This document shows positions 1-64,000 of a stretch of DNA of 64,000 bases, piece by piece. The translations under genes were made by a program, and so were the position numbers. The notes under the pieces are model-generated. The model was not told the origin of the DNA. It ran no database searches and saw only the letters and a list, made by a program, of their open reading frames with translations. The stretch is from Chloroflexota bacterium (GTDB lineage Bacteria > Chloroflexota > Dormibacteria > Dormibacterales > Dormibacteraceae), in NCBI GenBank assembly GCA_005880945.1, contig VBIU01000010.1:1-64000 (forward strand), given 5' to 3'. The stretch's first letter is position 1; each line of letters begins with the position of its first letter.

Positions 1-528
1 GGCGACCAGCATGTATAGGAGCTTGATCCCGTGCGACATCTGCCACCGCGCCTGCGCTGAGGTTGCCTGCAGGATGGGCCAGTAGAGGAGGAGCCCGGCG
101 CCGATGAAGGTGACGTGCTCAGTGATGTGCAGGGCCTCGGAGTAGAAGGTCGCGTCGTACAGCGCCGGCAGGTGCCAGACGATCATCACCAGCCCGGCGA
201 TCAGCTGCGCCGGCACCGGCTCGGTGGTCGCGCGCAGGCCGGGCGCGCGGACTAGGCGCGCGACCATCCCCGGAGAAAGTCCGAGGAGAAGGAGGGGCGG
301 CGCGACGAAGCCCAAGAGAACGTGCTGAAGCATGTGGACGCTGTCGAGGTAGTGGTCGGCGATGGTGTCGATAGGGGTCTCGAGGGAAGCCCAGACCGTG
401 AGGAGTCCGAGACCGACGTACAGCGAGTGCCTCCGTTTGGCGTCATCAACCGCGCGGGCAAGCCAAGCGTGCCCGAAGTAGAGGGCCAGGACCCCGAGGT
501 AGACAGTGGGATCAAGCGGCCAGCTCAA
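1..528 (-). CDS. CtaG-family (caa3-type) cytochrome c oxidase assembly protein, 3' end truncated by window edge
   Basis: Reverse-strand reading not in the supplied ORF list: LSWPLDPTVYLGVLALYFGHAWLARAVDDAKRRHSLYVGLGLLTVWASLETPIDTIADHYLDSVHMLQHVLLGFVAPPLLLLGLSPGM... with CtaG-like HMLQHVLL and multiple TM segments; probable TTG start. Confidence 0.75.
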   Translation of the reverse strand, partial: MSWPLDPTVYLGVLALYFGHAWLARAVDDAKRRHSLYVGLGLLTVWASLETPIDTIADHYLDSVHMLQHVLLGFVAPPLLLLGLSPGMVARLVRAPGLRATTEPVPAQLIAGLVMIVWHLPALYDATFYSEALHITEHVTFIGAGLLLYWPILQATSAQARWQMSHGIKLLYMLVA

Positions 529-535
529 TTCTTCG

Positions 536-642
536 CCCCCTCCCCACCTCGTGGGGAGGCGCGGGTCCGGATCCCCTCCCCACCTTGTGGGGAGGCGCGC
601 ATTAGATCAAATCCAATCCTCGCGCGGGAGGGGACTCTGACG
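536..642. repeat. Palindromic GC-rich repeat cluster: two copies of CCCCTCCCCACCTYGTGGGGAGGCGCG, then CATTAGATCAAATCCAATCCTCGCGCGGGAGGGGA
   Basis: Direct reading; bases 589-610 are the exact inverse of 1103-1124. Confidence 0.85.
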
Positions 643-715
643 TCGGGACCGCCGCCGGTTCGGGACATTTACAGGCAGAGTTGTAGCAAACGCACACGCC
701 AAGGATCGTTCCTGC

Positions 716-1111
716 GTGCCATCGCCCCGCACGCAGCGTGCTCGAGATTTGCGGAACAACATGAACCTGATCGAGAGGCGTCTGTGGTCATATCTGCGGG
801 GCCGCCAGCTCGATGGCTGGAAGTTCCGACGACAGGTTCCTATCGGTCCGTATTTCGTGGACTTCGTCTGCCTCGCCGCCCGGCTTGTGGTCGAGATGGA
901 CGGGGAGAGCCACGATTCGGAGGCGCAAGTCGTCCACGACGACCACCGACAAGAATGGCTTGAATCGCAGGGTTACACGGTCTTGAGGTTCTCGGACGAC
1001 TACCGCGACGACAATGTTCTCAAAGGTGTGGTGGAGACAATCCTTCTTGCTCTAAAGGAGTTGCCGACGCCGAGTTCCCCTCCCGCGCGGAGAGGAAGAG
1101 CCTTGATCTAA
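716..1111 (+). CDS. DUF559 domain protein (Vsr/restriction-endonuclease-like fold)
   Basis: LRNNMNLIERRLWSYLRGRQLDGWKFRRQVPIGPYFVDFVCLAARLVVEMDGESHDSEAQVVHDDHRQEWLESQGYTVLRFSDDYRDDNV matches DUF559 family pattern. Confidence 0.88.
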   Translation: MPSPRTQRARDLRNNMNLIERRLWSYLRGRQLDGWKFRRQVPIGPYFVDFVCLAARLVVEMDGESHDSEAQVVHDDHRQEWLESQGYTVLRFSDDYRDDNVLKGVVETILLALKELPTPSSPPARRGRALI

Positions 1112-1145
1112 TGCGCGCCTCCCCGCGGAGCGGGGAGGGGACACC
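1076..1145. repeat. Palindromic GC-rich repeat, inverted relative to 589-635
   Basis: TCCCCTCCCGCGCGGAGAGGAAGAGCCTTGATCTAATGCGCGCCTCCCCGCGGAGCGGGGAGGGGAC; overlaps the stop codon of the DUF559 CDS. Confidence 0.85.
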
Positions 1146-1181
1146 TAAACCCTGCACTGGATCAAGTCCAATCCCTTCGCG

Positions 1182-2573
1182 TCAGCCGGTCTTTGTGGTT
1201 TGTTGGGCCAGGATCAGCAGGCTTGTCATCGTGTAGGTGACCATCAGCACGAGCATCGGGTACTGGCTGAGCAGCGCCTTCTGTGCCGTTCGGAACCTCT
1301 CGCCCGCGCGCAGGTGCGATAGGTAGACCGCGATCACGTGACCGATCACGATCAGGACGATCTGCGCGAACCAGATCGTCGAAGCCTGCGCAAGGGCAAA
1401 GCTGGGCTGCAGTCCTACGACGGCGGGCCAGAGATGCCACCCCTTCTGGAGCGGGTCGTTGAGTAAAGGGATCAAGACCTGTGACTGCACCATGACGTAG
1501 CTGTAGTTGTGGGCCATGTTGTAGACGAGCGCGATCGGAACCAGCGTGTAGGCGAATCCTGTCGCCGTGGTCGCGAGATCGACCTTGCGGTTGCCGAAGA
1601 AGATCACCGCCTCGATGAAGGCGATGAAGACGAGAAGGAATCCGAACGTGACGAGGATCAGTCCCGTGGTCTTGACGAGGAAGAACCCGAACTGGCCCAT
1701 CGGCAACCAGATCGGCTCGAGCGTGATGTTGAAGTCCTGCCACGCGGGAGTGCCGAGGATGCCGTCGAACGCCAGCGTGCTGAGCATCAGGATCACAAAG
1801 AACACCCGGTTCCAACCCGACGGCGCCGGCTTGAGCAGCCCGACGCCCCACGGGCGGACGTAAACGGCGCTGACGGCGCCCCTGTCATCACGTTCGCTTT
1901 CGATGGGGCCGAATCGGCCGACGATGCCGAAGAGCACGGTGAATGCCTCACAGTTCTCAAGCCACTCGTCGCGGCCGAACAAAATCATTCCGGCGAGTGT
2001 CACCGCGCTGTAGGCGATGGCCGCGATCGCCACCACGTGCGGTTGGTTGGCCACCCCGCTGGTCAGCTCCAGACAGGCAAACGAGGAGTAAAAGGCGGAA
2101 GCGGGCCAAACGCCGACGTGCGGCAGCTTCCAGACCGGCCCGAGCCGCACGAACCGGGTCGCGAAGTCGTAGACCGCCGCCCAAGGGTTCAGCAGGTACC
2201 AGAGGTTGCCGACGAGCCCCGAAAGGATCACGAGCCCGGCCCAGAAGTAGATCCAGGTCAGGTACTCCGCCGGGTTGACAGCGGGGTTTGAGGAGCCGAA
2301 CAGCCCCGACACGATGACCGCCAGCAGTCCGAGTAGGCCGATGGTCCCCCCCAGCGCCCGCGGCCACGGTGAGCGCGCGACCGGGAGCAGCAGCGGTGCC
2401 GCGCGGCGTGGGTACTGAAGTGCTTTGGCGCCCACCTGGTCCCCGACGAACAGGATGACCAGCACGAACGAGATCACCACCACGCCACCCGCGGCGAATA
2501 TGTAGAAGAACAGCGGCGCGGGCAGGTCGTAACGCGGTCCGAAGCCGTGAAGGAAGATTCCCAGATCCAGCAT
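1182..2573 (-). CDS. Polytopic membrane protein of unknown function (similar proteins are sometimes annotated fenitrothion hydrolase-like)
   Basis: Long hydrophobic ORF; start MLDLGIFLHGFGPRYDLPAPLFFYIFAAGG overlaps upstream stop as ATGA. Confidence 0.65.
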   Translation of the reverse strand: MLDLGIFLHGFGPRYDLPAPLFFYIFAAGGVVVISFVLVILFVGDQVGAKALQYPRRAAPLLLPVARSPWPRALGGTIGLLGLLAVIVSGLFGSSNPAVNPAEYLTWIYFWAGLVILSGLVGNLWYLLNPWAAVYDFATRFVRLGPVWKLPHVGVWPASAFYSSFACLELTSGVANQPHVVAIAAIAYSAVTLAGMILFGRDEWLENCEAFTVLFGIVGRFGPIESERDDRGAVSAVYVRPWGVGLLKPAPSGWNRVFFVILMLSTLAFDGILGTPAWQDFNITLEPIWLPMGQFGFFLVKTTGLILVTFGFLLVFIAFIEAVIFFGNRKVDLATTATGFAYTLVPIALVYNMAHNYSYVMVQSQVLIPLLNDPLQKGWHLWPAVVGLQPSFALAQASTIWFAQIVLIVIGHVIAVYLSHLRAGERFRTAQKALLSQYPMLVLMVTYTMTSLLILAQQTTKTG

Positions 2574-2935
2574 CACGGATTCACGATCAGGTCGCCCAGG
2601 TGGGCGCTCGTAGACTCCCACTCGATGTCAAAGGGGCCGCCGCTGATGGTCGCCTTGAAAGTGTGAGAAACGACCTGGCCGGCCTTGGTGTCAAACGCGA
2701 TGTCATAGCCGTGTAGGTGGACCTCGCCGTCCATGTTGCTCGTGATGTTGATCGTCACCGTGTCGTTCTGATTGACCTTCAGCTCACTTGGCTGCATGGT
2801 CGTGCCGTCTGTGACGGTGACGTCAAAAGGGACGTTCTGCGGGATGCGCCTGTGGTTGCCGAAGAGCAGATACGCGCCCACGGCGGCAAAAACCACGATG
2901 ACGATTGCAACGATGAAGATGCGAGAACGGCTCAT
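2573..2935 (-). CDS. Cupredoxin-like secreted/membrane-anchored protein
   Basis: N-terminal TM; VTVTDGTTMQPSELKVNQNDTVTINITSNMDGEVHLHGYDIAFDTKAGQVVSHTFKATISGGPFDIEWE. Confidence 0.7.
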   Translation of the reverse strand: MSRSRIFIVAIVIVVFAAVGAYLLFGNHRRIPQNVPFDVTVTDGTTMQPSELKVNQNDTVTINITSNMDGEVHLHGYDIAFDTKAGQVVSHTFKATISGGPFDIEWESTSAHLGDLIVNP

Positions 2936-2991
2936 TCAGTTCCTCCTTGTTTCTTCTCGAATGACGCGCGCGTGCGCGCGCCCGCGAACAG

Positions 2992-3630
2992 CTACGAGCT
3001 GATGCGCAAGGAGGATGGTGGTCCGCGCTTGCTCAGCGAACCACCAGCAAGGCTGGACAGGAGCTGCGCTCGGTCGGGTACCGGCCATGAAGCAAGGGAG
3101 ACTGTCGCCACGGCCCGGGGAACCGGCGTTACGGCGAGCACTGCGTGCAGCTCGCCGACGGCAGACTCGAAGCGCGTCCACAGCCAGCCGAGGGCGATCG
3201 CCGCAATCGCGGCAACCGGTAGCTGACCGAGCGTGCCCCACAGCAACAGAGACGAGGCCGACCCGGCCGGCGTCCCGGCAACCGCGGCTTCGACCACCTC
3301 CTGGCCGATGAAGCAGACAAGCTGGATGGTGAAAAGCGCAGCGACCAGCTCGATGTAGTTGGGTCCGGAACCCGATCGCCCGCGCGCTCGACCACCGAGC
3401 ACCCGGGCCAGGCCGATCATGAGAATTGCCGCCAAGAAGGCTGTGGCGAGGAGGCCCACGGTGGTCTTGGCCAGGGTTGGAAAGTAGGCATGCGCGCCGG
3501 AGCTCTGCACGTGCTGCGCGGCAGACCCGAAGCGCAGCTGGAACGCGAGCAGGTGCCCGGCTTGAGAGCCGACCAGGCCGACTCCGAGCACAGCCGGCGC
3601 AAACCACCGACCCTTCATGACGCCGATCAT
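2992..3630 (-). CDS. Hypothetical integral membrane protein
   Basis: Hydrophobic ORF, same direction as the cupredoxin block. Confidence 0.6.
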   Translation of the reverse strand: MIGVMKGRWFAPAVLGVGLVGSQAGHLLAFQLRFGSAAQHVQSSGAHAYFPTLAKTTVGLLATAFLAAILMIGLARVLGGRARGRSGSGPNYIELVAALFTIQLVCFIGQEVVEAAVAGTPAGSASSLLLWGTLGQLPVAAIAAIALGWLWTRFESAVGELHAVLAVTPVPRAVATVSLASWPVPDRAQLLSSLAGGSLSKRGPPSSLRISS

Positions 3631-3642
3631 AGGCTCGGTTCC

Positions 3643-4122
3643 TTAGACGATCTTCAGGTCGACCGGGATGTTGCCACGCGTCGCATTCGAGTATGGGCAG
3701 CGATCATGAGCGCCCGCGACCAGGGTTTCCGCCATCGCTGGATCGACTCCCGGAAGGTGGGCCAGCAGCTCGACGGTCAGGCCGAAGCGGCCCTCGCCGA
3801 TCGGTCCGAAGCCAACGCGCGCGGTGACCGATGAGCCCTCCACCGACACCTTGGACCGTCGGGCCACGCCCTCGAGCGCGTTGTGGAAGCAAGCCGAGTA
3901 ACCGCAGGCGAAAAGCTGCTCGGGGTTCGTGCCCTGCCCACCCGATCCCCCCAGCTCCGACGGCACGTCCAGGGCGACATCCAGGCGCCCATCCGAAGTC
4001 TTGGCATGACCGTCCCGGCCGCCGACGGCGGTCGCCTCCGCCGTGTACAGCACCCTGACCGGTCCCTGCGCTGGAGCCATCGACCTCACCTCCGGCATGC
4101 TTTCCCGCCCCGCTGAATTCAA
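3643..4122 (-). CDS. Organic hydroperoxide resistance protein (Ohr/OsmC family)
   Basis: VLYTAEATAVGGRDGHAKTSDGRLDVALDVPSELGGSGGQGTNPEQLFACGYSACFHNAL; two catalytic Cys contexts. Confidence 0.9.
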   Translation of the reverse strand: MNSAGRESMPEVRSMAPAQGPVRVLYTAEATAVGGRDGHAKTSDGRLDVALDVPSELGGSGGQGTNPEQLFACGYSACFHNALEGVARRSKVSVEGSSVTARVGFGPIGEGRFGLTVELLAHLPGVDPAMAETLVAGAHDRCPYSNATRGNIPVDLKIV

Positions 4123-4283
4123 CTATGCTCTCCCTGGCAGCGGTACCCCTCCGATCGGGGGCAGCCGGTTGGGCTTCTGAGTAGACCTGTTGTCGGCGCA
4201 CTCTCGCCCCGGGGCCCATGGCTTGCGGGAAGAAGGCAGCAGGGACAAAGAAGGTGTGTGTGCACATGGATTGGAGGTCCAAT

Positions 4284-5354
4284 ATGAAGTTAGCCAGGTT
4301 CGTGCCGGTGCTCGTGCTGGCAGGGTTGATCCTGATGGCATGCGGCGGCAGTACTGGTGGTGGGACGACGGCCAAGAAGATCGCGCTGCTTCTGCCGGAA
4401 GCCACTACCGCGCGCTACGACACCAAGGACATGCCCTACTTCAGGGACAAGCTGAAGCAGCTCTGCTCAGACTGCCAGCTCCTTTACAGCAACGCGAAGC
4501 AGGATGCGCCGACGCAGCAAACCCAGGCTGAGGCCGCGATCACCAACGGCGCGAGCGTCATCGTGCTCGACCCGGTCGACGGCGCAGCGGCGGCGGCCAT
4601 CGTCACCAAGGCGAAGGCCGCAAACATCCCGGTCATCTCATATGACCGGCTGATTCTCAACACCGCGGACCTCAACTACTACTTGTCGTTCGACAACGCG
4701 GCCGTCGGCGCTCTGCAGGGCAACGCTCTGCTCACCGCGATGGGCAGCAAGACCAACCCGCAGATCGTTGAGATCAACGGCGACCCTGCCGACAACAATG
4801 CCAAGCTGTTCAAGCAGGGCGCGCACAGCGTTCTCGACGGCAAGGTCAAGTACGGCAAGGAATACGACACACCTGGCTGGAAGCCCGACAACGCCCAGAA
4901 AGAGATGCAGGGGGCGCTCGTTGCCCTCAGCAACAAGGTCGACGGAGTCCTGGCCGCGAACGATGGCACCGCCGGTGGAGCCATCGCGGCAATGAAGGCG
5001 GCCGGGCTCAAGCCCCTGCCCCCGATCACCGGGCAGGACGCAGAGCTGGCAGCGATTCAGCGCATCGTCGTGGGCGACCAGACGATGACCGTTTACAAGG
5101 CGATCAAGGCTGAGGCGGAAGCCGCGGCCCAGCTCGCCTACGACCTGGCCTTCGGCGTGGCAGTGCCCTCGTCGATGACCAACGGCAAGACCGTCAACAA
5201 CGGCAAGGCTGACGTCCCGTCGGTCCTCCTGACCCCCGTGGCCGTCACCAAGGCGAACATCCAGTCGACCGTCGTCGCTGACGGTTTCTGGACGGCCGCC
5301 GATATCTGCACATCGCAGTACGCATCAGCGTGCGCTGCGGCAGGAATCTCGTAA
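4284..5354 (+). CDS. Sugar ABC transporter substrate-binding lipoprotein, xylose-type (XylF-like)
   Basis: MKLARFVPVLVLAGLILMACGG lipobox; PVISYDRLILNTADLNYYLSFDN; GGAGG upstream. Confidence 0.88.
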   Translation: MKLARFVPVLVLAGLILMACGGSTGGGTTAKKIALLLPEATTARYDTKDMPYFRDKLKQLCSDCQLLYSNAKQDAPTQQTQAEAAITNGASVIVLDPVDGAAAAAIVTKAKAANIPVISYDRLILNTADLNYYLSFDNAAVGALQGNALLTAMGSKTNPQIVEINGDPADNNAKLFKQGAHSVLDGKVKYGKEYDTPGWKPDNAQKEMQGALVALSNKVDGVLAANDGTAGGAIAAMKAAGLKPLPPITGQDAELAAIQRIVVGDQTMTVYKAIKAEAEAAAQLAYDLAFGVAVPSSMTNGKTVNNGKADVPSVLLTPVAVTKANIQSTVVADGFWTAADICTSQYASACAAAGIS

Positions 5355-5366
5355 CCTAATCGTTCG

Positions 5367-6203
5367 GTGACTGAGACTGGCGGGTGGCCCGGCGGCCACC
5401 CGCCTACTGCTCCCTCGGGCGGCCCGCCGCCTTCAGTAACTAGCGACCGCCAGCCGATCCTCCAGTTGCGCGCGATCAGCAAGCACTTTGGCGCGGTCGA
5501 GGCGCTTTCCGGCGTGGACTTCGATGTCTACCCAAGCGAGGTGGTGGCGCTCGTCGGCGACAACGGCGCCGGCAAGTCGACCCTCGTCAAGACCATCGCC
5601 GGCATCAACATCCCCGACTCTGGCGAGATCTGGTTCGAAGGCCAACACGTTGCAATCCACGGCCCTCGCGATCCCGCAGCGCTCGGGATCTCGACCGTGT
5701 ATCAAGACCTCGCGCTGTGCGACAACCTCGACGTCGTGGCCAACCTGTACCTCGGGCGCGAGGAGGTAGAGCCTCCTGTCTTGCTCCTGAGCGAGGAGCG
5801 CATGGAGCAGCGGGCTCGCGAGGTGCTCAAGTCGCTTGACGTCAAGATTCCGAATCCTCGCAACCCGATCGCCGCCCTCTCAGGCGGCCAGCGCCAATCG
5901 GTCGCCGTCGCTCGTTCGGTGATGTGGAAGGCGAAGGTGGTGCTGCTGGACGAGCCCACCGCGGCGCTCGGAGTCCAACAGACCAAGCAGGTCCTGGAGC
6001 TGATCCTCCGGCTGCGCAACCAGGGCCTGGGCGTCGTGGTCATCAGCCACAACCTCGCCAACGTCTTCGAGGTGGCAGACCGGATCGTCGTCCTTCGGCT
6101 GGGGAAGCGCGTCGGGACCTACGAGAGGAAAGCCGCCTCCGAAGAGCGAATCGTCGCTGCGATCACCGGCGCCGAGTTCGGCAAGTTCCAGCCGCAAGTG
6201 TGA
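5367..6203 (+). CDS. Sugar ABC transporter ATP-binding protein (single ABC domain)
   Basis: Walker A GDNGAGKST, signature ALSGGQRQSVAVAR, Walker B VVLLDEPT. Confidence 0.9.
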   Translation: MTETGGWPGGHPPTAPSGGPPPSVTSDRQPILQLRAISKHFGAVEALSGVDFDVYPSEVVALVGDNGAGKSTLVKTIAGINIPDSGEIWFEGQHVAIHGPRDPAALGISTVYQDLALCDNLDVVANLYLGREEVEPPVLLLSEERMEQRAREVLKSLDVKIPNPRNPIAALSGGQRQSVAVARSVMWKAKVVLLDEPTAALGVQQTKQVLELILRLRNQGLGVVVISHNLANVFEVADRIVVLRLGKRVGTYERKAASEERIVAAITGAEFGKFQPQV

Positions 6204-7411
6204 GCGCGGCCGGCGCACCGAGCGCACCGACTGGCCCGCCGGTGGTCAGCAACCTTCAGTCGTTGTGGCGGCGGGTCAGCCAGGGCGACGTCGGATCGTT
6301 GCCGGTCATCGCCGGCCTGGTGTTGATCTGGCTGGTCTTCTACTCCCTCAACCCGCTTTTCCTCAGCCCGCGAAACCTCACCAACCTCGTGTCGCAGATC
6401 GCCGACATCGGGATCGTCTCCGTCGGGATCGTGCTGGTCCTGCTCCTCGGTGAGATCGACCTGTCTGTCGGGTCGGTGTACGGCCTCGCCTCGGCAGTCA
6501 TGGCCGTGCTCAGCGTCCAGTACGGATGGTCTGCCGCGCCCGCCATCGTGGCAGGCCTCCTTGTCGGGACCGCGATCGGCACCTTCCAGGGCTTTTTCTT
6601 CACACGATTCAGAATCCCGTCCTTCGTCGTCACCCTGGCCGGGCTGCTGACATGGTTTGGCGCGCAGCTTCATGTGATGGGCGAGAAAGGGACCATCAAC
6701 CTTGACGACCCGACCATCGTCCAGCTGGCGGGCCAGTTCTTTCCCCCGTCGGTCGGCTGGACCCTGGCGGTGATCGCGGTCGTCGTGCTGGCCACCGACC
6801 TGTTCATCAGGCGGCGCCGGCGTGCGGCCGCGGGACTGCCTCAGGCTGGGCTGGCCGGCGACCTCGTCAAGTTAGGAGCCGTCGTGGCCGTGATCCTGGG
6901 AGCCACCGCCATCATGGCCTCCGACGAGGGAGTGCCGCTCTCCCTCCTCATCCTGCTCGGGTTCGTCGTGGGCTTCGACCTCATCACCACGCGGACGAAA
7001 TTCGGGCGGCACATCTTCGCAGTTGGCGGCAACGCCGAGGCCGCCCGGCGGGCGGGCATCTCGGTCAATGGAATCCGGATCGCGGTTTTCGCGCTGTGCG
7101 GGACGCTGGCCGCCGCGGGTGGAATCATGGGTGCTTCGCGACTGCTGGCGGTCAACTACAACTCGGGCACCGGGGATACCTTGCTGAACGCGATCGCCGG
7201 AGCCGTGATCGGTGGCACGAGCCTGTTCGGCGGGCGGGGCACCGTTTGGTCGGCCCTCACCGGGGCGCTGGTCATCGGGTCGATCAACAACGGCCTTGCC
7301 CTGTTGAGCGCTGCCTCAGACGTCAAATTCATGGTCACAGGCGGCGTCCTCCTGGCGGCCGTGACAATCGACGCGGTAGCCCGCCAGGGCAGGCAGAGAG
7401 CAGGCGTCTAG
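6200..7411 (+). CDS. Sugar ABC transporter permease (XylH-like)
   Basis: GTG start overlapping upstream TGA; LLLGEIDLSVGSVYGLASAVMAVL and RAGISVNGIRIAVFALCGTLAAAGG, ribose/xylose permease signatures. Confidence 0.9.
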   Translation: MSAAGAPSAPTGPPVVSNLQSLWRRVSQGDVGSLPVIAGLVLIWLVFYSLNPLFLSPRNLTNLVSQIADIGIVSVGIVLVLLLGEIDLSVGSVYGLASAVMAVLSVQYGWSAAPAIVAGLLVGTAIGTFQGFFFTRFRIPSFVVTLAGLLTWFGAQLHVMGEKGTINLDDPTIVQLAGQFFPPSVGWTLAVIAVVVLATDLFIRRRRRAAAGLPQAGLAGDLVKLGAVVAVILGATAIMASDEGVPLSLLILLGFVVGFDLITTRTKFGRHIFAVGGNAEAARRAGISVNGIRIAVFALCGTLAAAGGIMGASRLLAVNYNSGTGDTLLNAIAGAVIGGTSLFGGRGTVWSALTGALVIGSINNGLALLSAASDVKFMVTGGVLLAAVTIDAVARQGRQRAGV

Positions 7412-7471
7412 GGCCCAGGCGGGCGGCGGGAGTTAGGGAATTACCTTGGCGGGGTAAAGCTTCTTCTACAT

Positions 7472-9820
7472 ATGGAAACCCCGAAGTCCGAACTGCTCCC
7501 CGTCCTCCCCATGGACGACGTGGTCGTCCTGCCCCACATGACAGTCACGCTGGCCGTGGAAGGCGACGGCCAGAAGGCCGCCATCGAAGCTGCCCGCCAG
7601 GGCTCCCGCCTGATCCTGCTCGTGCCCCGGATCGACGGCCATTTCGGCAAGATCGGCACCGTCGCCCGCCTGGGCGACTCCGCCGAGCTCCCGACCGGCG
7701 CCGAGGCGTTCGTGATCCGCGGCGAGTACCGCGCGCGCCTGGGCAGCGGGCAGGCAGACATCGGCGGCGCATTGTGGGTCAAAGCCGACCCCATACCCGA
7801 CGGCGAACCCTCCGAGAAGGCCACCGAGCTGGGCCGCGAGTACCGCGCGATGCTGGAGAATCTCGTCGAGTCGAGAGGCGTCCCGCAGGTCGTCCAGTTC
7901 CTGCGCGCGGCCAAGACCCCGAGCCACCTCTCCGACCTGGCCGGCTACTCGCCCGACCTCACCATGGACCAGAAGCTCGAGGTCCTCGAGACCCTCGATC
8001 TCGAGGAGCGCCTCGCCAAGCTAATCAGCTGGACCAAGCAGATCCTCGCCGACGCCTCGCTGAAGGAGAAGATCCGCAGCGATGTCGCCGAGGGCATGGA
8101 GAAGACCCAGCGCGAGTTCCTGCTCCGGCAGCAGCTGGAGGCGATCAAGAAGCAGCTGAACGAAGGCGGCGGTGACGTCGTCTCCACCTACCGCGAGCGA
8201 GTCGCCAAGGCCGGCATGCCCGACGGCGTGCTCACCGAGGTCAATCGCGAGCTCGACCGCTTGGAGCGCACGAGCGAGCAGAACCCCGAGTACGGCTGGA
8301 TTCGCACGTACCTGGATTGGATGCTCGACATCCCCTGGAACGTTCGGTCGGACGACAACTACGACCTGGCCGAAGCCCGTCGAATCCTCGACGAGGACCA
8401 CACCGGCCTGTCCGACGTCAAGGACCGCATCATCGAGTTCCTCGCAGTGCGCAAGCTGCGCAAGGAGCGCGGTCTCGAGGTCTTGGGCGGACGTGGATCG
8501 GGCGCGATCATCACCCTGGTTGGGCCTCCCGGCGTCGGCAAGACCTCGCTCGGCGAGTCCGTCGCCCGCGCCCTGGGCAGGAAGTTCACGCGCGTCTCGC
8601 TCGGCGGCATCCGCGACGAAGCGGACATCCGCGGCCACCGGCGCACTTATGTCGGCGCGCTGCCCGGCCGCATCGTTCGCGCGCTGAAGGAGGCCGGGAC
8701 CAAGAACCCGGTCATCATGCTGGACGAGATCGACAAGGTCGGCAGCGACTGGAGGGGCGACCCGTCAGCCGCGCTGCTCGAGGTCCTCGACCCCGCGCAG
8801 AACAACACGTTCCGCGACCACTACCTGGAGGTCGACCTCGACCTCTCCGAGGTCCTGTTCATCCCGACCGCGAACGTGTCCGAGACGATTCCCGCGCCGC
8901 TGCTCGACCGCATGGAGCTCATCCGGCTGGACGGCTACACGGAGGAAGAGAAGGTGGCCATCGCGCGCGACCACCTGCTCAAGCGTCAGGTGAAGCAGGC
9001 AGGCCTCAACCCTGAAGAGGTCACCGTCAGCGACGAGGCGATCATGAAGGTCATCACAGACCACACGCGCGAGGCGGGCGTCCGCAACCTGGAGCGCGAG
9101 CTGGGCAAGATCACACGCAAGGTCGCGACCAAGGTCGCCACCAAGGCGCTCACCCCGCCGGTCGCGATCACGCCTGAGCGCGTGCGCGAGTTCCTTGGCA
9201 AGCCCAAGTTCGACAACGAGGTCGCGGCTCGCACCGCGGTGCCCGGAGTGGCGACGGGCCTTGCCGTCACCGGCACCGGCGGAGACGTGCTCTTCGTCGA
9301 AGCTACGTCAACGAATGCAAACGGCCACGGGGCGAGCCTCCTGCTCACGGGTCAGCTGGGCGACGTCATGAAGGAGTCGGCCCAGATCGCTCTGTCCTTC
9401 GTGCGGTCGCACGCGGCCGAGCTCAAGATCGAGCCCGAGGCCGCCGACAGGTCGTTCCACATCCACGTGCCCGAGGGCGCCGTGCCGAAGGACGGCCCAT
9501 CCGCCGGCGTGACGATGACCACCGCCATCGTCAGCCTGCTCACCGGACGGCCGGTCAAGAGCACTGTCGGCATGACGGGCGAGGTCACGTTGCAGGGCCT
9601 GGTGCTGCCGATCGGGGGTGTCAAGCAGAAGGTGCTGGCCGCCCACCGCATGGGCCTGACGGAGGTCATCCTCCCGAAGCGAAACGAGAAGGATCTCGAC
9701 GACGTGCCCGAGAGCGTGCGCAATGCCATGACCTTCCACCTGGCGAGTCGCGTGGAAGAGGTGCTCGAGTTCGCGCTCGAACAGCCGGCCCAAGCGAAAG
9801 CCAAGACGCAAGCGGCCTAA
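7472..9820 (+). CDS. lon: ATP-dependent protease La (Lon)
   Basis: Walker A GPPGVGKTSLGESVARALGRKF; catalytic PKDGPSAGVTM; N-terminal LON domain LPVLPMDDVVVLP. Confidence 0.97.
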   Translation: METPKSELLPVLPMDDVVVLPHMTVTLAVEGDGQKAAIEAARQGSRLILLVPRIDGHFGKIGTVARLGDSAELPTGAEAFVIRGEYRARLGSGQADIGGALWVKADPIPDGEPSEKATELGREYRAMLENLVESRGVPQVVQFLRAAKTPSHLSDLAGYSPDLTMDQKLEVLETLDLEERLAKLISWTKQILADASLKEKIRSDVAEGMEKTQREFLLRQQLEAIKKQLNEGGGDVVSTYRERVAKAGMPDGVLTEVNRELDRLERTSEQNPEYGWIRTYLDWMLDIPWNVRSDDNYDLAEARRILDEDHTGLSDVKDRIIEFLAVRKLRKERGLEVLGGRGSGAIITLVGPPGVGKTSLGESVARALGRKFTRVSLGGIRDEADIRGHRRTYVGALPGRIVRALKEAGTKNPVIMLDEIDKVGSDWRGDPSAALLEVLDPAQNNTFRDHYLEVDLDLSEVLFIPTANVSETIPAPLLDRMELIRLDGYTEEEKVAIARDHLLKRQVKQAGLNPEEVTVSDEAIMKVITDHTREAGVRNLERELGKITRKVATKVATKALTPPVAITPERVREFLGKPKFDNEVAARTAVPGVATGLAVTGTGGDVLFVEATSTNANGHGASLLLTGQLGDVMKESAQIALSFVRSHAAELKIEPEAADRSFHIHVPEGAVPKDGPSAGVTMTTAIVSLLTGRPVKSTVGMTGEVTLQGLVLPIGGVKQKVLAAHRMGLTEVILPKRNEKDLDDVPESVRNAMTFHLASRVEEVLEFALEQPAQAKAKTQAA

Positions 9821-9824
9821 TCCG

Positions 9825-10319
9825 GTGCCGATCGAGAAGACGCCCATCGGAACGCGCGGCACCGAGATGCCGGGCGGCAAGCTGCTGCGGAAGGTGCTCG
9901 AGCCCCTCGCAAAGAGGCAAGTTGGCGCGTACCGGAAGACCGGCGGGACCGATCGGATGAGCCGGATGATGAAGTTTCCTGTTGTTCTCCTGACCACGAA
10001 GGGCGCCAAGTCCGGCGCGGAGCGGATTTCGGCCCTGGGCGGGTTCCAGGAAGGAGACGATGCTTGGCTTATCGTGGCTTCGAAGGGAGGGTCGAAGACG
10101 CACCCTGCGTGGCTCAACAACATGATCAAGCACCCCGACGACATCTGGCTCGAGGTAGGCAAGCGGAAGATGAAGGTGCAGGCTGAGTCGCTCACCGGAG
10201 CGGCGCGCGAAGAGGCGTACCGTCGCGTTGTGGCCGTGGCGCCGCAGTATGGCGAGTACACCAAGAAAACCGACAGGGTGATCCCCGTCATCAGGCTGAC
10301 AGCGGTTTCGGGGTCTTAG
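9825..10319 (+). CDS. Nitroreductase/deazaflavin (F420)-dependent oxidoreductase family protein
   Basis: VVLLTTKGAKSGAERISALGGFQEGDDAWLIVASKGGSKTHPAWLNNMIKHPDDIWLEVG. Confidence 0.85.
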   Translation: MPIEKTPIGTRGTEMPGGKLLRKVLEPLAKRQVGAYRKTGGTDRMSRMMKFPVVLLTTKGAKSGAERISALGGFQEGDDAWLIVASKGGSKTHPAWLNNMIKHPDDIWLEVGKRKMKVQAESLTGAAREEAYRRVVAVAPQYGEYTKKTDRVIPVIRLTAVSGS

Positions 10320-10738
10320 TGGCGGGCCGGCCGGCGCCCGAGGTGCTCGCCAGCGCGAAGACGATCGCGGTGGTCGGGGCGTCGCGCGACCCGCGCAAGG
10401 CCGGTGGGTCGGTGCCCGAAGGGCTTCAGCGCCGCGGCTTTCGCATCATCCCTATCAACCCGTTCGCCGACGAGCTCTTCGGAGAGCGCGTGTATCGCAC
10501 GCTCGCCGACGTGCCTGAAAAGGTGGACCTTGTCGATGTGTTCAGGCCCGCGCCGGACGCCCCCGAAATCGCGCGGCAAGCAGTGGCAATTGGCGCCAAG
10601 GGGCTCTGGCTGCAACTCGACATTCGGTCCGAGGAGGCAAGGCGCATCGCGGAGGCGGCTGGTCTTGACTACGTCGAGGACGAATGCACCGCCGTGGTGG
10701 CTTCGCTGTACCGGATCAAGAAAGAAACCGCGGCGTAG
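10319..10738 (+). CDS. CoA-binding domain protein (YccU-like)
   Basis: TIAVVGASRDPRKAGGSVPEGLQRRGFRIIPINPFADELFGERVYRTLADVPEKVDLVDVFR. Confidence 0.88.
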   Translation: MAGRPAPEVLASAKTIAVVGASRDPRKAGGSVPEGLQRRGFRIIPINPFADELFGERVYRTLADVPEKVDLVDVFRPAPDAPEIARQAVAIGAKGLWLQLDIRSEEARRIAEAAGLDYVEDECTAVVASLYRIKKETAA

Positions 10739-10760
10739 AGCGTACCGCTACTCTCCACTC

Positions 10761-11363
10761 GTGCCTCCACGCCGTCCTCATCACCGTCCGCGTGATCGAA
10801 GCGTCGAATGCGAGCTGAAGTTTCGAGTCGCCAGCCCGCGCAACCATGCGCGAATCCGGGCCGCCCTTCGCAAGCGCGGGGCCAAGCTCGAGGGCAAGTA
10901 TGAGGAGGAGAACTACAGGTTCGATGGGCCCGGCAAGTCGACGCGCGGAACGACCCTGAGGCTGAGGGTTCTCAATGGCGGGCCGCACGGCGTGCTTACT
11001 GTGAAGGGGCCGGCAAAGTTTGTGGGCAGAGTCAAGGTGCGCGAGGAGACCGAGATCGAGGTCAAGGACGTGCACGCGACCCTCGACCTGCTGACCCAGC
11101 TTGGCTTCAACGTCGAGTTCACCTACAGCAAGCGCCGTGTGATGTGGACCCTCGACGGGGTGGTAAGCGTCACGCTCGACACGCTGGACTATGGCTGGTT
11201 CGTCGAGCTCGAAGGACCGCTGGAAATCCTGCCCGAGCAGGCTCGCAGCCTCGGCTTCGACCCCGCCAAAGCGCTGAAGGACTCGTACTCGGTGCTGGCG
11301 CGAAGGCACCTCGCAAAGTCTTCCCAAGCGAACGGCCCCCTCCCGCGCGGGGAAGGGACTTGA
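10761..11363 (+). CDS. CYTH domain protein (class IV adenylate cyclase / thiamine triphosphatase-like)
   Basis: VECELKFRVASPRNHARIRAALRKRGAKLEGKYEEENYRFDGP...TLRLRVLNGG...VKVREETEIEV; GTG start; C-terminus runs into a repeat. Confidence 0.82.
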   Translation: MPPRRPHHRPRDRSVECELKFRVASPRNHARIRAALRKRGAKLEGKYEEENYRFDGPGKSTRGTTLRLRVLNGGPHGVLTVKGPAKFVGRVKVREETEIEVKDVHATLDLLTQLGFNVEFTYSKRRVMWTLDGVVSVTLDTLDYGWFVELEGPLEILPEQARSLGFDPAKALKDSYSVLARRHLAKSSQANGPLPRGEGT

Positions 11364-11402
11364 TTTAATGCGCGCCTCCCCCGCTCCGCGGGGGAGGAAC
11401 CT
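11335..11402. repeat. Dispersed palindromic repeat homologous to 1076-1145
   Basis: CCCCTCCCGCGCGGGGAAGGGACTTGATTTAATGCGCGCCTCCCCCGCTCCGCGGGGGAGG; TTGATTTAATGCGCGCCTCCCC differs by 1 base from 1103-1124. Confidence 0.85.
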
Positions 11403-11421
11403 GTCGCCCAAAAGGTACCCG

Positions 11422-12801
11422 CTAGGTTTTCGGCGGGCCCACCCAGACCGTCTGGATGTTCGTGAATTCTCTGATGCCGTACGACGACAGCTCTCGACCG
11501 TAGCCTGACCTCTTGACGCCGCCGAACGGCAGGCGCGCGTCCGATGCGACCATGCCATTTACGAACACCAGGCCCGCCTCGACTCGCTCGGCCAGCATCT
11601 CGGCTCGCTCGACGTCCTTGGTCCAGATGCTCGACCCAAGACCGAACTCGGTGTCATTCGCGACCTGGAGTGCCTCTTCCGCATCGCGGACTCGGATCAC
11701 TGCCGCAACCGGGCCGAAGGTCTCCTGGTCGTAGACCGGCATCCCCGGCTTGACCTCGGTCAGCACCGTCGGTTCGAAGAAGTAACCCTTGCCGTGTCCG
11801 TCCACGCGTTTGCCACCGGTCAGGACCTTCGCGCCCTTCTTCACCGAGTCCCTGACCTGCCTGTCGAGGTCGTCGACGAGGTCTGCTCGCGCGAGCGGCC
11901 CGACCTGGTTGGCGCGATCCTTCGGGTCCCCCACCTTGAGCGCGGCGACGGCTTTCGTCAATATCTCTTCGAACTCGTCAGCGATGGCCTCAGCCACGAT
12001 GAATCGCTTGGCTGCGATGCAGCTCTGGCCGTTGTTCTGATTCCGCGCCCGGCAGGCGACCGTCGCCGCAGCCTTTACGTCGGCATCCGCCAGGACGATG
12101 AACGGGTCGGAGCCTCCCAGCTCGAGAACTGACTTCTTAAGGGCCTTGCCTGCCGCCGCCGCGACCTGGATGCCGGCTGCCTCGGAGCCCGTCAGCGTCA
12201 CGCCGGCGACGCGGCGATCGGAAATGATGCCCTCGATCGCGCGCGAGCCGATGAGCAGGGTCTGAAAGACGCCGTTGGGCACGCCGGCCTCGCGGAAGAC
12301 ATCCTCGATCGCGAGGGCGCAGTGCGGCACGTTGGAAGAGTGCTTGAGGAGCATCACATTGCCGGCCGCGAGGGCCGGCAGCCCGGCGCGGAAGGCCTGC
12401 CAGAAAGGGAAGTTCCAGGGCATCACCGCCAGGATCACGCCGAGGGGCTGGAACCTCACGTAGCTCTTGGTGGCTGTGCTCTCGATGGGCTCATCGGCCA
12501 GGAGGCGCGCCGCGTTGTCGGCGATCCAGGTCGCTGTCCAGGCGCATTTCTCGACCTCGGCTTCGGCCTCGACGATGGGCTTGCCCATCTCGGACGTCAT
12601 CAGGGCCGCGAAGCGGGATTTCTCCGCCCTCAGGACTCCCGCCACCGACCGCATCAACGCCGTCCTCAGGTCGATGCCGGCATCTCGCCACGCGTGCCTG
12701 GAGGCATAGGCGCGCTCGACTGCGGCCTCGATGCCGGCAGCGTCGAGCTCGGGGTAGGCCGCCAGCTCCTCGCCAGTCGCCGGGTCGATGGACTTGAGCA
12801 T
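11422..12801 (-). CDS. NAD(P)-dependent aldehyde dehydrogenase, succinate-semialdehyde dehydrogenase-like
   Basis: [69 protein letters not shown]. Confidence 0.93.
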
Positions 12802-12849
12802 CCCAATCAGATTAACTTGCTCAGACGGCCCGACTCAGGCAGCGTCCCC

Positions 12850-12892
12850 TTGGTCGCTGCGCGCCACCTCTCCGCGGAGCGGGGAGGAGAAT
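12850..12892. repeat. Partial copy of the palindromic repeat upstream of glgE
   Basis: GCTGCGCGCCACCTCTCCGCGGAGCGGGGAGGAGA; shares CCGCGGAGCGGGGAGG core with 1123-1138. Confidence 0.65.
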
Positions 12893-12900
12893 CCGATCGT

Positions 12901-12906
12901 TACGAT
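12901..12906 (+). promoter_or_regulatory. Candidate -10 element (TACGAT) 6 nt upstream of glgE GTG; leaderless arrangement
   Basis: TACGAT-TTGATC-GTG. Confidence 0.35.
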
Positions 12907-12912
12907 TTGATC

Positions 12913-15026
12913 GTGGCTCGCGCCCCCGTCAAGCGGAGATTGGCCACCACTGCGCCTCAGCCCGACGCCGCGGTGGCGCCCTTGGCGGACGGCCGGCGCC
13001 GGGTGGTGATCGAGGCCGTATCCCCCGAGGTTGAGGGCGGCCGGTTTCCCAGCAAGCGATCCCTCGGCGAGCGGGTGGCGATCGAAGCCGACGTTTTCGC
13101 CGACGGTCACGACGCGATCTCCTGCGTCCTGCGGTACCGCCACCAGTCCGAGACAGCCTGGACCGAGGTGCCGATGTTGGCGCTCGGCAACGACCGGTGG
13201 CGCGCGGAGTTCGCAGCATCGGAGCTGGGCCGGTATGTCTATACAGTCCAGGGCTGGGTTGACCCCTTTCAGACCTGGCGCCTTCAGCTCGCCAAGCGCG
13301 TCGTGGCAGGACAGGACGTGGCCCCCGAGATGGAAGTCGGCGCGCAGCTGGTGGAGGCGGCCGCCGGACGGGCGCAAGGGGCAGACGCGACCGCACTCCT
13401 TAAGCACGCGGAGGCTCTGCGCAGCGGCCGTGATGCCGCAGGCGTTCCGGTTAAATCCCCTCTACCCAACCCTCTCCCCGGAGGGGAGAGGGAGCTCCCC
13501 AGCCGTCTCCCCGGAGGGGAGAAGGTTTCCAACCAGCTCATCGACCTCATGGATCGCCACCCCGACCGGAGCGAGGCCGTCACGTACCCGCGCGAGCTCG
13601 AGATGCTTGTCGACCCCCTGCGCGCCCGCTTCAGCGCCTGGTACGAGCTCTTCCCCCGGTCGGCCGGCGAACCCGGCCGCCACGGCACGTTCCGCGACGT
13701 GGAACAGCGCCTGCCTTATATCTCATCGATGGGGTTCGACGTCCTGTACATGCCGCCGATCCACCCGATCGGACGCACGAACCGCAAGGGCGCCAACAAC
13801 ACAGTGCGTGCTTCCAGCGGCGAGCCAGGCAGCCCCTGGGCGATCGGCTCAGACGAGGGCGGGCACAAATCCGTGCATCCCGAGCTCGGCACCCTCGACG
13901 ATTTCCGCCACCTGCTGCGCGCCGCCGAGGAGCACGGGCTTGCAATCGCGCTCGACATCGCCTTCCAGTGCTCGCCTGACCACCCATACATTCGGGAGCA
14001 CCCCGAATGGTTTCGTCACCGCCCCGACGGCTCGATCCAGTACGCGGAAAACCCACCGAAGAAGTACGAGGACATCGTGCCCTTCGATTTCGAGTGCGAG
14101 GCGTGGCGCGAGCTGTGGGCCGAGCTGCTCTCGATAGTGCGCTTCTGGATCGAGCAAGGGGTGCGCATCTTCCGCGTCGACAACCCGCACACCAAGCCAT
14201 TCGCCTTCTGGGAATGGCTGATCGCGGAAGTCAAGCGCGAGCACCCCGAGGCGATCTTCCTGGCCGAGGCCTTTACACGGCCCAAGGTGATGTACCGGCT
14301 CGCGAAGGCAGGCTTCAGCCAGTCCTACACCTACTTCGCGTGGCGCAACACGGCGTGGGAGCTGACCCAATACTTCACAGAGCTGACGCAGGCGCCGGTC
14401 CGCGACTTCTTCCGTCCCAACCTGTGGCCGAACACCCCTGACATCCTCACCGAGTACGTCCAGACAGGCGGCCGGCCGGCGTTCGCGGCGCGCCTGCTGC
14501 TTGCCGCGACGCTTGGAGCGAGCTACGGCATCTACGGGCCCGCGTTCGAGCTTTGCGAAGGCCGGGCCAAGGAGCCTGGATCGGAAGAGTATCTCGACTC
14601 GGAGAAGTACCAGCTGCGAAGCTGGAAGACCGACTCTCCCGACAGCCTTCGAGAGATGATCACGCTGGTCAACGAGATCCGCCACGAGAACCTGGCTCTT
14701 CAAAGTGACCGCGGCCTTCGGTTCCATCCAACAGAGAACGACAGCCTGCTCGCGTACACGAAGAGCACGTCGGATCTCGCCGACGTCGTTCTGACAGTGG
14801 TCAACCTGGACCCTCACCACACTCAATCCGGCATGGTCACGCTGCCTCTGAAGGCGCTTGGACTCGAGAGCGACAAGAGCTACCAGGCTCACGAGCTCCT
14901 GAGCGGCGCGCGCTACATGTGGACCGGGCCTCGCAACTATGTGGAGATCAACCCGCACGCGTCGCCCGCCCAGATCTTCAGGTTCCGCCGCCGCATTCGC
15001 AGCGAACACGACTTCGAGTATTTCCT

Positions 15027-15030
<4 letters not shown>
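12913..15030 (+). CDS. glgE: Alpha-1,4-glucan:maltose-1-phosphate maltosyltransferase (GlgE, GH13)
   Basis: FPRSAGEPGRHGTFRDVEQRLPYISSMGFDVLYMPPIHPIGRTNRKGANN; RVDNPHTKPFAFWEWLI; EDIVPFDFEC. Confidence 0.95.
13455..13524. repeat. Palindromic repeat pair embedded in frame in glgE
   Basis: CCTCTCCCCGGAGGGGAGAGG and CTCCCCGGAGGGGAG; encodes KSPLPNPLPGGERELPSRLPGGEK. Confidence 0.75.
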
Positions 15031-20275
<5,245 letters not shown>

Positions 20276-20312
20276 GAATCAGCCCGCGCACGTAAGCCGG
20301 GTCGTGGATGGC

Positions 20313-20345
20313 CCGAGGGCCGGGGCTCAAACCCGGGCGCCTCGG
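20313..20345. terminator. GC-rich hairpin between convergent glgB and collagen-like gene (possible bidirectional terminator)
   Basis: CCGAGG...CCTCGG outer stem and CCGGG/CCCGG inner stem; no clear U tract. Confidence 0.4.
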
Positions 20346-20362
20346 ACCGTCCTGGTGGTTTC

Positions 20363-21106
20363 TCAGACCACGTTCGAGCACTCGGCGAACGCGGTGAGAT
20401 GGAACCCGCTGGCGATGTCGTCGTTGGTCGCAGAGACGAGCCACCCGTTGCCCGAGCGGTGGTTCTCGCGAATGTGCCAGTCGAAGAACCCGGCGTCAGC
20501 CGTATAGCCTCCGCCCGTCACGACGGTGCCACTTGGGCAGGTGGCGATGGACTGTCGCATGTTCGTGCACGTTGGATCCAGAAGGCTGCAGAGCGTGACC
20601 GTCGGTCCGGCGACTTCCGCGGAGACGAGAGTGCCGGTCGGTCCGGGAGGACCCTGTGGGCCGGTCGGCCCTGGAGGTCCCTGCGGGCCGGTGGCGCCGG
20701 TGGCACCGGTGGCGCCGGTGGCGCCGGTAGCGCCGGTAGCGCCGGTGTCGCCCTTGGGGCCCTGTGGACCGGTTGGGCCCGTGGGCCCTGTGGCCCCGGT
20801 GGCGCCCGTGTCACCCTTGGGGCCCTGCGGGCCGGCTGGGCCGGTCGGACCAGGGATTCCCTGCGGACCGACCTCGTTCCACATGATTGCCTTTTCACTC
20901 TTGAGGCAATGCTGTGACGGCCAGTTGATCAGCCGGAGCTGCCCGTTCTGGGCTTTGTAGCAGCCGTGGATCACGCCGGCCGAATCAGGGATGCTGGCGA
21001 AGGCCGCCGTCCCCGCCACCACGATCAGGCCGCTCGTAATCACCGAAGCCGAAGCGAGTCGCGAGTGCGTGATGCGACGGACGAGCCTGGACAGCCGATC
21101 AGCCAT
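20363..21106 (-). CDS. Secreted collagen-like Gly-X-Y repeat protein
   Basis: Signal/TM segment, then [80 protein letters not shown]. Confidence 0.9.
20635..20875 (-). repeat. Imperfect tandem 9-bp (Gly-X-Y codon) repeats within collagen-like gene
   Basis: Repeated GGCGCCGGT/GGCACCGGT units and a longer repeated [19 protein letters not shown] block. Confidence 0.85.
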
Positions 21107-21240
21107 TTTCTTACCCCCCGTTTCATCCGGCTGACGGAATTGGAGGTATGAACGTAGGCGCACCCCGGCCGGTTGTCAACTAAATGATCAATCGCTCGAT
21201 AAGCGCTTATCTAACGATAGCTAGCGCTCTAGCTTCCGGG

Positions 21241-21294
21241 CAATGGCGAGAACTTTTGAAACAGCGACGCGCCGATGTACGGCGGCAGCGGTCC
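21241..21294 (+). pseudogene. Short relic of a glgB 3' region
   Basis: AACAGCGACGCGCCGATGTACGGCGGCAGCGGTC (34 bp) identical to glgB near 20130-20163; upstream part encodes GQWRELL versus glgB GHWRELL, with 1-nt frameshift. Confidence 0.65.
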
Positions 21295-21477
21295 TCAATT
21301 TCTCCGGGCCCGGTACCGAATGATCAGCAGCACGGCTATGCCCATCACGATGCCAATGGCCCACTGCTCCGGAGTCGGTCCCACAGCAATTAGCGCCGCA
21401 AGGTGGAGTACCCACAGAAGCGCGGCGACGAAAAGCAGCAATCCAGCCCAAATCAGGCTACGTTTCTCGCGGCGCAT
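21295..21477 (-). CDS. Small membrane protein
   Basis: 60 aa, two hydrophobic segments WAGLLLFVAALLWVLHLAALIAV and WAIGIVMGIAVLLIIRYRARR. Confidence 0.55.
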   Translation of the reverse strand: MRREKRSLIWAGLLLFVAALLWVLHLAALIAVGPTPEQWAIGIVMGIAVLLIIRYRARRN

Positions 21478-21525
21478 CAGCTGATACCTGGCGCTAGCCC
21501 CTCAGGCTGACATCAACGGTCGCAC

Positions 21526-23454
21526 CTAGCTCGACGTGCGGTCCGTTCCCACGAATTCGTTGGTGGTCCCGCTTTCCGCGTTGATGACATGCATCACCGC
21601 ATTGATCAGGGCCAGGTGTGAGAACGCCTGCGGGAAGTTGCCAAGGTGCCGGCCGCTGCGAGGGTCGATCTCTTCCGCATAGAGCTGCAATGGGCTCGCG
21701 TACGACAGCATCTTCTCGCACAGCTCCCGCGCCCGAGTCAGCTCGCCGATCTCCGCCAGGGCGGACACCAACCAGAACGAGCAGATCGTGAAGGTCCCCT
21801 CTTCGCCCTCGAGGCCGTCGTCGGTCTCCTCAGTGCGGTAGCGAAGGACCATGCCGTCCTCGGTGAGCTCCTCCGCTATGGCCATGACAGTGGCCCGCAC
21901 GCGCGGGTCGTCCGGCGGCAGGAATCGGACCAGCGGGATGAGCAGCACCGAGGCATCGAGCGCGGTCGAACCATAGTGCTGCACGAAGACGCCGCGAGAG
22001 TCGACCCCGTTCGTGCAGATGTCGGACTTGATCTCGTCGGCGACGCGCTGCCAGGTGACGCCTAGAGCGCGGTCCCCATGGAGCTCCGCGAGACGCGCTC
22101 CCCTGTCGCAGGCGACCCAGCACATCAGCTTCGATGAGGTGAAGTGCTGAGGTTCGCCACGAATCTCCCAGATGCCCCGATCGGGCTGCTTCCAGTTGGC
22201 GATGGCGCATTCGACAGCGTGTTTGAGGATCGGCCACACGACCTCCGGCAGGTAGTCACGCGACTTGGTGTGCAGGTAAACGGAGTCGAGCACCGCCCCC
22301 CACACGTCGTGCTGCTTCTGGTTGTGCGCGCCGTTGCCGATGCGCACAGGCCGCGAGCCCTCGTAGCCGCTCAGGTGTTCGAGCGTCTTCTCCGCCAGCT
22401 CATGCTCGCCACCGATGCCGTACATGATCTGAAGGTCTTTCTGGCCTGTCGCCACGTCCGCGATGAAGTAGAAGAAGTCGTTGGCCTCGCGCGCGAACCC
22501 AAGCGTGTAGAGGCCCCACAGCATGAAGGTGCCGTCGCGGATCCAGGTGTACCGATAGTCCCAGTTGCGCTCGCCGCCGATGGTCTCCGGTAGCGAGGTC
22601 GTGGCGGCGGCCAGGAGCGCTCCCGTCGGGCTGTACGTGAGTCCCTTCAGCGTGAGGGCGCTGCGCTGCAGGTAGCTCTGCCACGGGTGCTCCGGAAATT
22701 CCCCGTGGTTGATCCACTCGCGCCAGAAGTCGGCGGTTCGCTCGATGCGCTCAAACGCCGCGTCCGCGCTCACAGGCGGCGGGTGCTCGGCCCACAGCTC
22801 TTTCGAAGCTGAGTACTGCGACCGCGGCCAGCAGAGGGCGACATATGCCTTCTCGCCCTGCCTCAGGGTCTGCGTCGCGTGCGCGCCCGGGCCCTCGAAG
22901 CCCATCCTGAGGTCGGTGACGAGGCGCAGCGGCACATCGCCTTCCCCTCCGCTCGCGACCGCCTCCCCGTAGCCCGTCCCCGAATACTCCCACCGAGCCG
23001 CGGCGCGGCCGTAGTCGAACACCGGGCTGCAGTCCAGGCTCAGCTCGACGCTCCCCACCACGCACTTCGCAGTGCGCAGAAGGATGTGCTCCGCCTCGTA
23101 GTCGGTCGGCGGCCGGCGGTGCGTTCCGGAGCGGCGCTGCTCGTGGTACCAGGGGCCGATGCAGAGGGCGTCGCGAACTATCAGCCAGCCGGTTCGGGTC
23201 CGCCACGTCGTCTCGAGCACCAGGGTGCCGGGCAGGTAGCGGCGTCCGGCCGGGACGCCGATGCCGCTGGGGCCGAACCGGAAGCTACCGGCGGCCCTGT
23301 CGAGGACCGCCGCGAAGACACTTGGACTGTCCGGTCGCGGCAGGCACATCCATTCGACCCTCCCGCTCGGCGCGATCAGCGCATTGACCTCGCAGTCGGA
23401 CAGGAAGGCGTAATCGCCGATCGGTGGAAAGGCGCTCGAGGTGGGCGCGGCCAC
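21526..23454 (-). CDS. Glycoside hydrolase family 15 protein (glucoamylase/trehalase-like)
   Basis: PIGDYAFLSDCEVNALIAPSGRVEWMCLPRPDSPSVFAAVLD; IGGERNWDYRYTWIRDGTFMLWGLYTLGF. Confidence 0.93.
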   Translation of the reverse strand: MAAPTSSAFPPIGDYAFLSDCEVNALIAPSGRVEWMCLPRPDSPSVFAAVLDRAAGSFRFGPSGIGVPAGRRYLPGTLVLETTWRTRTGWLIVRDALCIGPWYHEQRRSGTHRRPPTDYEAEHILLRTAKCVVGSVELSLDCSPVFDYGRAAARWEYSGTGYGEAVASGGEGDVPLRLVTDLRMGFEGPGAHATQTLRQGEKAYVALCWPRSQYSASKELWAEHPPPVSADAAFERIERTADFWREWINHGEFPEHPWQSYLQRSALTLKGLTYSPTGALLAAATTSLPETIGGERNWDYRYTWIRDGTFMLWGLYTLGFAREANDFFYFIADVATGQKDLQIMYGIGGEHELAEKTLEHLSGYEGSRPVRIGNGAHNQKQHDVWGAVLDSVYLHTKSRDYLPEVVWPILKHAVECAIANWKQPDRGIWEIRGEPQHFTSSKLMCWVACDRGARLAELHGDRALGVTWQRVADEIKSDICTNGVDSRGVFVQHYGSTALDASVLLIPLVRFLPPDDPRVRATVMAIAEELTEDGMVLRYRTEETDDGLEGEEGTFTICSFWLVSALAEIGELTRARELCEKMLSYASPLQLYAEEIDPRSGRHLGNFPQAFSHLALINAVMHVINAESGTTNEFVGTDRTSS

Positions 23455-23624
23455 GGGACTTGGGGCGGCGTGCGGCGCCCGCTGGCCGTCACCGTTGACG
23501 GCCGGCTTGATCGCCTGCCCGAGATCTTCGACGCGGGCTTTCTTAGCCGTGCTATCCGCTCCCCAGCGCGAATTCCAGAGGGCAAAGCATATGCCGGTGT
23601 CCCGCAGAATGCGCCCGCATCAAC

Positions 23625-24248
23625 TCACGGGGTAGCCGTGAGCAAGTAGGCGCGACGGGCGCGCGACCGAACCCGCCGATTGACGCCGCGCATCAGGGTA
23701 CCGACCTTCAGCTCGGCCAACACTGTCGCGCCGATACGCTCGCGGACGTATTCCCAGTCGATTCCGATGTAGTTGGTAAGTGCGATCTCGAAGGCGCTGT
23801 CGAAACTGACGTCCTCGCGCGGCCAGGAGACGGTGGCTTGCCGGACCCGATCAAGGTAAAGGTCCTCGCAACTGATCATGAGGACCGAAACGCCTAGGAC
23901 TTTTACGACGACAGTCCGCTCGATATCGTCCCCCGACCCGGGAAACTCCACCGCCACAGGCAGATCGGCTCGGACCCAGTGCCGGCCACTCCGGCGTAGC
24001 CCGACTTCGACAAGGGCCTTCAGATCTCTGGTCGATGGTCGCGGGCAGAGATCCAGGTCAGTCGGGTGGTACTCACCCCCAGCCCAGTACTGCTGAGCGG
24101 TACCACCCACAACGATTGGCCTGGTGCTCAAGACGCTGGTGAGCGCGGCGGCCAAGAGGAGGCGTTGGCGAAGCTCGGAACGTGCAGCTGGGATCTGCCG
24201 GAGGAGCGCCTCAGCTTGGAGTCGAGCTGCTTTGTCGATCCCGTCCAC
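23625..24248 (-). CDS. Nucleotidyltransferase-like protein (possible toxin/effector partner of XRE gene)
   Basis: PIVVGGTAQQYWAGGEYHPTDLDLCP, GG...DLD motif; overlaps upstream XRE gene. Confidence 0.65.
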   Translation of the reverse strand: MDGIDKAARLQAEALLRQIPAARSELRQRLLLAAALTSVLSTRPIVVGGTAQQYWAGGEYHPTDLDLCPRPSTRDLKALVEVGLRRSGRHWVRADLPVAVEFPGSGDDIERTVVVKVLGVSVLMISCEDLYLDRVRQATVSWPREDVSFDSAFEIALTNYIGIDWEYVRERIGATVLAELKVGTLMRGVNRRVRSRARRAYLLTATP

Positions 24249-24615
24249 GTCGTCGCCTCAAGCGCTCGAAGTACTCTCGGCTGAGGCCAGCCTCCTCGAG
24301 CAACTTCGCTTCAATCGGAGCCGGATTCCGATCCCACGGATTGAATCGTCCCGCTCCGAGCGCGGACCGCACCATTGCCCGCCGCTCAGCCGCAGGTGGC
24401 AATCCGGATGGTGTCTTGCCCAGCTGAAGAGAAATTGGCGCCCCAGTAGCTCGGGCCCATCGATCGATGAACCCAATTGTTGGCATGCGGAGGCCTGCTT
24501 CAGCGCGTGCAATGGCCGGCTGGGTCGCTCCCATCGCCCTGGCAAGGTCGACTTGAGTCTTGCCTGCGCGAAGCCTCGCGTTAGCCAAGACCAGCCCAAT
24601 TTCAGATTTTGTCAC
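24211..24615 (-). CDS. XRE-family helix-turn-helix regulator
   Basis: LVLANARLRAGKTQVDLARAMGATQPAIARAEAGLRMPTIGFIDRWARATG HTH_3; GTG start. Confidence 0.85.
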   Translation of the reverse strand: MTKSEIGLVLANARLRAGKTQVDLARAMGATQPAIARAEAGLRMPTIGFIDRWARATGAPISLQLGKTPSGLPPAAERRAMVRSALGAGRFNPWDRNPAPIEAKLLEEAGLSREYFERLRRRRGRDRQSSSTPS

Positions 24616-24621
24616 AATTCA

Positions 24622-24627
24622 ATTATA
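24622..24627 (-). promoter_or_regulatory. Consensus -10 box TATAAT 6 nt upstream of XRE gene GTG
   Basis: Reverse strand: GGGTATAATTGAATTGTGACAAAA. Confidence 0.6.
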
Positions 24628-24660
24628 CCCAATTGGCTATATGCTGGCGAGGGAGGAATC

Positions 24661-25233
24661 CTACTTGGCTTGGTCCAGCGCAATGCGGATTCGCTCGAAG
24701 ACGTCTTCGACCTTGCCCACCCCGTCGATCTCGATTACGCGGACCCCGGCATTTCGGTAGTGGTCCAGGACGGCGGCCGTCAGCTTGCGGTACTCGTGCA
24801 TTCGCTCCGTGATCGCCTCGCGCGTGTCGTCCGCGCGGCCCTCGACCTCCGCGCGGTGCAGCAGGCGCTCGATCAGGAGGTCTTCCGGCACCACGAACGC
24901 GATCACGAAATCGACCTTGTGGCCCTCTTTCGCGAGCATCTCGTCGAGCGCCCTTGCCTGCTCGAGGGTGCGCGGGAACCCGTCGAGCAGCACATCCGAG
25001 CTCACGTTGGGGTCGCGCAGGATGCCCTGGACGATGCGGATGATGAGGTCGTCCGGCACCAGGTCGCCGGCCCGCATGATCCGTTCCGCCTCCTTGCCGA
25101 TCTCGCTCCCCCGCGCCACCTCCGCGCGAAGGATGTCGCCGGTCGACAGGTGCGACAGCTTGAAAACGGACTCGACATGGGCAGCCTGAGTGCCCTTGCC
25201 GCTCCCAGGCGGTCCGAAGATGAGCCCGATCAT
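24661..25233 (-). CDS. adk: Adenylate kinase (short-LID type)
   Basis: MIGLIFGPPGSGKGTQAAHVESVFKLSHLSTGDILRAEV; LLDGFPRTLEQARALD. Confidence 0.92.
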   Translation of the reverse strand: MIGLIFGPPGSGKGTQAAHVESVFKLSHLSTGDILRAEVARGSEIGKEAERIMRAGDLVPDDLIIRIVQGILRDPNVSSDVLLDGFPRTLEQARALDEMLAKEGHKVDFVIAFVVPEDLLIERLLHRAEVEGRADDTREAITERMHEYRKLTAAVLDHYRNAGVRVIEIDGVGKVEDVFERIRIALDQAK

Positions 25234-26117
25234 TCGGCCTCCAGCTTGAGGGCCCGGCGCCGGCGAAACCAGCCCCTGGCTTCGTCGTCCAGCAGCTGGT
25301 GCACGGCGGGCTCCGGCCCTGCGGGTTCCCCCTCCTCGCTCAGCTGAAGCCAGCGTCGTGTGATCTCGACGTAGAGGTCCGCTTCCGTCCAGCCAGGCAG
25401 CTGCTCGAGCACACGATGCTTGCGGATGACCTTCACGACCGGCGTGTAGACGTTGTCGTACCAGCTGGCGGCAGCCTCAGACACTGTCACCTCGCGACCA
25501 CGCTCCAGGCCGAGGAAGTAACGGTGGCCGAGGATGTGTTTGAAGATCTCGTCATAGCGCCCGAGCCGGCTGCATTCGAGCCGCGCCTCGGGGCGCGTGC
25601 GGTGCAGCTGTGTGCAGTCGAGGAATGCCGAATACTCCGCAGCCCGAAGCAAGGCCGCAGCATCGATACCCGCGCCAAGCGGCGCTCGCGTCCGCACCTC
25701 GACCACACGCGCATTGATCGAATCGCGGCCGAGATTTCGAGCGACCGATACCCGGTGGTGGCCGTCGATCACGTAGTACGTGTCGTCGAGCTTGTAGACG
25801 TCGATCGGCGGGAGCTCGTCGCCCTCGACCATCGCCGTGTAGATCCGCGTCCAGCGGTCCCGCAGCCGGCGGTTGACCGGCAGGAACCCCGGGTCGAAAT
25901 CAGCTGACTTCGCGTCAGGCGCCGCGGACCCTACGACCCTGTCGAGCGGGATCTCCTGGACGCCGCCGAAAGATTTCCCCTCGACGCCGGCCGCCTCGAG
26001 AACGCGGTCCAGTGACAGCAGGCGCTTCGAGCGGCGCGTGAGCGTTGCGCGCACGGCACGGCGAAATGCTTTGAAGCGCGCGCTATCGAAGTCCTCGCGG
26101 GCCCTGAGAGTCTCCAA
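25230..26117 (-). CDS. ParB/Srx-like N-terminal domain protein (DUF4032-like C-terminus)
   Basis: LPPIDVYKLDDTYYVIDGHHRVSVARNLGRDSINARVVEV; C-term LPGWTEADLYVEITRRWLQLSEE. Confidence 0.7.
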   Translation of the reverse strand: METLRAREDFDSARFKAFRRAVRATLTRRSKRLLSLDRVLEAAGVEGKSFGGVQEIPLDRVVGSAAPDAKSADFDPGFLPVNRRLRDRWTRIYTAMVEGDELPPIDVYKLDDTYYVIDGHHRVSVARNLGRDSINARVVEVRTRAPLGAGIDAAALLRAAEYSAFLDCTQLHRTRPEARLECSRLGRYDEIFKHILGHRYFLGLERGREVTVSEAAASWYDNVYTPVVKVIRKHRVLEQLPGWTEADLYVEITRRWLQLSEEGEPAGPEPAVHQLLDDEARGWFRRRRALKLEAE

Positions 26118-26129
26118 GCGACGGTAAGA

Positions 26130-27191
<1,062 letters not shown>

Positions 27192-27200
27192 GTCTTTCTA

Positions 27201-28112
27201 CTACCCCTTAACCGAGCCGGCGAGTATGCCGCGCACGAAATAACGCTGGAGGCTGAAGAACACGATCAGCGGCACGATCATAGAGAAGAATGCCGCGGCC
27301 GTCAGGAGCTGATAGTCCTGGCCCTTGGAGCCGACCAGGTTCGCGAGGGTCACCGTCAACGGCGCCACCTCGGGAGTGCCGCCCACATACACCAGAGCGA
27401 CCAGGTAGTCATTCCAGATCCACAGGAACTGGAAGATGATCAAAGAGGCGATCGCCGGCACGGACAGCGGAAGCACGATGCGGAAGAAGACGGTCAGGGT
27501 GCCGGCGCCATCGATCTCCGCCGACTCGAAGAGGTCGGTCGGAAGGGCGCGGAAGAAGTTCGCCAGCAGGTAGATCGCGAACGGCAGTCCGTAGCCGGTA
27601 TGCACGAGCCAGAGGCCTACGAAGCCTACGTTCTCGGGGGTGAGACCGAGGTTGACGAACGTGGTCAGGATGGGCACGAATGTCGCCTGCAGCGGCACGG
27701 CCAGAAGGCCGACCAGGGCGAGAAAGAACATGTCACGGCCCCAGAACTTCATCCATGAGAACGCGTAGGCGGCGAACGCCGCGATCGTCACCGGGATGAC
27801 GGTGGCCGGGATCGTGATCATGAAACTGTTGAAGAAGCTCTGACCCAGGTTGCTGGCGTCCAGCACGCCGGTGTAGTTGTCGAGAGTGAACTTGAACGGC
27901 GGAGACAGGGCCGTCCACCATCCGCTGCTCGAGAACTGATCCAGAGGCCTGAACGAGCTGACGAGCAGGCCGAGGGTCGGAACGATCCACACGAGCGTGA
28001 TCCCGATCACGGCCACGTGCAGCAGACCTTTCGAGAAGACCTGTCCAAGCCACTCGGGAGTAAACGGCCGCTCCGCGGCCGGGGTTGCGACCCGCTCGCT
28101 CGCGATCGTCAT
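27201..28112 (-). CDS. Carbohydrate ABC transporter permease (MalG-type)
   Basis: EAA loop FESAEIDGAGTLTVFFRIVLPLSVPA. Confidence 0.92.
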   Translation of the reverse strand: MTIASERVATPAAERPFTPEWLGQVFSKGLLHVAVIGITLVWIVPTLGLLVSSFRPLDQFSSSGWWTALSPPFKFTLDNYTGVLDASNLGQSFFNSFMITIPATVIPVTIAAFAAYAFSWMKFWGRDMFFLALVGLLAVPLQATFVPILTTFVNLGLTPENVGFVGLWLVHTGYGLPFAIYLLANFFRALPTDLFESAEIDGAGTLTVFFRIVLPLSVPAIASLIIFQFLWIWNDYLVALVYVGGTPEVAPLTVTLANLVGSKGQDYQLLTAAAFFSMIVPLIVFFSLQRYFVRGILAGSVKG

Positions 28113-29104
28113 CGCCGTGCCTCCACGGCCCTGAACTGCCGCAGGTTGAAGATGAGCACGGGTATCACGGCGGCGACGAGGATGATCGCGACTGCGCTCG
28201 CGTCGCCGAAATCCTGCGAGGCGGTGAGCAGCTTGTACATCCGGTTGGCCAGGACGTCGGTGTCGTAGTTGCCGTTGGTCATCACGTAGACGACGTCAAA
28301 AGCCTTGAGCGCGAAGATCACAAGCGTCGTCCCGACGACCACGATCGTCGGCATCATCAGCGGGAAGATGACGCGCCGGAAGATCGTCAGCTCACCCGCG
28401 CCGTCGACACGAGCCGCCTCGAGCAAGTCACCTGGTATGCCCTTCAATGCAGCCGACAGGATGACCATCGCAAAGCCGACGAATCCCCAGACGGCGGCGA
28501 CGATCAACGCCTGGTTGGCGACGTTCGGATCCTGAACCCACAAGCGCGGGTCCTGATGGAAGATGCCGAGAAGGGCATTGACGGTGCCGGTCTGCGGCTC
28601 GCCCGGCGGCTGGTAGCTGTACATGAACTTCCAGATGAGCGCGATGGCGACGAACGAGATCGCCATCGGCATGAAAATCAAGGACTTGATCGGGCTCTCG
28701 TAAGACACGCGGTCGGTCAGCACCGCAAACAGCAGCCCGAAAGCGAGCACGAGCACAGTGAAGAAGACCAGCCAGAAGACGTTGTTGCGGATCGCGATCC
28801 ACGACCCTCCGCTCGGAAAGCCGCTGAGCTGGGTCACGTAGTTGGAAAGGCCGACGAACGAGTTCCCGCTGAGGTCGAACAGGCTCCTGTAAGCAGTGCC
28901 GAACACCGGGTAGACGAGGAAGAAACCTACGAAAGCGAGCGCGGGGCCGACCCAGATCCAGGGCCGGACCGAAGGCCGCAGCTTGTCGGGCAGCAGCCGC
29001 ACCACGTACTCGCCGCCCACGATGTAGGCGGCGAGCACCGCGGGCACGCCGACGATGACTGCTACGAGCGTGGGTACATCGGCCAACAGCTGGCTAAAGT
29101 CCAC
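28109..29104 (-). CDS. Carbohydrate ABC transporter permease (MalF-type)
   Basis: EAA loop LLEAARVDGAGELTIFRRVIFPLMMP. Confidence 0.92.
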   Translation of the reverse strand: MDFSQLLADVPTLVAVIVGVPAVLAAYIVGGEYVVRLLPDKLRPSVRPWIWVGPALAFVGFFLVYPVFGTAYRSLFDLSGNSFVGLSNYVTQLSGFPSGGSWIAIRNNVFWLVFFTVLVLAFGLLFAVLTDRVSYESPIKSLIFMPMAISFVAIALIWKFMYSYQPPGEPQTGTVNALLGIFHQDPRLWVQDPNVANQALIVAAVWGFVGFAMVILSAALKGIPGDLLEAARVDGAGELTIFRRVIFPLMMPTIVVVGTTLVIFALKAFDVVYVMTNGNYDTDVLANRMYKLLTASQDFGDASAVAIILVAAVIPVLIFNLRQFRAVEARR

Positions 29105-29121
29105 GGCCTAGCATTCCCCCC

Positions 29122-30426
29122 TTAAGTCGTATATGCCTTCGCCTGGATGGTGTCCAGGTTCGCCAGGATCGAGTCGAGCTTCGACTGGTCGGACACGAAG
29201 TCGAGCACTGCCTTCCAGTAGGCATTCTTCATGTCGGTGGGCATGAGGTCGCCCGCGTCGAAGGCGAAGATCTTGGCGCCCGTCATGACCTGGGCGACCT
29301 GCCGTGTGATGTCGTCGGGGTAGTTGGCCAGGTCGAAGCTCTTGTTGGGCGAAAGCTTGCCGCCCCGCTTGACCCAGATCGCCTGCGCTTCCGGCGTGGT
29401 GAGGTACTTGATCAGCGCGCGTGCCTGCGACGTGTCCTTCAGCATTGAGAACGCGTCTCCGGCTCCGACGTGCGCGCCGGCGTACTGCGAGTTGACGTCG
29501 GGAAGCGGGAAGAACTTGAAGTCGGTGCCGGCGACGGCCTTGTCCTGCTTGACGAAGTTGTCGGTGATGAAGGACGCCTGGTTGTGCATGTAGCACTTGG
29601 GCGGCGTCTTGAACATCGGGTCGCCACCGTTGGCGAAGTTCGTGGCGAGGATCTGGTTCTTGCCGCCATAGACGTTGGAGTTGTTAGGGCCGAGGATCGT
29701 GCCCCACGTCTGCCATGCGGACTTGATGGCCGGGTCGCTCCATTTCGTCTTGCCCTGCCACCAGCTGTTGTACACGTCGGGTCCGGCCTGGCTCAGGACG
29801 ATCTCCTTGACCCAGTCGCTGCCGGCCCAGCCAGAGGCGGCGCCGCTCTCGACGGCGATACACCACGGCGTTGTGCCGCCACTCTTGATCGTGTTCTGCA
29901 AGGTGATGAGGTCCTGCCATGACGCAGGTACCTGGTAGTTCTTGGCGGCGAAGTTCTTGGGGTTGTACCAGACGAGCCCCTTGACCGCGGCCCACGAGAA
30001 GATCTCGTAGAGCTTGCCGTTGATCTTGCCCAGGTCGATCCAGCCCTGCGCGTACTGCGAGTTGAAAGTGCTCATGTCAAGGACCGGGTTGCTGGCTGAG
30101 TCGAGCTGAATCAGCTTGCCCTGGCCCCCGAGCTTGGTCAGCGTGGCCGGGCTCGGCAGGGACGCGATCTCGGGAGGGTTGCCCGCCTGAAGCCGGGTCT
30201 GAAGGATGGCGTCAACGTCGCGCGTGCTTTCGTACTCGACTTTGATTCCGGTCTGGTCTTGAAACGGCTGGAGAACTGCCTTGAACGAGTCCTGCTCTGA
30301 GCCGGACCAAACGGCGAGCACGTGCACCGAGCCCTTGCCCTGAGTCGCCGCTCCCCCGCAGGCGACCACGGCGGCGACTGCGAGAAAGGCAAGAGCCCGA
30401 ATGCTTCCCAATCTAAGACCCATCAT
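29122..30426 (-). CDS. Extracellular sugar-binding lipoprotein (ABC transporter)
   Basis: MMGLRLGSIRALAFLAVAAVVACGG lipobox; SVHVLAVWSGSEQDSFKAVLQPFQDQTGIKVEYE. Confidence 0.92.
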   Translation of the reverse strand: MMGLRLGSIRALAFLAVAAVVACGGAATQGKGSVHVLAVWSGSEQDSFKAVLQPFQDQTGIKVEYESTRDVDAILQTRLQAGNPPEIASLPSPATLTKLGGQGKLIQLDSASNPVLDMSTFNSQYAQGWIDLGKINGKLYEIFSWAAVKGLVWYNPKNFAAKNYQVPASWQDLITLQNTIKSGGTTPWCIAVESGAASGWAGSDWVKEIVLSQAGPDVYNSWWQGKTKWSDPAIKSAWQTWGTILGPNNSNVYGGKNQILATNFANGGDPMFKTPPKCYMHNQASFITDNFVKQDKAVAGTDFKFFPLPDVNSQYAGAHVGAGDAFSMLKDTSQARALIKYLTTPEAQAIWVKRGGKLSPNKSFDLANYPDDITRQVAQVMTGAKIFAFDAGDLMPTDMKNAYWKAVLDFVSDQSKLDSILANLDTIQAKAYTT

Positions 30427-30544
30427 TGAGTCACCCCCAAAAATGCCCAGCTGGGCCCCCAATCCGATCTCTGGATTCTAACGCCCCTTCCGGATCGTGT
30501 CGAAAACAAATTCCAAGGGCCGTCACTTGTTAGATTGGCCGGCT

Positions 30545-31789
30545 ATGTCCAACACTTTTCCCGAAGGCTTCCTCTTTGGCGCGGCGGTGGGCGCGCACCA
30601 GGTCGAAGGTGGCAACACCAACAGCGACTGGTGGTGGTGGGAGCATCGCGAAGGAACAGTCTGCCGGGAGCCGTCCGGCGACGCCTGCGACTTCTATAAC
30701 CGATACGAGGAAGATATAGCGCTGCTGGCCGGGCTCGGCATGAACGCTTTCCGTTTTGGCATTGAGTGGGCGCGTATCGAACCGGCCGAGGGCGAGTTCT
30801 CGCACGCACAGCTCGACCACTACCGGCGCATGCTGGACGCGTGCCACCGGCATTCGGTGGTGCCTGTCCTCACCTTCCACCACTTCACGCTGCCGAAGTG
30901 GCTGCACGACCTTGGGGGCTTCGCGTCGGACCAGTTTCCGGCGTTGTTCGAGCGCTATTGCGATCGCGCGGCGGCTGTGCTCGGGGACGCGATAGGGGTC
31001 GCCTGCACCATCAATGAGCCGCAGGGGCTGGCGCAGAGCGGCTACCTCCTCGGCATCAATCCGCCAGGCCACACCGATGATCACGTTGGTGCGCAAGCCG
31101 CCGTCGACCACCTGCTTGAGGCGCACCGTCTTGGCGCCGCGGCGATTCGCGCTCACACTCATGCGCCGGTCGGAGTCACTCTCGCCATCCCGGACATCCA
31201 GTACGAGGACGGAGCGCAGCCAGGGAACACATCTCTCGAGATCGAGTCTCGCGTCAACGATCAGTTCATGGAGCTGGCGCGAAAGGACGACTTCATCGGA
31301 GTCCAGACATACACGCGGTTTCGTATCGGTCCCGAGGGATCTCGCAGCCCCGGTCACGATTGGAGCGACTGGACTCGCGAGGCGGACGAGACGGATGGCT
31401 CAACCCAGATGGGCTACGAGTACTATCCGCAGGCGCTTGGCGGTGCGATCCGGCGCGCGTGGAGGAGCACGGGAGGAATCCCGATCCTGGTCACGGAGAA
31501 CGGCATCGCCACGTCTTTCGACGACAAGCGGATTGCCTTCATGGACGCCGCTCTCCGCGAGGTGCAGGCATGTATCGCGGAGGGCATCGACGTGCGGAGC
31601 TACCTGCACTGGTCTCTGCTCGACAACTTCGAGTGGGCGTTCGGTTATGCACCTACCTTTGGTCTGGTCGCTGTCGACCGGCGCACGTTCGAGAGGCATC
31701 CGAAACCGAGCGCCGGGTGGCTTGGTGCTGTCGCCCAGACGAAGCGCCTTCCGGAGCTCGAGCCTAGCGCTTCTTCTCCATCTGCGTGA
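30545..31789 (+). CDS. Glycoside hydrolase family 1 (beta-glucosidase-like)
   Basis: FPEGFLFGAAVGAHQVEGGNTNSDWWWWE; TINEP; ILVTENGIA; YLHWSLLDNFEWAFGY. Confidence 0.95.
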   Translation: MSNTFPEGFLFGAAVGAHQVEGGNTNSDWWWWEHREGTVCREPSGDACDFYNRYEEDIALLAGLGMNAFRFGIEWARIEPAEGEFSHAQLDHYRRMLDACHRHSVVPVLTFHHFTLPKWLHDLGGFASDQFPALFERYCDRAAAVLGDAIGVACTINEPQGLAQSGYLLGINPPGHTDDHVGAQAAVDHLLEAHRLGAAAIRAHTHAPVGVTLAIPDIQYEDGAQPGNTSLEIESRVNDQFMELARKDDFIGVQTYTRFRIGPEGSRSPGHDWSDWTREADETDGSTQMGYEYYPQALGGAIRRAWRSTGGIPILVTENGIATSFDDKRIAFMDAALREVQACIAEGIDVRSYLHWSLLDNFEWAFGYAPTFGLVAVDRRTFERHPKPSAGWLGAVAQTKRLPELEPSASSPSA

Positions 31790-33419
31790 TCGGCTGAAGC
31801 AGCTCCGGCTCGAGCTTCGGCCGCCGTTCGAAAGTTAGTAGGCCGTTTCGTTCCTGCTCGACATCGGTCAGCTGCGTGTAGCAGAAGCCCTCGACCGGGC
31901 CTGGCGCCATCAATGCCTCGACCATCTCGCGATACGTCATCAAAAGCGCCTCGCCCCCGGAGGCTTCCGACCAGCCAAAGCCGCCCGAGCCCGACAGAGC
32001 GACACCTCCGAACTCGCTGACGACGATCGGCTCGCCATGATGTGCGTAGCCAGGTAGGTAAGCGGGATGCGGTCGTGCGCCGTCCGCGAGCGCAGTCCCG
32101 AGATTGCGATAGCGACGCGCGAGATCCTCCGCCGACCCATAGTCATGAAGAGTGCAGAGGTCGCTCGTAGTGTGGTCCCAGCCGTCGTTCGACATCGCCG
32201 GCCTTGTCGGATCGAGCTCATGCGTTAGCGCATACAGCCGGTTGAGAAGCTCGACCGGCGGCTCGGGCCCGAGCCCGAAGCTCTCGTTCATGGGCACCCA
32301 CGCCACCACGGACGGGTGGTCGCGGTCGCGGACGACCGCCTGCTGCCACTCGTTGATGAGCCGGCGCTCGGCATCGGGTGAGTCCACGTGGAAGTTGGCC
32401 ATCTCGCCCCACACGAGGAAACCGAGCGTGTCGGCCCAGTACAGCCATCGTGGGTCCTCCACTTTCTGGTGTTTGCGCGCGCCATTGAAGCCCATAGCCT
32501 TGGCGACCTCGATGTCACGCCGCAGCTCAGAGTCGGTGGCCGCGGTCAGCAACCCGCCCGGGAAGTAGCCCTGGTCGAGGACTAGCCGCTGGATGTAGGG
32601 CTCGCCGTTGAGCCAGAACCGGCCATCCCTGGTCTCGACTTTTCGGAGTCCGAAGTAGCTCGTCACCTGGTCCGAAGCGCCGCCCTTCGCATCGAGCAGG
32701 CTTGCTTCGATCTGGTACAGATGGGGCGTATCCGGGCTCCATGGCATAGCGCGCTCGAGCGCGATCCGCCCCGCGCCAGTGCCCCGCCATCGGCCGACCA
32801 CTGCCCCGTCGAACGAAGCCACCACCTCAACCTCGCCGTCCGCCGCGGCCTCGAGCTCAATTGCCGCCGCGTCCAGGTCAGGCCGGACCCTGAGGCTCTG
32901 GATCGAGCGCTCCGGCAGTGGCTCCAGCCAGACCGTCTGCCAGATGCCGGTCGTCGCCGTGTAAAAGATGCCCTCCGATTCAGGCTTCCAGAACTGCTTG
33001 CCGCGCGGGATCGTCATGTCCTGGAGCGGATCCTCGGCTCGAACCACGACAGTGTTGCCGGCGCGGCCTGCGAAGCGGCTGATATCCGCCGAGAACGGCG
33101 TGTGGCCGCCTTCGTGACGGGCGACCTCCTCCCCGTTCACCCACACCGTGGCGCGGTAGTCGACGGCGCCGAAATGCAGCATCAGCCGCGCGGCATCGGG
33201 GGCGTCGAACCGGCGCCGGTACCAGACGACGTCGCCGGGCTCGGGCTCGGCAAGCCCCGAGAGGGACGACTGCGGGCAAAAAGGGACGAGGATGCGGCGG
33301 TCGAAGACCTCGGAGTCGCCGGCCCCGAACTCCCATTCGCCGTTGAGATTGACCCAGCTAGAGCGGCGGAAGCTCGGACGCGGATATTCGGGTCTCGGCA
33401 GTCCGCGCATTTCCCTCAT
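31764..33419 (-). CDS. Glycoside hydrolase family 2 (beta-galactosidase/glucuronidase-like)
   Basis: VNLNGEWEFG; YRATVWVNGEEVARHEGGHTPFSADIS; VVAWVPMNESFG; PIVVSEFGG; 3' end overlaps GH1 by 26 bp. Confidence 0.93.
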   Translation of the reverse strand: MREMRGLPRPEYPRPSFRRSSWVNLNGEWEFGAGDSEVFDRRILVPFCPQSSLSGLAEPEPGDVVWYRRRFDAPDAARLMLHFGAVDYRATVWVNGEEVARHEGGHTPFSADISRFAGRAGNTVVVRAEDPLQDMTIPRGKQFWKPESEGIFYTATTGIWQTVWLEPLPERSIQSLRVRPDLDAAAIELEAAADGEVEVVASFDGAVVGRWRGTGAGRIALERAMPWSPDTPHLYQIEASLLDAKGGASDQVTSYFGLRKVETRDGRFWLNGEPYIQRLVLDQGYFPGGLLTAATDSELRRDIEVAKAMGFNGARKHQKVEDPRWLYWADTLGFLVWGEMANFHVDSPDAERRLINEWQQAVVRDRDHPSVVAWVPMNESFGLGPEPPVELLNRLYALTHELDPTRPAMSNDGWDHTTSDLCTLHDYGSAEDLARRYRNLGTALADGARPHPAYLPGYAHHGEPIVVSEFGGVALSGSGGFGWSEASGGEALLMTYREMVEALMAPGPVEGFCYTQLTDVEQERNGLLTFERRPKLEPELLQPITQMEKKR

Positions 33420-33437
33420 TCTTATCGCGAGGATCCT

Positions 33438-36400
33438 GTGCGCCCGCCAATCGAGACAGCGTCCGGCCTTGCAGCGGTGCTTCGCGGCGTGGTCGCCGAC
33501 ATGCAGCACGCCTCCAAGGCCGACATCGTCTCCATCTTCCTGTACGAAGAGTCCAGCCGCACTTATTACGCGCCGTTCGCCACCGGCCAGCCGCAGGAGA
33601 GCCTCCTCGACTCGCTGACCGACATGCGCGAGCAGCTCGCTCGGTATTCGAGCGACATGAGCCAGGGCAAGGTCCCTGACGATTTCAGCGTCCATCACTA
33701 CGGCTCGACGGTCTGGCTGACGGTCACACGTCAGAAGCTGGTCGCGAGAGACGCCGCCACCGAGATCGACAGCACCTTCATCAGGCGCTACCAGGTCCAG
33801 GCGACCATCGGATTGCCCCTGCTGGCGGGCGACAGGCTCCTCGGCCTCGTCTATCTCAACTACCGCGGGCGAGACCAAGCGCCAGACGGCGCTCGCCTGG
33901 CCGAGCTCGAACGCCGGGCGGCCGGCGCCGCCAGCGCGATAGCGACGGTACTTGCGGCGGCAGAGCGCTCGGCCCTTGACGGCATCGGCAGGCTGGCAGC
34001 CCTCCTGACCGCGCCCCCCGGAGATGAGCACACCGAGCTGAAGGAGCTCAGGCGCCTACTCTCGATCGCGCTTGCCGAGCTCCTGCTGGCGAGCGAGCTG
34101 GACGCTGCAGCGATCTATCAGTTCGCGGCGCAGCGGACCAGCCTCGAGCTGGTGACCGCGCACGCGCCGGTGGCTGCGCCACCCCGCATCGACCGCCACG
34201 ACCCTGCAGCGAGCTGGCCAACGGTGCTGACCGAGACCATTGCTTCGGCAACTGCCGCAGCGGACCTGCACCCGGTCGCCACGTACGCCCTCGGCAGCGA
34301 TCAGGAACCGCACGGTTACCTTGTCGTGCTGAGTCGCGATCGGCTCGCGACGGTACGCCGCGCGCCGGCCACCGACCTGCTTCTCAAAGCCGGCGCCGAG
34401 CTCATCGGCAGCTCGCTGGCGAGCCAGCGCCTCATCGCGGACCTCGAAAAGAGCAACCGTCTGCTCGGCGCCCTCGGAGACATGACCGCCGCAATGCTCA
34501 AGCCCGGCGCGTCACGGCAGGAGGTGCTGGAGGCGGTGGCCGGGCACCTCACCGATGCTGCGGTGCCGGAGTTCGACTTCCACTTCGCGACGGTCTACCT
34601 GCTCGAGGAGCGCGCCGACGAGTCAGTGGTGGTCAGCAGGGCGGCCGGGGCCGCGACAACGGCGGCCATCGCGTCGGCGGAGACTTCGAAAGGACCTGGA
34701 ACGTCGCACCGTGTGCGGGTGCCGCGCTGGGCTCTGGACGAAGAGCGGCTGCTTGCGCCAGACGACGTGCTCGTCCACGTCGCGCGCACGTGGCAGGTCG
34801 CCATCGTCGGACCGCTGCCCGTGGGGGGCAAGATCGACCGGGCCGACGTGGTTGCCGGCGCGCTGCCTACCCCGGCGGCATGGTCGGAGGTGCCCGTCGT
34901 GCGGTCGGACGGAACGACGCTGGCCCACGTCGCCGCCTGCCTGATCGGCGGCGCCGACAGCCGCCAGGCGGGATCGAGCCAGCCGCCCTTCACCCTGGCG
35001 GGCGAGGTGTTCGAGAAGAGCGGGCACGCGGACCTGATCAGGATCTTCCTGCCCTTCGGCTCCGACCTGAACCGTCGAGCGACGGGCGTGCTCGAGGTCG
35101 GCTATCACCGCTCCTACGAGCGCCGGCCTGACTGGGGTCAGATCGAAGCCCTCCGCGCCGCGGCGGCGCAGGTAGCCGTCGCGGTCGAAACGGCTCGCCT
35201 CTACGAGGAGGCGCGACGTCACGGCGAAGAGCTGGAGCTGAGCGCCGACGTCAGCCGCGCGATCGCGTCGTCGATCGACCTCGATCAAACCCTGACGCTG
35301 GTGGCGCAGGGCCTGGCGCGCTTGGTCGACGCATCGCTCTGCCAGATCGCCCTCTACGAAGAGGATCGCGAGGGATGGTTCGGTGCGGCGGCTTCCGACC
35401 AGGAGGAACTGTGGCGGCGCCAGCACGGTGAGCGATCCGAGCCCTCGTTCCTCTTCGACGTCCTCGACCGCGGCGAGCCGCTGGTCATCGAGGACACTGG
35501 AACGAGCGATCGGGTCAGCCCTTCTTATGTGAAGACGTTCGGAGTGCGCTCACTGCTCGCTCTTCCTCTGGTGGCGGACGGCCAGACGATCGGCGCGGCT
35601 GTGCTCGCGGAGCGCGAACAGCTCCGCACGTTCACTCCTGAGGAGGTGGAGCGGGTGCAGGGACTTGCACTCGGCGCCGCGGTCGCCATCAAGAACGCGC
35701 GGCTCCATGCGCGCGCGGAGGAGGAACGCCACCTGCAGAAGGACTTCGTGCTGGTGGGTTTCGGCCAGTGGGGACAGAAGGCCTATCAGCATCTGCAGAC
35801 GTTGAAGCAGTTCTTCAACTTCCGCATCCACGTCGTCGAGCAGGACTCACCCGGTGCTCGCGAACGCCTGGCCGCGCGCGAGGAAGAGGTGAAGACGCAT
35901 GGCGACGCCTTTTACTGGGACGGGCCCTCACTCCCTGCGCACGACCAGCTGGAACGCGAGCTCGAGTCCAGCTCGTATGTGATCACCTACATCGCGACGC
36001 CGGCCGTGACCCATCTGCCCACCCTTGCCCTGTACTACGACCTCAGCGACGTGGTGCTGATCGAGAAGCCGCTGGGCGCGCCTCCCGAGGATTACCGGGA
36101 GTTTCTCGACAGCGCCCCCGGTGGAGTCGAGATCGTGGCCGCCGACCACTACTACTTCAAGCTCGAGGTACGCCTGCTCCAGCTCCTCCTCACCGAGGAG
36201 AGAACGTTGCGAGACTTCCTCGACAACGTCGAGGAGATTCGGATCGAGATACTCGAAGAGCAGCCACTGGTCGGCGCGGCCGCGGACATCGGAGTTGTCG
36301 CCGACCTGATCCCTCACGCGTTCGCGATCATCTCCCTGTTGACGCCGATCGACCGCATCCGCCTCGACGCCGAAGCGCCACTTTTGGTGGGCCGGCACGA

Positions 36401-36884
36401 AGGGCTCACCGGCCAGCGCGAGAGCTACGCGCGAATGAACTCGACCTTCCAGAACCGCGGCCGATCGGTGCGGCTCGTGATCGATGTGGGCAAGGGCGCC
36501 GAGAATGCGAAGTGGATCAAGTTGAGCGGTGAGCGCCGCGCGGGCGGGCGCAGCCCCAGCTACAAGTTCGACTTCGGAAAGGGCGAGGCGATCGACGGCA
36601 CGCAGGCCACTGTGCGGGCGGCGGTGCGAAGGATTCGCGAGCCGGGGGTGCCAGACAACGCGCACCTGAACATGCTTCGCCACGTGATCGAGAAGAGGCA
36701 CCCGGCGGTCGGCATCCTGTCGATCCGAGAAGCGATCAGGGCGAACCAGCGAGTGCGAGAGCTGGAGGCGATGGCGGTCGAGCTGCTGGCGCGAGGCGAG
36801 TGGACGAGCTATGCCGTGGGCACGCGCCCGGCCTTCGACGCAAAGCGACTGACAATGTCGAGCGGGATCAAAGCCGAAAGCTAA
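33438..36884 (+). CDS. Multi-GAF-domain protein fused to C-terminal Gfo/Idh/MocA (or G6PDH-like) oxidoreductase
   Basis: N-part has several GAF-like blocks (e.g. RSLLALPLVADGQTIGAAVLAEREQLRTFTPEEVERVQGLALGAAVAIKNARL); from about 35742 FVLVGFGQWGQKAYQHLQTLKQ...YIATPAVTHLPTLALYYDLSDVVLIEKPLGAPPEDY. Confidence 0.85.
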   Translation: MRPPIETASGLAAVLRGVVADMQHASKADIVSIFLYEESSRTYYAPFATGQPQESLLDSLTDMREQLARYSSDMSQGKVPDDFSVHHYGSTVWLTVTRQKLVARDAATEIDSTFIRRYQVQATIGLPLLAGDRLLGLVYLNYRGRDQAPDGARLAELERRAAGAASAIATVLAAAERSALDGIGRLAALLTAPPGDEHTELKELRRLLSIALAELLLASELDAAAIYQFAAQRTSLELVTAHAPVAAPPRIDRHDPAASWPTVLTETIASATAAADLHPVATYALGSDQEPHGYLVVLSRDRLATVRRAPATDLLLKAGAELIGSSLASQRLIADLEKSNRLLGALGDMTAAMLKPGASRQEVLEAVAGHLTDAAVPEFDFHFATVYLLEERADESVVVSRAAGAATTAAIASAETSKGPGTSHRVRVPRWALDEERLLAPDDVLVHVARTWQVAIVGPLPVGGKIDRADVVAGALPTPAAWSEVPVVRSDGTTLAHVAACLIGGADSRQAGSSQPPFTLAGEVFEKSGHADLIRIFLPFGSDLNRRATGVLEVGYHRSYERRPDWGQIEALRAAAAQVAVAVETARLYEEARRHGEELELSADVSRAIASSIDLDQTLTLVAQGLARLVDASLCQIALYEEDREGWFGAAASDQEELWRRQHGERSEPSFLFDVLDRGEPLVIEDTGTSDRVSPSYVKTFGVRSLLALPLVADGQTIGAAVLAEREQLRTFTPEEVERVQGLALGAAVAIKNARLHARAEEERHLQKDFVLVGFGQWGQKAYQHLQTLKQFFNFRIHVVEQDSPGARERLAAREEEVKTHGDAFYWDGPSLPAHDQLERELESSSYVITYIATPAVTHLPTLALYYDLSDVVLIEKPLGAPPEDYREFLDSAPGGVEIVAADHYYFKLEVRLLQLLLTEERTLRDFLDNVEEIRIEILEEQPLVGAAADIGVVADLIPHAFAIISLLTPIDRIRLDAEAPLLVGRHEGLTGQRESYARMNSTFQNRGRSVRLVIDVGKGAENAKWIKLSGERRAGGRSPSYKFDFGKGEAIDGTQATVRAAVRRIREPGVPDNAHLNMLRHVIEKRHPAVGILSIREAIRANQRVRELEAMAVELLARGEWTSYAVGTRPAFDAKRLTMSSGIKAES

Positions 36885-36894
36885 CCGCTATCGG

Positions 36895-37959
36895 TCAGCG
36901 ATGGTAAGACTCCTGGATTGCTCTTTCGTACACGGATTGATAGCCGTCCGCCATCTGGCCCGGGCCGAATCGTTCTGACGCTCGCTTGACGCACTTCTGC
37001 AGGTCGATCTCGCCGACATGGGCGTAGGCCTCGACGAGCCCGTCCAAGTCTTCGGCGAGGAATCCCGTGATCCCAGGCTCGACCAGCTCGCTGGCCGCTC
37101 CTCGAGCCATCGCAATGACTGGTGTGCCGCTGACCATCGACTCCACCATCGCGAGACCGAACGGCTCCTCCCACTGGATGGGAAAGATCATCGCCCTCGC
37201 GTGGCTGAGCAGTCGCGCCTTCTCTAGCCCGACGATGTTGTCGTGCCAGACAACCCGCTCGCCGAGATGCGGCTTGATCTCGCGCTCAAAGTAGGCATTC
37301 GCATCGGGATCGATCTTGCCCGCCAGCACGAGCTTCAACCCGAGCCGCCGCGCCACCTCGATGGCGAGGTGCTGCGCCTTGCTCGGGTTGATTCTCGCCA
37401 GCTGGAGAACGTAATCCTCCTTCTCTTCATGGCTGCAGACGGGGCGATACTCGGCCGGGTCGACGGCGTTGTAGACCACTCTTCGCCATCGGACGCTGGC
37501 CACCTGTGCCTGCTGCGAGCGGCTGATCGCGACCAGGTGAACGTCGCGGTCCACCGCAGCCAGGAAATCGCCCTCGGCTTCCGTCAGCGAGCCGTGCAGG
37601 GTGGCGACCACCGGCGTCGTCAGACCGCTTATCGCACCGAGAAGGATTCCGGTCAACCCTGAGTGGTCGTGGATGACGTCGAACGCCCTCCTTCGCACCA
37701 TCTGGTAGGCGCGGTACAGGAAAAGGCTCTCCCGCGGCTGCTGGTCGATCGTTCCCAGCTGGTCGGACCAGCTCTCCGGCGCCACTGCAGCGACCTCAAA
37801 CGGTCCTTTCGTTCCCTGCTGGCCGATGACGCACACCTGATGCCCACGAACGTGCAGCTCGCGGGCGAGGTTGTACGCCATCAGCTCGATCCCGCCGTAG
37901 CCAACGGGTGGAACCGGATACCAAGGGCTGACGATCATGGCAATCCTGCGGGGGACCAC
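36895..37959 (-). CDS. Glycosyltransferase family 4
   Basis: IAMIVSPWYPVPPVGYGGIELMAYNLARELHVRGHQV; EPFGLAMVESMVSGTPVIAMARGAASELVEPGITGFL. Confidence 0.92.
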   Translation of the reverse strand: MVPRRIAMIVSPWYPVPPVGYGGIELMAYNLARELHVRGHQVCVIGQQGTKGPFEVAAVAPESWSDQLGTIDQQPRESLFLYRAYQMVRRRAFDVIHDHSGLTGILLGAISGLTTPVVATLHGSLTEAEGDFLAAVDRDVHLVAISRSQQAQVASVRWRRVVYNAVDPAEYRPVCSHEEKEDYVLQLARINPSKAQHLAIEVARRLGLKLVLAGKIDPDANAYFEREIKPHLGERVVWHDNIVGLEKARLLSHARAMIFPIQWEEPFGLAMVESMVSGTPVIAMARGAASELVEPGITGFLAEDLDGLVEAYAHVGEIDLQKCVKRASERFGPGQMADGYQSVYERAIQESYHR

Positions 37960-38022
37960 GTTTCTAAAACTCCGGAGCCCTAATCACACCCTAGGAGGCA
38001 GCTACTCCGTACAGGTTGGCTA

Positions 38023-40263
38023 CTAAACCTTCATCCAGGGTGGTATCCCGCGCACAACCTCGAGGCCGGGTGGCGGCTCGACGTCCACCGAGCAAGTTCC
38101 GTCCTCGGCCCGATCAATTTGCAGGCGAATGCGATGCTGCCCGACCTGCAGATCCTCCAGGGTCAATCGCGGGCACCAGGGCGGAAGGGCGGGGTCCAGG
38201 TAGAGCCGGCCGGCCGGCATGTCCGGCTCGAGGCCGACGAGTATGCGCACCATCTGCAGCACGGCGCCGGCGGCCCAAGCCTGCGGCACGTTCGCCATTC
38301 GATAAGGCACCGGGACGGCGAACTCCTCCAGCGGGAGACCCGAGAACAGCTCTGGCATCTGGATGTCCTCGAAGCACATGACCGCGGCGAGGAGGCCGTC
38401 CATCAACCTCCAGGCATGCTCGGTCAACCCGTAGCGGCGCAGTCCGGCGGCGGCGATCACGGTGTCGTGCGGCCACACGGACCCCCGCTGGTACGAGTGG
38501 GGGTCATACGAGGGATGCAGCTCAGAGAGCGTCCGCAGCCCCCAGCCGCTGAAGAGGTCACGCTGCAGCAAACGTTCGCCGGCGACGCGGCCGCGGGCGC
38601 CATCGAGGATTCCCATCCAGAGGCAGTGGCCCGGGTTGGACACCACTGTGCGGACGGCACGTTTGTGGCCGTCGATCGCGAAGGCCACCTGTCCTGGATC
38701 GTCGAGCCAGAAGGTTTCATGAAAGCGGCGCCGGAGCTCAGCGGCTTCGGTTCTCAACCGGTCCGCGCGGGCGCCATCGCCCCACGCGTCGAACAGAGGA
38801 GCCATTTGCACTTTCGCGCCATACACATACGCCTGCATCTCGCACGTGCCGATCGGCAGCTCGGGGGAGACCCCGGTCTCGTCGAGCACGCCGTCGTGCG
38901 CATCCCGCCAGGCCTGGTTGCGATAGCCCTTGGGCGAGCGCGGACCATATTCCTGAAAGCCATCGCCGTCGCGGTCGCCGTGCTGGTCGATCCAGTCGAG
39001 GCAGCCTTCCGCAACCCGCTTGAATGGTGCGAGCACGCCTGCGTCGCCGAGCCAGCGATGGTGCTCTGCGAGCAGCAGAAGATAGAGTGGCGTCGCGTCG
39101 GCGGTGCCGTAATAAGGGCGATGAGGAACCAGTCCGAAATGGGCCCACTCGCCAACGCGGAGCTCATGTGGGATCTTGCCTGGCTCTGCATCGCGCACGG
39201 GATCGTCGACGTCCGACTGCCAGTGCGCGAGGTTCTCCAGAGTTCCGATCGCGACCGATGGCTGCGCGATCATCGCCTGCATCGACGCGATCAGCGAATC
39301 GCGGCCGAACAGGGCCATGAACCATGGCAGCCCAGCGGCCGGCATCCATTTCTCAAACGACGCGTCGTGCTCGTCTAATCGCAGCGCGGCGAGGTCTTCG
39401 ATTGCGCGCTCGTAAGCGAACTGAAGCCGGACGTCAGCCGGCACCAGTCGCGTGACCGATTTCTGCAAGCGCTGCGGCTCGTCCTCGCCTTCGTTCTCGA
39501 AATCGCACCGGGTGGCCAGCGCCGGCAGCTCACCATCGCTGGTCAGCAGGTCGTATTGCAAGCAGACACGCCAATCTTCGCCAGGGGTGAGCTCGACTGG
39601 GAACCGCAATGACCCGTTGGCGTAGCTGACGTCGGCCTTGTCGGTCAGCGTCCGCACAAGACAGCGGCGAACGAAATCCTCATGACGGTAATGGGCGTCG
39701 AGCCGATTCGGTCGAACCCAGGTTGTGTTCAGGTCCGCGCGGCGCTGCCATTGCTTGAAACGCACCTCGAACAGATCGGCGAAGTCGCTCTCGAGCGCGA
39801 CCTCGAGCAGCAGCGTAAGAGGCGTCCGCCCATAGGTGTGCAGGACGAGATCCTCGTGCAGCCGGTGAAAGCTGAGCAGCCGGTCGATCGTCACGGCCAC
39901 CCGCGCTCCACGCATGTCTCCCGATGGGCCGGCGAGGTCGTCGGCGATCAGATGCCATCGCGCATGTCGGTACGAGAGGCGAACCGATGCGACCGATTGA
40001 GGGCGGCGGCCGTTGAGACGCAGCTCGTGCCGCGAAACAAAGCGCGTGTCGGCCGCGTACAGCCCGCACTCGCCGGCCTCTAGCGGAACGCGACCTTCCT
40101 GGTCTGCGACCAGGAAGGTCGCGCCATGGTTGATCTTTACCGTCGGGTTCGGGTGGACGGAGGAGATGAGCGTGCGCCGAGGCCCTTGCCTGAGCTCGCC
40201 GTCCTCGCTTCTTCGGGACGCCTTGGCAGGTTTCGAGGGCCTGGCGCGACCATGTGCCTTCAT
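38023..40263 (-). CDS. Amylo-alpha-1,6-glucosidase / glycogen debranching enzyme
   Basis: ATFLVADQEGRVPLEAGECGLYAADTRFVSRHELRLNG; AGLPWFMALFGRDSLIASMQAM; SVWPHDTVIAAAGLRRYG. Confidence 0.92.
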   Translation of the reverse strand: MKAHGRARPSKPAKASRRSEDGELRQGPRRTLISSVHPNPTVKINHGATFLVADQEGRVPLEAGECGLYAADTRFVSRHELRLNGRRPQSVASVRLSYRHARWHLIADDLAGPSGDMRGARVAVTIDRLLSFHRLHEDLVLHTYGRTPLTLLLEVALESDFADLFEVRFKQWQRRADLNTTWVRPNRLDAHYRHEDFVRRCLVRTLTDKADVSYANGSLRFPVELTPGEDWRVCLQYDLLTSDGELPALATRCDFENEGEDEPQRLQKSVTRLVPADVRLQFAYERAIEDLAALRLDEHDASFEKWMPAAGLPWFMALFGRDSLIASMQAMIAQPSVAIGTLENLAHWQSDVDDPVRDAEPGKIPHELRVGEWAHFGLVPHRPYYGTADATPLYLLLLAEHHRWLGDAGVLAPFKRVAEGCLDWIDQHGDRDGDGFQEYGPRSPKGYRNQAWRDAHDGVLDETGVSPELPIGTCEMQAYVYGAKVQMAPLFDAWGDGARADRLRTEAAELRRRFHETFWLDDPGQVAFAIDGHKRAVRTVVSNPGHCLWMGILDGARGRVAGERLLQRDLFSGWGLRTLSELHPSYDPHSYQRGSVWPHDTVIAAAGLRRYGLTEHAWRLMDGLLAAVMCFEDIQMPELFSGLPLEEFAVPVPYRMANVPQAWAAGAVLQMVRILVGLEPDMPAGRLYLDPALPPWCPRLTLEDLQVGQHRIRLQIDRAEDGTCSVDVEPPPGLEVVRGIPPWMKV
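40089..40123. other. Perfect 16-bp inverted repeat with 3-nt loop inside debranching-enzyme CDS
   Basis: CGCGACCTTCCTGGTC-TGC-GACCAGGAAGGTCGCG. Confidence 0.9.
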
Positions 40264-40327
40264 ATGGGGTTCATGTTTTACGTTAGCTAGTCGCCGGGTG
40301 GCTTGTCGACAGCGCCCGCAGGCGGCA

Positions 40328-40333
40328 TAGTAT
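40328..40333 (+). promoter_or_regulatory. Candidate -10 (TAGTAT) 7 nt upstream of ATG 40341
   Basis: GGCATAGTATCGGGGACATG. Confidence 0.4.
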
Positions 40334-40340
40334 CGGGGAC

Positions 40341-40736
40341 ATGCTCGACCTCAAAGCGACCAAGCTTTTCCAGGGGCTGCCGGACGGCGAGATCAAGAAG
40401 ATCCAGCGCCAGCTGAAGATGGTTCAACACCCCAAAGGGCACGAGATCGTGGTCCGTGGCGACGGAGGGGTTGGATTCATGATCATCACGGACGGTACGG
40501 TGACCGTGAGCACAGTCCAGGGCAAGGCGCGCAAGCTGGGGCCAGGCGACTCCTTCGGGGAGATGGCCCTACTCGACCACGAGGGCCGGAGCGCGACGGT
40601 CAAGGCGGACACCGACGTGTCCCTGGCGACCATCCCCGAGTGGGGCTTCAAATCGTTCTTGGCCGAGCACCCCGAGGTCGCCTATCGCCTACTGCAGGTG
40701 CTCAGCCAACGGATCCGTCAGGCCGAGCGCCCTTAG
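40341..40736 (+). CDS. Cyclic nucleotide-binding (Crp-like cNMP) domain protein without HTH
   Basis: LFQGLPDGEIKKIQRQLKMVQHPKGHEIVVRGDGGVGFMIITDGTVTV...LGPGDSFGEMALLDHEGRSATVKADTD. Confidence 0.9.
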   Translation: MLDLKATKLFQGLPDGEIKKIQRQLKMVQHPKGHEIVVRGDGGVGFMIITDGTVTVSTVQGKARKLGPGDSFGEMALLDHEGRSATVKADTDVSLATIPEWGFKSFLAEHPEVAYRLLQVLSQRIRQAERP

Positions 40737-40739
40737 GTC

Positions 40740-41213
40740 CTACCTCACCCGGTCCAAGACGACGATCGGGATCTCGCGCTCGGTCAGCTTCTGCTGGCTT
40801 TCCAGGTACGGCACTGCCTTCCCCAGCTCGTCGCGCGCACCGGGTGGTGCTGTCGACGCGCGAACCTCGAACTTCTCGGGACCCAGCTCCACCGTTGCCG
40901 CCGGGTGCGCGACGAGGTTGTGATACCAGGCGGGAGCTGCTGGAGCTCCGTTGTTCGACGCGATGACCACCAGGCGGTCGCCCTGTCGGCCATAACCCAC
41001 CACTGTCGTCCGCGGCTGTCCCGATCGCCTGCCCTTGGTCGTGAGCAGCAGGACCGAGCGCCCCGCCATCGGGCCGCTGAGCTGGCCGTGGTTCGCCCGG
41101 AACTCGGAGATTAGCGCCTTGTTGAAGGCGCCCATATCCCGCGGGATCTCGACTTTGCCTTTTGCATCTCGATTCGTCTCTTGGCTCAATGCACCCCCCT
41201 TTTGAACCAGCAT
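40740..41213 (-). CDS. Nitroreductase/deazaflavin (F420)-dependent oxidoreductase family protein
   Basis: VLLLTTKGRRSGQPRTTVVGYGRQGDRLVVIASNNGAPAAPAWYHNLVAHPAATVELG. Confidence 0.9.
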   Translation of the reverse strand: MLVQKGGALSQETNRDAKGKVEIPRDMGAFNKALISEFRANHGQLSGPMAGRSVLLLTTKGRRSGQPRTTVVGYGRQGDRLVVIASNNGAPAAPAWYHNLVAHPAATVELGPEKFEVRASTAPPGARDELGKAVPYLESQQKLTEREIPIVVLDRVR

Positions 41214-41222
41214 ACCGGCACG

Positions 41223-42716
41223 CTAACGTCGCTCCGACGCGGGCTCCAACACCCGGTCTGCGATCAAGACGCGATAGAGGGCCTCCTGGCGTGCCTCCGC
41301 TTTTCGGAACGCTCTGGACGCCGGCGCGCGCGGCTTGAAGACCCGGCCCACCCCCGGATCCAATCGGGCGGCGTCACCGAGCCCTAGCGCCTCGATGGCG
41401 AACAACGCAGCGCCCCGGCTCGATGCCTCTCGTGGTTTGCCGGCCTCGACGGTGCGCCCCATCGCGTCCGCCATCAGCTGCATCCAGGCCGGCGAGCTCA
41501 GGAGCGCCCCGCCGCTGGCCACCACCCGTGACGAACCTGGCGTCACCTCATTCAGCCGCCGGTTGATTCGGGCACATTCGATCGACACCGCTTCGAGGCC
41601 TGCCCGCGCGACGTCATCTGGGGTGGTGGCGGACGTTAGTCCCACGATCGCGCCAAATGCGTGAGGCGCGTATCCGAGGCTGCGCTCGCCGGCGAGGTGG
41701 GGCAGAAATGTGAGGCCGTGGGACGTGGGCGCCATTCGCCGCATGCGGCTCTCGAGGCGGCCAGCATCAATGCGCAGCGTCTCGAGCAGCCACGCGTGAA
41801 GGTTGCCTCCGTTGCTGAGGGCGCCTCCGGTCACGAGCCTGTCAGCGTCGAGGCGGTAGCACCAGAGACCAGCGGGAAGAGGCCCTCGAGGCGAGCGATG
41901 CATGAGTCGCAGAGCGCCAGATGTGCCGACCGTCAATGCGCGCTTTCGCGGCGTGATGCAGCCACTGCCGAGGTTCGCAAGCGCTCCGTCGCCCACCGCG
42001 AGCAGCCAGGGGACGGCGGCGAGCGCGGCCCAGCGCCTCGCGTAGGCGGGCTCCAACTTTTGCTCCACGCGCCGGATCGGCGGAAGGCTCTTGGGCGAGA
42101 CCCTCAGAGCAGCCAGGAGCTCATCGTCCCAGGTGCAATCGTCCAGCCGGAACAGGCCTGTCGCGGAGGCCATCGAGAGGCTGGTGCCCAACCTGCCGAA
42201 TAGGCGCCAGTAAAGAAGGTCGCCGATGCTCACCCAGCGAACCTGACGCTTCCACAGCCCGGGCTGCGCCGCCCTCAGCCACGCCAGCTTTGACGGCCAG
42301 TAGCTGGGATGGATCGGGCAGCCGGTGCGCAGTCGAACCTGTTCCGCGTCGAGTCGAGCGCTGAGCCTTGCGCTCGCGTCGCTGCTGCGGCTGTCGGACC
42401 ACAGGTAAACCGGCGTGAGCGCGCGGGCAGACTCGTCGGCGGCCACCAGTCCGTGCCAGAACGTGGAGACGCCAACCCCCGCGATGCGTGCCGCCCTCTT
42501 CGGACCGGCAAGGCGGAGCACGTCGGAGATCGCCCGCTCGACGAGCGCGAGAAGCCTGTCCACATCGGCCTCCGCTGTCCCGTCGGGCCGCACCCGTGGC
42601 ACGTGCGGCAAATGCACCTCAGCTCCCGGGATCGGGCGACCCCAAAGGTCGTGGAGGATCGCTCTGATCGAGGAGCTCCCAACGTCGAGGGCTACCACGA
42701 ACCGCCCGGTGGCCAT
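41223..42716 (-). CDS. FGGY-family carbohydrate kinase (gluconokinase/xylulokinase-like)
   Basis: VVALDVGSSSIRAILHDLWGRPI; LLAVGDGALANLGSGCITPRKRALTVGTSGALR. Confidence 0.9.
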   Translation of the reverse strand: MATGRFVVALDVGSSSIRAILHDLWGRPIPGAEVHLPHVPRVRPDGTAEADVDRLLALVERAISDVLRLAGPKRAARIAGVGVSTFWHGLVAADESARALTPVYLWSDSRSSDASARLSARLDAEQVRLRTGCPIHPSYWPSKLAWLRAAQPGLWKRQVRWVSIGDLLYWRLFGRLGTSLSMASATGLFRLDDCTWDDELLAALRVSPKSLPPIRRVEQKLEPAYARRWAALAAVPWLLAVGDGALANLGSGCITPRKRALTVGTSGALRLMHRSPRGPLPAGLWCYRLDADRLVTGGALSNGGNLHAWLLETLRIDAGRLESRMRRMAPTSHGLTFLPHLAGERSLGYAPHAFGAIVGLTSATTPDDVARAGLEAVSIECARINRRLNEVTPGSSRVVASGGALLSSPAWMQLMADAMGRTVEAGKPREASSRGAALFAIEALGLGDAARLDPGVGRVFKPRAPASRAFRKAEARQEALYRVLIADRVLEPASERR

Positions 42717-42721
42717 CGCGC

Positions 42722-43429
42722 TTACTCGGGCGCGGGCGTTGGGTTCGGGACGTTCGTCTTGCCCAGCGACTGGAGGCGGGTCGGCACGATGGTCAGCTCG
42801 GGTATGTGTGCGCGCCTGGGGAGCTTCAGAAGCATCAGGCAGGCTTCGGCCACGTCCTCGGGTTTGAGCATGGCCGCGGTTACCTCAGGGGGCGGCAGCA
42901 CAGGCCTCTTGAGCATGATCGGAGTGTCGACGATGCCGGGCTTGATGGTCGAGAAGCGCACGCCGTTGAGGTGCTCCTCGAATCCGGCGGCCGCGGCGAG
43001 AGCGCTCATGCCGGCTTTGCTCGCCTGATAGGCGGGTCCGCTTGGGTCAGGCCAGCTGCCGGAAACGCTGCCGATGAGAACGACGTCGCCCCGAGCCGCG
43101 CGAAGCTTCTGCAGGCCGGCGTTGATGAAGTAGAACGCGCCGCTCAGGTTGACGTTGATCAGGTGATCCCATATCTCAGGAGTCAGGTCCTGGAGCCTTC
43201 GGCCGGGGACCTGGTCGGCCGCGGCGCAGACCAGGATGTCGAGGCGTTCGAGCGAATCGACGAAGCGCTTGACGCCAGGCTGGTCGGATACGTCGAGTTT
43301 GACCGGGCCTCGACGGCCGATCGCATGGCACGTGACGCCTTCGGCGGTCAGGCTGTCAACGATCGCGGCGCCGATACCGCTGCCGCCACCGGTGACGACC
43401 GCGACCTTGCCGGCTAGCGACTCAGCCAC
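42722..43429 (-). CDS. Short-chain dehydrogenase/reductase
   Basis: VAVVTGGGSGIGAAIVDSL; AYQASKAGMSALA; GTG start overlapping upstream gene stop. Confidence 0.9.
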   Translation of the reverse strand: MAESLAGKVAVVTGGGSGIGAAIVDSLTAEGVTCHAIGRRGPVKLDVSDQPGVKRFVDSLERLDILVCAAADQVPGRRLQDLTPEIWDHLINVNLSGAFYFINAGLQKLRAARGDVVLIGSVSGSWPDPSGPAYQASKAGMSALAAAAGFEEHLNGVRFSTIKPGIVDTPIMLKRPVLPPPEVTAAMLKPEDVAEACLMLLKLPRRAHIPELTIVPTRLQSLGKTNVPNPTPAPE

Positions 43430-44408
43430 CGAGAAAAACCTTGATGTCGTCGGTCGGCCCTTTGGCCAGGGTGGCAAATGCGTTGGGCCCGTCCTCCAGT
43501 GGAAGGACTGCTTTCAGATCTCCGATGCCGGCGCGGCCGCTCGCCAGCCAGTCGAGCGCCTGGCGGAAGTCATCGTCCGTATAAGCGAACACGCCGCGAA
43601 TCGCGTGATTGCCCCGGATCACCTTTCGCCACGGCAGTGGCGACTCATCGTCGTGCAGACCGATGAATACCGCCGTTCCGGCCGGGTTGAGAAGGTCGAC
43701 GGCGAGCATTCGAGTCGCCTCAGCACCGACGGCGTCGACGACGAGGTCGACGCCGCGTGTCATGTCCTCGCCGGACGCGTGGCCTGCATGCGCGCCCAGC
43801 CGCATCGCCTGGTTGAGCCGTGTCGGGTGGCGCTCGATGATCGTCACCGTCGCGATGCCGTTGAGGAGTGCCGCCTGCATGCAGGCCAGGCCGATGGTGC
43901 CCGCGCCGATGACGACAGCGTTCTTCACGCCGGCGGGCGCACCCTGCCGGATGGCATGGACCCCGTTGGCAAGCGGCTCGACCAGCGCGCCCAGCCGTGC
44001 GTCCATTCCCGATGGAATCTCGAACAGGCATCGCTCAGGGACGGTCACGGTACTCGCAAAACCGCCGGGAACGGAGACGCCGACGAGGTAGCGCTCGGGG
44101 CACAGGTTGCGGCTGCCCTGCGCACAGTAGGTGCACCGGCCGCACCCGACGATAGGGTTGATGGCGACACGCTTGCCAAGCCACGACCGCCCGACTCCGT
44201 CGCCGACCTCGGTGACAGTGCCGGCAAACTCATGTCCCATCACCAGTGGCGGGACGCGGTTTGACATCCTGCCCAGATACCCCTCGATCTCCGATCCGCA
44301 GATGCCGGCCGCTTCGCTGTGGATCACAGCCTCCCCGGCCTTGGGCCGGGGCTCCGGGACGTCGTCCACCGTCATCCAGTTCGGACCGCGCCAGACCAGT
44401 GCCTTCAT
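43422..44408 (-). CDS. Zinc-binding MDR alcohol/polyol dehydrogenase
   Basis: AGICGSEIEGYLGRMSNRVPPLVMGHEFAGTVTEVGDGV; CGRCTYCAQGSRNLCPER. Confidence 0.92.
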   Translation of the reverse strand: MKALVWRGPNWMTVDDVPEPRPKAGEAVIHSEAAGICGSEIEGYLGRMSNRVPPLVMGHEFAGTVTEVGDGVGRSWLGKRVAINPIVGCGRCTYCAQGSRNLCPERYLVGVSVPGGFASTVTVPERCLFEIPSGMDARLGALVEPLANGVHAIRQGAPAGVKNAVVIGAGTIGLACMQAALLNGIATVTIIERHPTRLNQAMRLGAHAGHASGEDMTRGVDLVVDAVGAEATRMLAVDLLNPAGTAVFIGLHDDESPLPWRKVIRGNHAIRGVFAYTDDDFRQALDWLASGRAGIGDLKAVLPLEDGPNAFATLAKGPTDDIKVFLGG

Positions 44409-44457
44409 CTCCGCTGACAATATCGCGTAACGCGGTTTGCCCAAACGCCGGGCGATA

Positions 44458-45561
44458 TCAAGAGTCCTCGAGGATGCGGGCCACAGCCTGCATGTAGCGC
44501 GGATCACCAGATCGTTTTCGAAGGATCCAGTACTCCGCCCCCCAGAAGATGTAGGCATCCAGCGCAAAGTCCTCATCGCGAGCCCAATGCATACACCGGT
44601 TGTAGTTCTGGATCACGTGCTCCGGCGCGCAGCTCGACATCGTCTGAGCGCTTGGGTTGGGCGGGGTGGTGACAGCCTCCCATGGCTCGGCTTGGCCCTC
44701 CGAGACCATCAACCGCTTGCCTTGCGTGCGGGCCCAAGCGAAGAGCGCACGCCGGCGTCTGCGATCTGATGACGACGTTTCGCCCTCGAGGTAAAGGGTG
44801 GTCCCACCGATGCCGAGCAGCGCGTGTCGTGGGTAGTAGTCGATGCCCACCACGTCCGCCAGCTGTTGCGCGACCGCGAGCGAATCGCCTTGGTCGCGCG
44901 TGCGCCACCACTGCTGCAGGCGGACCGGCGCCGACGTCGGCAAGAAGCCGTTCATCATGAGCGGCCTCGTCGGGTCGGCTTTCCGAACCGCCTCCACCTC
45001 GGCGCGAACGAATGAGGTGGAAAGCCGCCATGAGTGCTCCATGCCGAGAGGGTCGACCGCCTCGTGCTCGACCTGCCAGGCGACGATTCCGTTCCGGCCC
45101 CTGTACCGCTCGACCAACCGGGTGGCGAATTCGCATGCAGCGTCGAGAAGCGATCGATGCGCAGCCGGCTCGATGAGGACTCCCTCTCGCAGGGGGGCAG
45201 CCAGACGGTGCGCAGGGACGAAGAACTCGGGGTAGCCGAAGGTCTTGAGCGCGCCGACGCAGAGGATGACCTGTTTTCCAGCCTGCTCCGCCGCGTCGAC
45301 CTGCCGGTCGAGCTCGGTCGGGTCGAACATCCCTGGCTGGCGCTCGATTCGATTCCAGTAAGCGCCCAGGCGGACGATCTCGAATGGAAAGGTAAGGATC
45401 TGGAGCAGGGTCGCATGCGCGTCCAACCCCAGTGCGTCGGCTTGAGGAGGCCGGAAGCTGACACCAAGTCGGGTCGAGCGCCTCGGTTCGACGGCCACCT
45501 CGCGCCACCGATCGGTCGATAGACCGGCGGCGCGCCGCAGCCGGAGTTCCGAGAGCATGGG
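44458..45561 (-). CDS. TIM-barrel glycoside hydrolase (GH42/GH5-like); start uncertain
   Basis: FPFEIVRLGAYWNRIERQPGMFDPTELDRQVDAAEQAGKQVILCVG; NGIVAWQVEHEAVDPLG. Confidence 0.7.
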   Translation of the reverse strand, partial: PMLSELRLRRAAGLSTDRWREVAVEPRRSTRLGVSFRPPQADALGLDAHATLLQILTFPFEIVRLGAYWNRIERQPGMFDPTELDRQVDAAEQAGKQVILCVGALKTFGYPEFFVPAHRLAAPLREGVLIEPAAHRSLLDAACEFATRLVERYRGRNGIVAWQVEHEAVDPLGMEHSWRLSTSFVRAEVEAVRKADPTRPLMMNGFLPTSAPVRLQQWWRTRDQGDSLAVAQQLADVVGIDYYPRHALLGIGGTTLYLEGETSSSDRRRRRALFAWARTQGKRLMVSEGQAEPWEAVTTPPNPSAQTMSSCAPEHVIQNYNRCMHWARDEDFALDAYIFWGAEYWILRKRSGDPRYMQAVARILEDS

Positions 45562-45783
45562 GACGGCGAGTCGAGCAGTCAGCCGGGTAATCCTAGCCAC
45601 GGAGCGAGCTATCCCACACTCGATCGCCGAGCCCCCCTCCGCCTGTAGGGGCCGGGCGCAGTGCCGACCCATGGCGACGGAATCCCACCCGCAGCGTAGA
45701 AACGTTTACATGCAGCTCGAAACAGGGCCGTGTTCGCGCGCTTTCGCGATGGTACGAGTCGCCACTCCCGGCGCCCCCCGCGA

Positions 45784-46197
45784 ATGAACGCAGCTTCCGC
45801 CGACCAGGTCTACCTGGACGAACCCTGGCTCTACCTCTGCTGGGACGCCTCACACAGCGTTGTTCGTTCCGAATGGAAGGGCTTCGCCAACAGTGCCGAG
45901 TTCAGGGCCGGCGTCATGAAGGGCCTTCAGGCCGTCCGGGAAAGGCAGGCGGTCGCTTATTTGAGCGACACCCGGAAGGTGAAGGTGATCGTGCGCGAGG
46001 ACCAGAAGTGGGCAAACGAGACAGCGGCTCCGCTGCTGGCGGCGGCGGGCTTGAAGCGCATGGCAGTGGTGGTCGCAGATGCCGGGCTCGGCAAGGTCAC
46101 CGTCGAGGAGACACTCCGAATGATCAACGTCCAGGGACTGCGCATCCGCGCCTTCAATTCCAAGCCGGAGGCGATGAAATGGGCCAGGGACGGCTGA
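45784..46197 (+). CDS. STAS/SEC14-like domain protein, paralog 1
   Basis: DEPWLYLCWDASHSVVRSEWKGFANSAEFRAGVMKGLQAVRERQAVAYLSDTRKVKVIVREDQKWANET. Confidence 0.7.
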   Translation: MNAASADQVYLDEPWLYLCWDASHSVVRSEWKGFANSAEFRAGVMKGLQAVRERQAVAYLSDTRKVKVIVREDQKWANETAAPLLAAAGLKRMAVVVADAGLGKVTVEETLRMINVQGLRIRAFNSKPEAMKWARDG

Positions 46198-46601
46198 ACG
46201 CTGACCCCGACGTCTACCTGAACGAACCCTGGATGCACATCAGCTGGGATCGCGCGCACAACTGCGTTCTCTCCCAATGGAAGGGTTTCGCGACCAGCGC
46301 ACAGTTCAGGCTTGCCGGCATGACGGGCCTGCAGGCGGTCCGCGAGAAGCACGCGACGGGGTATGTCAGCGACTCCCGGCTGATCAAGGTGATCCTCCAC
46401 GAAGACCAGATGTGGACCAGTGAGACGCTGTTCCCCATGATGGCGGCCGCGGGACTCAAACGAATCGGCGTGGTGACGGCGGAAGCCGGCCTGGGTAAGG
46501 CCATGGTCGACGAGATCGCCGTGATGGCGGGCGACCGCAGCATCCGGATGCGCACCTTCGACTCGGTGGTGGCGGCGATGCAGTGGGTCAAGGACGCCTG
46601 A
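46179..46601 (+). CDS. STAS/SEC14-like domain protein, paralog 2
   Basis: NEPWMHISWDRAHNCVLSQWKGFATSAQFRLAGMTGLQAVREKHATGYVSDSRLIKVILHEDQMWTSET; overlaps paralog 1 end. Confidence 0.7.
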   Translation: MGQGRLNADPDVYLNEPWMHISWDRAHNCVLSQWKGFATSAQFRLAGMTGLQAVREKHATGYVSDSRLIKVILHEDQMWTSETLFPMMAAAGLKRIGVVTAEAGLGKAMVDEIAVMAGDRSIRMRTFDSVVAAMQWVKDA

Positions 46602-46641
46602 CCGACTCCGAGCCGCCGATCCCACCGACATACTTGCCTTC

Positions 46642-47289
46642 GTGAACGAGTGCTGCACACCGAAGGGCTACCGGCAGATGTTCAGCGAGCGCAGCGCTCG
46701 ATCCGAGGCCCGCAGCTATCGCCGCAACGGCCTTGACGCAACCTCGCGTCAGATCGTTGAGCTCCTGAAGGAGCGGGGAGTGCAGGGCAAGACTTTGCTC
46801 GAGGTCGGCGGGGGGATCGGCGCCATCCAGATCGAGCTGCTCAAGGCCGGCGTGACGCGGGCGGTGAGCGTTGAGCTGACGCCCACCTATGAGGAAAGCG
46901 CGGCCGAGCTGCTCCGCGAAGCGGGGTTGGAGAATCGTGTCGAGCGCAGGGTCATGGATTTCGTCAACGCGGGCACGCAGGTCGAAGAGGCCGACATCGT
47001 GGTGATGAACCGCGTCATCTGCTGCTATCCCGACCTGCCACGCCTGGCCGGCGCGGCAGCCGATCACGCGCGCGGAGTCCTGGTATTGAGCTTTCCAAAG
47101 GAGCGTTGGTGGACGCGCGCCGTGTTCTGGATGGCCAACGTCGGGATGGCCATGATGCGGCGTGAGTTCCGAATCTTCGTGCATCCGAATGCCCTGATCC
47201 TGGCCACCGGCGAGAAGCACGGCCTGGCACTGTCCGTCAACAGGCCTGGGGTCTTCTGGCAAATCGCAGCTTTGGGACGGATGGCCTAG
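46642..47289 (+). CDS. Class I SAM-dependent methyltransferase
   Basis: GKTLLEVGGGIGAIQIELLKAGVTRAVSVELTPTYEESAAELL. Confidence 0.85.
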   Translation: MNECCTPKGYRQMFSERSARSEARSYRRNGLDATSRQIVELLKERGVQGKTLLEVGGGIGAIQIELLKAGVTRAVSVELTPTYEESAAELLREAGLENRVERRVMDFVNAGTQVEEADIVVMNRVICCYPDLPRLAGAAADHARGVLVLSFPKERWWTRAVFWMANVGMAMMRREFRIFVHPNALILATGEKHGLALSVNRPGVFWQIAALGRMA

Positions 47290-47325
47290 GCAAGAAACGG
47301 CTCGTGGCGAGCGTCGTTCGAAGTA

Positions 47326-48396
47326 ATGCGCCTCCGCGGGACCATGATGCTGACGATCGCGTTGGTCGCCGCCGTGGCGCCCGCCACGCTCCCGAGGTCA
47401 GTCGTTGCCGCTGTTGTCCCCGGGACCACCTGTTCCGTGTTCCCCGCCGACAACATCTGGAACGCCGATGTCTCGAAGCTGCCCGTTCATGCTCGCAGCG
47501 CGGCGTGGCTGGCCTCGACCAACGCCGCGAGCACCAATCTCCACCCCGACTTCGGCGGCCCGCCTTACGGCATTCCTTTCAACGTCGTCCCGACTAGCCA
47601 CCAGACGACCAGCTTCACCTTCCAGTACTGGGACGAGAGCGACCCTGTGGTCTCCAGCCCCCAGCCGCAAGGCCCCTACCCCTATGGCTCCGACCTGCTG
47701 ATAGAGGGACCGACCGACAGCCATCTCTTGAGCATTGATAAGGACACATGCAAGCTGTACGAGACAGGCGGAACCGACTACAACGGCCCGAGCACCGCCT
47801 GGTCGGGCGCGATCTTCGATCTCAACTCCAACGTTCTTCGGCCTGCAGGATGGACCTCGGCTGACGCCGCAGGCCTGCCGATCTTCCCGGGCCTTGTGCG
47901 CCTGGACGAGGTCCAGGCGGGAGTCATCCGCCACGCGATCCGCTTCACTGTTCAATCGAGTGACAGGAGCTACCTTTGGCCGGCTCGCCACCAGGCGGGG
48001 TCGGCGAACAATCCCAACCTGCCGCCGATGGGCGCGCGCTTCCGGCTGAAGGCGGGCTACTCGATCTCAGGATTCGGCCAGCAGGCGCAGGTCGTGCTGA
48101 CCGCGATGAAGCACTACGGGCTCATCGTGGCCGACAACGGATCCAACTGGTTCTTTCAGGGCACCGAGGATGCAGGATGGGATTCGGGCCCGTATCCGGC
48201 GATGATCAGCGATCTCAAGAAGGTGCCTGCCAGCGCCTTCGAGGCGGTAGATGAGTCGAGTCTGATGGTGGACCCTGGCTCCGGCCTGGTGAGCACCTCG
48301 CGTGCGGCGCCCGTGGCGCAGTCATCCCCGATCCCTGCACCCGGTCGCGGAGGTGCCGCGCAATCATCTCCGGCGCCGACCGTCGCTCCGCGATAG
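47326..48396 (+). CDS. Secreted protein of unknown function
   Basis: Signal peptide MMLTIALVAAVAPATLPRSVVAA; CSVFPADNIWNADVSKLPVHARSAAWLAS. Confidence 0.75.
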   Translation: MRLRGTMMLTIALVAAVAPATLPRSVVAAVVPGTTCSVFPADNIWNADVSKLPVHARSAAWLASTNAASTNLHPDFGGPPYGIPFNVVPTSHQTTSFTFQYWDESDPVVSSPQPQGPYPYGSDLLIEGPTDSHLLSIDKDTCKLYETGGTDYNGPSTAWSGAIFDLNSNVLRPAGWTSADAAGLPIFPGLVRLDEVQAGVIRHAIRFTVQSSDRSYLWPARHQAGSANNPNLPPMGARFRLKAGYSISGFGQQAQVVLTAMKHYGLIVADNGSNWFFQGTEDAGWDSGPYPAMISDLKKVPASAFEAVDESSLMVDPGSGLVSTSRAAPVAQSSPIPAPGRGGAAQSSPAPTVAPR

Positions 48397-48500
48397 GTGC
48401 TGAAGCTGAGCTCTGAGCCACGCCGTGCGGCCATCGAAGATCGTGAGCTTGATGACGATCAGCGCCGGCTTCTGGAAAGGTTCACCTAGACCGTCGCAGG

Positions 48501-48710
48501 TCAGCACATCCGCGCGGAGGGCGCCGAGCCCGAGCGGCGATGCCGGAGCGCGTCGGACCGCCCTCCCGGCATTTTGTTCGGACCTCGCGCGCACGAAGCG
48601 GGGTCGATTCGCGCGTCCATGCATGTGAGGATCACGGTCCTCAGGCGAGGCCTGGCGTCCAGCCGCGCGGGCCTGCCCATGGCCGCAGCCCGGGCGGCGA
48701 GGACCTCCAT
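48501..48710 (-). pseudogene. Truncated beta-carbonic-anhydrase-like relic
   Basis: RLRTVILTCMDARIDP carries the beta-CA CxDxR zinc-site motif; downstream reading lacks the HxxC motif and terminates early. Confidence 0.5.
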
Positions 48711-48798
48711 ATGGCTGGCCTCTGGAGATACACCAACATTCTGCCAATGTCGCCGCCCCTGCGTGCCTCTGCGGGAGTAGCCTACAAAGCCTCAGGAA

Positions 48799-49632
48799 TT
48801 GGGAGCCAACAAGCGCAGGTCGAAGGCCCCGGAGCGGACGGCGCGAACGGCGACGCTCGCGCGGAAGGAGTACGACAAGGAGCTGCGAAAGCTCCAGGTC
48901 GAGCTCGTTCAGCTCGAGGAGTGGATCCGGCACCGGAACCTGCGCGTCGTCGCGATCTTCGAGGGGCGCGACACCGCCGGCAAAGGCGGCATCATCAAAC
49001 GGATAACAGCGCTCCTGAACCCTCGCTACTGCCGGGTCGTCGCGCTGCCGGCGCCCACAGAGAAGGAACGCACGCAGTGGTACTTCCAGCGCTACGTCGC
49101 GCACCTGCCGTCCGCCGGCGAGATGGTCCTCTTCGACCGCAGCTGGTACAACCGGGCGGGCGTCGAGCGCGTCATGGGCTTCTGCACCGATGAGGAGTAC
49201 GAGGAGTTCATGAGGACCTGTCCCCAGTTCGAGAGGATGCTGGTTCGGTCAGGGATCATCCTGATCAAGTACTGGCTCTCGGTGAGCGACGCTGAGCAGG
49301 AGCGCCGGTTTCTGGCCCGGATCAACGACCCGAGCAAGCGTTGGAAATTGAGCCCGATGGACCTGCAAGCCCGCGCACGATGGGTCGACTACTCCGAGGC
49401 GAAGGACCAGATGTTCGCTTACAGCGACATCAAGGAGGCGCCGTGGTACGTCGTCGAAACCGACAACAAGCGCGCGGCGCACCTCAACTTGATCAAGCAC
49501 TTCCTGACGCTCGTCCCGTACGAGGATGTGCCTCATGAGGGGATCAAGCTGCCCCCGAGACAGAAGCGCAGCTACAACCGGCCGCCGAAGAGCTCCCAGA
49601 CGATGGTCCCCGTTCGCTACGAGGTGATGTGA
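48799..49632 (+). CDS. ppk2: Polyphosphate kinase 2
   Basis: VVAIFEGRDTAGKGGIIKRITALLNPRYCRVVALPAPTEKERTQWYFQRYVAHLPSAGEMVLFDRSWYNRAGVERVMGFC. Confidence 0.96.
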   Translation: MGANKRRSKAPERTARTATLARKEYDKELRKLQVELVQLEEWIRHRNLRVVAIFEGRDTAGKGGIIKRITALLNPRYCRVVALPAPTEKERTQWYFQRYVAHLPSAGEMVLFDRSWYNRAGVERVMGFCTDEEYEEFMRTCPQFERMLVRSGIILIKYWLSVSDAEQERRFLARINDPSKRWKLSPMDLQARARWVDYSEAKDQMFAYSDIKEAPWYVVETDNKRAAHLNLIKHFLTLVPYEDVPHEGIKLPPRQKRSYNRPPKSSQTMVPVRYEVM

Positions 49633-49674
49633 GACGCTCTGTCACCCATCCGAACCACCAGGAGGCCGCCTGAT

Positions 49675-50052
49675 TTGAAAGTCAAGGACGTGCCGCCCGG
49701 GCGGCTGCTGTCCACGGGTCCCGATTCGAGCCTGGCCGACGTGGCGAGGCGAATGCGCAAGGAGGATTGCGACTCCGTTGCCATCATGGCCGACAAGAAA
49801 CTCCTGGGGATCATCACCGAGCGGGACCTGGTCCGCGCGATCGCCGACGGCGTCGACCCACATCAGGCTCGGGCTGACATGTTCATGTCGGCAGATCCGG
49901 CGACGGTGACCGCCGACGAGGAAGTGTCGGTGGTGGCCGTCAAGATGATGAGGCTCGGTATCCGCCACCTGCCCGTAGTGGACTCGCACGGGGCTCCGGT
50001 CGGACTGCTATCTGCTCGTGACCTGGTCGCGGTGCTCGACCGCAAAGGCTAG
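49675..50052 (+). CDS. CBS-domain pair protein
   Basis: DVARRMRKEDCDSVAIMADKKLLGIITERDLVRAIADG; VVAVKMMRLGIRHLPVVDSHGAPVGLLSARDLV. Confidence 0.92.
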   Translation: MKVKDVPPGRLLSTGPDSSLADVARRMRKEDCDSVAIMADKKLLGIITERDLVRAIADGVDPHQARADMFMSADPATVTADEEVSVVAVKMMRLGIRHLPVVDSHGAPVGLLSARDLVAVLDRKG

Positions 50053-50076
50053 CGCCGAACCTCACAGCGCCGGTCG

Positions 50077-50637
50077 TCAGGCCGGGACATATCGCACGTA
50101 GACGACTCCCGAACGAAACGTTCGCGTTTCAACCATGCGCAGGCTCATAGGTTGTTCCAGCGGCGGAAAGAAAGGCGTCCCACTCCCGATCAGGACCGGG
50201 TGAATGAGCAGCCTGTACTCGTCGACGAGGCCGAGCTGGATGCAGGTCCACGCGAGGCGTGCGCCGCCGACCGAGAGGTCGTCGCCGGGCTCGCGCTTCA
50301 GCCTCGTGATCTCTTCGGCGACTTCACCCCTGACCAGGCGGCTGTTCCAATCGACAGTGTCCAGCGTCTTCGAGAAGACGACCTTCGGCTTCTCCTTCCA
50401 GATCTGCGCGAACTCGACCATGTATCCGGGAGTCGAAGGATCAGCATCCGCGGTCGGCCAGTAGGCCGCCATGACGTCGTAAAGGCCGCGTCCGTACAGG
50501 AAGACTCCAGTCTCGCGGGCCTCGTCATTCGAGAAGACATGGATCTCCTCGTCGATCTTGACCCAGTCGAGGCTTCGATTCGAGTCCTCGACGAAACCGT
50601 CGAGCGACACCATCATCGAGTAGACGAGCTTCCTCAC
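50077..50637 (-). CDS. Dihydrofolate reductase/RibD C-terminal domain family protein
   Basis: MRKLVYSMMVSLDGFVEDSNRSLDWV; LSVGGARLAWTCIQLGLVDEYRLLIHPVLIGSGTPFF. Confidence 0.92.
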   Translation of the reverse strand: MRKLVYSMMVSLDGFVEDSNRSLDWVKIDEEIHVFSNDEARETGVFLYGRGLYDVMAAYWPTADADPSTPGYMVEFAQIWKEKPKVVFSKTLDTVDWNSRLVRGEVAEEITRLKREPGDDLSVGGARLAWTCIQLGLVDEYRLLIHPVLIGSGTPFFPPLEQPMSLRMVETRTFRSGVVYVRYVPA

Positions 50638-50644
50638 CAGACAA

Positions 50645-50735
50645 TTCTCCCTCCCCCCTCAAGGGGGGCAATCAGGAAGGCCCATCCTTACCGCCGCTTT
50701 GCGCGCAGGGTTGGGGTGAGGGGCGTTCGCTAGGG
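50645..50735. repeat. GC-rich palindromic repeat pair in intergenic region
   Basis: CTCCCTCCCCCCTCAAGGGGGG...GCGCGCAGGGTTGGGGTGAGGGGCG. Confidence 0.6.
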
Positions 50736-50754
50736 ATGCCCGTGCACCAACGCC

Positions 50755-51135
50755 CTATGCCGTGAGCTGCGCCGCCACCGATGCATTGCCGAGGACGGTG
50801 ATCGTCAGCAGAAGCACGCAGCACTGAATGGTCCGCGCGACCATCTCGAGGCAAAGCTCGGCACGATCGCCTGGGTTGTACTTCCTGAAACGAACGGCCA
50901 GGAACACCGCCGCCGCCATCCCTGCGACCAGGAGCAGCTTCATCACCCAGAAGAGCCCTGGACCGCCCACTTGAAGGATGAAGGCCGCGAACTCATTGGC
51001 CTCGACCCCACCACGGATGCTGTCCGCCTGGGTGGTGATCACGTCCGCCATCTGGGCTTGGGCCAGGAGGCTGAGCCAGATCAGGAAGAACCTGCTGTCG
51101 AATCGTGCGGTTGAGCTCCTGACCTGGATTTGCAC
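50755..51135 (-). CDS. Small membrane protein of unknown function
   Basis: Several hydrophobic segments; FDSRFFLIWLSLLAQAQMADVITTQADSIRGGVEANEFAAFIL. Confidence 0.6.
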   Translation of the reverse strand: MQIQVRSSTARFDSRFFLIWLSLLAQAQMADVITTQADSIRGGVEANEFAAFILQVGGPGLFWVMKLLLVAGMAAAVFLAVRFRKYNPGDRAELCLEMVARTIQCCVLLLTITVLGNASVAAQLTA

Positions 51136-51181
51136 TGCGAGGACCCGTTATTGCAACGCCTCGCCAGACGCCGTTCACCCA

Positions 51182-51964
51182 TTAAAGCTTGAGGTCCTCG
51201 ATGCCGAGGCTCACCCCAAGCGTGACGCCGCCGTCGACGATCACGTCCTCACCCGTGATGTAGCCGGCATCGTCGGAAGCCAGGAACAGCACCACCTTGG
51301 CGATGTCGTCGGGAGAGCCCCAGCGGCCCAACGGAATTCGCTTCAGGTAATCCGGCCCCGCCACCGGATCCTCGATCAGCGACGCCGACAGCCGCGTGTA
51401 GATGATTCCGGGGTCGACGGCGTTGATGCGGATCTTGTGCCGGGCCAGGTCGAGGGCCGCGTTGCGCACGAAGGTCACGATTCCGCCCTTCGTCGCGCTG
51501 TAAGGAACGTTCAGCTCTTCGACGTAAAAAGCATTCGTCGAAGCAAAAACCACCATCGAGCCCCCGCCGGTCTTCGCCATCGCGCGGCCCGCCTCCTGGG
51601 TGGTCAGGAAGACCCCAGTCAAGTTCACATCGAGGATCCGCCGCCACGTCTCCTCCGGAAACTCGAGCAGCGGCTTGAGCTCGACTATGCCCGCCGTGTG
51701 TACGAGGACGTCGAGGTGGCCGAAGCGATCGACTGCCCGGACGACAGCTTCGTGAACCGGCTCGCGGCGAGAGACATCTCCGCTCGACGCCTCCACCGGA
51801 TATCCCTTCCCTGAAAGCTGCTCCGCGGTCGCCTTCAGGGTGTCGGCCTCGATGTCGAAGAGGACGAGGTTTGCGCCTTCGGCACCGAATAGCTCGGCAC
51901 ACGCTCGTCCCATGCCCTGCGCCGCTCCCACGATCAGGACTGTCTTCTCGCTGAACCTGTTCAT
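51182..51964 (-). CDS. Short-chain dehydrogenase/reductase
   Basis: VLIVGAAQGMGRACAELFGAEGANLVLFDIE; PYSATKGGIVTFVRNAALDLA; ATG overlaps rpiB end. Confidence 0.92.
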   Translation of the reverse strand: MNRFSEKTVLIVGAAQGMGRACAELFGAEGANLVLFDIEADTLKATAEQLSGKGYPVEASSGDVSRREPVHEAVVRAVDRFGHLDVLVHTAGIVELKPLLEFPEETWRRILDVNLTGVFLTTQEAGRAMAKTGGGSMVVFASTNAFYVEELNVPYSATKGGIVTFVRNAALDLARHKIRINAVDPGIIYTRLSASLIEDPVAGPDYLKRIPLGRWGSPDDIAKVVLFLASDDAGYITGEDVIVDGGVTLGVSLGIEDLKL

Positions 51965-52452
51965 CGCCCTGCCTTCCCCCTCCCATGCTTCCTTGCCAGG
52001 AACCGCTTCTCGATCGAGTCGATCTTCGCCATCTTGGCCATACGTCGCGGACTGCTTTCGAACTCCGCCTTCAGCCACGCGGCAACGATCTGCGTCGCGA
52101 GCTCCTTCCCCACCACGCGTGAGCCCATGACCAGGATCTGGGCGTCGTTGCTGTTCCTCGCGTGCTCGGCCGTGTAAACGTCGTGGCACTGGGCAGCGCG
52201 CACGCCAGGGACCTTGTTGGCAGTGATGGTCATGCCGACGCCGGAACCGCACAAGAGGATGCCGCGGTCGGCGTCGCCCGAGGCGACCGCTTCCGCCACC
52301 AGAACTGCCACGTCCGGCGCGTCAACCGGCTGCGGTCCGGGGGCTTCGTACTCGACCACATCGACCTTCACGGCTTTCTGGCGGTGAAGGAAGGACTCGA
52401 TTGCGACCCTGAGCTCGTCGCCGACCTCGTCGGAACCGATGGCAATCCTCAC
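51961..52452 (-). CDS. rpiB: RpiB/LacA/LacB-family sugar-phosphate isomerase
   Basis: MRIAIGSDEVGDELRVAI; GILLCGSGVGMTITANKVPGVRAAQCHDVYTAEHARNSNDAQILVMGSRVVG. Confidence 0.92.
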   Translation of the reverse strand: MRIAIGSDEVGDELRVAIESFLHRQKAVKVDVVEYEAPGPQPVDAPDVAVLVAEAVASGDADRGILLCGSGVGMTITANKVPGVRAAQCHDVYTAEHARNSNDAQILVMGSRVVGKELATQIVAAWLKAEFESSPRRMAKMAKIDSIEKRFLARKHGRGKAGR

Positions 52453-53105
52453 GATTCGTGGTCACCTGCCACGGCCCTGTTTCGGAGGTGGTCGGCTGCT
52501 GCGCGCAGCATGATCGCAACCGACACAGCGCCCGGGTCCATGTGCCCCAGAGCTTGCTCCCCCATCCTCGCCGCCCGTCCGGCGCGCGCGATCATCTTGG
52601 CCGTTCCCGTCGCACCATCTTCGGCCGCCTGCGCCGCTGCCGACACCACCTCAGAGACCGTATGGCCTGCGCGGGCCGCCGCTCCCGCTGCTTCCGCCGC
52701 TGGATGAAGCGCGTCCAGCAGGGTCCGGTCTCCAACCTGTGCGCGCCCGCGCGAATGAACACCCTCCTCGGCCGCCCGAAGGGCGAGGACGATGCGGTGC
52801 GCCGGCGCTGACGCGTCGCCGGCCGCCGTTCCGGCCTCGATGAAGGCCGTGCCGAGCAGGGGGCCGATGGCGCCTCCGCCGGTCGCGACCACTGCCTTGC
52901 CGAGCTCCGCAAGCGCGTCGGCCAGGGACTTCCCCTCCACCTCGTTCATTCGGCGCTCGAGAGCATCCCAGCAGCGAACGATGGTGACCCCGTGGTCACC
53001 GTCACCGACTGCGGCGTCGAGCTCGCAGAGGTACTGCTCGTTTCGCCGGAGCTCGCGTCCGATCGACTCGAGAGTTGCGAAAACCGCCGCAGTCCCGGGG
53101 TTCAC
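52449..53105 (-). CDS. dhaL: Dihydroxyacetone/tetrulose kinase DhaL-like subunit
   Basis: LCELDAAVGDGDHGVTIVRCWDALE; GGAIGPLLGTAFIEAG; AQVGDRTLLDALHPAAEAA. Confidence 0.92.
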   Translation of the reverse strand: MNPGTAAVFATLESIGRELRRNEQYLCELDAAVGDGDHGVTIVRCWDALERRMNEVEGKSLADALAELGKAVVATGGGAIGPLLGTAFIEAGTAAGDASAPAHRIVLALRAAEEGVHSRGRAQVGDRTLLDALHPAAEAAGAAARAGHTVSEVVSAAAQAAEDGATGTAKMIARAGRAARMGEQALGHMDPGAVSVAIMLRAAADHLRNRAVAGDHES

Positions 53106-54187
53106 GGCCCGGTGGCGGGTTGGGTGAAATGAGGTGAGCGGGCCGCCGCGTCGATGAGCGTCTTCAACTCCTCGTCCAGGCCCATGATCGCGATCGAGAA
53201 ACCCGCCGTCTCCAGCGCCGTGTAGAAGTTCCCCACGAACGCGCGATGCACGAGAACTCCCCGTTGCTGGAGATTTCCGACCAGTCGCCGCTGGGCGATG
53301 TAGAGCTCCATCAGCGGCGTCGCCCCGAGGCCGTTCACGAGCGTCGCGACCTCCTTGCCCAGCCCTCCCTCCGGCTCGGCCGACACCAGGTGCTCGACCA
53401 GCTCGTCCACTATCTCGTCCACCCGAGGCATTGCCTTGCGGCGCATGCCCGGCTCACCGTGGCCGACGCCGATCTCGATCTCATTGTCCGCGATCGCGAA
53501 CAGCGGCTTGTGCGTGCCGGGGACCGTGCCCGGAGCGGAGGCCACCCCAATCGTCCGTGTCGAAGCATTCGCCTTCGCCGCGACTCGCCGAACCTCCTCG
53601 AGCGAGAGGCCGGCGGCGGCTGCCGCCCCACATGCCTTCCAGATGAGGAACGATCCCGCCAGGCCGCGCCGGGAGCTCGTGTCGGATGTGCCCATTGCAA
53701 CATCGTCGGTGACGACCTGCAGCTCGGCTTTGTGTCCGGCCATTCGAGCAGACTCCATCGCCATCTCGAAGTTCATCACGTCGCCGGCGTAGTTGCCGAT
53801 CAGCAGAAGGACTCCCGCGCCGGTGTCCAGAGCGCCGATAGCTGCGACGACGTCGCCTACCGGGGGAGAGGTGAAGACCTCGCCCGCGACCACTCCATCC
53901 AACAGGCCGGCTCCGACGTAGCCGACCAGCGCCGGTTCATGGCCGGATCCCCCGCCCGCGAGGATGCTGACATTGCCGGGATGCACCGATCGTGCCAGCA
54001 CCGCCTTCGTGCCTTCCAGCCTGCGCACGAGGCGGCTGTGCGTGCCAACAAACCCCGCGAGCATCTCCTCGACAACGTCGCGGGGGTCGTTGATGAACTT
54101 CTTCCCGCTCAGATCGCGGTCATCCCCCCGTCTGCCGCCCACACGGCGCCGGTGACGTACGAGGCCTCGTCCGATGCCAGAAAGCAC
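53102..54187 (-). CDS. dhaK: Dihydroxyacetone/tetrulose kinase DhaK-like subunit; true start probably near 54112
   Basis: KKFINDPRDVVEEMLAGFVGTHSRLVRR; VSILAGGGSGHEPALVGYVGAGLLDGVVAGEVFTSPP; LLLIGNYAGDVMNFEMA. Confidence 0.9.
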   Translation of the reverse strand: MLSGIGRGLVRHRRRVGGRRGDDRDLSGKKFINDPRDVVEEMLAGFVGTHSRLVRRLEGTKAVLARSVHPGNVSILAGGGSGHEPALVGYVGAGLLDGVVAGEVFTSPPVGDVVAAIGALDTGAGVLLLIGNYAGDVMNFEMAMESARMAGHKAELQVVTDDVAMGTSDTSSRRGLAGSFLIWKACGAAAAAGLSLEEVRRVAAKANASTRTIGVASAPGTVPGTHKPLFAIADNEIEIGVGHGEPGMRRKAMPRVDEIVDELVEHLVSAEPEGGLGKEVATLVNGLGATPLMELYIAQRRLVGNLQQRGVLVHRAFVGNFYTALETAGFSIAIMGLDEELKTLIDAAARSPHFTQPATGP

Positions 54188-54873
54188 ATGACGTTGGCCA
54201 CCTCTTCGGCCGTCCCCTGCCGGCCGAGCGGGATGGTGGCGACGATCCGCTCATGCCCTTCCGGGCGCTGGACGTAATCGTTCATCGGCGTATCCGTATA
54301 GCCGGGTATCACGCCGTTGACGCGGATGCCCTCCTTCGAGTAGTCGTTGGCCAGCACACGGATCAGTCCGTAGACGCCGGCCTTGCTCGAGCTGTACGCG
54401 TCGAGCCCCGGCGCCAGGCCGAAGAGGCCGGTGGGCGACGCTGTGCAGACGACAGCACCACCGCCGGACTCCAGCAACGCGCGGATGCCGTGTTTGCAGG
54501 TGATGAAGATCCCGGTCAGGTTGATGTCGACCACCTTCCGCCACACCTCGACGTCGAGCCGGTCGGCTCGGTTGTCCTGGTTGGCCCACAGGACACCGGC
54601 GTTTGCGACCACCACGTCAAGGCCGCCCCAGTGGCGAGAAGCCGAGCCGATCGCCTCCGTCACCTGGGCTTCGTCCGTCACGTCGGCGCGGAGGACCAGG
54701 GCTTCGCCACCCTGGTCCTCTATGGATTTCGCCACCTGTTTCGCAGCCGCTTCGTTCAGGTCGATGAGGCCGACCTTGGCGCCTTCCTGGGCAAACTTCA
54801 GGGCGGCTGCGCGACCGATCCCCATCCCGGCGCCGGTCACGATCGCGCGTTTGCCTTCGATACGGCCGCTCAT
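54109..54873 (-). CDS. Short-chain dehydrogenase/reductase
   Basis: AIVTGAGMGIGRAAALKFAQEGAKVGLIDLNE; YSSSKAGVYGLIRVLA; YVTGAVWAADGGMTAI. Confidence 0.93.
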   Translation of the reverse strand: MSGRIEGKRAIVTGAGMGIGRAAALKFAQEGAKVGLIDLNEAAAKQVAKSIEDQGGEALVLRADVTDEAQVTEAIGSASRHWGGLDVVVANAGVLWANQDNRADRLDVEVWRKVVDINLTGIFITCKHGIRALLESGGGAVVCTASPTGLFGLAPGLDAYSSSKAGVYGLIRVLANDYSKEGIRVNGVIPGYTDTPMNDYVQRPEGHERIVATIPLGRQGTAEEVANVMCFLASDEASYVTGAVWAADGGMTAI

Positions 54874-54875
54874 AC

Positions 54876-56348
54876 CTAAGCCTTTGCCGCCGCCAGCTCT
54901 TCGTCGCTCTCGCCGAGCGCCGCCCCGGCGTTCCGAATCCAGTCCTCACGCTTCTGCGAGTAGTAGTAGAAGAGCACGCCAATCCCCACGAGCAGCCATA
55001 CGCCGTCGACGAGAGGAGCGTAGCTGTAGGGAGCCGCGGGGCAGATCGTCGAGCAGAACGGCTGAAACGAGATGGCGATCGCGTAAATGAGCACCAACGA
55101 CGAGAAGACTGGGAAGACCACGTGCAGGAGGACGTTGAACTCGCTCCGGCGCTCCTTGTAGTAATAGAAGATCACCGCCACGTTAGCGATGACATAGACG
55201 AACGCCACGCCCAGCACGAGGATCAAGCCGTCGATGAAGAAGAACGCTACGTCGGAATGCCACACCAGGCCTCCGATGAGCCCGCTTCCAAGCGCCAAGC
55301 ACATCTGGGCCAGGATCGCGTTGACCGGCGTCTTGTATCTGGAGACCTTGGCGAACCAGCGCGGGAAGGAACCGCTGCGGCCCATTCCGTACCACATGCG
55401 GGTCCCCACGTTCGCCGTCGCGAGGCACACGGCGAACACCGAAGAGGCGAAGGCAACGAGGATGAACCACCACACCGGTCCCCAGTCCTTGTGCGCGAGG
55501 GCGAGACCTGGGAGGTCGGAGGACTTCACGATCCCATCGATGTTGTTCACGCCAAAGCCGGTGATGATGCCCCAAAACGTGAATACGAGGAAGGCGCCAA
55601 GGATGATGATCGAGAGCATCACCGATCGCGGGGTGTTGCGCTTGGGGTCCTTGGTCTCCTCGGCGAGTGGCGCTGCGGCCTCCCACCCCGTGAGGCCCTG
55701 GACTCCCAGCACGATTGCGAGCGCAAAGCCTGACAGGGCTGGGATGTTCCCGGGGTTGAGGACTGCAAAAGAGAATCCACCCGGGCCCGGGTTGAAGAAG
55801 CCGGTGAGGGCGAGGGCGAGCACGATCAGCATCTCGAGGCCGCCCGTGATGACCAGGACTCTGGCCGAGAGCTCAATACCTCGGTACTGAAGGAAGGCGG
55901 TGATGGGCGCCCCGACGACGATGAAGACCCACCAGAGCCAGGGCAGGTCGATGTTGTAGTTGGCCTTCAGCTCGCCGGCGAGGATGAAGCCGAAGAACCC
56001 GTAGATGGCGCCGCCGGACAGCGGTGAGTAAAGGATGTACATCCAGGACGTGATGAACCCAAAGCGAGGTCCAAGGGCGCGGCTCACGTAGGTGTAATAG
56101 CCACCCGCCGACGGGAGGTGCTTCGAGAACTGAACCAGCGTATTGCCGAGCATGAGGACGATGACCACCGCGATGATGTAGGCCAGGGGCGCGGTGACCC
56201 CGGCCAGCGACACGATGAACTGTGTGAAGAACAGCGCCGCTATGGCGGGCGCGATGTGGGTGATCGCCTGCATGGTCGCGCCGAGAAGTCCGAGGGAATC
56301 TCTCTTGAGGCCTGTATCCAACGCCGAGCCGGAACGCATCTCTGACAC
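54876..56348 (-). CDS. APC-superfamily amino acid/polyamine permease
   Basis: About 12 hydrophobic segments; LLGATMQAITHIAPAIAALFFTQFIVSLAGVTAPLAYIIA; GVQGLTGWEAAAPLAEETKDPKRNTPRSVM. Confidence 0.92.
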   Translation of the reverse strand: MSEMRSGSALDTGLKRDSLGLLGATMQAITHIAPAIAALFFTQFIVSLAGVTAPLAYIIAVVIVLMLGNTLVQFSKHLPSAGGYYTYVSRALGPRFGFITSWMYILYSPLSGGAIYGFFGFILAGELKANYNIDLPWLWWVFIVVGAPITAFLQYRGIELSARVLVITGGLEMLIVLALALTGFFNPGPGGFSFAVLNPGNIPALSGFALAIVLGVQGLTGWEAAAPLAEETKDPKRNTPRSVMLSIIILGAFLVFTFWGIITGFGVNNIDGIVKSSDLPGLALAHKDWGPVWWFILVAFASSVFAVCLATANVGTRMWYGMGRSGSFPRWFAKVSRYKTPVNAILAQMCLALGSGLIGGLVWHSDVAFFFIDGLILVLGVAFVYVIANVAVIFYYYKERRSEFNVLLHVVFPVFSSLVLIYAIAISFQPFCSTICPAAPYSYAPLVDGVWLLVGIGVLFYYYSQKREDWIRNAGAALGESDEELAAAKA

Positions 56349-56390
56349 CGCTTTCCTCCCCTTACGAACTCTTGCCTACGAACGTGCTTC

Positions 56391-57542
56391 TTACGATCTC
56401 TTGCCGCGAGCGCTGATCCGCCAGACCTTCTCCACCTTCCCACCGCGGACGCCGATCAGCTCGTCCGAGAGGTTCACGCACGTGCAGACGTGGAACGGAT
56501 AAAACGCAACCTTCTCCCCCACCTGGAGGTTCTCGCCTGCACCGACTCGCACCATCCCGTGCTCTTCCGAGATGCGCTCGAGCAGCACGTCTCGACCGAC
56601 CGCGCGGGCGAGCTCCGGTCCGCTCTTGGCCGAGTTGGCGCCCACCACGCCTCGATCGCCGCTGAACGTCTTCGATCCGCCGTCCACCGTCGCTCGATCC
56701 GGGGCCTGGTGGCTGACGACGGTCGTGAGGATCGTGAGGGCCAGGTTGTCCTCGGTGGTGGTGCCGTAGCCGACCTGCATCGAGTCGAAGAACACGTACG
56801 TGCCAGCCCTCACCTCGGTGATGCCGGGAACCTGGGCGACGTATCGCCCGGTGAGCGTGCCCCCAGCCGTGACCTGTTTGATCGGGACGCCTCGCGCGCG
56901 GAGCTTCTCGGCGAGCTCGACCATGAGCCGACCTTCTTCCAGGCCCGCTTCCTCCGTCGTCATGCTGGCCGCGCCGTCGAAGAAGACGCCGCGATGCGTG
57001 GTGATGCCCTCGAGCTCGATGCCCGGCAGCGATTTGATCAATCGCGCAAACGTTTCGATGCCGTCGACATCCGTGTAGGCGAAACCACAGCGATGAAACC
57101 CGCTGTCGACCTCGATCTGGACCCCGATCTGCACGCGGCCCTCCGAGGCCACCTGGCTGATGCCCTTGACGGCGGCGGGGCTGTCGACGTTGACCGTCAT
57201 CTTCGCTTCGCGAGCCAATCGCGCAAGACGCTCCCACTTGGCGCGTCCGACCACCGGGTACGCGATGACCACATCGCGACATCCCGCCGCGACAAACGGC
57301 TCGGCTTCGGTGACCTTCGCGCAAGCGATGCCGACCGCCCCCAGCTTTTCCTGCTGGAGGGCGATCTCGGGGACCTTGTGGGTCTTGATGTGCGGGCGCA
57401 GCCTGGTCTTGTACCGATCGATGTCGGCCTGCCAGTCCCGCAGGTTGCGCTCCATGCGGTCGAGGTCGACCACCAGGCATGGCGTGTCGAGGGCACCGAC
57501 GGGAGTTCCGACCTCGATCCGAGAGGGCTCCAGTTCGAGCAT
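56391..57542 (-). CDS. DSD1-family PLP enzyme (D-threonine aldolase / D-serine dehydratase-like)
   Basis: LDTPCLVVDLDRMERNLRDWQADIDRYKTRLRPHIKTHKVPEIALQQ; GGTLTGRYVAQVPGITEVRAGTYVFFD; FYPFHVCTCVNLSDEL. Confidence 0.9.
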   Translation of the reverse strand: MLELEPSRIEVGTPVGALDTPCLVVDLDRMERNLRDWQADIDRYKTRLRPHIKTHKVPEIALQQEKLGAVGIACAKVTEAEPFVAAGCRDVVIAYPVVGRAKWERLARLAREAKMTVNVDSPAAVKGISQVASEGRVQIGVQIEVDSGFHRCGFAYTDVDGIETFARLIKSLPGIELEGITTHRGVFFDGAASMTTEEAGLEEGRLMVELAEKLRARGVPIKQVTAGGTLTGRYVAQVPGITEVRAGTYVFFDSMQVGYGTTTEDNLALTILTTVVSHQAPDRATVDGGSKTFSGDRGVVGANSAKSGPELARAVGRDVLLERISEEHGMVRVGAGENLQVGEKVAFYPFHVCTCVNLSDELIGVRGGKVEKVWRISARGKRS

Positions 57543-57708
57543 CCTGGTCTCCTACCCCAATCTGAGCGCCGTCGTGAACCGACCCAACACTATCGGACGG
57601 ATTTCGAGTGCAGGCTCGCCCGCGCGAACTGCATGCAGGTTGGATGCTACAGCGCCGGAGTCTGGCAGGCAAGCGTGCGTTAGCAGGTTCCGCGCCCGCC
57701 GCGGCTCC

Positions 57709-57736
57709 TTGACAAATCCGACGGGCTGCATACAGT
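57709..57736 (+). promoter_or_regulatory. Candidate sigma70-type promoter TTGACA-16-TACAGT
   Basis: TTGACAAATCCGACGGGCTGCATACAGT, ends 9 nt before ATG 57746. Confidence 0.55.
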
Positions 57737-57745
57737 CCAAGAGCG

Positions 57746-58786
57746 ATGCTCGCCGCCCGCCTGTACAACAACCACGACCTGCGCGTGGAGCAGATCCCCG
57801 ACCCACCGGCGCTGAAACCTCGCGAAGTCCGGGTGCGGCCGGTGTGGTGCGGCATCTGCGGTACCGACCTCCATGAGTACGCGCACGGACCTCTTTACGT
57901 GCCCAAGGAGAACCTGCCGCAGATTCTCGGCCACGAGTTCTCGGCAGAGGTGGTCGAGCTGGGCAGCGAGGTGACCGACCTGAAGGTTGGTGATCGCTGC
58001 GCGGTCCTTCCGCATGTGTTCTGCGGTACCTGTTACTTCTGCGTTCGTGGCCGCCAGGGCCTGTGCCGCCAGCTGAAGCTGGACGGAGTCAGCTGGCCCT
58101 GGGGCGGCCTCGCCGAATTCGCAATCGTCCCCGCGTATCAGTGCATTCCGCTGCCGGACAACGTCACATTCGAGCAGGGGGCCATCCTCGAGCCTGTGGC
58201 CAGCGTGGTCCACGCCGTGGAGCGCAGCATGCGCAGCGGAGACAGCGTGCTGATCACGGGAGCCGGTCCGATCGGCCAGCTGGCGGTTCTCGTCTGCTCT
58301 GCGGCGGGCGCCGCCGAGATCTTCGTCGCCGAGCCCAACCGGGTCCGGCGCGAGCAGGCCGAGAAGCTGGGCGTGACCGCCGCCTTCGATCCGACAAAGG
58401 CCAATGTGGCGGAAGCTGTCGTGGAACGAACCCGAGGCCTTGGTGTCGACTGCTCGATCGAGTGCTCAGGCAGCCAGCCCGGGCTCGACACTTGCGTGGC
58501 GGCGACCAGGCCCGCCGGCACCGTGGCCCAGATCGCGATCCACGTGGGGCCGCGGACCGTGGTGCCGGAAGCGTGGACGTGGAAGGACCTCACGATCGCC
58601 GGGATCTGGTCGTTCAAGTTCTACGACACGCCACGGATCCTGCGGCAGATCGCATCCGGCCGGTTGCCGGTGGAGCGGATCATCACCAGCAAGATCCGAG
58701 TCTCAAACCTGGTGTCTCAAGGCATCGACCGGCTCGCCGACCCGGCCGGGGATCAGATCAAGATCCTGGTCGCGCCGCAGGGGTAG
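57746..58786 (+). CDS. Zinc-dependent MDR alcohol dehydrogenase (2,3-butanediol dehydrogenase-like)
   Basis: VWCGICGTDLHEYAHGPLYVPKENLPQILGHEFSAEVVELG; CGTCYFCVRGRQGLCRQL. Confidence 0.92.
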   Translation: MLAARLYNNHDLRVEQIPDPPALKPREVRVRPVWCGICGTDLHEYAHGPLYVPKENLPQILGHEFSAEVVELGSEVTDLKVGDRCAVLPHVFCGTCYFCVRGRQGLCRQLKLDGVSWPWGGLAEFAIVPAYQCIPLPDNVTFEQGAILEPVASVVHAVERSMRSGDSVLITGAGPIGQLAVLVCSAAGAAEIFVAEPNRVRREQAEKLGVTAAFDPTKANVAEAVVERTRGLGVDCSIECSGSQPGLDTCVAATRPAGTVAQIAIHVGPRTVVPEAWTWKDLTIAGIWSFKFYDTPRILRQIASGRLPVERIITSKIRVSNLVSQGIDRLADPAGDQIKILVAPQG

Positions 58787-58797
58787 CCAGAGGACGA

Positions 58798-59748
58798 TCA
58801 GAAGATCGCGATCGGGTTCCAGGGCGATCCCGTTCCCCCGGGCAGCAGCAGGGGCAGGCCCACCACCATGAACTCGTAGCGCCCTTCCTCCTCACAAGCG
58901 CGGACGAGGTCCTCGAACTGCAGGCTGTCCGAGGCGAGCATGCCCATGGCCACGATCTGTAACGGATGGATGGGGTAGGCGACGCCCTCGACCAGGCTGG
59001 GCACCGCCTCTCCGTCACCATCGGGCAGGAAGGCCGCGATCTTCCGCTCGTGCATCCACGGGATCGCATCGACATGCAGACCCGCCTTGCCCTCCCCTTT
59101 CGGCGGAGGACTTGCGCTCCAGGGTCCGAGCTCGAGCCGGCGGCGGTGGTGGCCGGTGCGGAACACCATGATGTCGCCTTCGCCGAGGCGCACCTTCTGG
59201 GCCTTCTCGCAAGCTTCTAGCTCGGCCCGTGTGACGGCGTCGCCCGGCTCCAGCCACTTCACATCGCGCAGGCGGGGAATGTCCAGCAGGACCCCCTTGC
59301 CTACAACGCCCTCCCGATAAGCGGTGACGTCCTGGGTGGTGGCGCCCATCGAGGTCACCACCTCTTCGGCGGGCTTGCCGTTGTATGTGAGGCCCCTATA
59401 TGAGATGTGACACAAGGCGTCCACATGGGTGTGGCAGTCGCCGTGAAACGCCATGCCCATGAAGTCGAGGGCGAAGCGCACTCCACTCGAGCCGATGTCC
59501 ACGTCATGGCCTTGCGTGATGAAATGGATGGCCTGGTGCGGGTTGTCCGGCCCGGCCTCCTTGTTGATCGGCAGTCCGAGGGAAACCCGGCGGCCCGTTT
59601 TCACGAGACCGGCCGCATCGCGCACTGTCTCGGGTGTGATGTAGTTGAGCGTCCCCACCTGGTCGTCTGGTCCCCACCGGCCCCAGTTCTTGACCGACTC
59701 GAAGATCTGGTTGAACTCCTGGAGGCTCACCTTGCGGCCTGTGGTCAC
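58798..59748 (-). CDS. Cyclase / kynurenine-formamidase-like metal hydrolase
   Basis: WGRWGPDDQVGTLNYITPETVRDAAGLVKTGRRVSLGLPI; MAFHGDCHTHVDALCHISYRG. Confidence 0.92.
   Translation of the reverse strand: MTTGRKVSLQEFNQIFESVKNWGRWGPDDQVGTLNYITPETVRDAAGLVKTGRRVSLGLPINKEAGPDNPHQAIHFITQGHDVDIGSSGVRFALDFMGMAFHGDCHTHVDALCHISYRGLTYNGKPAEEVVTSMGATTQDVTAYREGVVGKGVLLDIPRLRDVKWLEPGDAVTRAELEACEKAQKVRLGEGDIMVFRTGHHRRRLELGPWSASPPPKGEGKAGLHVDAIPWMHERKIAAFLPDGDGEAVPSLVEGVAYPIHPLQIVAMGMLASDSLQFEDLVRACEEEGRYEFMVVGLPLLLPGGTGSPWNPIAIF
59082..59122. repeat. Putative GC-rich repeat remnant inside cyclase CDS
   Basis: CCTTGCCCTCCCCTTTCGGCGGAGGACTTGCGCTCC, encodes SASPPPKGEGKAG on the minus strand. Confidence 0.5.
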
Positions 59749-59798
59749 GGGCTCCTCTCCTCAAGCATCACGTGTCAGCGGCGCAACGGTCCCAAATA

Positions 59799-59828
59799 TT
59801 GACATAGGACTGGGAACCTGCATACAGT
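59799..59828 (+). promoter_or_regulatory. Candidate promoter TTGACA-18-TACAGT for ridA operon
   Basis: TTGACATAGGACTGGGAACCTGCATACAGT; shares CTGCATACAGT with 57726-57736. Confidence 0.5.
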
Positions 59829-59938
59829 TTTTCCAGCTCGCCGATTCCGCGCGGGGCGGCCGGTCGATTGAGTAGGGCCGCAACTGGATACAAGCTGGAC
59901 GGCGACACCTCGGCGGCGCTTGATTGGGGGTAGGGCCG

Positions 59939-60325
59939 ATGTCGAAACGAGTTCTGCGCGCCGAAGGAGCTGCCCGTCCGCTGGGTGCTTATTCGCAGGG
60001 ATGGCGGGCCGGAGACTTTGTCTTCGTCACGGGAACCGGGCCGATCGGACCTGACGGCAAGGTGGCGGGGGAGTCCATCGAGGAGCAGACCGAGAAGACG
60101 ATCGACAACATCGAGATGATTCTGAAAGCGGGTGGCGCGACCCTTTCCGACGTGGTCAAGGTCAGCGTTCACCTCATCGACACCAACCTTTTCCAGCGCT
60201 ACAACGATGTCTACAAGCGCCGCTTCAAAGAGCCGTACCCCGCCCGCACGACCGTCGGCAGCGACCTCCACCAGGTGCCCGGGATGCTCATCGAAATCGA
60301 CTGCATCGCTTACGTCGGCGAGTGA
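59939..60325 (+). CDS. RidA family protein (reactive intermediate/imine deaminase)
   Basis: GAYSQGWRAGDFVFVTGTGPIGPDGKVAGESIEEQTEKTIDNIEMILKAGGATLSDVVKVSVHL; ARTTVGSDLHQVPGMLIEIDCIAY. Confidence 0.95.
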   Translation: MSKRVLRAEGAARPLGAYSQGWRAGDFVFVTGTGPIGPDGKVAGESIEEQTEKTIDNIEMILKAGGATLSDVVKVSVHLIDTNLFQRYNDVYKRRFKEPYPARTTVGSDLHQVPGMLIEIDCIAYVGE

Positions 60326-61140
60326 GCACCAACGAACCGGGCGGGCGTCTTCGGGGCAAGGTCGCCCTGGTCACGGGCGGAGGCTCAGGGATAGGCGCAG
60401 CCGTCGCCACCCGCTTTGGCGCCGAGGGTGCATCGGTCGTCGTCGGCGACATCTCTGAGGAAGGGGCGCGGAGAATCGCAGACGAGATCACCGCGCGGGG
60501 AGGCCACGCCGTCGGTCGCCGCGTCGACGTGACTCTGCCTGGCGATCTCGACCGCATGGTGGCCGAGGCCAAGAGACGGTTCGGCCCGGTGAACGTGCTG
60601 GTGACCTGCGCCGGAGTGTTGGAGTTTGGCTCTGTTGTCGAGACCGACCTGGAGAAGTGGAACCGCGTGATCGGGATAAATCTCACCGGCACATTCCTGG
60701 CCGCCCGGGCCGCGATCCCCGCCATGAAAGAGGCAGGGGGCGGAGCCATCGTCACGTTCTCGTCGTCGACCGGGGCCCACGACGCCGCGCCGGGCACCGC
60801 CGCATACGTGGCTTCGAAAGGCGGCGTCACGATGCTGACCAAATGCCTCGCCCTCGACCATGCGAAGGAGGGCATCAGGGCGAACGCCATCGCGCCCGGC
60901 CCGACCTTGACGCCCATGCTGCGATCGGTGATGACAGGCCCCGAGCTGAAAGCGTTCGGGGAGGCCATGCCCATCGGGCGACTCGCCGAGCCTGAGGAGC
61001 TCGCGTCTGCCGCATTGTTCCTGGTCTCGGAAGATGCCTCGTACGTCACCGGCGCCGTCTTCGCGGTCGATGGCGGTCAGACAGCCAAGGTCGGCATGAC
61101 GCTGGAGGATCTGGGAACCGTGTCGCGACACAGCGGCTGA
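60322..61140 (+). CDS. Short-chain dehydrogenase/reductase
   Basis: VALVTGGGSGIGAAVATRFGAEGASVVVGDIS; YVASKGGVTMLTKCLALD. Confidence 0.93.
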   Translation: MSTNEPGGRLRGKVALVTGGGSGIGAAVATRFGAEGASVVVGDISEEGARRIADEITARGGHAVGRRVDVTLPGDLDRMVAEAKRRFGPVNVLVTCAGVLEFGSVVETDLEKWNRVIGINLTGTFLAARAAIPAMKEAGGGAIVTFSSSTGAHDAAPGTAAYVASKGGVTMLTKCLALDHAKEGIRANAIAPGPTLTPMLRSVMTGPELKAFGEAMPIGRLAEPEELASAALFLVSEDASYVTGAVFAVDGGQTAKVGMTLEDLGTVSRHSG

Positions 61141-61145
61141 TACCG

Positions 61146-62018
61146 ATGGCGAGCCCACTCCGCGTGGCCATCATCGGGTCCGGGAACATCGGGTCGGACC
61201 TCATGTACAAGGTGCGGCGCAACACGCACCTGCAGCTGGTCGCGGTCGTCGGTGCCGACCCCACATCCGAGGGCCTCGAGAAAGCGCGAGGTTTCGGCTG
61301 CTGGACCACGAGCTCCGGCCTCGAGCACTACCTTCGCGAAGGCCCGGCCGCGGACCTTGCATTTGAGGCAACCTCCGCGACGGCGCACGCAGTCCATGCG
61401 CCGCTCCTGGCTCGGGCTGGAATCAGCTGCATCGACCTGACCCCTTCGGGGCTGGGACCGACGGTGGTGCCGGACGTCAACCTGCACGAGCATCTCGACG
61501 CGCCCGACGTGAACCTGGTCACCTGTGGCGCACAGGCGACCGTCCCCGTCATCAAGGCATTGGCGGACGTCCGGTCCGTGGAATATGCGGAGATCGTCTC
61601 GACGGTGGCATCTCGATCTGCTGGACCCGGAACGCGGCAGAACATCGACGAGTTCACCGTCGCGACGGCCCGCAGCCTCGAGCGCCTGGGCGGTGCGCGG
61701 AGAGGCAAGGCGATCATGCTCCTGAACCCCGCGGACCCGCCGATCATGATGCGCAACACCGTCTACGCAGAGGCGCCGGGCATCGGCCCTGAGGATGCGA
61801 TCGCGGCGGTCGAGGCCGTGGTAGCGCGAATCGCCAGCTACGTGCCGGGCTATCGACTGTCGACCGGGACCGTGGCCACGGCGGAGGGGATGATCACCGT
61901 CTTCATCGAGGTGGAAGGCGCAGGCGACCATCTGCCGCGTTATGCCGGAAACCTCGACATCATGACCGCGGCCGCCGTGCGCGTGGCGGAAGTCCACGCG
62001 GCGAAGGTCGCGCGGTGA
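61146..62018 (+). CDS. mhpF: Acetaldehyde dehydrogenase (acylating)
   Basis: VAIIGSGNIGSDLMYKVRRNTHLQLVAVVGADPTSEGLEKARGFG; LVTCGAQATVPVIKAL. Confidence 0.95.
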   Translation: MASPLRVAIIGSGNIGSDLMYKVRRNTHLQLVAVVGADPTSEGLEKARGFGCWTTSSGLEHYLREGPAADLAFEATSATAHAVHAPLLARAGISCIDLTPSGLGPTVVPDVNLHEHLDAPDVNLVTCGAQATVPVIKALADVRSVEYAEIVSTVASRSAGPGTRQNIDEFTVATARSLERLGGARRGKAIMLLNPADPPIMMRNTVYAEAPGIGPEDAIAAVEAVVARIASYVPGYRLSTGTVATAEGMITVFIEVEGAGDHLPRYAGNLDIMTAAAVRVAEVHAAKVAR

Positions 62019-63055
62019 ACGCCTCCGCCTCGACGCCCTCCGTGCGGCTGCTGGATTCCACCCTGCGAGACGGATCGCACGCAATCCGCCACACGTACAC
62101 GCCCGACCAGGTTGAGCTCATCGCCGGCCGCCTGGACGAGGCCGGAGTGCATTCGATCGGCGTCGGGCATGGCGACGGCCTTGGCGCGTCGTCGATCCAG
62201 TTCATGCGCGCCGCGAACGCGGACGACGAGCTTCTGGCGGCGGCGCGGCGGGTCATCAAGCGGGCCAAGCTGGCCGTCACGTTTCAACCGGGGATCGGAA
62301 CCAAGCGCGACCTCGAGCGCGCCCGCGAGCTAGGGGCCGACCTGGCGCGGGTTGCGACTCATTGCACCGAGGCGGACATCGCCGTCCAGCACATCGGTCT
62401 ATGCCGCCGCCTCGGAATGGAGGTGCACGGGGACCTGATGATGCCGCACATGACGACGCCCGAGAAGATCGCCGAGCAGGCGCGAATCATGGTCGATGCC
62501 GGAGCGCAGGGCGTGCATATCATGGACTCGGCCGGCGCGCTCACCGTTGACGACGTCAGGGCTCGAATCGCGGCCATGCGCGACGAGCTCCAAGAGGAAG
62601 CTGAGGTGGGAGTTCACGCACACCAGAACCTCTCCCTGGCTGTGGCCAACACGGTGGCAGCCATCGAGGAGGGGGCCACCCTTGCCGACGCCTGCATCGC
62701 CGGCACGGGCGCGGGCGCCGGCAACTGCCAGCTCGAGGCGCTGGTGGCGGTTCTCGACCGCATGGGAATCCCCACGGGGATCGACCTGTGGCAGCTCGAG
62801 GACATCGCCGAGGAGCTGGTGCGGCCGATCGTTCAACGCCAGCCGACGATCGACCGGCTGACTCTCACGCAGGGTTACGTCGGCGTGCCCGGGAGCTTCT
62901 TGCAGCATGCGGTGAGGGCGGGCGAGCGTTTCGGCGTCGACCCGAGGGACATCCTGCGCGAGGTCGCCCGCAGGAAGTCGGTCGGCGGCCAGGAGGATCT
63001 TGTTGTGGAGGTCGCGGCGCAGCTTGCGTCGCAGCGCCGCGGCGCGGCCGGCTGA
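62015..63055 (+). CDS. mhpE: 4-hydroxy-2-oxovalerate aldolase
   Basis: VRLLDSTLRDGSHAIRHTYTPDQVELIAGRLDEAGVHSIGVGHGDGLGASSIQF; GVHAHQNLSLAVANT. Confidence 0.95.
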   Translation: MNASASTPSVRLLDSTLRDGSHAIRHTYTPDQVELIAGRLDEAGVHSIGVGHGDGLGASSIQFMRAANADDELLAAARRVIKRAKLAVTFQPGIGTKRDLERARELGADLARVATHCTEADIAVQHIGLCRRLGMEVHGDLMMPHMTTPEKIAEQARIMVDAGAQGVHIMDSAGALTVDDVRARIAAMRDELQEEAEVGVHAHQNLSLAVANTVAAIEEGATLADACIAGTGAGAGNCQLEALVAVLDRMGIPTGIDLWQLEDIAEELVRPIVQRQPTIDRLTLTQGYVGVPGSFLQHAVRAGERFGVDPRDILREVARRKSVGGQEDLVVEVAAQLASQRRGAAG

Positions 63056-63056
63056 G

Positions 63057-63836
63057 ATGCCAGCTCTGGGTTCCCCTGAGATCAAGGCGGGAGAGCGCAA
63101 CGGCGACGAAACGATCGAGCTGTCGACACGAACCGTGTACGAAACCTTGCGGGCAGGCATCCTTCGCGGCGAGCTCGACGCCGATGCGCCGATCTCGCAG
63201 GTGCAGCTGGCAAGGCAGCTCGGGGTCAGCCGCACCCCTCTGCGCGAGGCCCTTCGGATGCTCCAGCGTGAAGGGCTGATCGAGTCCGAGCCGAATCGCA
63301 GGGTGCGGGTCTCGCGCATGTCCCTGACAGAGGTCGAGCAGCTGTACGCGATGCGCGTGATGCTGGAGACGTTTGGGCTGCGACTTTCGTTGCGGTCGTT
63401 CACCGACGCGGATAGGCGGATCGCCGAGACCTGTCTGATCACGCTCGAAAAGGTCGCCGGCGAGGGTGACCTCGACGCTTGGGAGGCGGCGCACCGGACG
63501 TTCCACGAGATGCTTCACAAGTACGCCGGCAGCCGGATCAGCCAGCTCCTCGCGGAGCTGTCCGATCACACCTTGCGCTACCGCAGAGCGTACCTGGCCG
63601 AACCGCGCGCATGGACGGCTGCCGCGGGCGAACACCGAGCCATATTCGAAGCGTGCCAAGCCGGAGATCTTGCTGACGCTTGCGAGCATCTGGCCCGGCA
63701 CCTGGCGCGCACCGCACTGACCGTCATCGCCTCAGTCGATCCGGCGTACGATCCGTCGGCTGTGAGGGAGGCGCTTCGCCAGGCGGCGGGACCCGCGGAC
63801 CGGGTATCGGTCCAGGGGATGACCGGCGCTCTCTGA
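63057..63836 (+). CDS. GntR-family (FCD domain) transcriptional regulator
   Basis: VYETLRAGILRGELDADAPISQVQLARQLGVSRTPLREALRMLQREGLIESEPNRRVRV. Confidence 0.93.
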   Translation: MPALGSPEIKAGERNGDETIELSTRTVYETLRAGILRGELDADAPISQVQLARQLGVSRTPLREALRMLQREGLIESEPNRRVRVSRMSLTEVEQLYAMRVMLETFGLRLSLRSFTDADRRIAETCLITLEKVAGEGDLDAWEAAHRTFHEMLHKYAGSRISQLLAELSDHTLRYRRAYLAEPRAWTAAAGEHRAIFEACQAGDLADACEHLARHLARTALTVIASVDPAYDPSAVREALRQAAGPADRVSVQGMTGAL

Positions 63837-63840
63837 TCTG

Positions 63841-64000
63841 ATGGCGCAAGGCATCGAGCATCTGCCAAGCCCGTCGCTTCTTCTCGACCAGGACAGGTTC
63901 GAGGACAACATCAAGGCGGCGGAGAATCTCCTGGGCTCTTTCGGCAAGCTGATGCGCCCGCACGTCAAGACCCACAGGACCCCGGAGCTCGCCCGCCTCC
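63841..64000 (+). CDS. DSD1-family PLP enzyme, 5' part only (runs off window)
   Basis: MAQGIEHLPSPSLLLDQDRFEDNIKAAENLLGSFGKLMRPHVKTHRTPELARL resembles the N-terminus of the 56391-57542 product. Confidence 0.85.
   Translation, partial: MAQGIEHLPSPSLLLDQDRFEDNIKAAENLLGSFGKLMRPHVKTHRTPELARL

Follow-up and report, generated by a model that had tools for sequence, protein, structure and literature searches.

Locus and gene neighbourhood

The window analysed here, 64,000 nucleotides in length, is part of a 77,754-base contig in a 3.34-Mb MAG. The host group, the candidate phylum Dormibacterota, consists of soil bacteria known mainly from metagenomes, and the closest relatives among the genomes searched are MAGs whose deposited names read Candidatus Dormiibacterota/Dormibacteraeota or unclassified Chloroflexi. 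The gene under study encodes a protein in which an array of GAF-type modules is joined directly to an oxidoreductase-type domain (the fusion). According to the ORF listing of the window, it is stop-free throughout and yields a product of 1,148 aa, in agreement with the initial annotation, which had reported one uninterrupted frame of about 1,150 aa. The frame counted from the first ATG spans 32721-36884 (1,387 aa). The GTG at 33438 was taken as the start because the N-terminus of the relatives, (M/V)RPP(V/I)E, begins at the same point and an AGGA is located 4 nt upstream.

33438-36884, plus strand: full gene with GTG start, coding for four GAF-type modules and a predicted C-terminal dehydrogenase (ORF, AGGA, conserved xRPPVE start)
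30497-31789, plus strand: GH1 beta-glucosidase-type gene; 14 of 25 relatives have it directly upstream of the fusion in the same direction

In the window, the fusion belongs to a sugar-catabolism cluster. The first part of the cluster comprises genes for a GH15/trehalase-like protein, a MalK-like ATPase, two permeases (assigned by position and synteny, not by Pfam), a solute-binding protein, GH1, GH2, and the fusion itself; the second part comprises a GT4 gene, a glycogen-debranching-type enzyme, an FGGY kinase, an SDR, a Zn-dehydrogenase, and a GH42-like gene. A small protein similar to F420H2-dependent quinone reductases (PF04075, E 2e-30) is also encoded within the cluster, at 40740-41213. 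No Rfam family matched anywhere in the window.

The GH1 gene precedes the fusion across gaps of 17-235 nt at the 14 Dormibacterota loci where the two are adjacent, and a second enzyme of the GDE_N_bis/MGH1 type follows directly downstream and co-directionally at 17 of the 25 loci. A GH1-fusion-GDE operon situated beside a sugar ABC transporter is probable in most Dormibacterota relatives. The window itself is arranged differently, as an opposite-strand GH2 gene separates GH1 from the fusion, and the co-directional debranching-type gene is absent from 36895-40263, the fusion being followed there only by GT4 and GDE genes on the opposite strand. On the minus strand, GH2 starts with the ATG at 33419 and diverges from the fusion, 18 bases separating the two start codons, and hence any promoter of the fusion would lie largely inside the GH2 frame, at a place where most relatives have GH1. 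In deeper lineages the sugar operon is missing, and within the deep Chloroflexota lineages no neighbour is consistently conserved; the link to glucan metabolism is therefore lineage-specific. Thus, the sugar-gene neighbourhood pointed out previously is conserved in relatives, but only in most Dormibacterota and not in the deeper lineages.

Domain composition of the fusion protein

The modules and motifs of the protein are located as follows.

33462-33887, plus strand: GAF1, residues 9-150 (Pfam GAF on a fragment; AF2 secondary structure)
34011-34364, plus strand: GAF2-type module, residues 192-309 (AF2 model only; Pfam negative)
34497-35132, plus strand: GAF3-type module with a large insertion, residues 354-565 (GAF_2 below cut-off; AF2)
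35268-35636, plus strand: GAF4, residues 611-733, the best conserved GAF (Pfam)
35340-35342, plus strand: codon of Cys635 in GAF4, the only cysteine invariant across 19/19 homologues
35637-35732, plus strand: coupling helix, residues 734-765, entering the Rossmann domain (AF2; junction length identical in 19/19)
35733-36842, plus strand: predicted C-terminal dehydrogenase domain, residues 766-1135, divergent member of the Gfo/Idh/MocA-G6PD superfamily (Pfam, profile comparison, AlphaFold/Foldseek)
35757-35774, plus strand: GFGQWG dinucleotide-binding motif, residues 774-779, three glycines invariant
36063-36077, plus strand: EKPLG, residues 876-880, invariant, with Lys877 as the predicted catalytic lysine
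36144-36161, plus strand: DHYYFK, residues 903-908, with D, H, Y, and K invariant; aligned with DHYLGK of G6PD (roles from PMC11448927)
36303-36317, plus strand: DLIPH, residues 956-960, with D956 and H960 invariant; aligned with DxxxH of Gfo/Idh/MocA and the general-base histidine of G6PD

The initial annotation had mentioned several GAF-like modules. We count four; of these, GAF2 and GAF3 are recognisable essentially from the predicted structure alone. GAF4 scores above the Pfam cut-off (residues 613-751; GAF/GAF_2 E ~1e-16), and so does GAF1 when a sub-fragment is searched (residues 11-145; E 2e-7). GAF3 gives a weak GAF_2 match below the cut-off (E 8e-4) and is otherwise recognised through the AF2 model, while GAF2 has no Pfam match and displays a GAF-like order of elements in the model only. 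The full-length AlphaFold model (mean pLDDT 79, pTM 0.43), in which the modules are usable singly but their relative placement is not, predicts four consecutive modules, each with its helices and strands in the order typical of GAF domains, linked by long helices at residues 151-191, 310-353, 566-610, and 734-763. In a fold comparison of this model, the tandem GAFs of PDE5A, PDE2A, and CyaB1 rank first, and the lower matches include single GAFs (e.g., PtsP) and Gfo/Idh/MocA enzymes. The canonical cyclic-nucleotide motif NK-x(5-14)-F-x3-DE is absent from every GAF in all 19 sequences. Cys635, which in several homologues is the sole cysteine of the protein, is situated in an early strand of GAF4, presumably distinct from the usual bilin-attachment site (the helix cysteine of phytochromes and cyanobacteriochromes); it is a candidate redox switch. 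The insertion in GAF3 (34497-35132) has conserved residues of its own, R437, D443, G474, and G492. In agreement with the original description, Pfam finds no kinase, GGDEF, or HTH domain in the fusion protein.

The C-terminal domain, which extends over residues 766-1148, was originally described as Gfo/Idh/MocA-like, with a Rossmann motif and EKPLG, both of which are found where they had been placed. The GxGxxG motif, the EKP lysine, and the DxxxH histidine occur in the Gfo/Idh/MocA order and align with members of the superfamily from the same genome. The Pfam family GFO_IDH_MocA (PF01408) matches residues 770-893 with E-values of 5e-4 to 2e-3 and scores of 19-21 bits, just below the curated cut-off of 24 bits; in a genome-wide search the score is 23.7 bits, and 24 with neighbours. 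All homologues match this family (21/21; best E 1.4e-5). Comparison by hhalign with six Gfo/Idh/MocA sequences of the same genome yields probabilities of 93-97%, with EKPLG and the DxxxH histidine aligned. A second weak PF01408 match is located elsewhere in the window, at 61158-61427, in a protein that reads more like the N-terminus of an acylating acetaldehyde dehydrogenase.

Similarity to G6PD is of a different kind. Comparison with a profile of 23 related G6PDs gives 63%, the alignment spanning EKPLG, ADHYYFK, and DLIPH. As a control, an ordinary Gfo/Idh/MocA profile compared with the same G6PDs scores 71%, albeit over only 47 columns around EKP, and therefore the profile score alone does not make the C-terminal domain G6PD-like. 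When the domain is modelled in isolation (pLDDT 80, pTM 0.70; the DHY loop has pLDDT <50), a Foldseek search of the PDB places G6PDHs at ranks 1-18 (E 9e-19 to 6e-15), whereas with the full-length model the best listed matches to the C-terminal domain are Gfo/Idh/MocA enzymes, with no G6PD among the top 50. A sequence search of the PDB produced no match below E 0.04. Pfam G6PD_C is found in 0/21 homologues and G6PD_N in 3/21 (best E 0.034), none above the cut-off. The PROSITE signature of G6PD is DHYLGK[EQK]; all homologues deviate from it, having DHY(Y/W)FK, with the D, H, Y, and K themselves retained. In human G6PD, Asp200 is catalytic, His201, Tyr202, and Lys205 bind phosphate, His263 is the general base, and Lys171 belongs to EKPxG (PMC11448927).

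We considered and rejected the assignment of the domain as a G6PD, since the signature, the GxxGDL fingerprint, and the Pfam tests failed and the profile similarity is not special in view of the control. We place it in the Gfo/Idh/MocA-G6PD superfamily as a very divergent member, with G6PD-like residues at the substrate site, and not as a G6PD. The C-terminus is thus upheld as an oxidoreductase, and the profiles favour the Gfo/Idh/MocA side of the earlier description; a plain Gfo/Idh/MocA call, however, is precluded by the divergence, the Pfam score just below the cut-off, and the substrate-site residues. A phosphorylated sugar would be the expected substrate, because EKPxG is combined with the Asp-His-Tyr-x-x-Lys motif and G6PD is the best match of the isolated model.

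One could go further and suppose that the substrate is specifically glucose 6-phosphate, so that the protein would be a compact GAF-regulated G6PD controlling entry into the pentose phosphate pathway beside the ordinary enzymes. The occurrence of EKPxG and DHYxxK at the G6PD positions, the G6PDHs as best fold matches of the isolated model, and the glycogen-debranching neighbours, which feed glucose phosphates, are in line with this. Nonetheless, we consider it very unlikely: DHYLGK[EQK] is not retained, GFGQWG stands in place of the GxxGDL fingerprint, the domain is ~100 aa shorter than G6PD, the best Pfam G6PD E-value is 0.03, and two ordinary, true G6PDs are already encoded elsewhere in the genome.

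Distribution and conservation of the fusion

Of 41 other genomes in the family, 32 contain the same fusion; in two more the N-terminal part alone was found, in one case reaching the contig end. In a sample of 400 genomes of the phylum it occurs in 26, all within three families. It is also present in three further Chloroflexota lineages and in small nearby classes, and a scan of a genome collection retrieved 40 loci, two Thermomicrobiales MAGs among them. At each locus examined the GAF modules are in frame, apart from fragments and from frames that a single event has interrupted (G006, G003). The junction AI(K/R/Q)NAR...GFG(Q/E)WG has identical length in 19/19 homologues. Among the relatives searched, this GAF array was not found combined with a different output; stand-alone relatives of the C-terminal domain were not found either, in a scan that relies on exact matches to short peptides and would overlook remote relatives; and viral contigs and plasmids yielded no relatives. 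A contig deposited as 'Acidobacteria bacterium AA35' contains a copy of the Dormibacterota type, ~79% identical over the whole protein, and this bin is probably misnamed or contaminated.

These data bear on the trivial explanation that two genes were misjoined in assembly, near 35740, or that the frame is open by chance in GC-rich DNA. The MAG is fragmented and the window contains long spurious frames on both strands, and hence the concern is legitimate. Its probability is nevertheless practically negligible, and we reject it, as dozens of genomes obtained independently, in several studies and from several classes, contain the fusion, with the same junction in independent assemblies of many species, and changes at third codon positions predominate. 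Neither are catalytic residues lost: GxGxxG, EKPLG, DHYxxK, and DxxPH are invariant in 19/19 aligned homologues, and D903, H904, Y905, K908, H960, and K877 are kept in every one of them. Recurrence and invariance together bear out the central observation of the initial annotation, a fusion of a GAF array with an oxidoreductase, and indicate that its catalytic residues are intact.

Both halves of the protein are under strong purifying selection, with dN/dS of 0.10-0.19 for the GAF part and 0.05-0.09 for the C-terminal domain. The trees of the two halves have 10 of 16 splits in common, including that between Dormibacterota and other Chloroflexota, and their pairwise distances correlate at 0.95; the association of the two halves predates the divergence of these lineages or the exchange of the gene between them. 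The mean identity of the window protein to the Chloroflexota homologues is highest in the C-terminal domain (67%) and the coupling helix (66%), followed by GAF4 (54%) and GAF1-3 (29-43%). Hence, the constraint is strongest in the enzyme domain, followed by the adjoining helix and GAF4, as would be expected if GAF4 is coupled to catalysis.

The same gradient is relevant to the suggestion that the array is a dimerisation or tethering scaffold attached to a constitutive, ungated dehydrogenase. The divergence of GAF2 and GAF3 beyond Pfam recognition and the absence of the NKFDE motif would be natural for a scaffold. However, the conservation of GAF4 and the coupling helix is not, the fixed length of the junction points to mechanical coupling, and ~750 aa is more than a scaffold needs; altogether, this reading seems improbable.

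Conversely, the C-terminal domain might itself be a sensor, of NAD(P)H and/or a sugar, with the GAF array relaying the state to a partner protein and catalysis slow or absent. Gal80 is a regulator with the Gfo/Idh/MocA fold, GAF arrays usually report to something, and the fusion protein encodes no partner output. Yet the full set of expected catalytic residues, and not the cofactor site alone, is unchanged across 19 distant homologues, whereas regulators of this fold usually lose such residues; the domain is the most constrained part of the protein; and no partner gene conserved across deep lineages was found. We therefore regard a sensory C-terminal domain as unlikely.

Proposed function and comparison with known systems

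The architecture suggests an enzyme switched directly by a small-molecule or redox signal. Of the readings considered, we favour a sensor-gated NAD(P)-dependent dehydrogenase of a sugar or sugar phosphate, to which we give about an even chance. The four tandem GAFs would probably constitute the dimerising, signal-receiving part, as in cyclic-nucleotide phosphodiesterases, joined by helices of which the last leads directly into the first Rossmann strand in the model. Binding of a ligand or a redox change in the array, most likely in GAF4 with Cys635, would shift the coupling helix, so that the cleft separating the Rossmann subdomain from the substrate-binding one would open or close. The reaction would be the oxidation of a hexose derivative, probably a phosphorylated one, with Lys877 holding the nicotinamide ribose and a substrate hydroxyl, His960 acting as the general base together with Asp903 and/or Asp956, and His904, Tyr905, and Lys908 gripping the phosphate. 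The full scheme, that is, control from signal to NAD(P)H within one protein, where a phosphodiesterase/phytochrome-type array gates a Gfo/Idh/MocA-G6PD intermediate, possibly via a redox-active cysteine of GAF4, is offered only tentatively.

The output domain shares with Gfo/Idh/MocA oxidoreductases, e.g., GnnA (7bvj) and scyllo-inositol dehydrogenase (5yab), the Rossmann GxGxxG, the EKP lysine, DxxxH, and the second alpha/beta domain. In contrast to these enzymes, it is preceded by ~750 aa of GAF modules, no unfused close relative was found, and it contains the DHYxxK element, which the compared members from this genome lack. With G6PD it shares the fold of the isolated model, EKPxG, Asp-His-Tyr-x-x-Lys at the phosphate site, and the aligned general-base histidine; it differs in lacking the DHYLGK signature, the GxxGDL fingerprint, and a Pfam G6PD match above the cut-off, in its shorter length, and in the fused sensor array. 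PDE2A, PDE5A, and CyaB1 likewise have tandem GAFs on long helices directly before an enzyme domain, but the output of the fusion would be a metabolic dehydrogenase, not a cyclic-nucleotide enzyme, and NKFDE is absent.

GAF arrays drive kinases, cyclases, phosphodiesterases, sigma-54 activators, and enzyme I. In the last case, EI-Ntr (PtsP) combines a GAF with PEP-phosphotransferase enzyme I, so that the GAF directly regulates an enzyme using a central metabolite; it differs from the fusion in its single GAF, phosphotransfer chemistry, and unrelated output fold. Nothing published on a GAF + Gfo/Idh/MocA architecture, or, judging by titles and abstracts, on a GAF + G6PD one, turned up in the open-access papers searched; a search of that scope gives weak evidence of novelty. 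If the output is indeed a sugar dehydrogenase, sensing would act directly on NAD(P)H production in the fusion, with no signalling cascade in between. Its C-terminal domain offers a link between Gfo/Idh/MocA enzymes and G6PD, and its size of 1,148 aa allows direct expression and testing.
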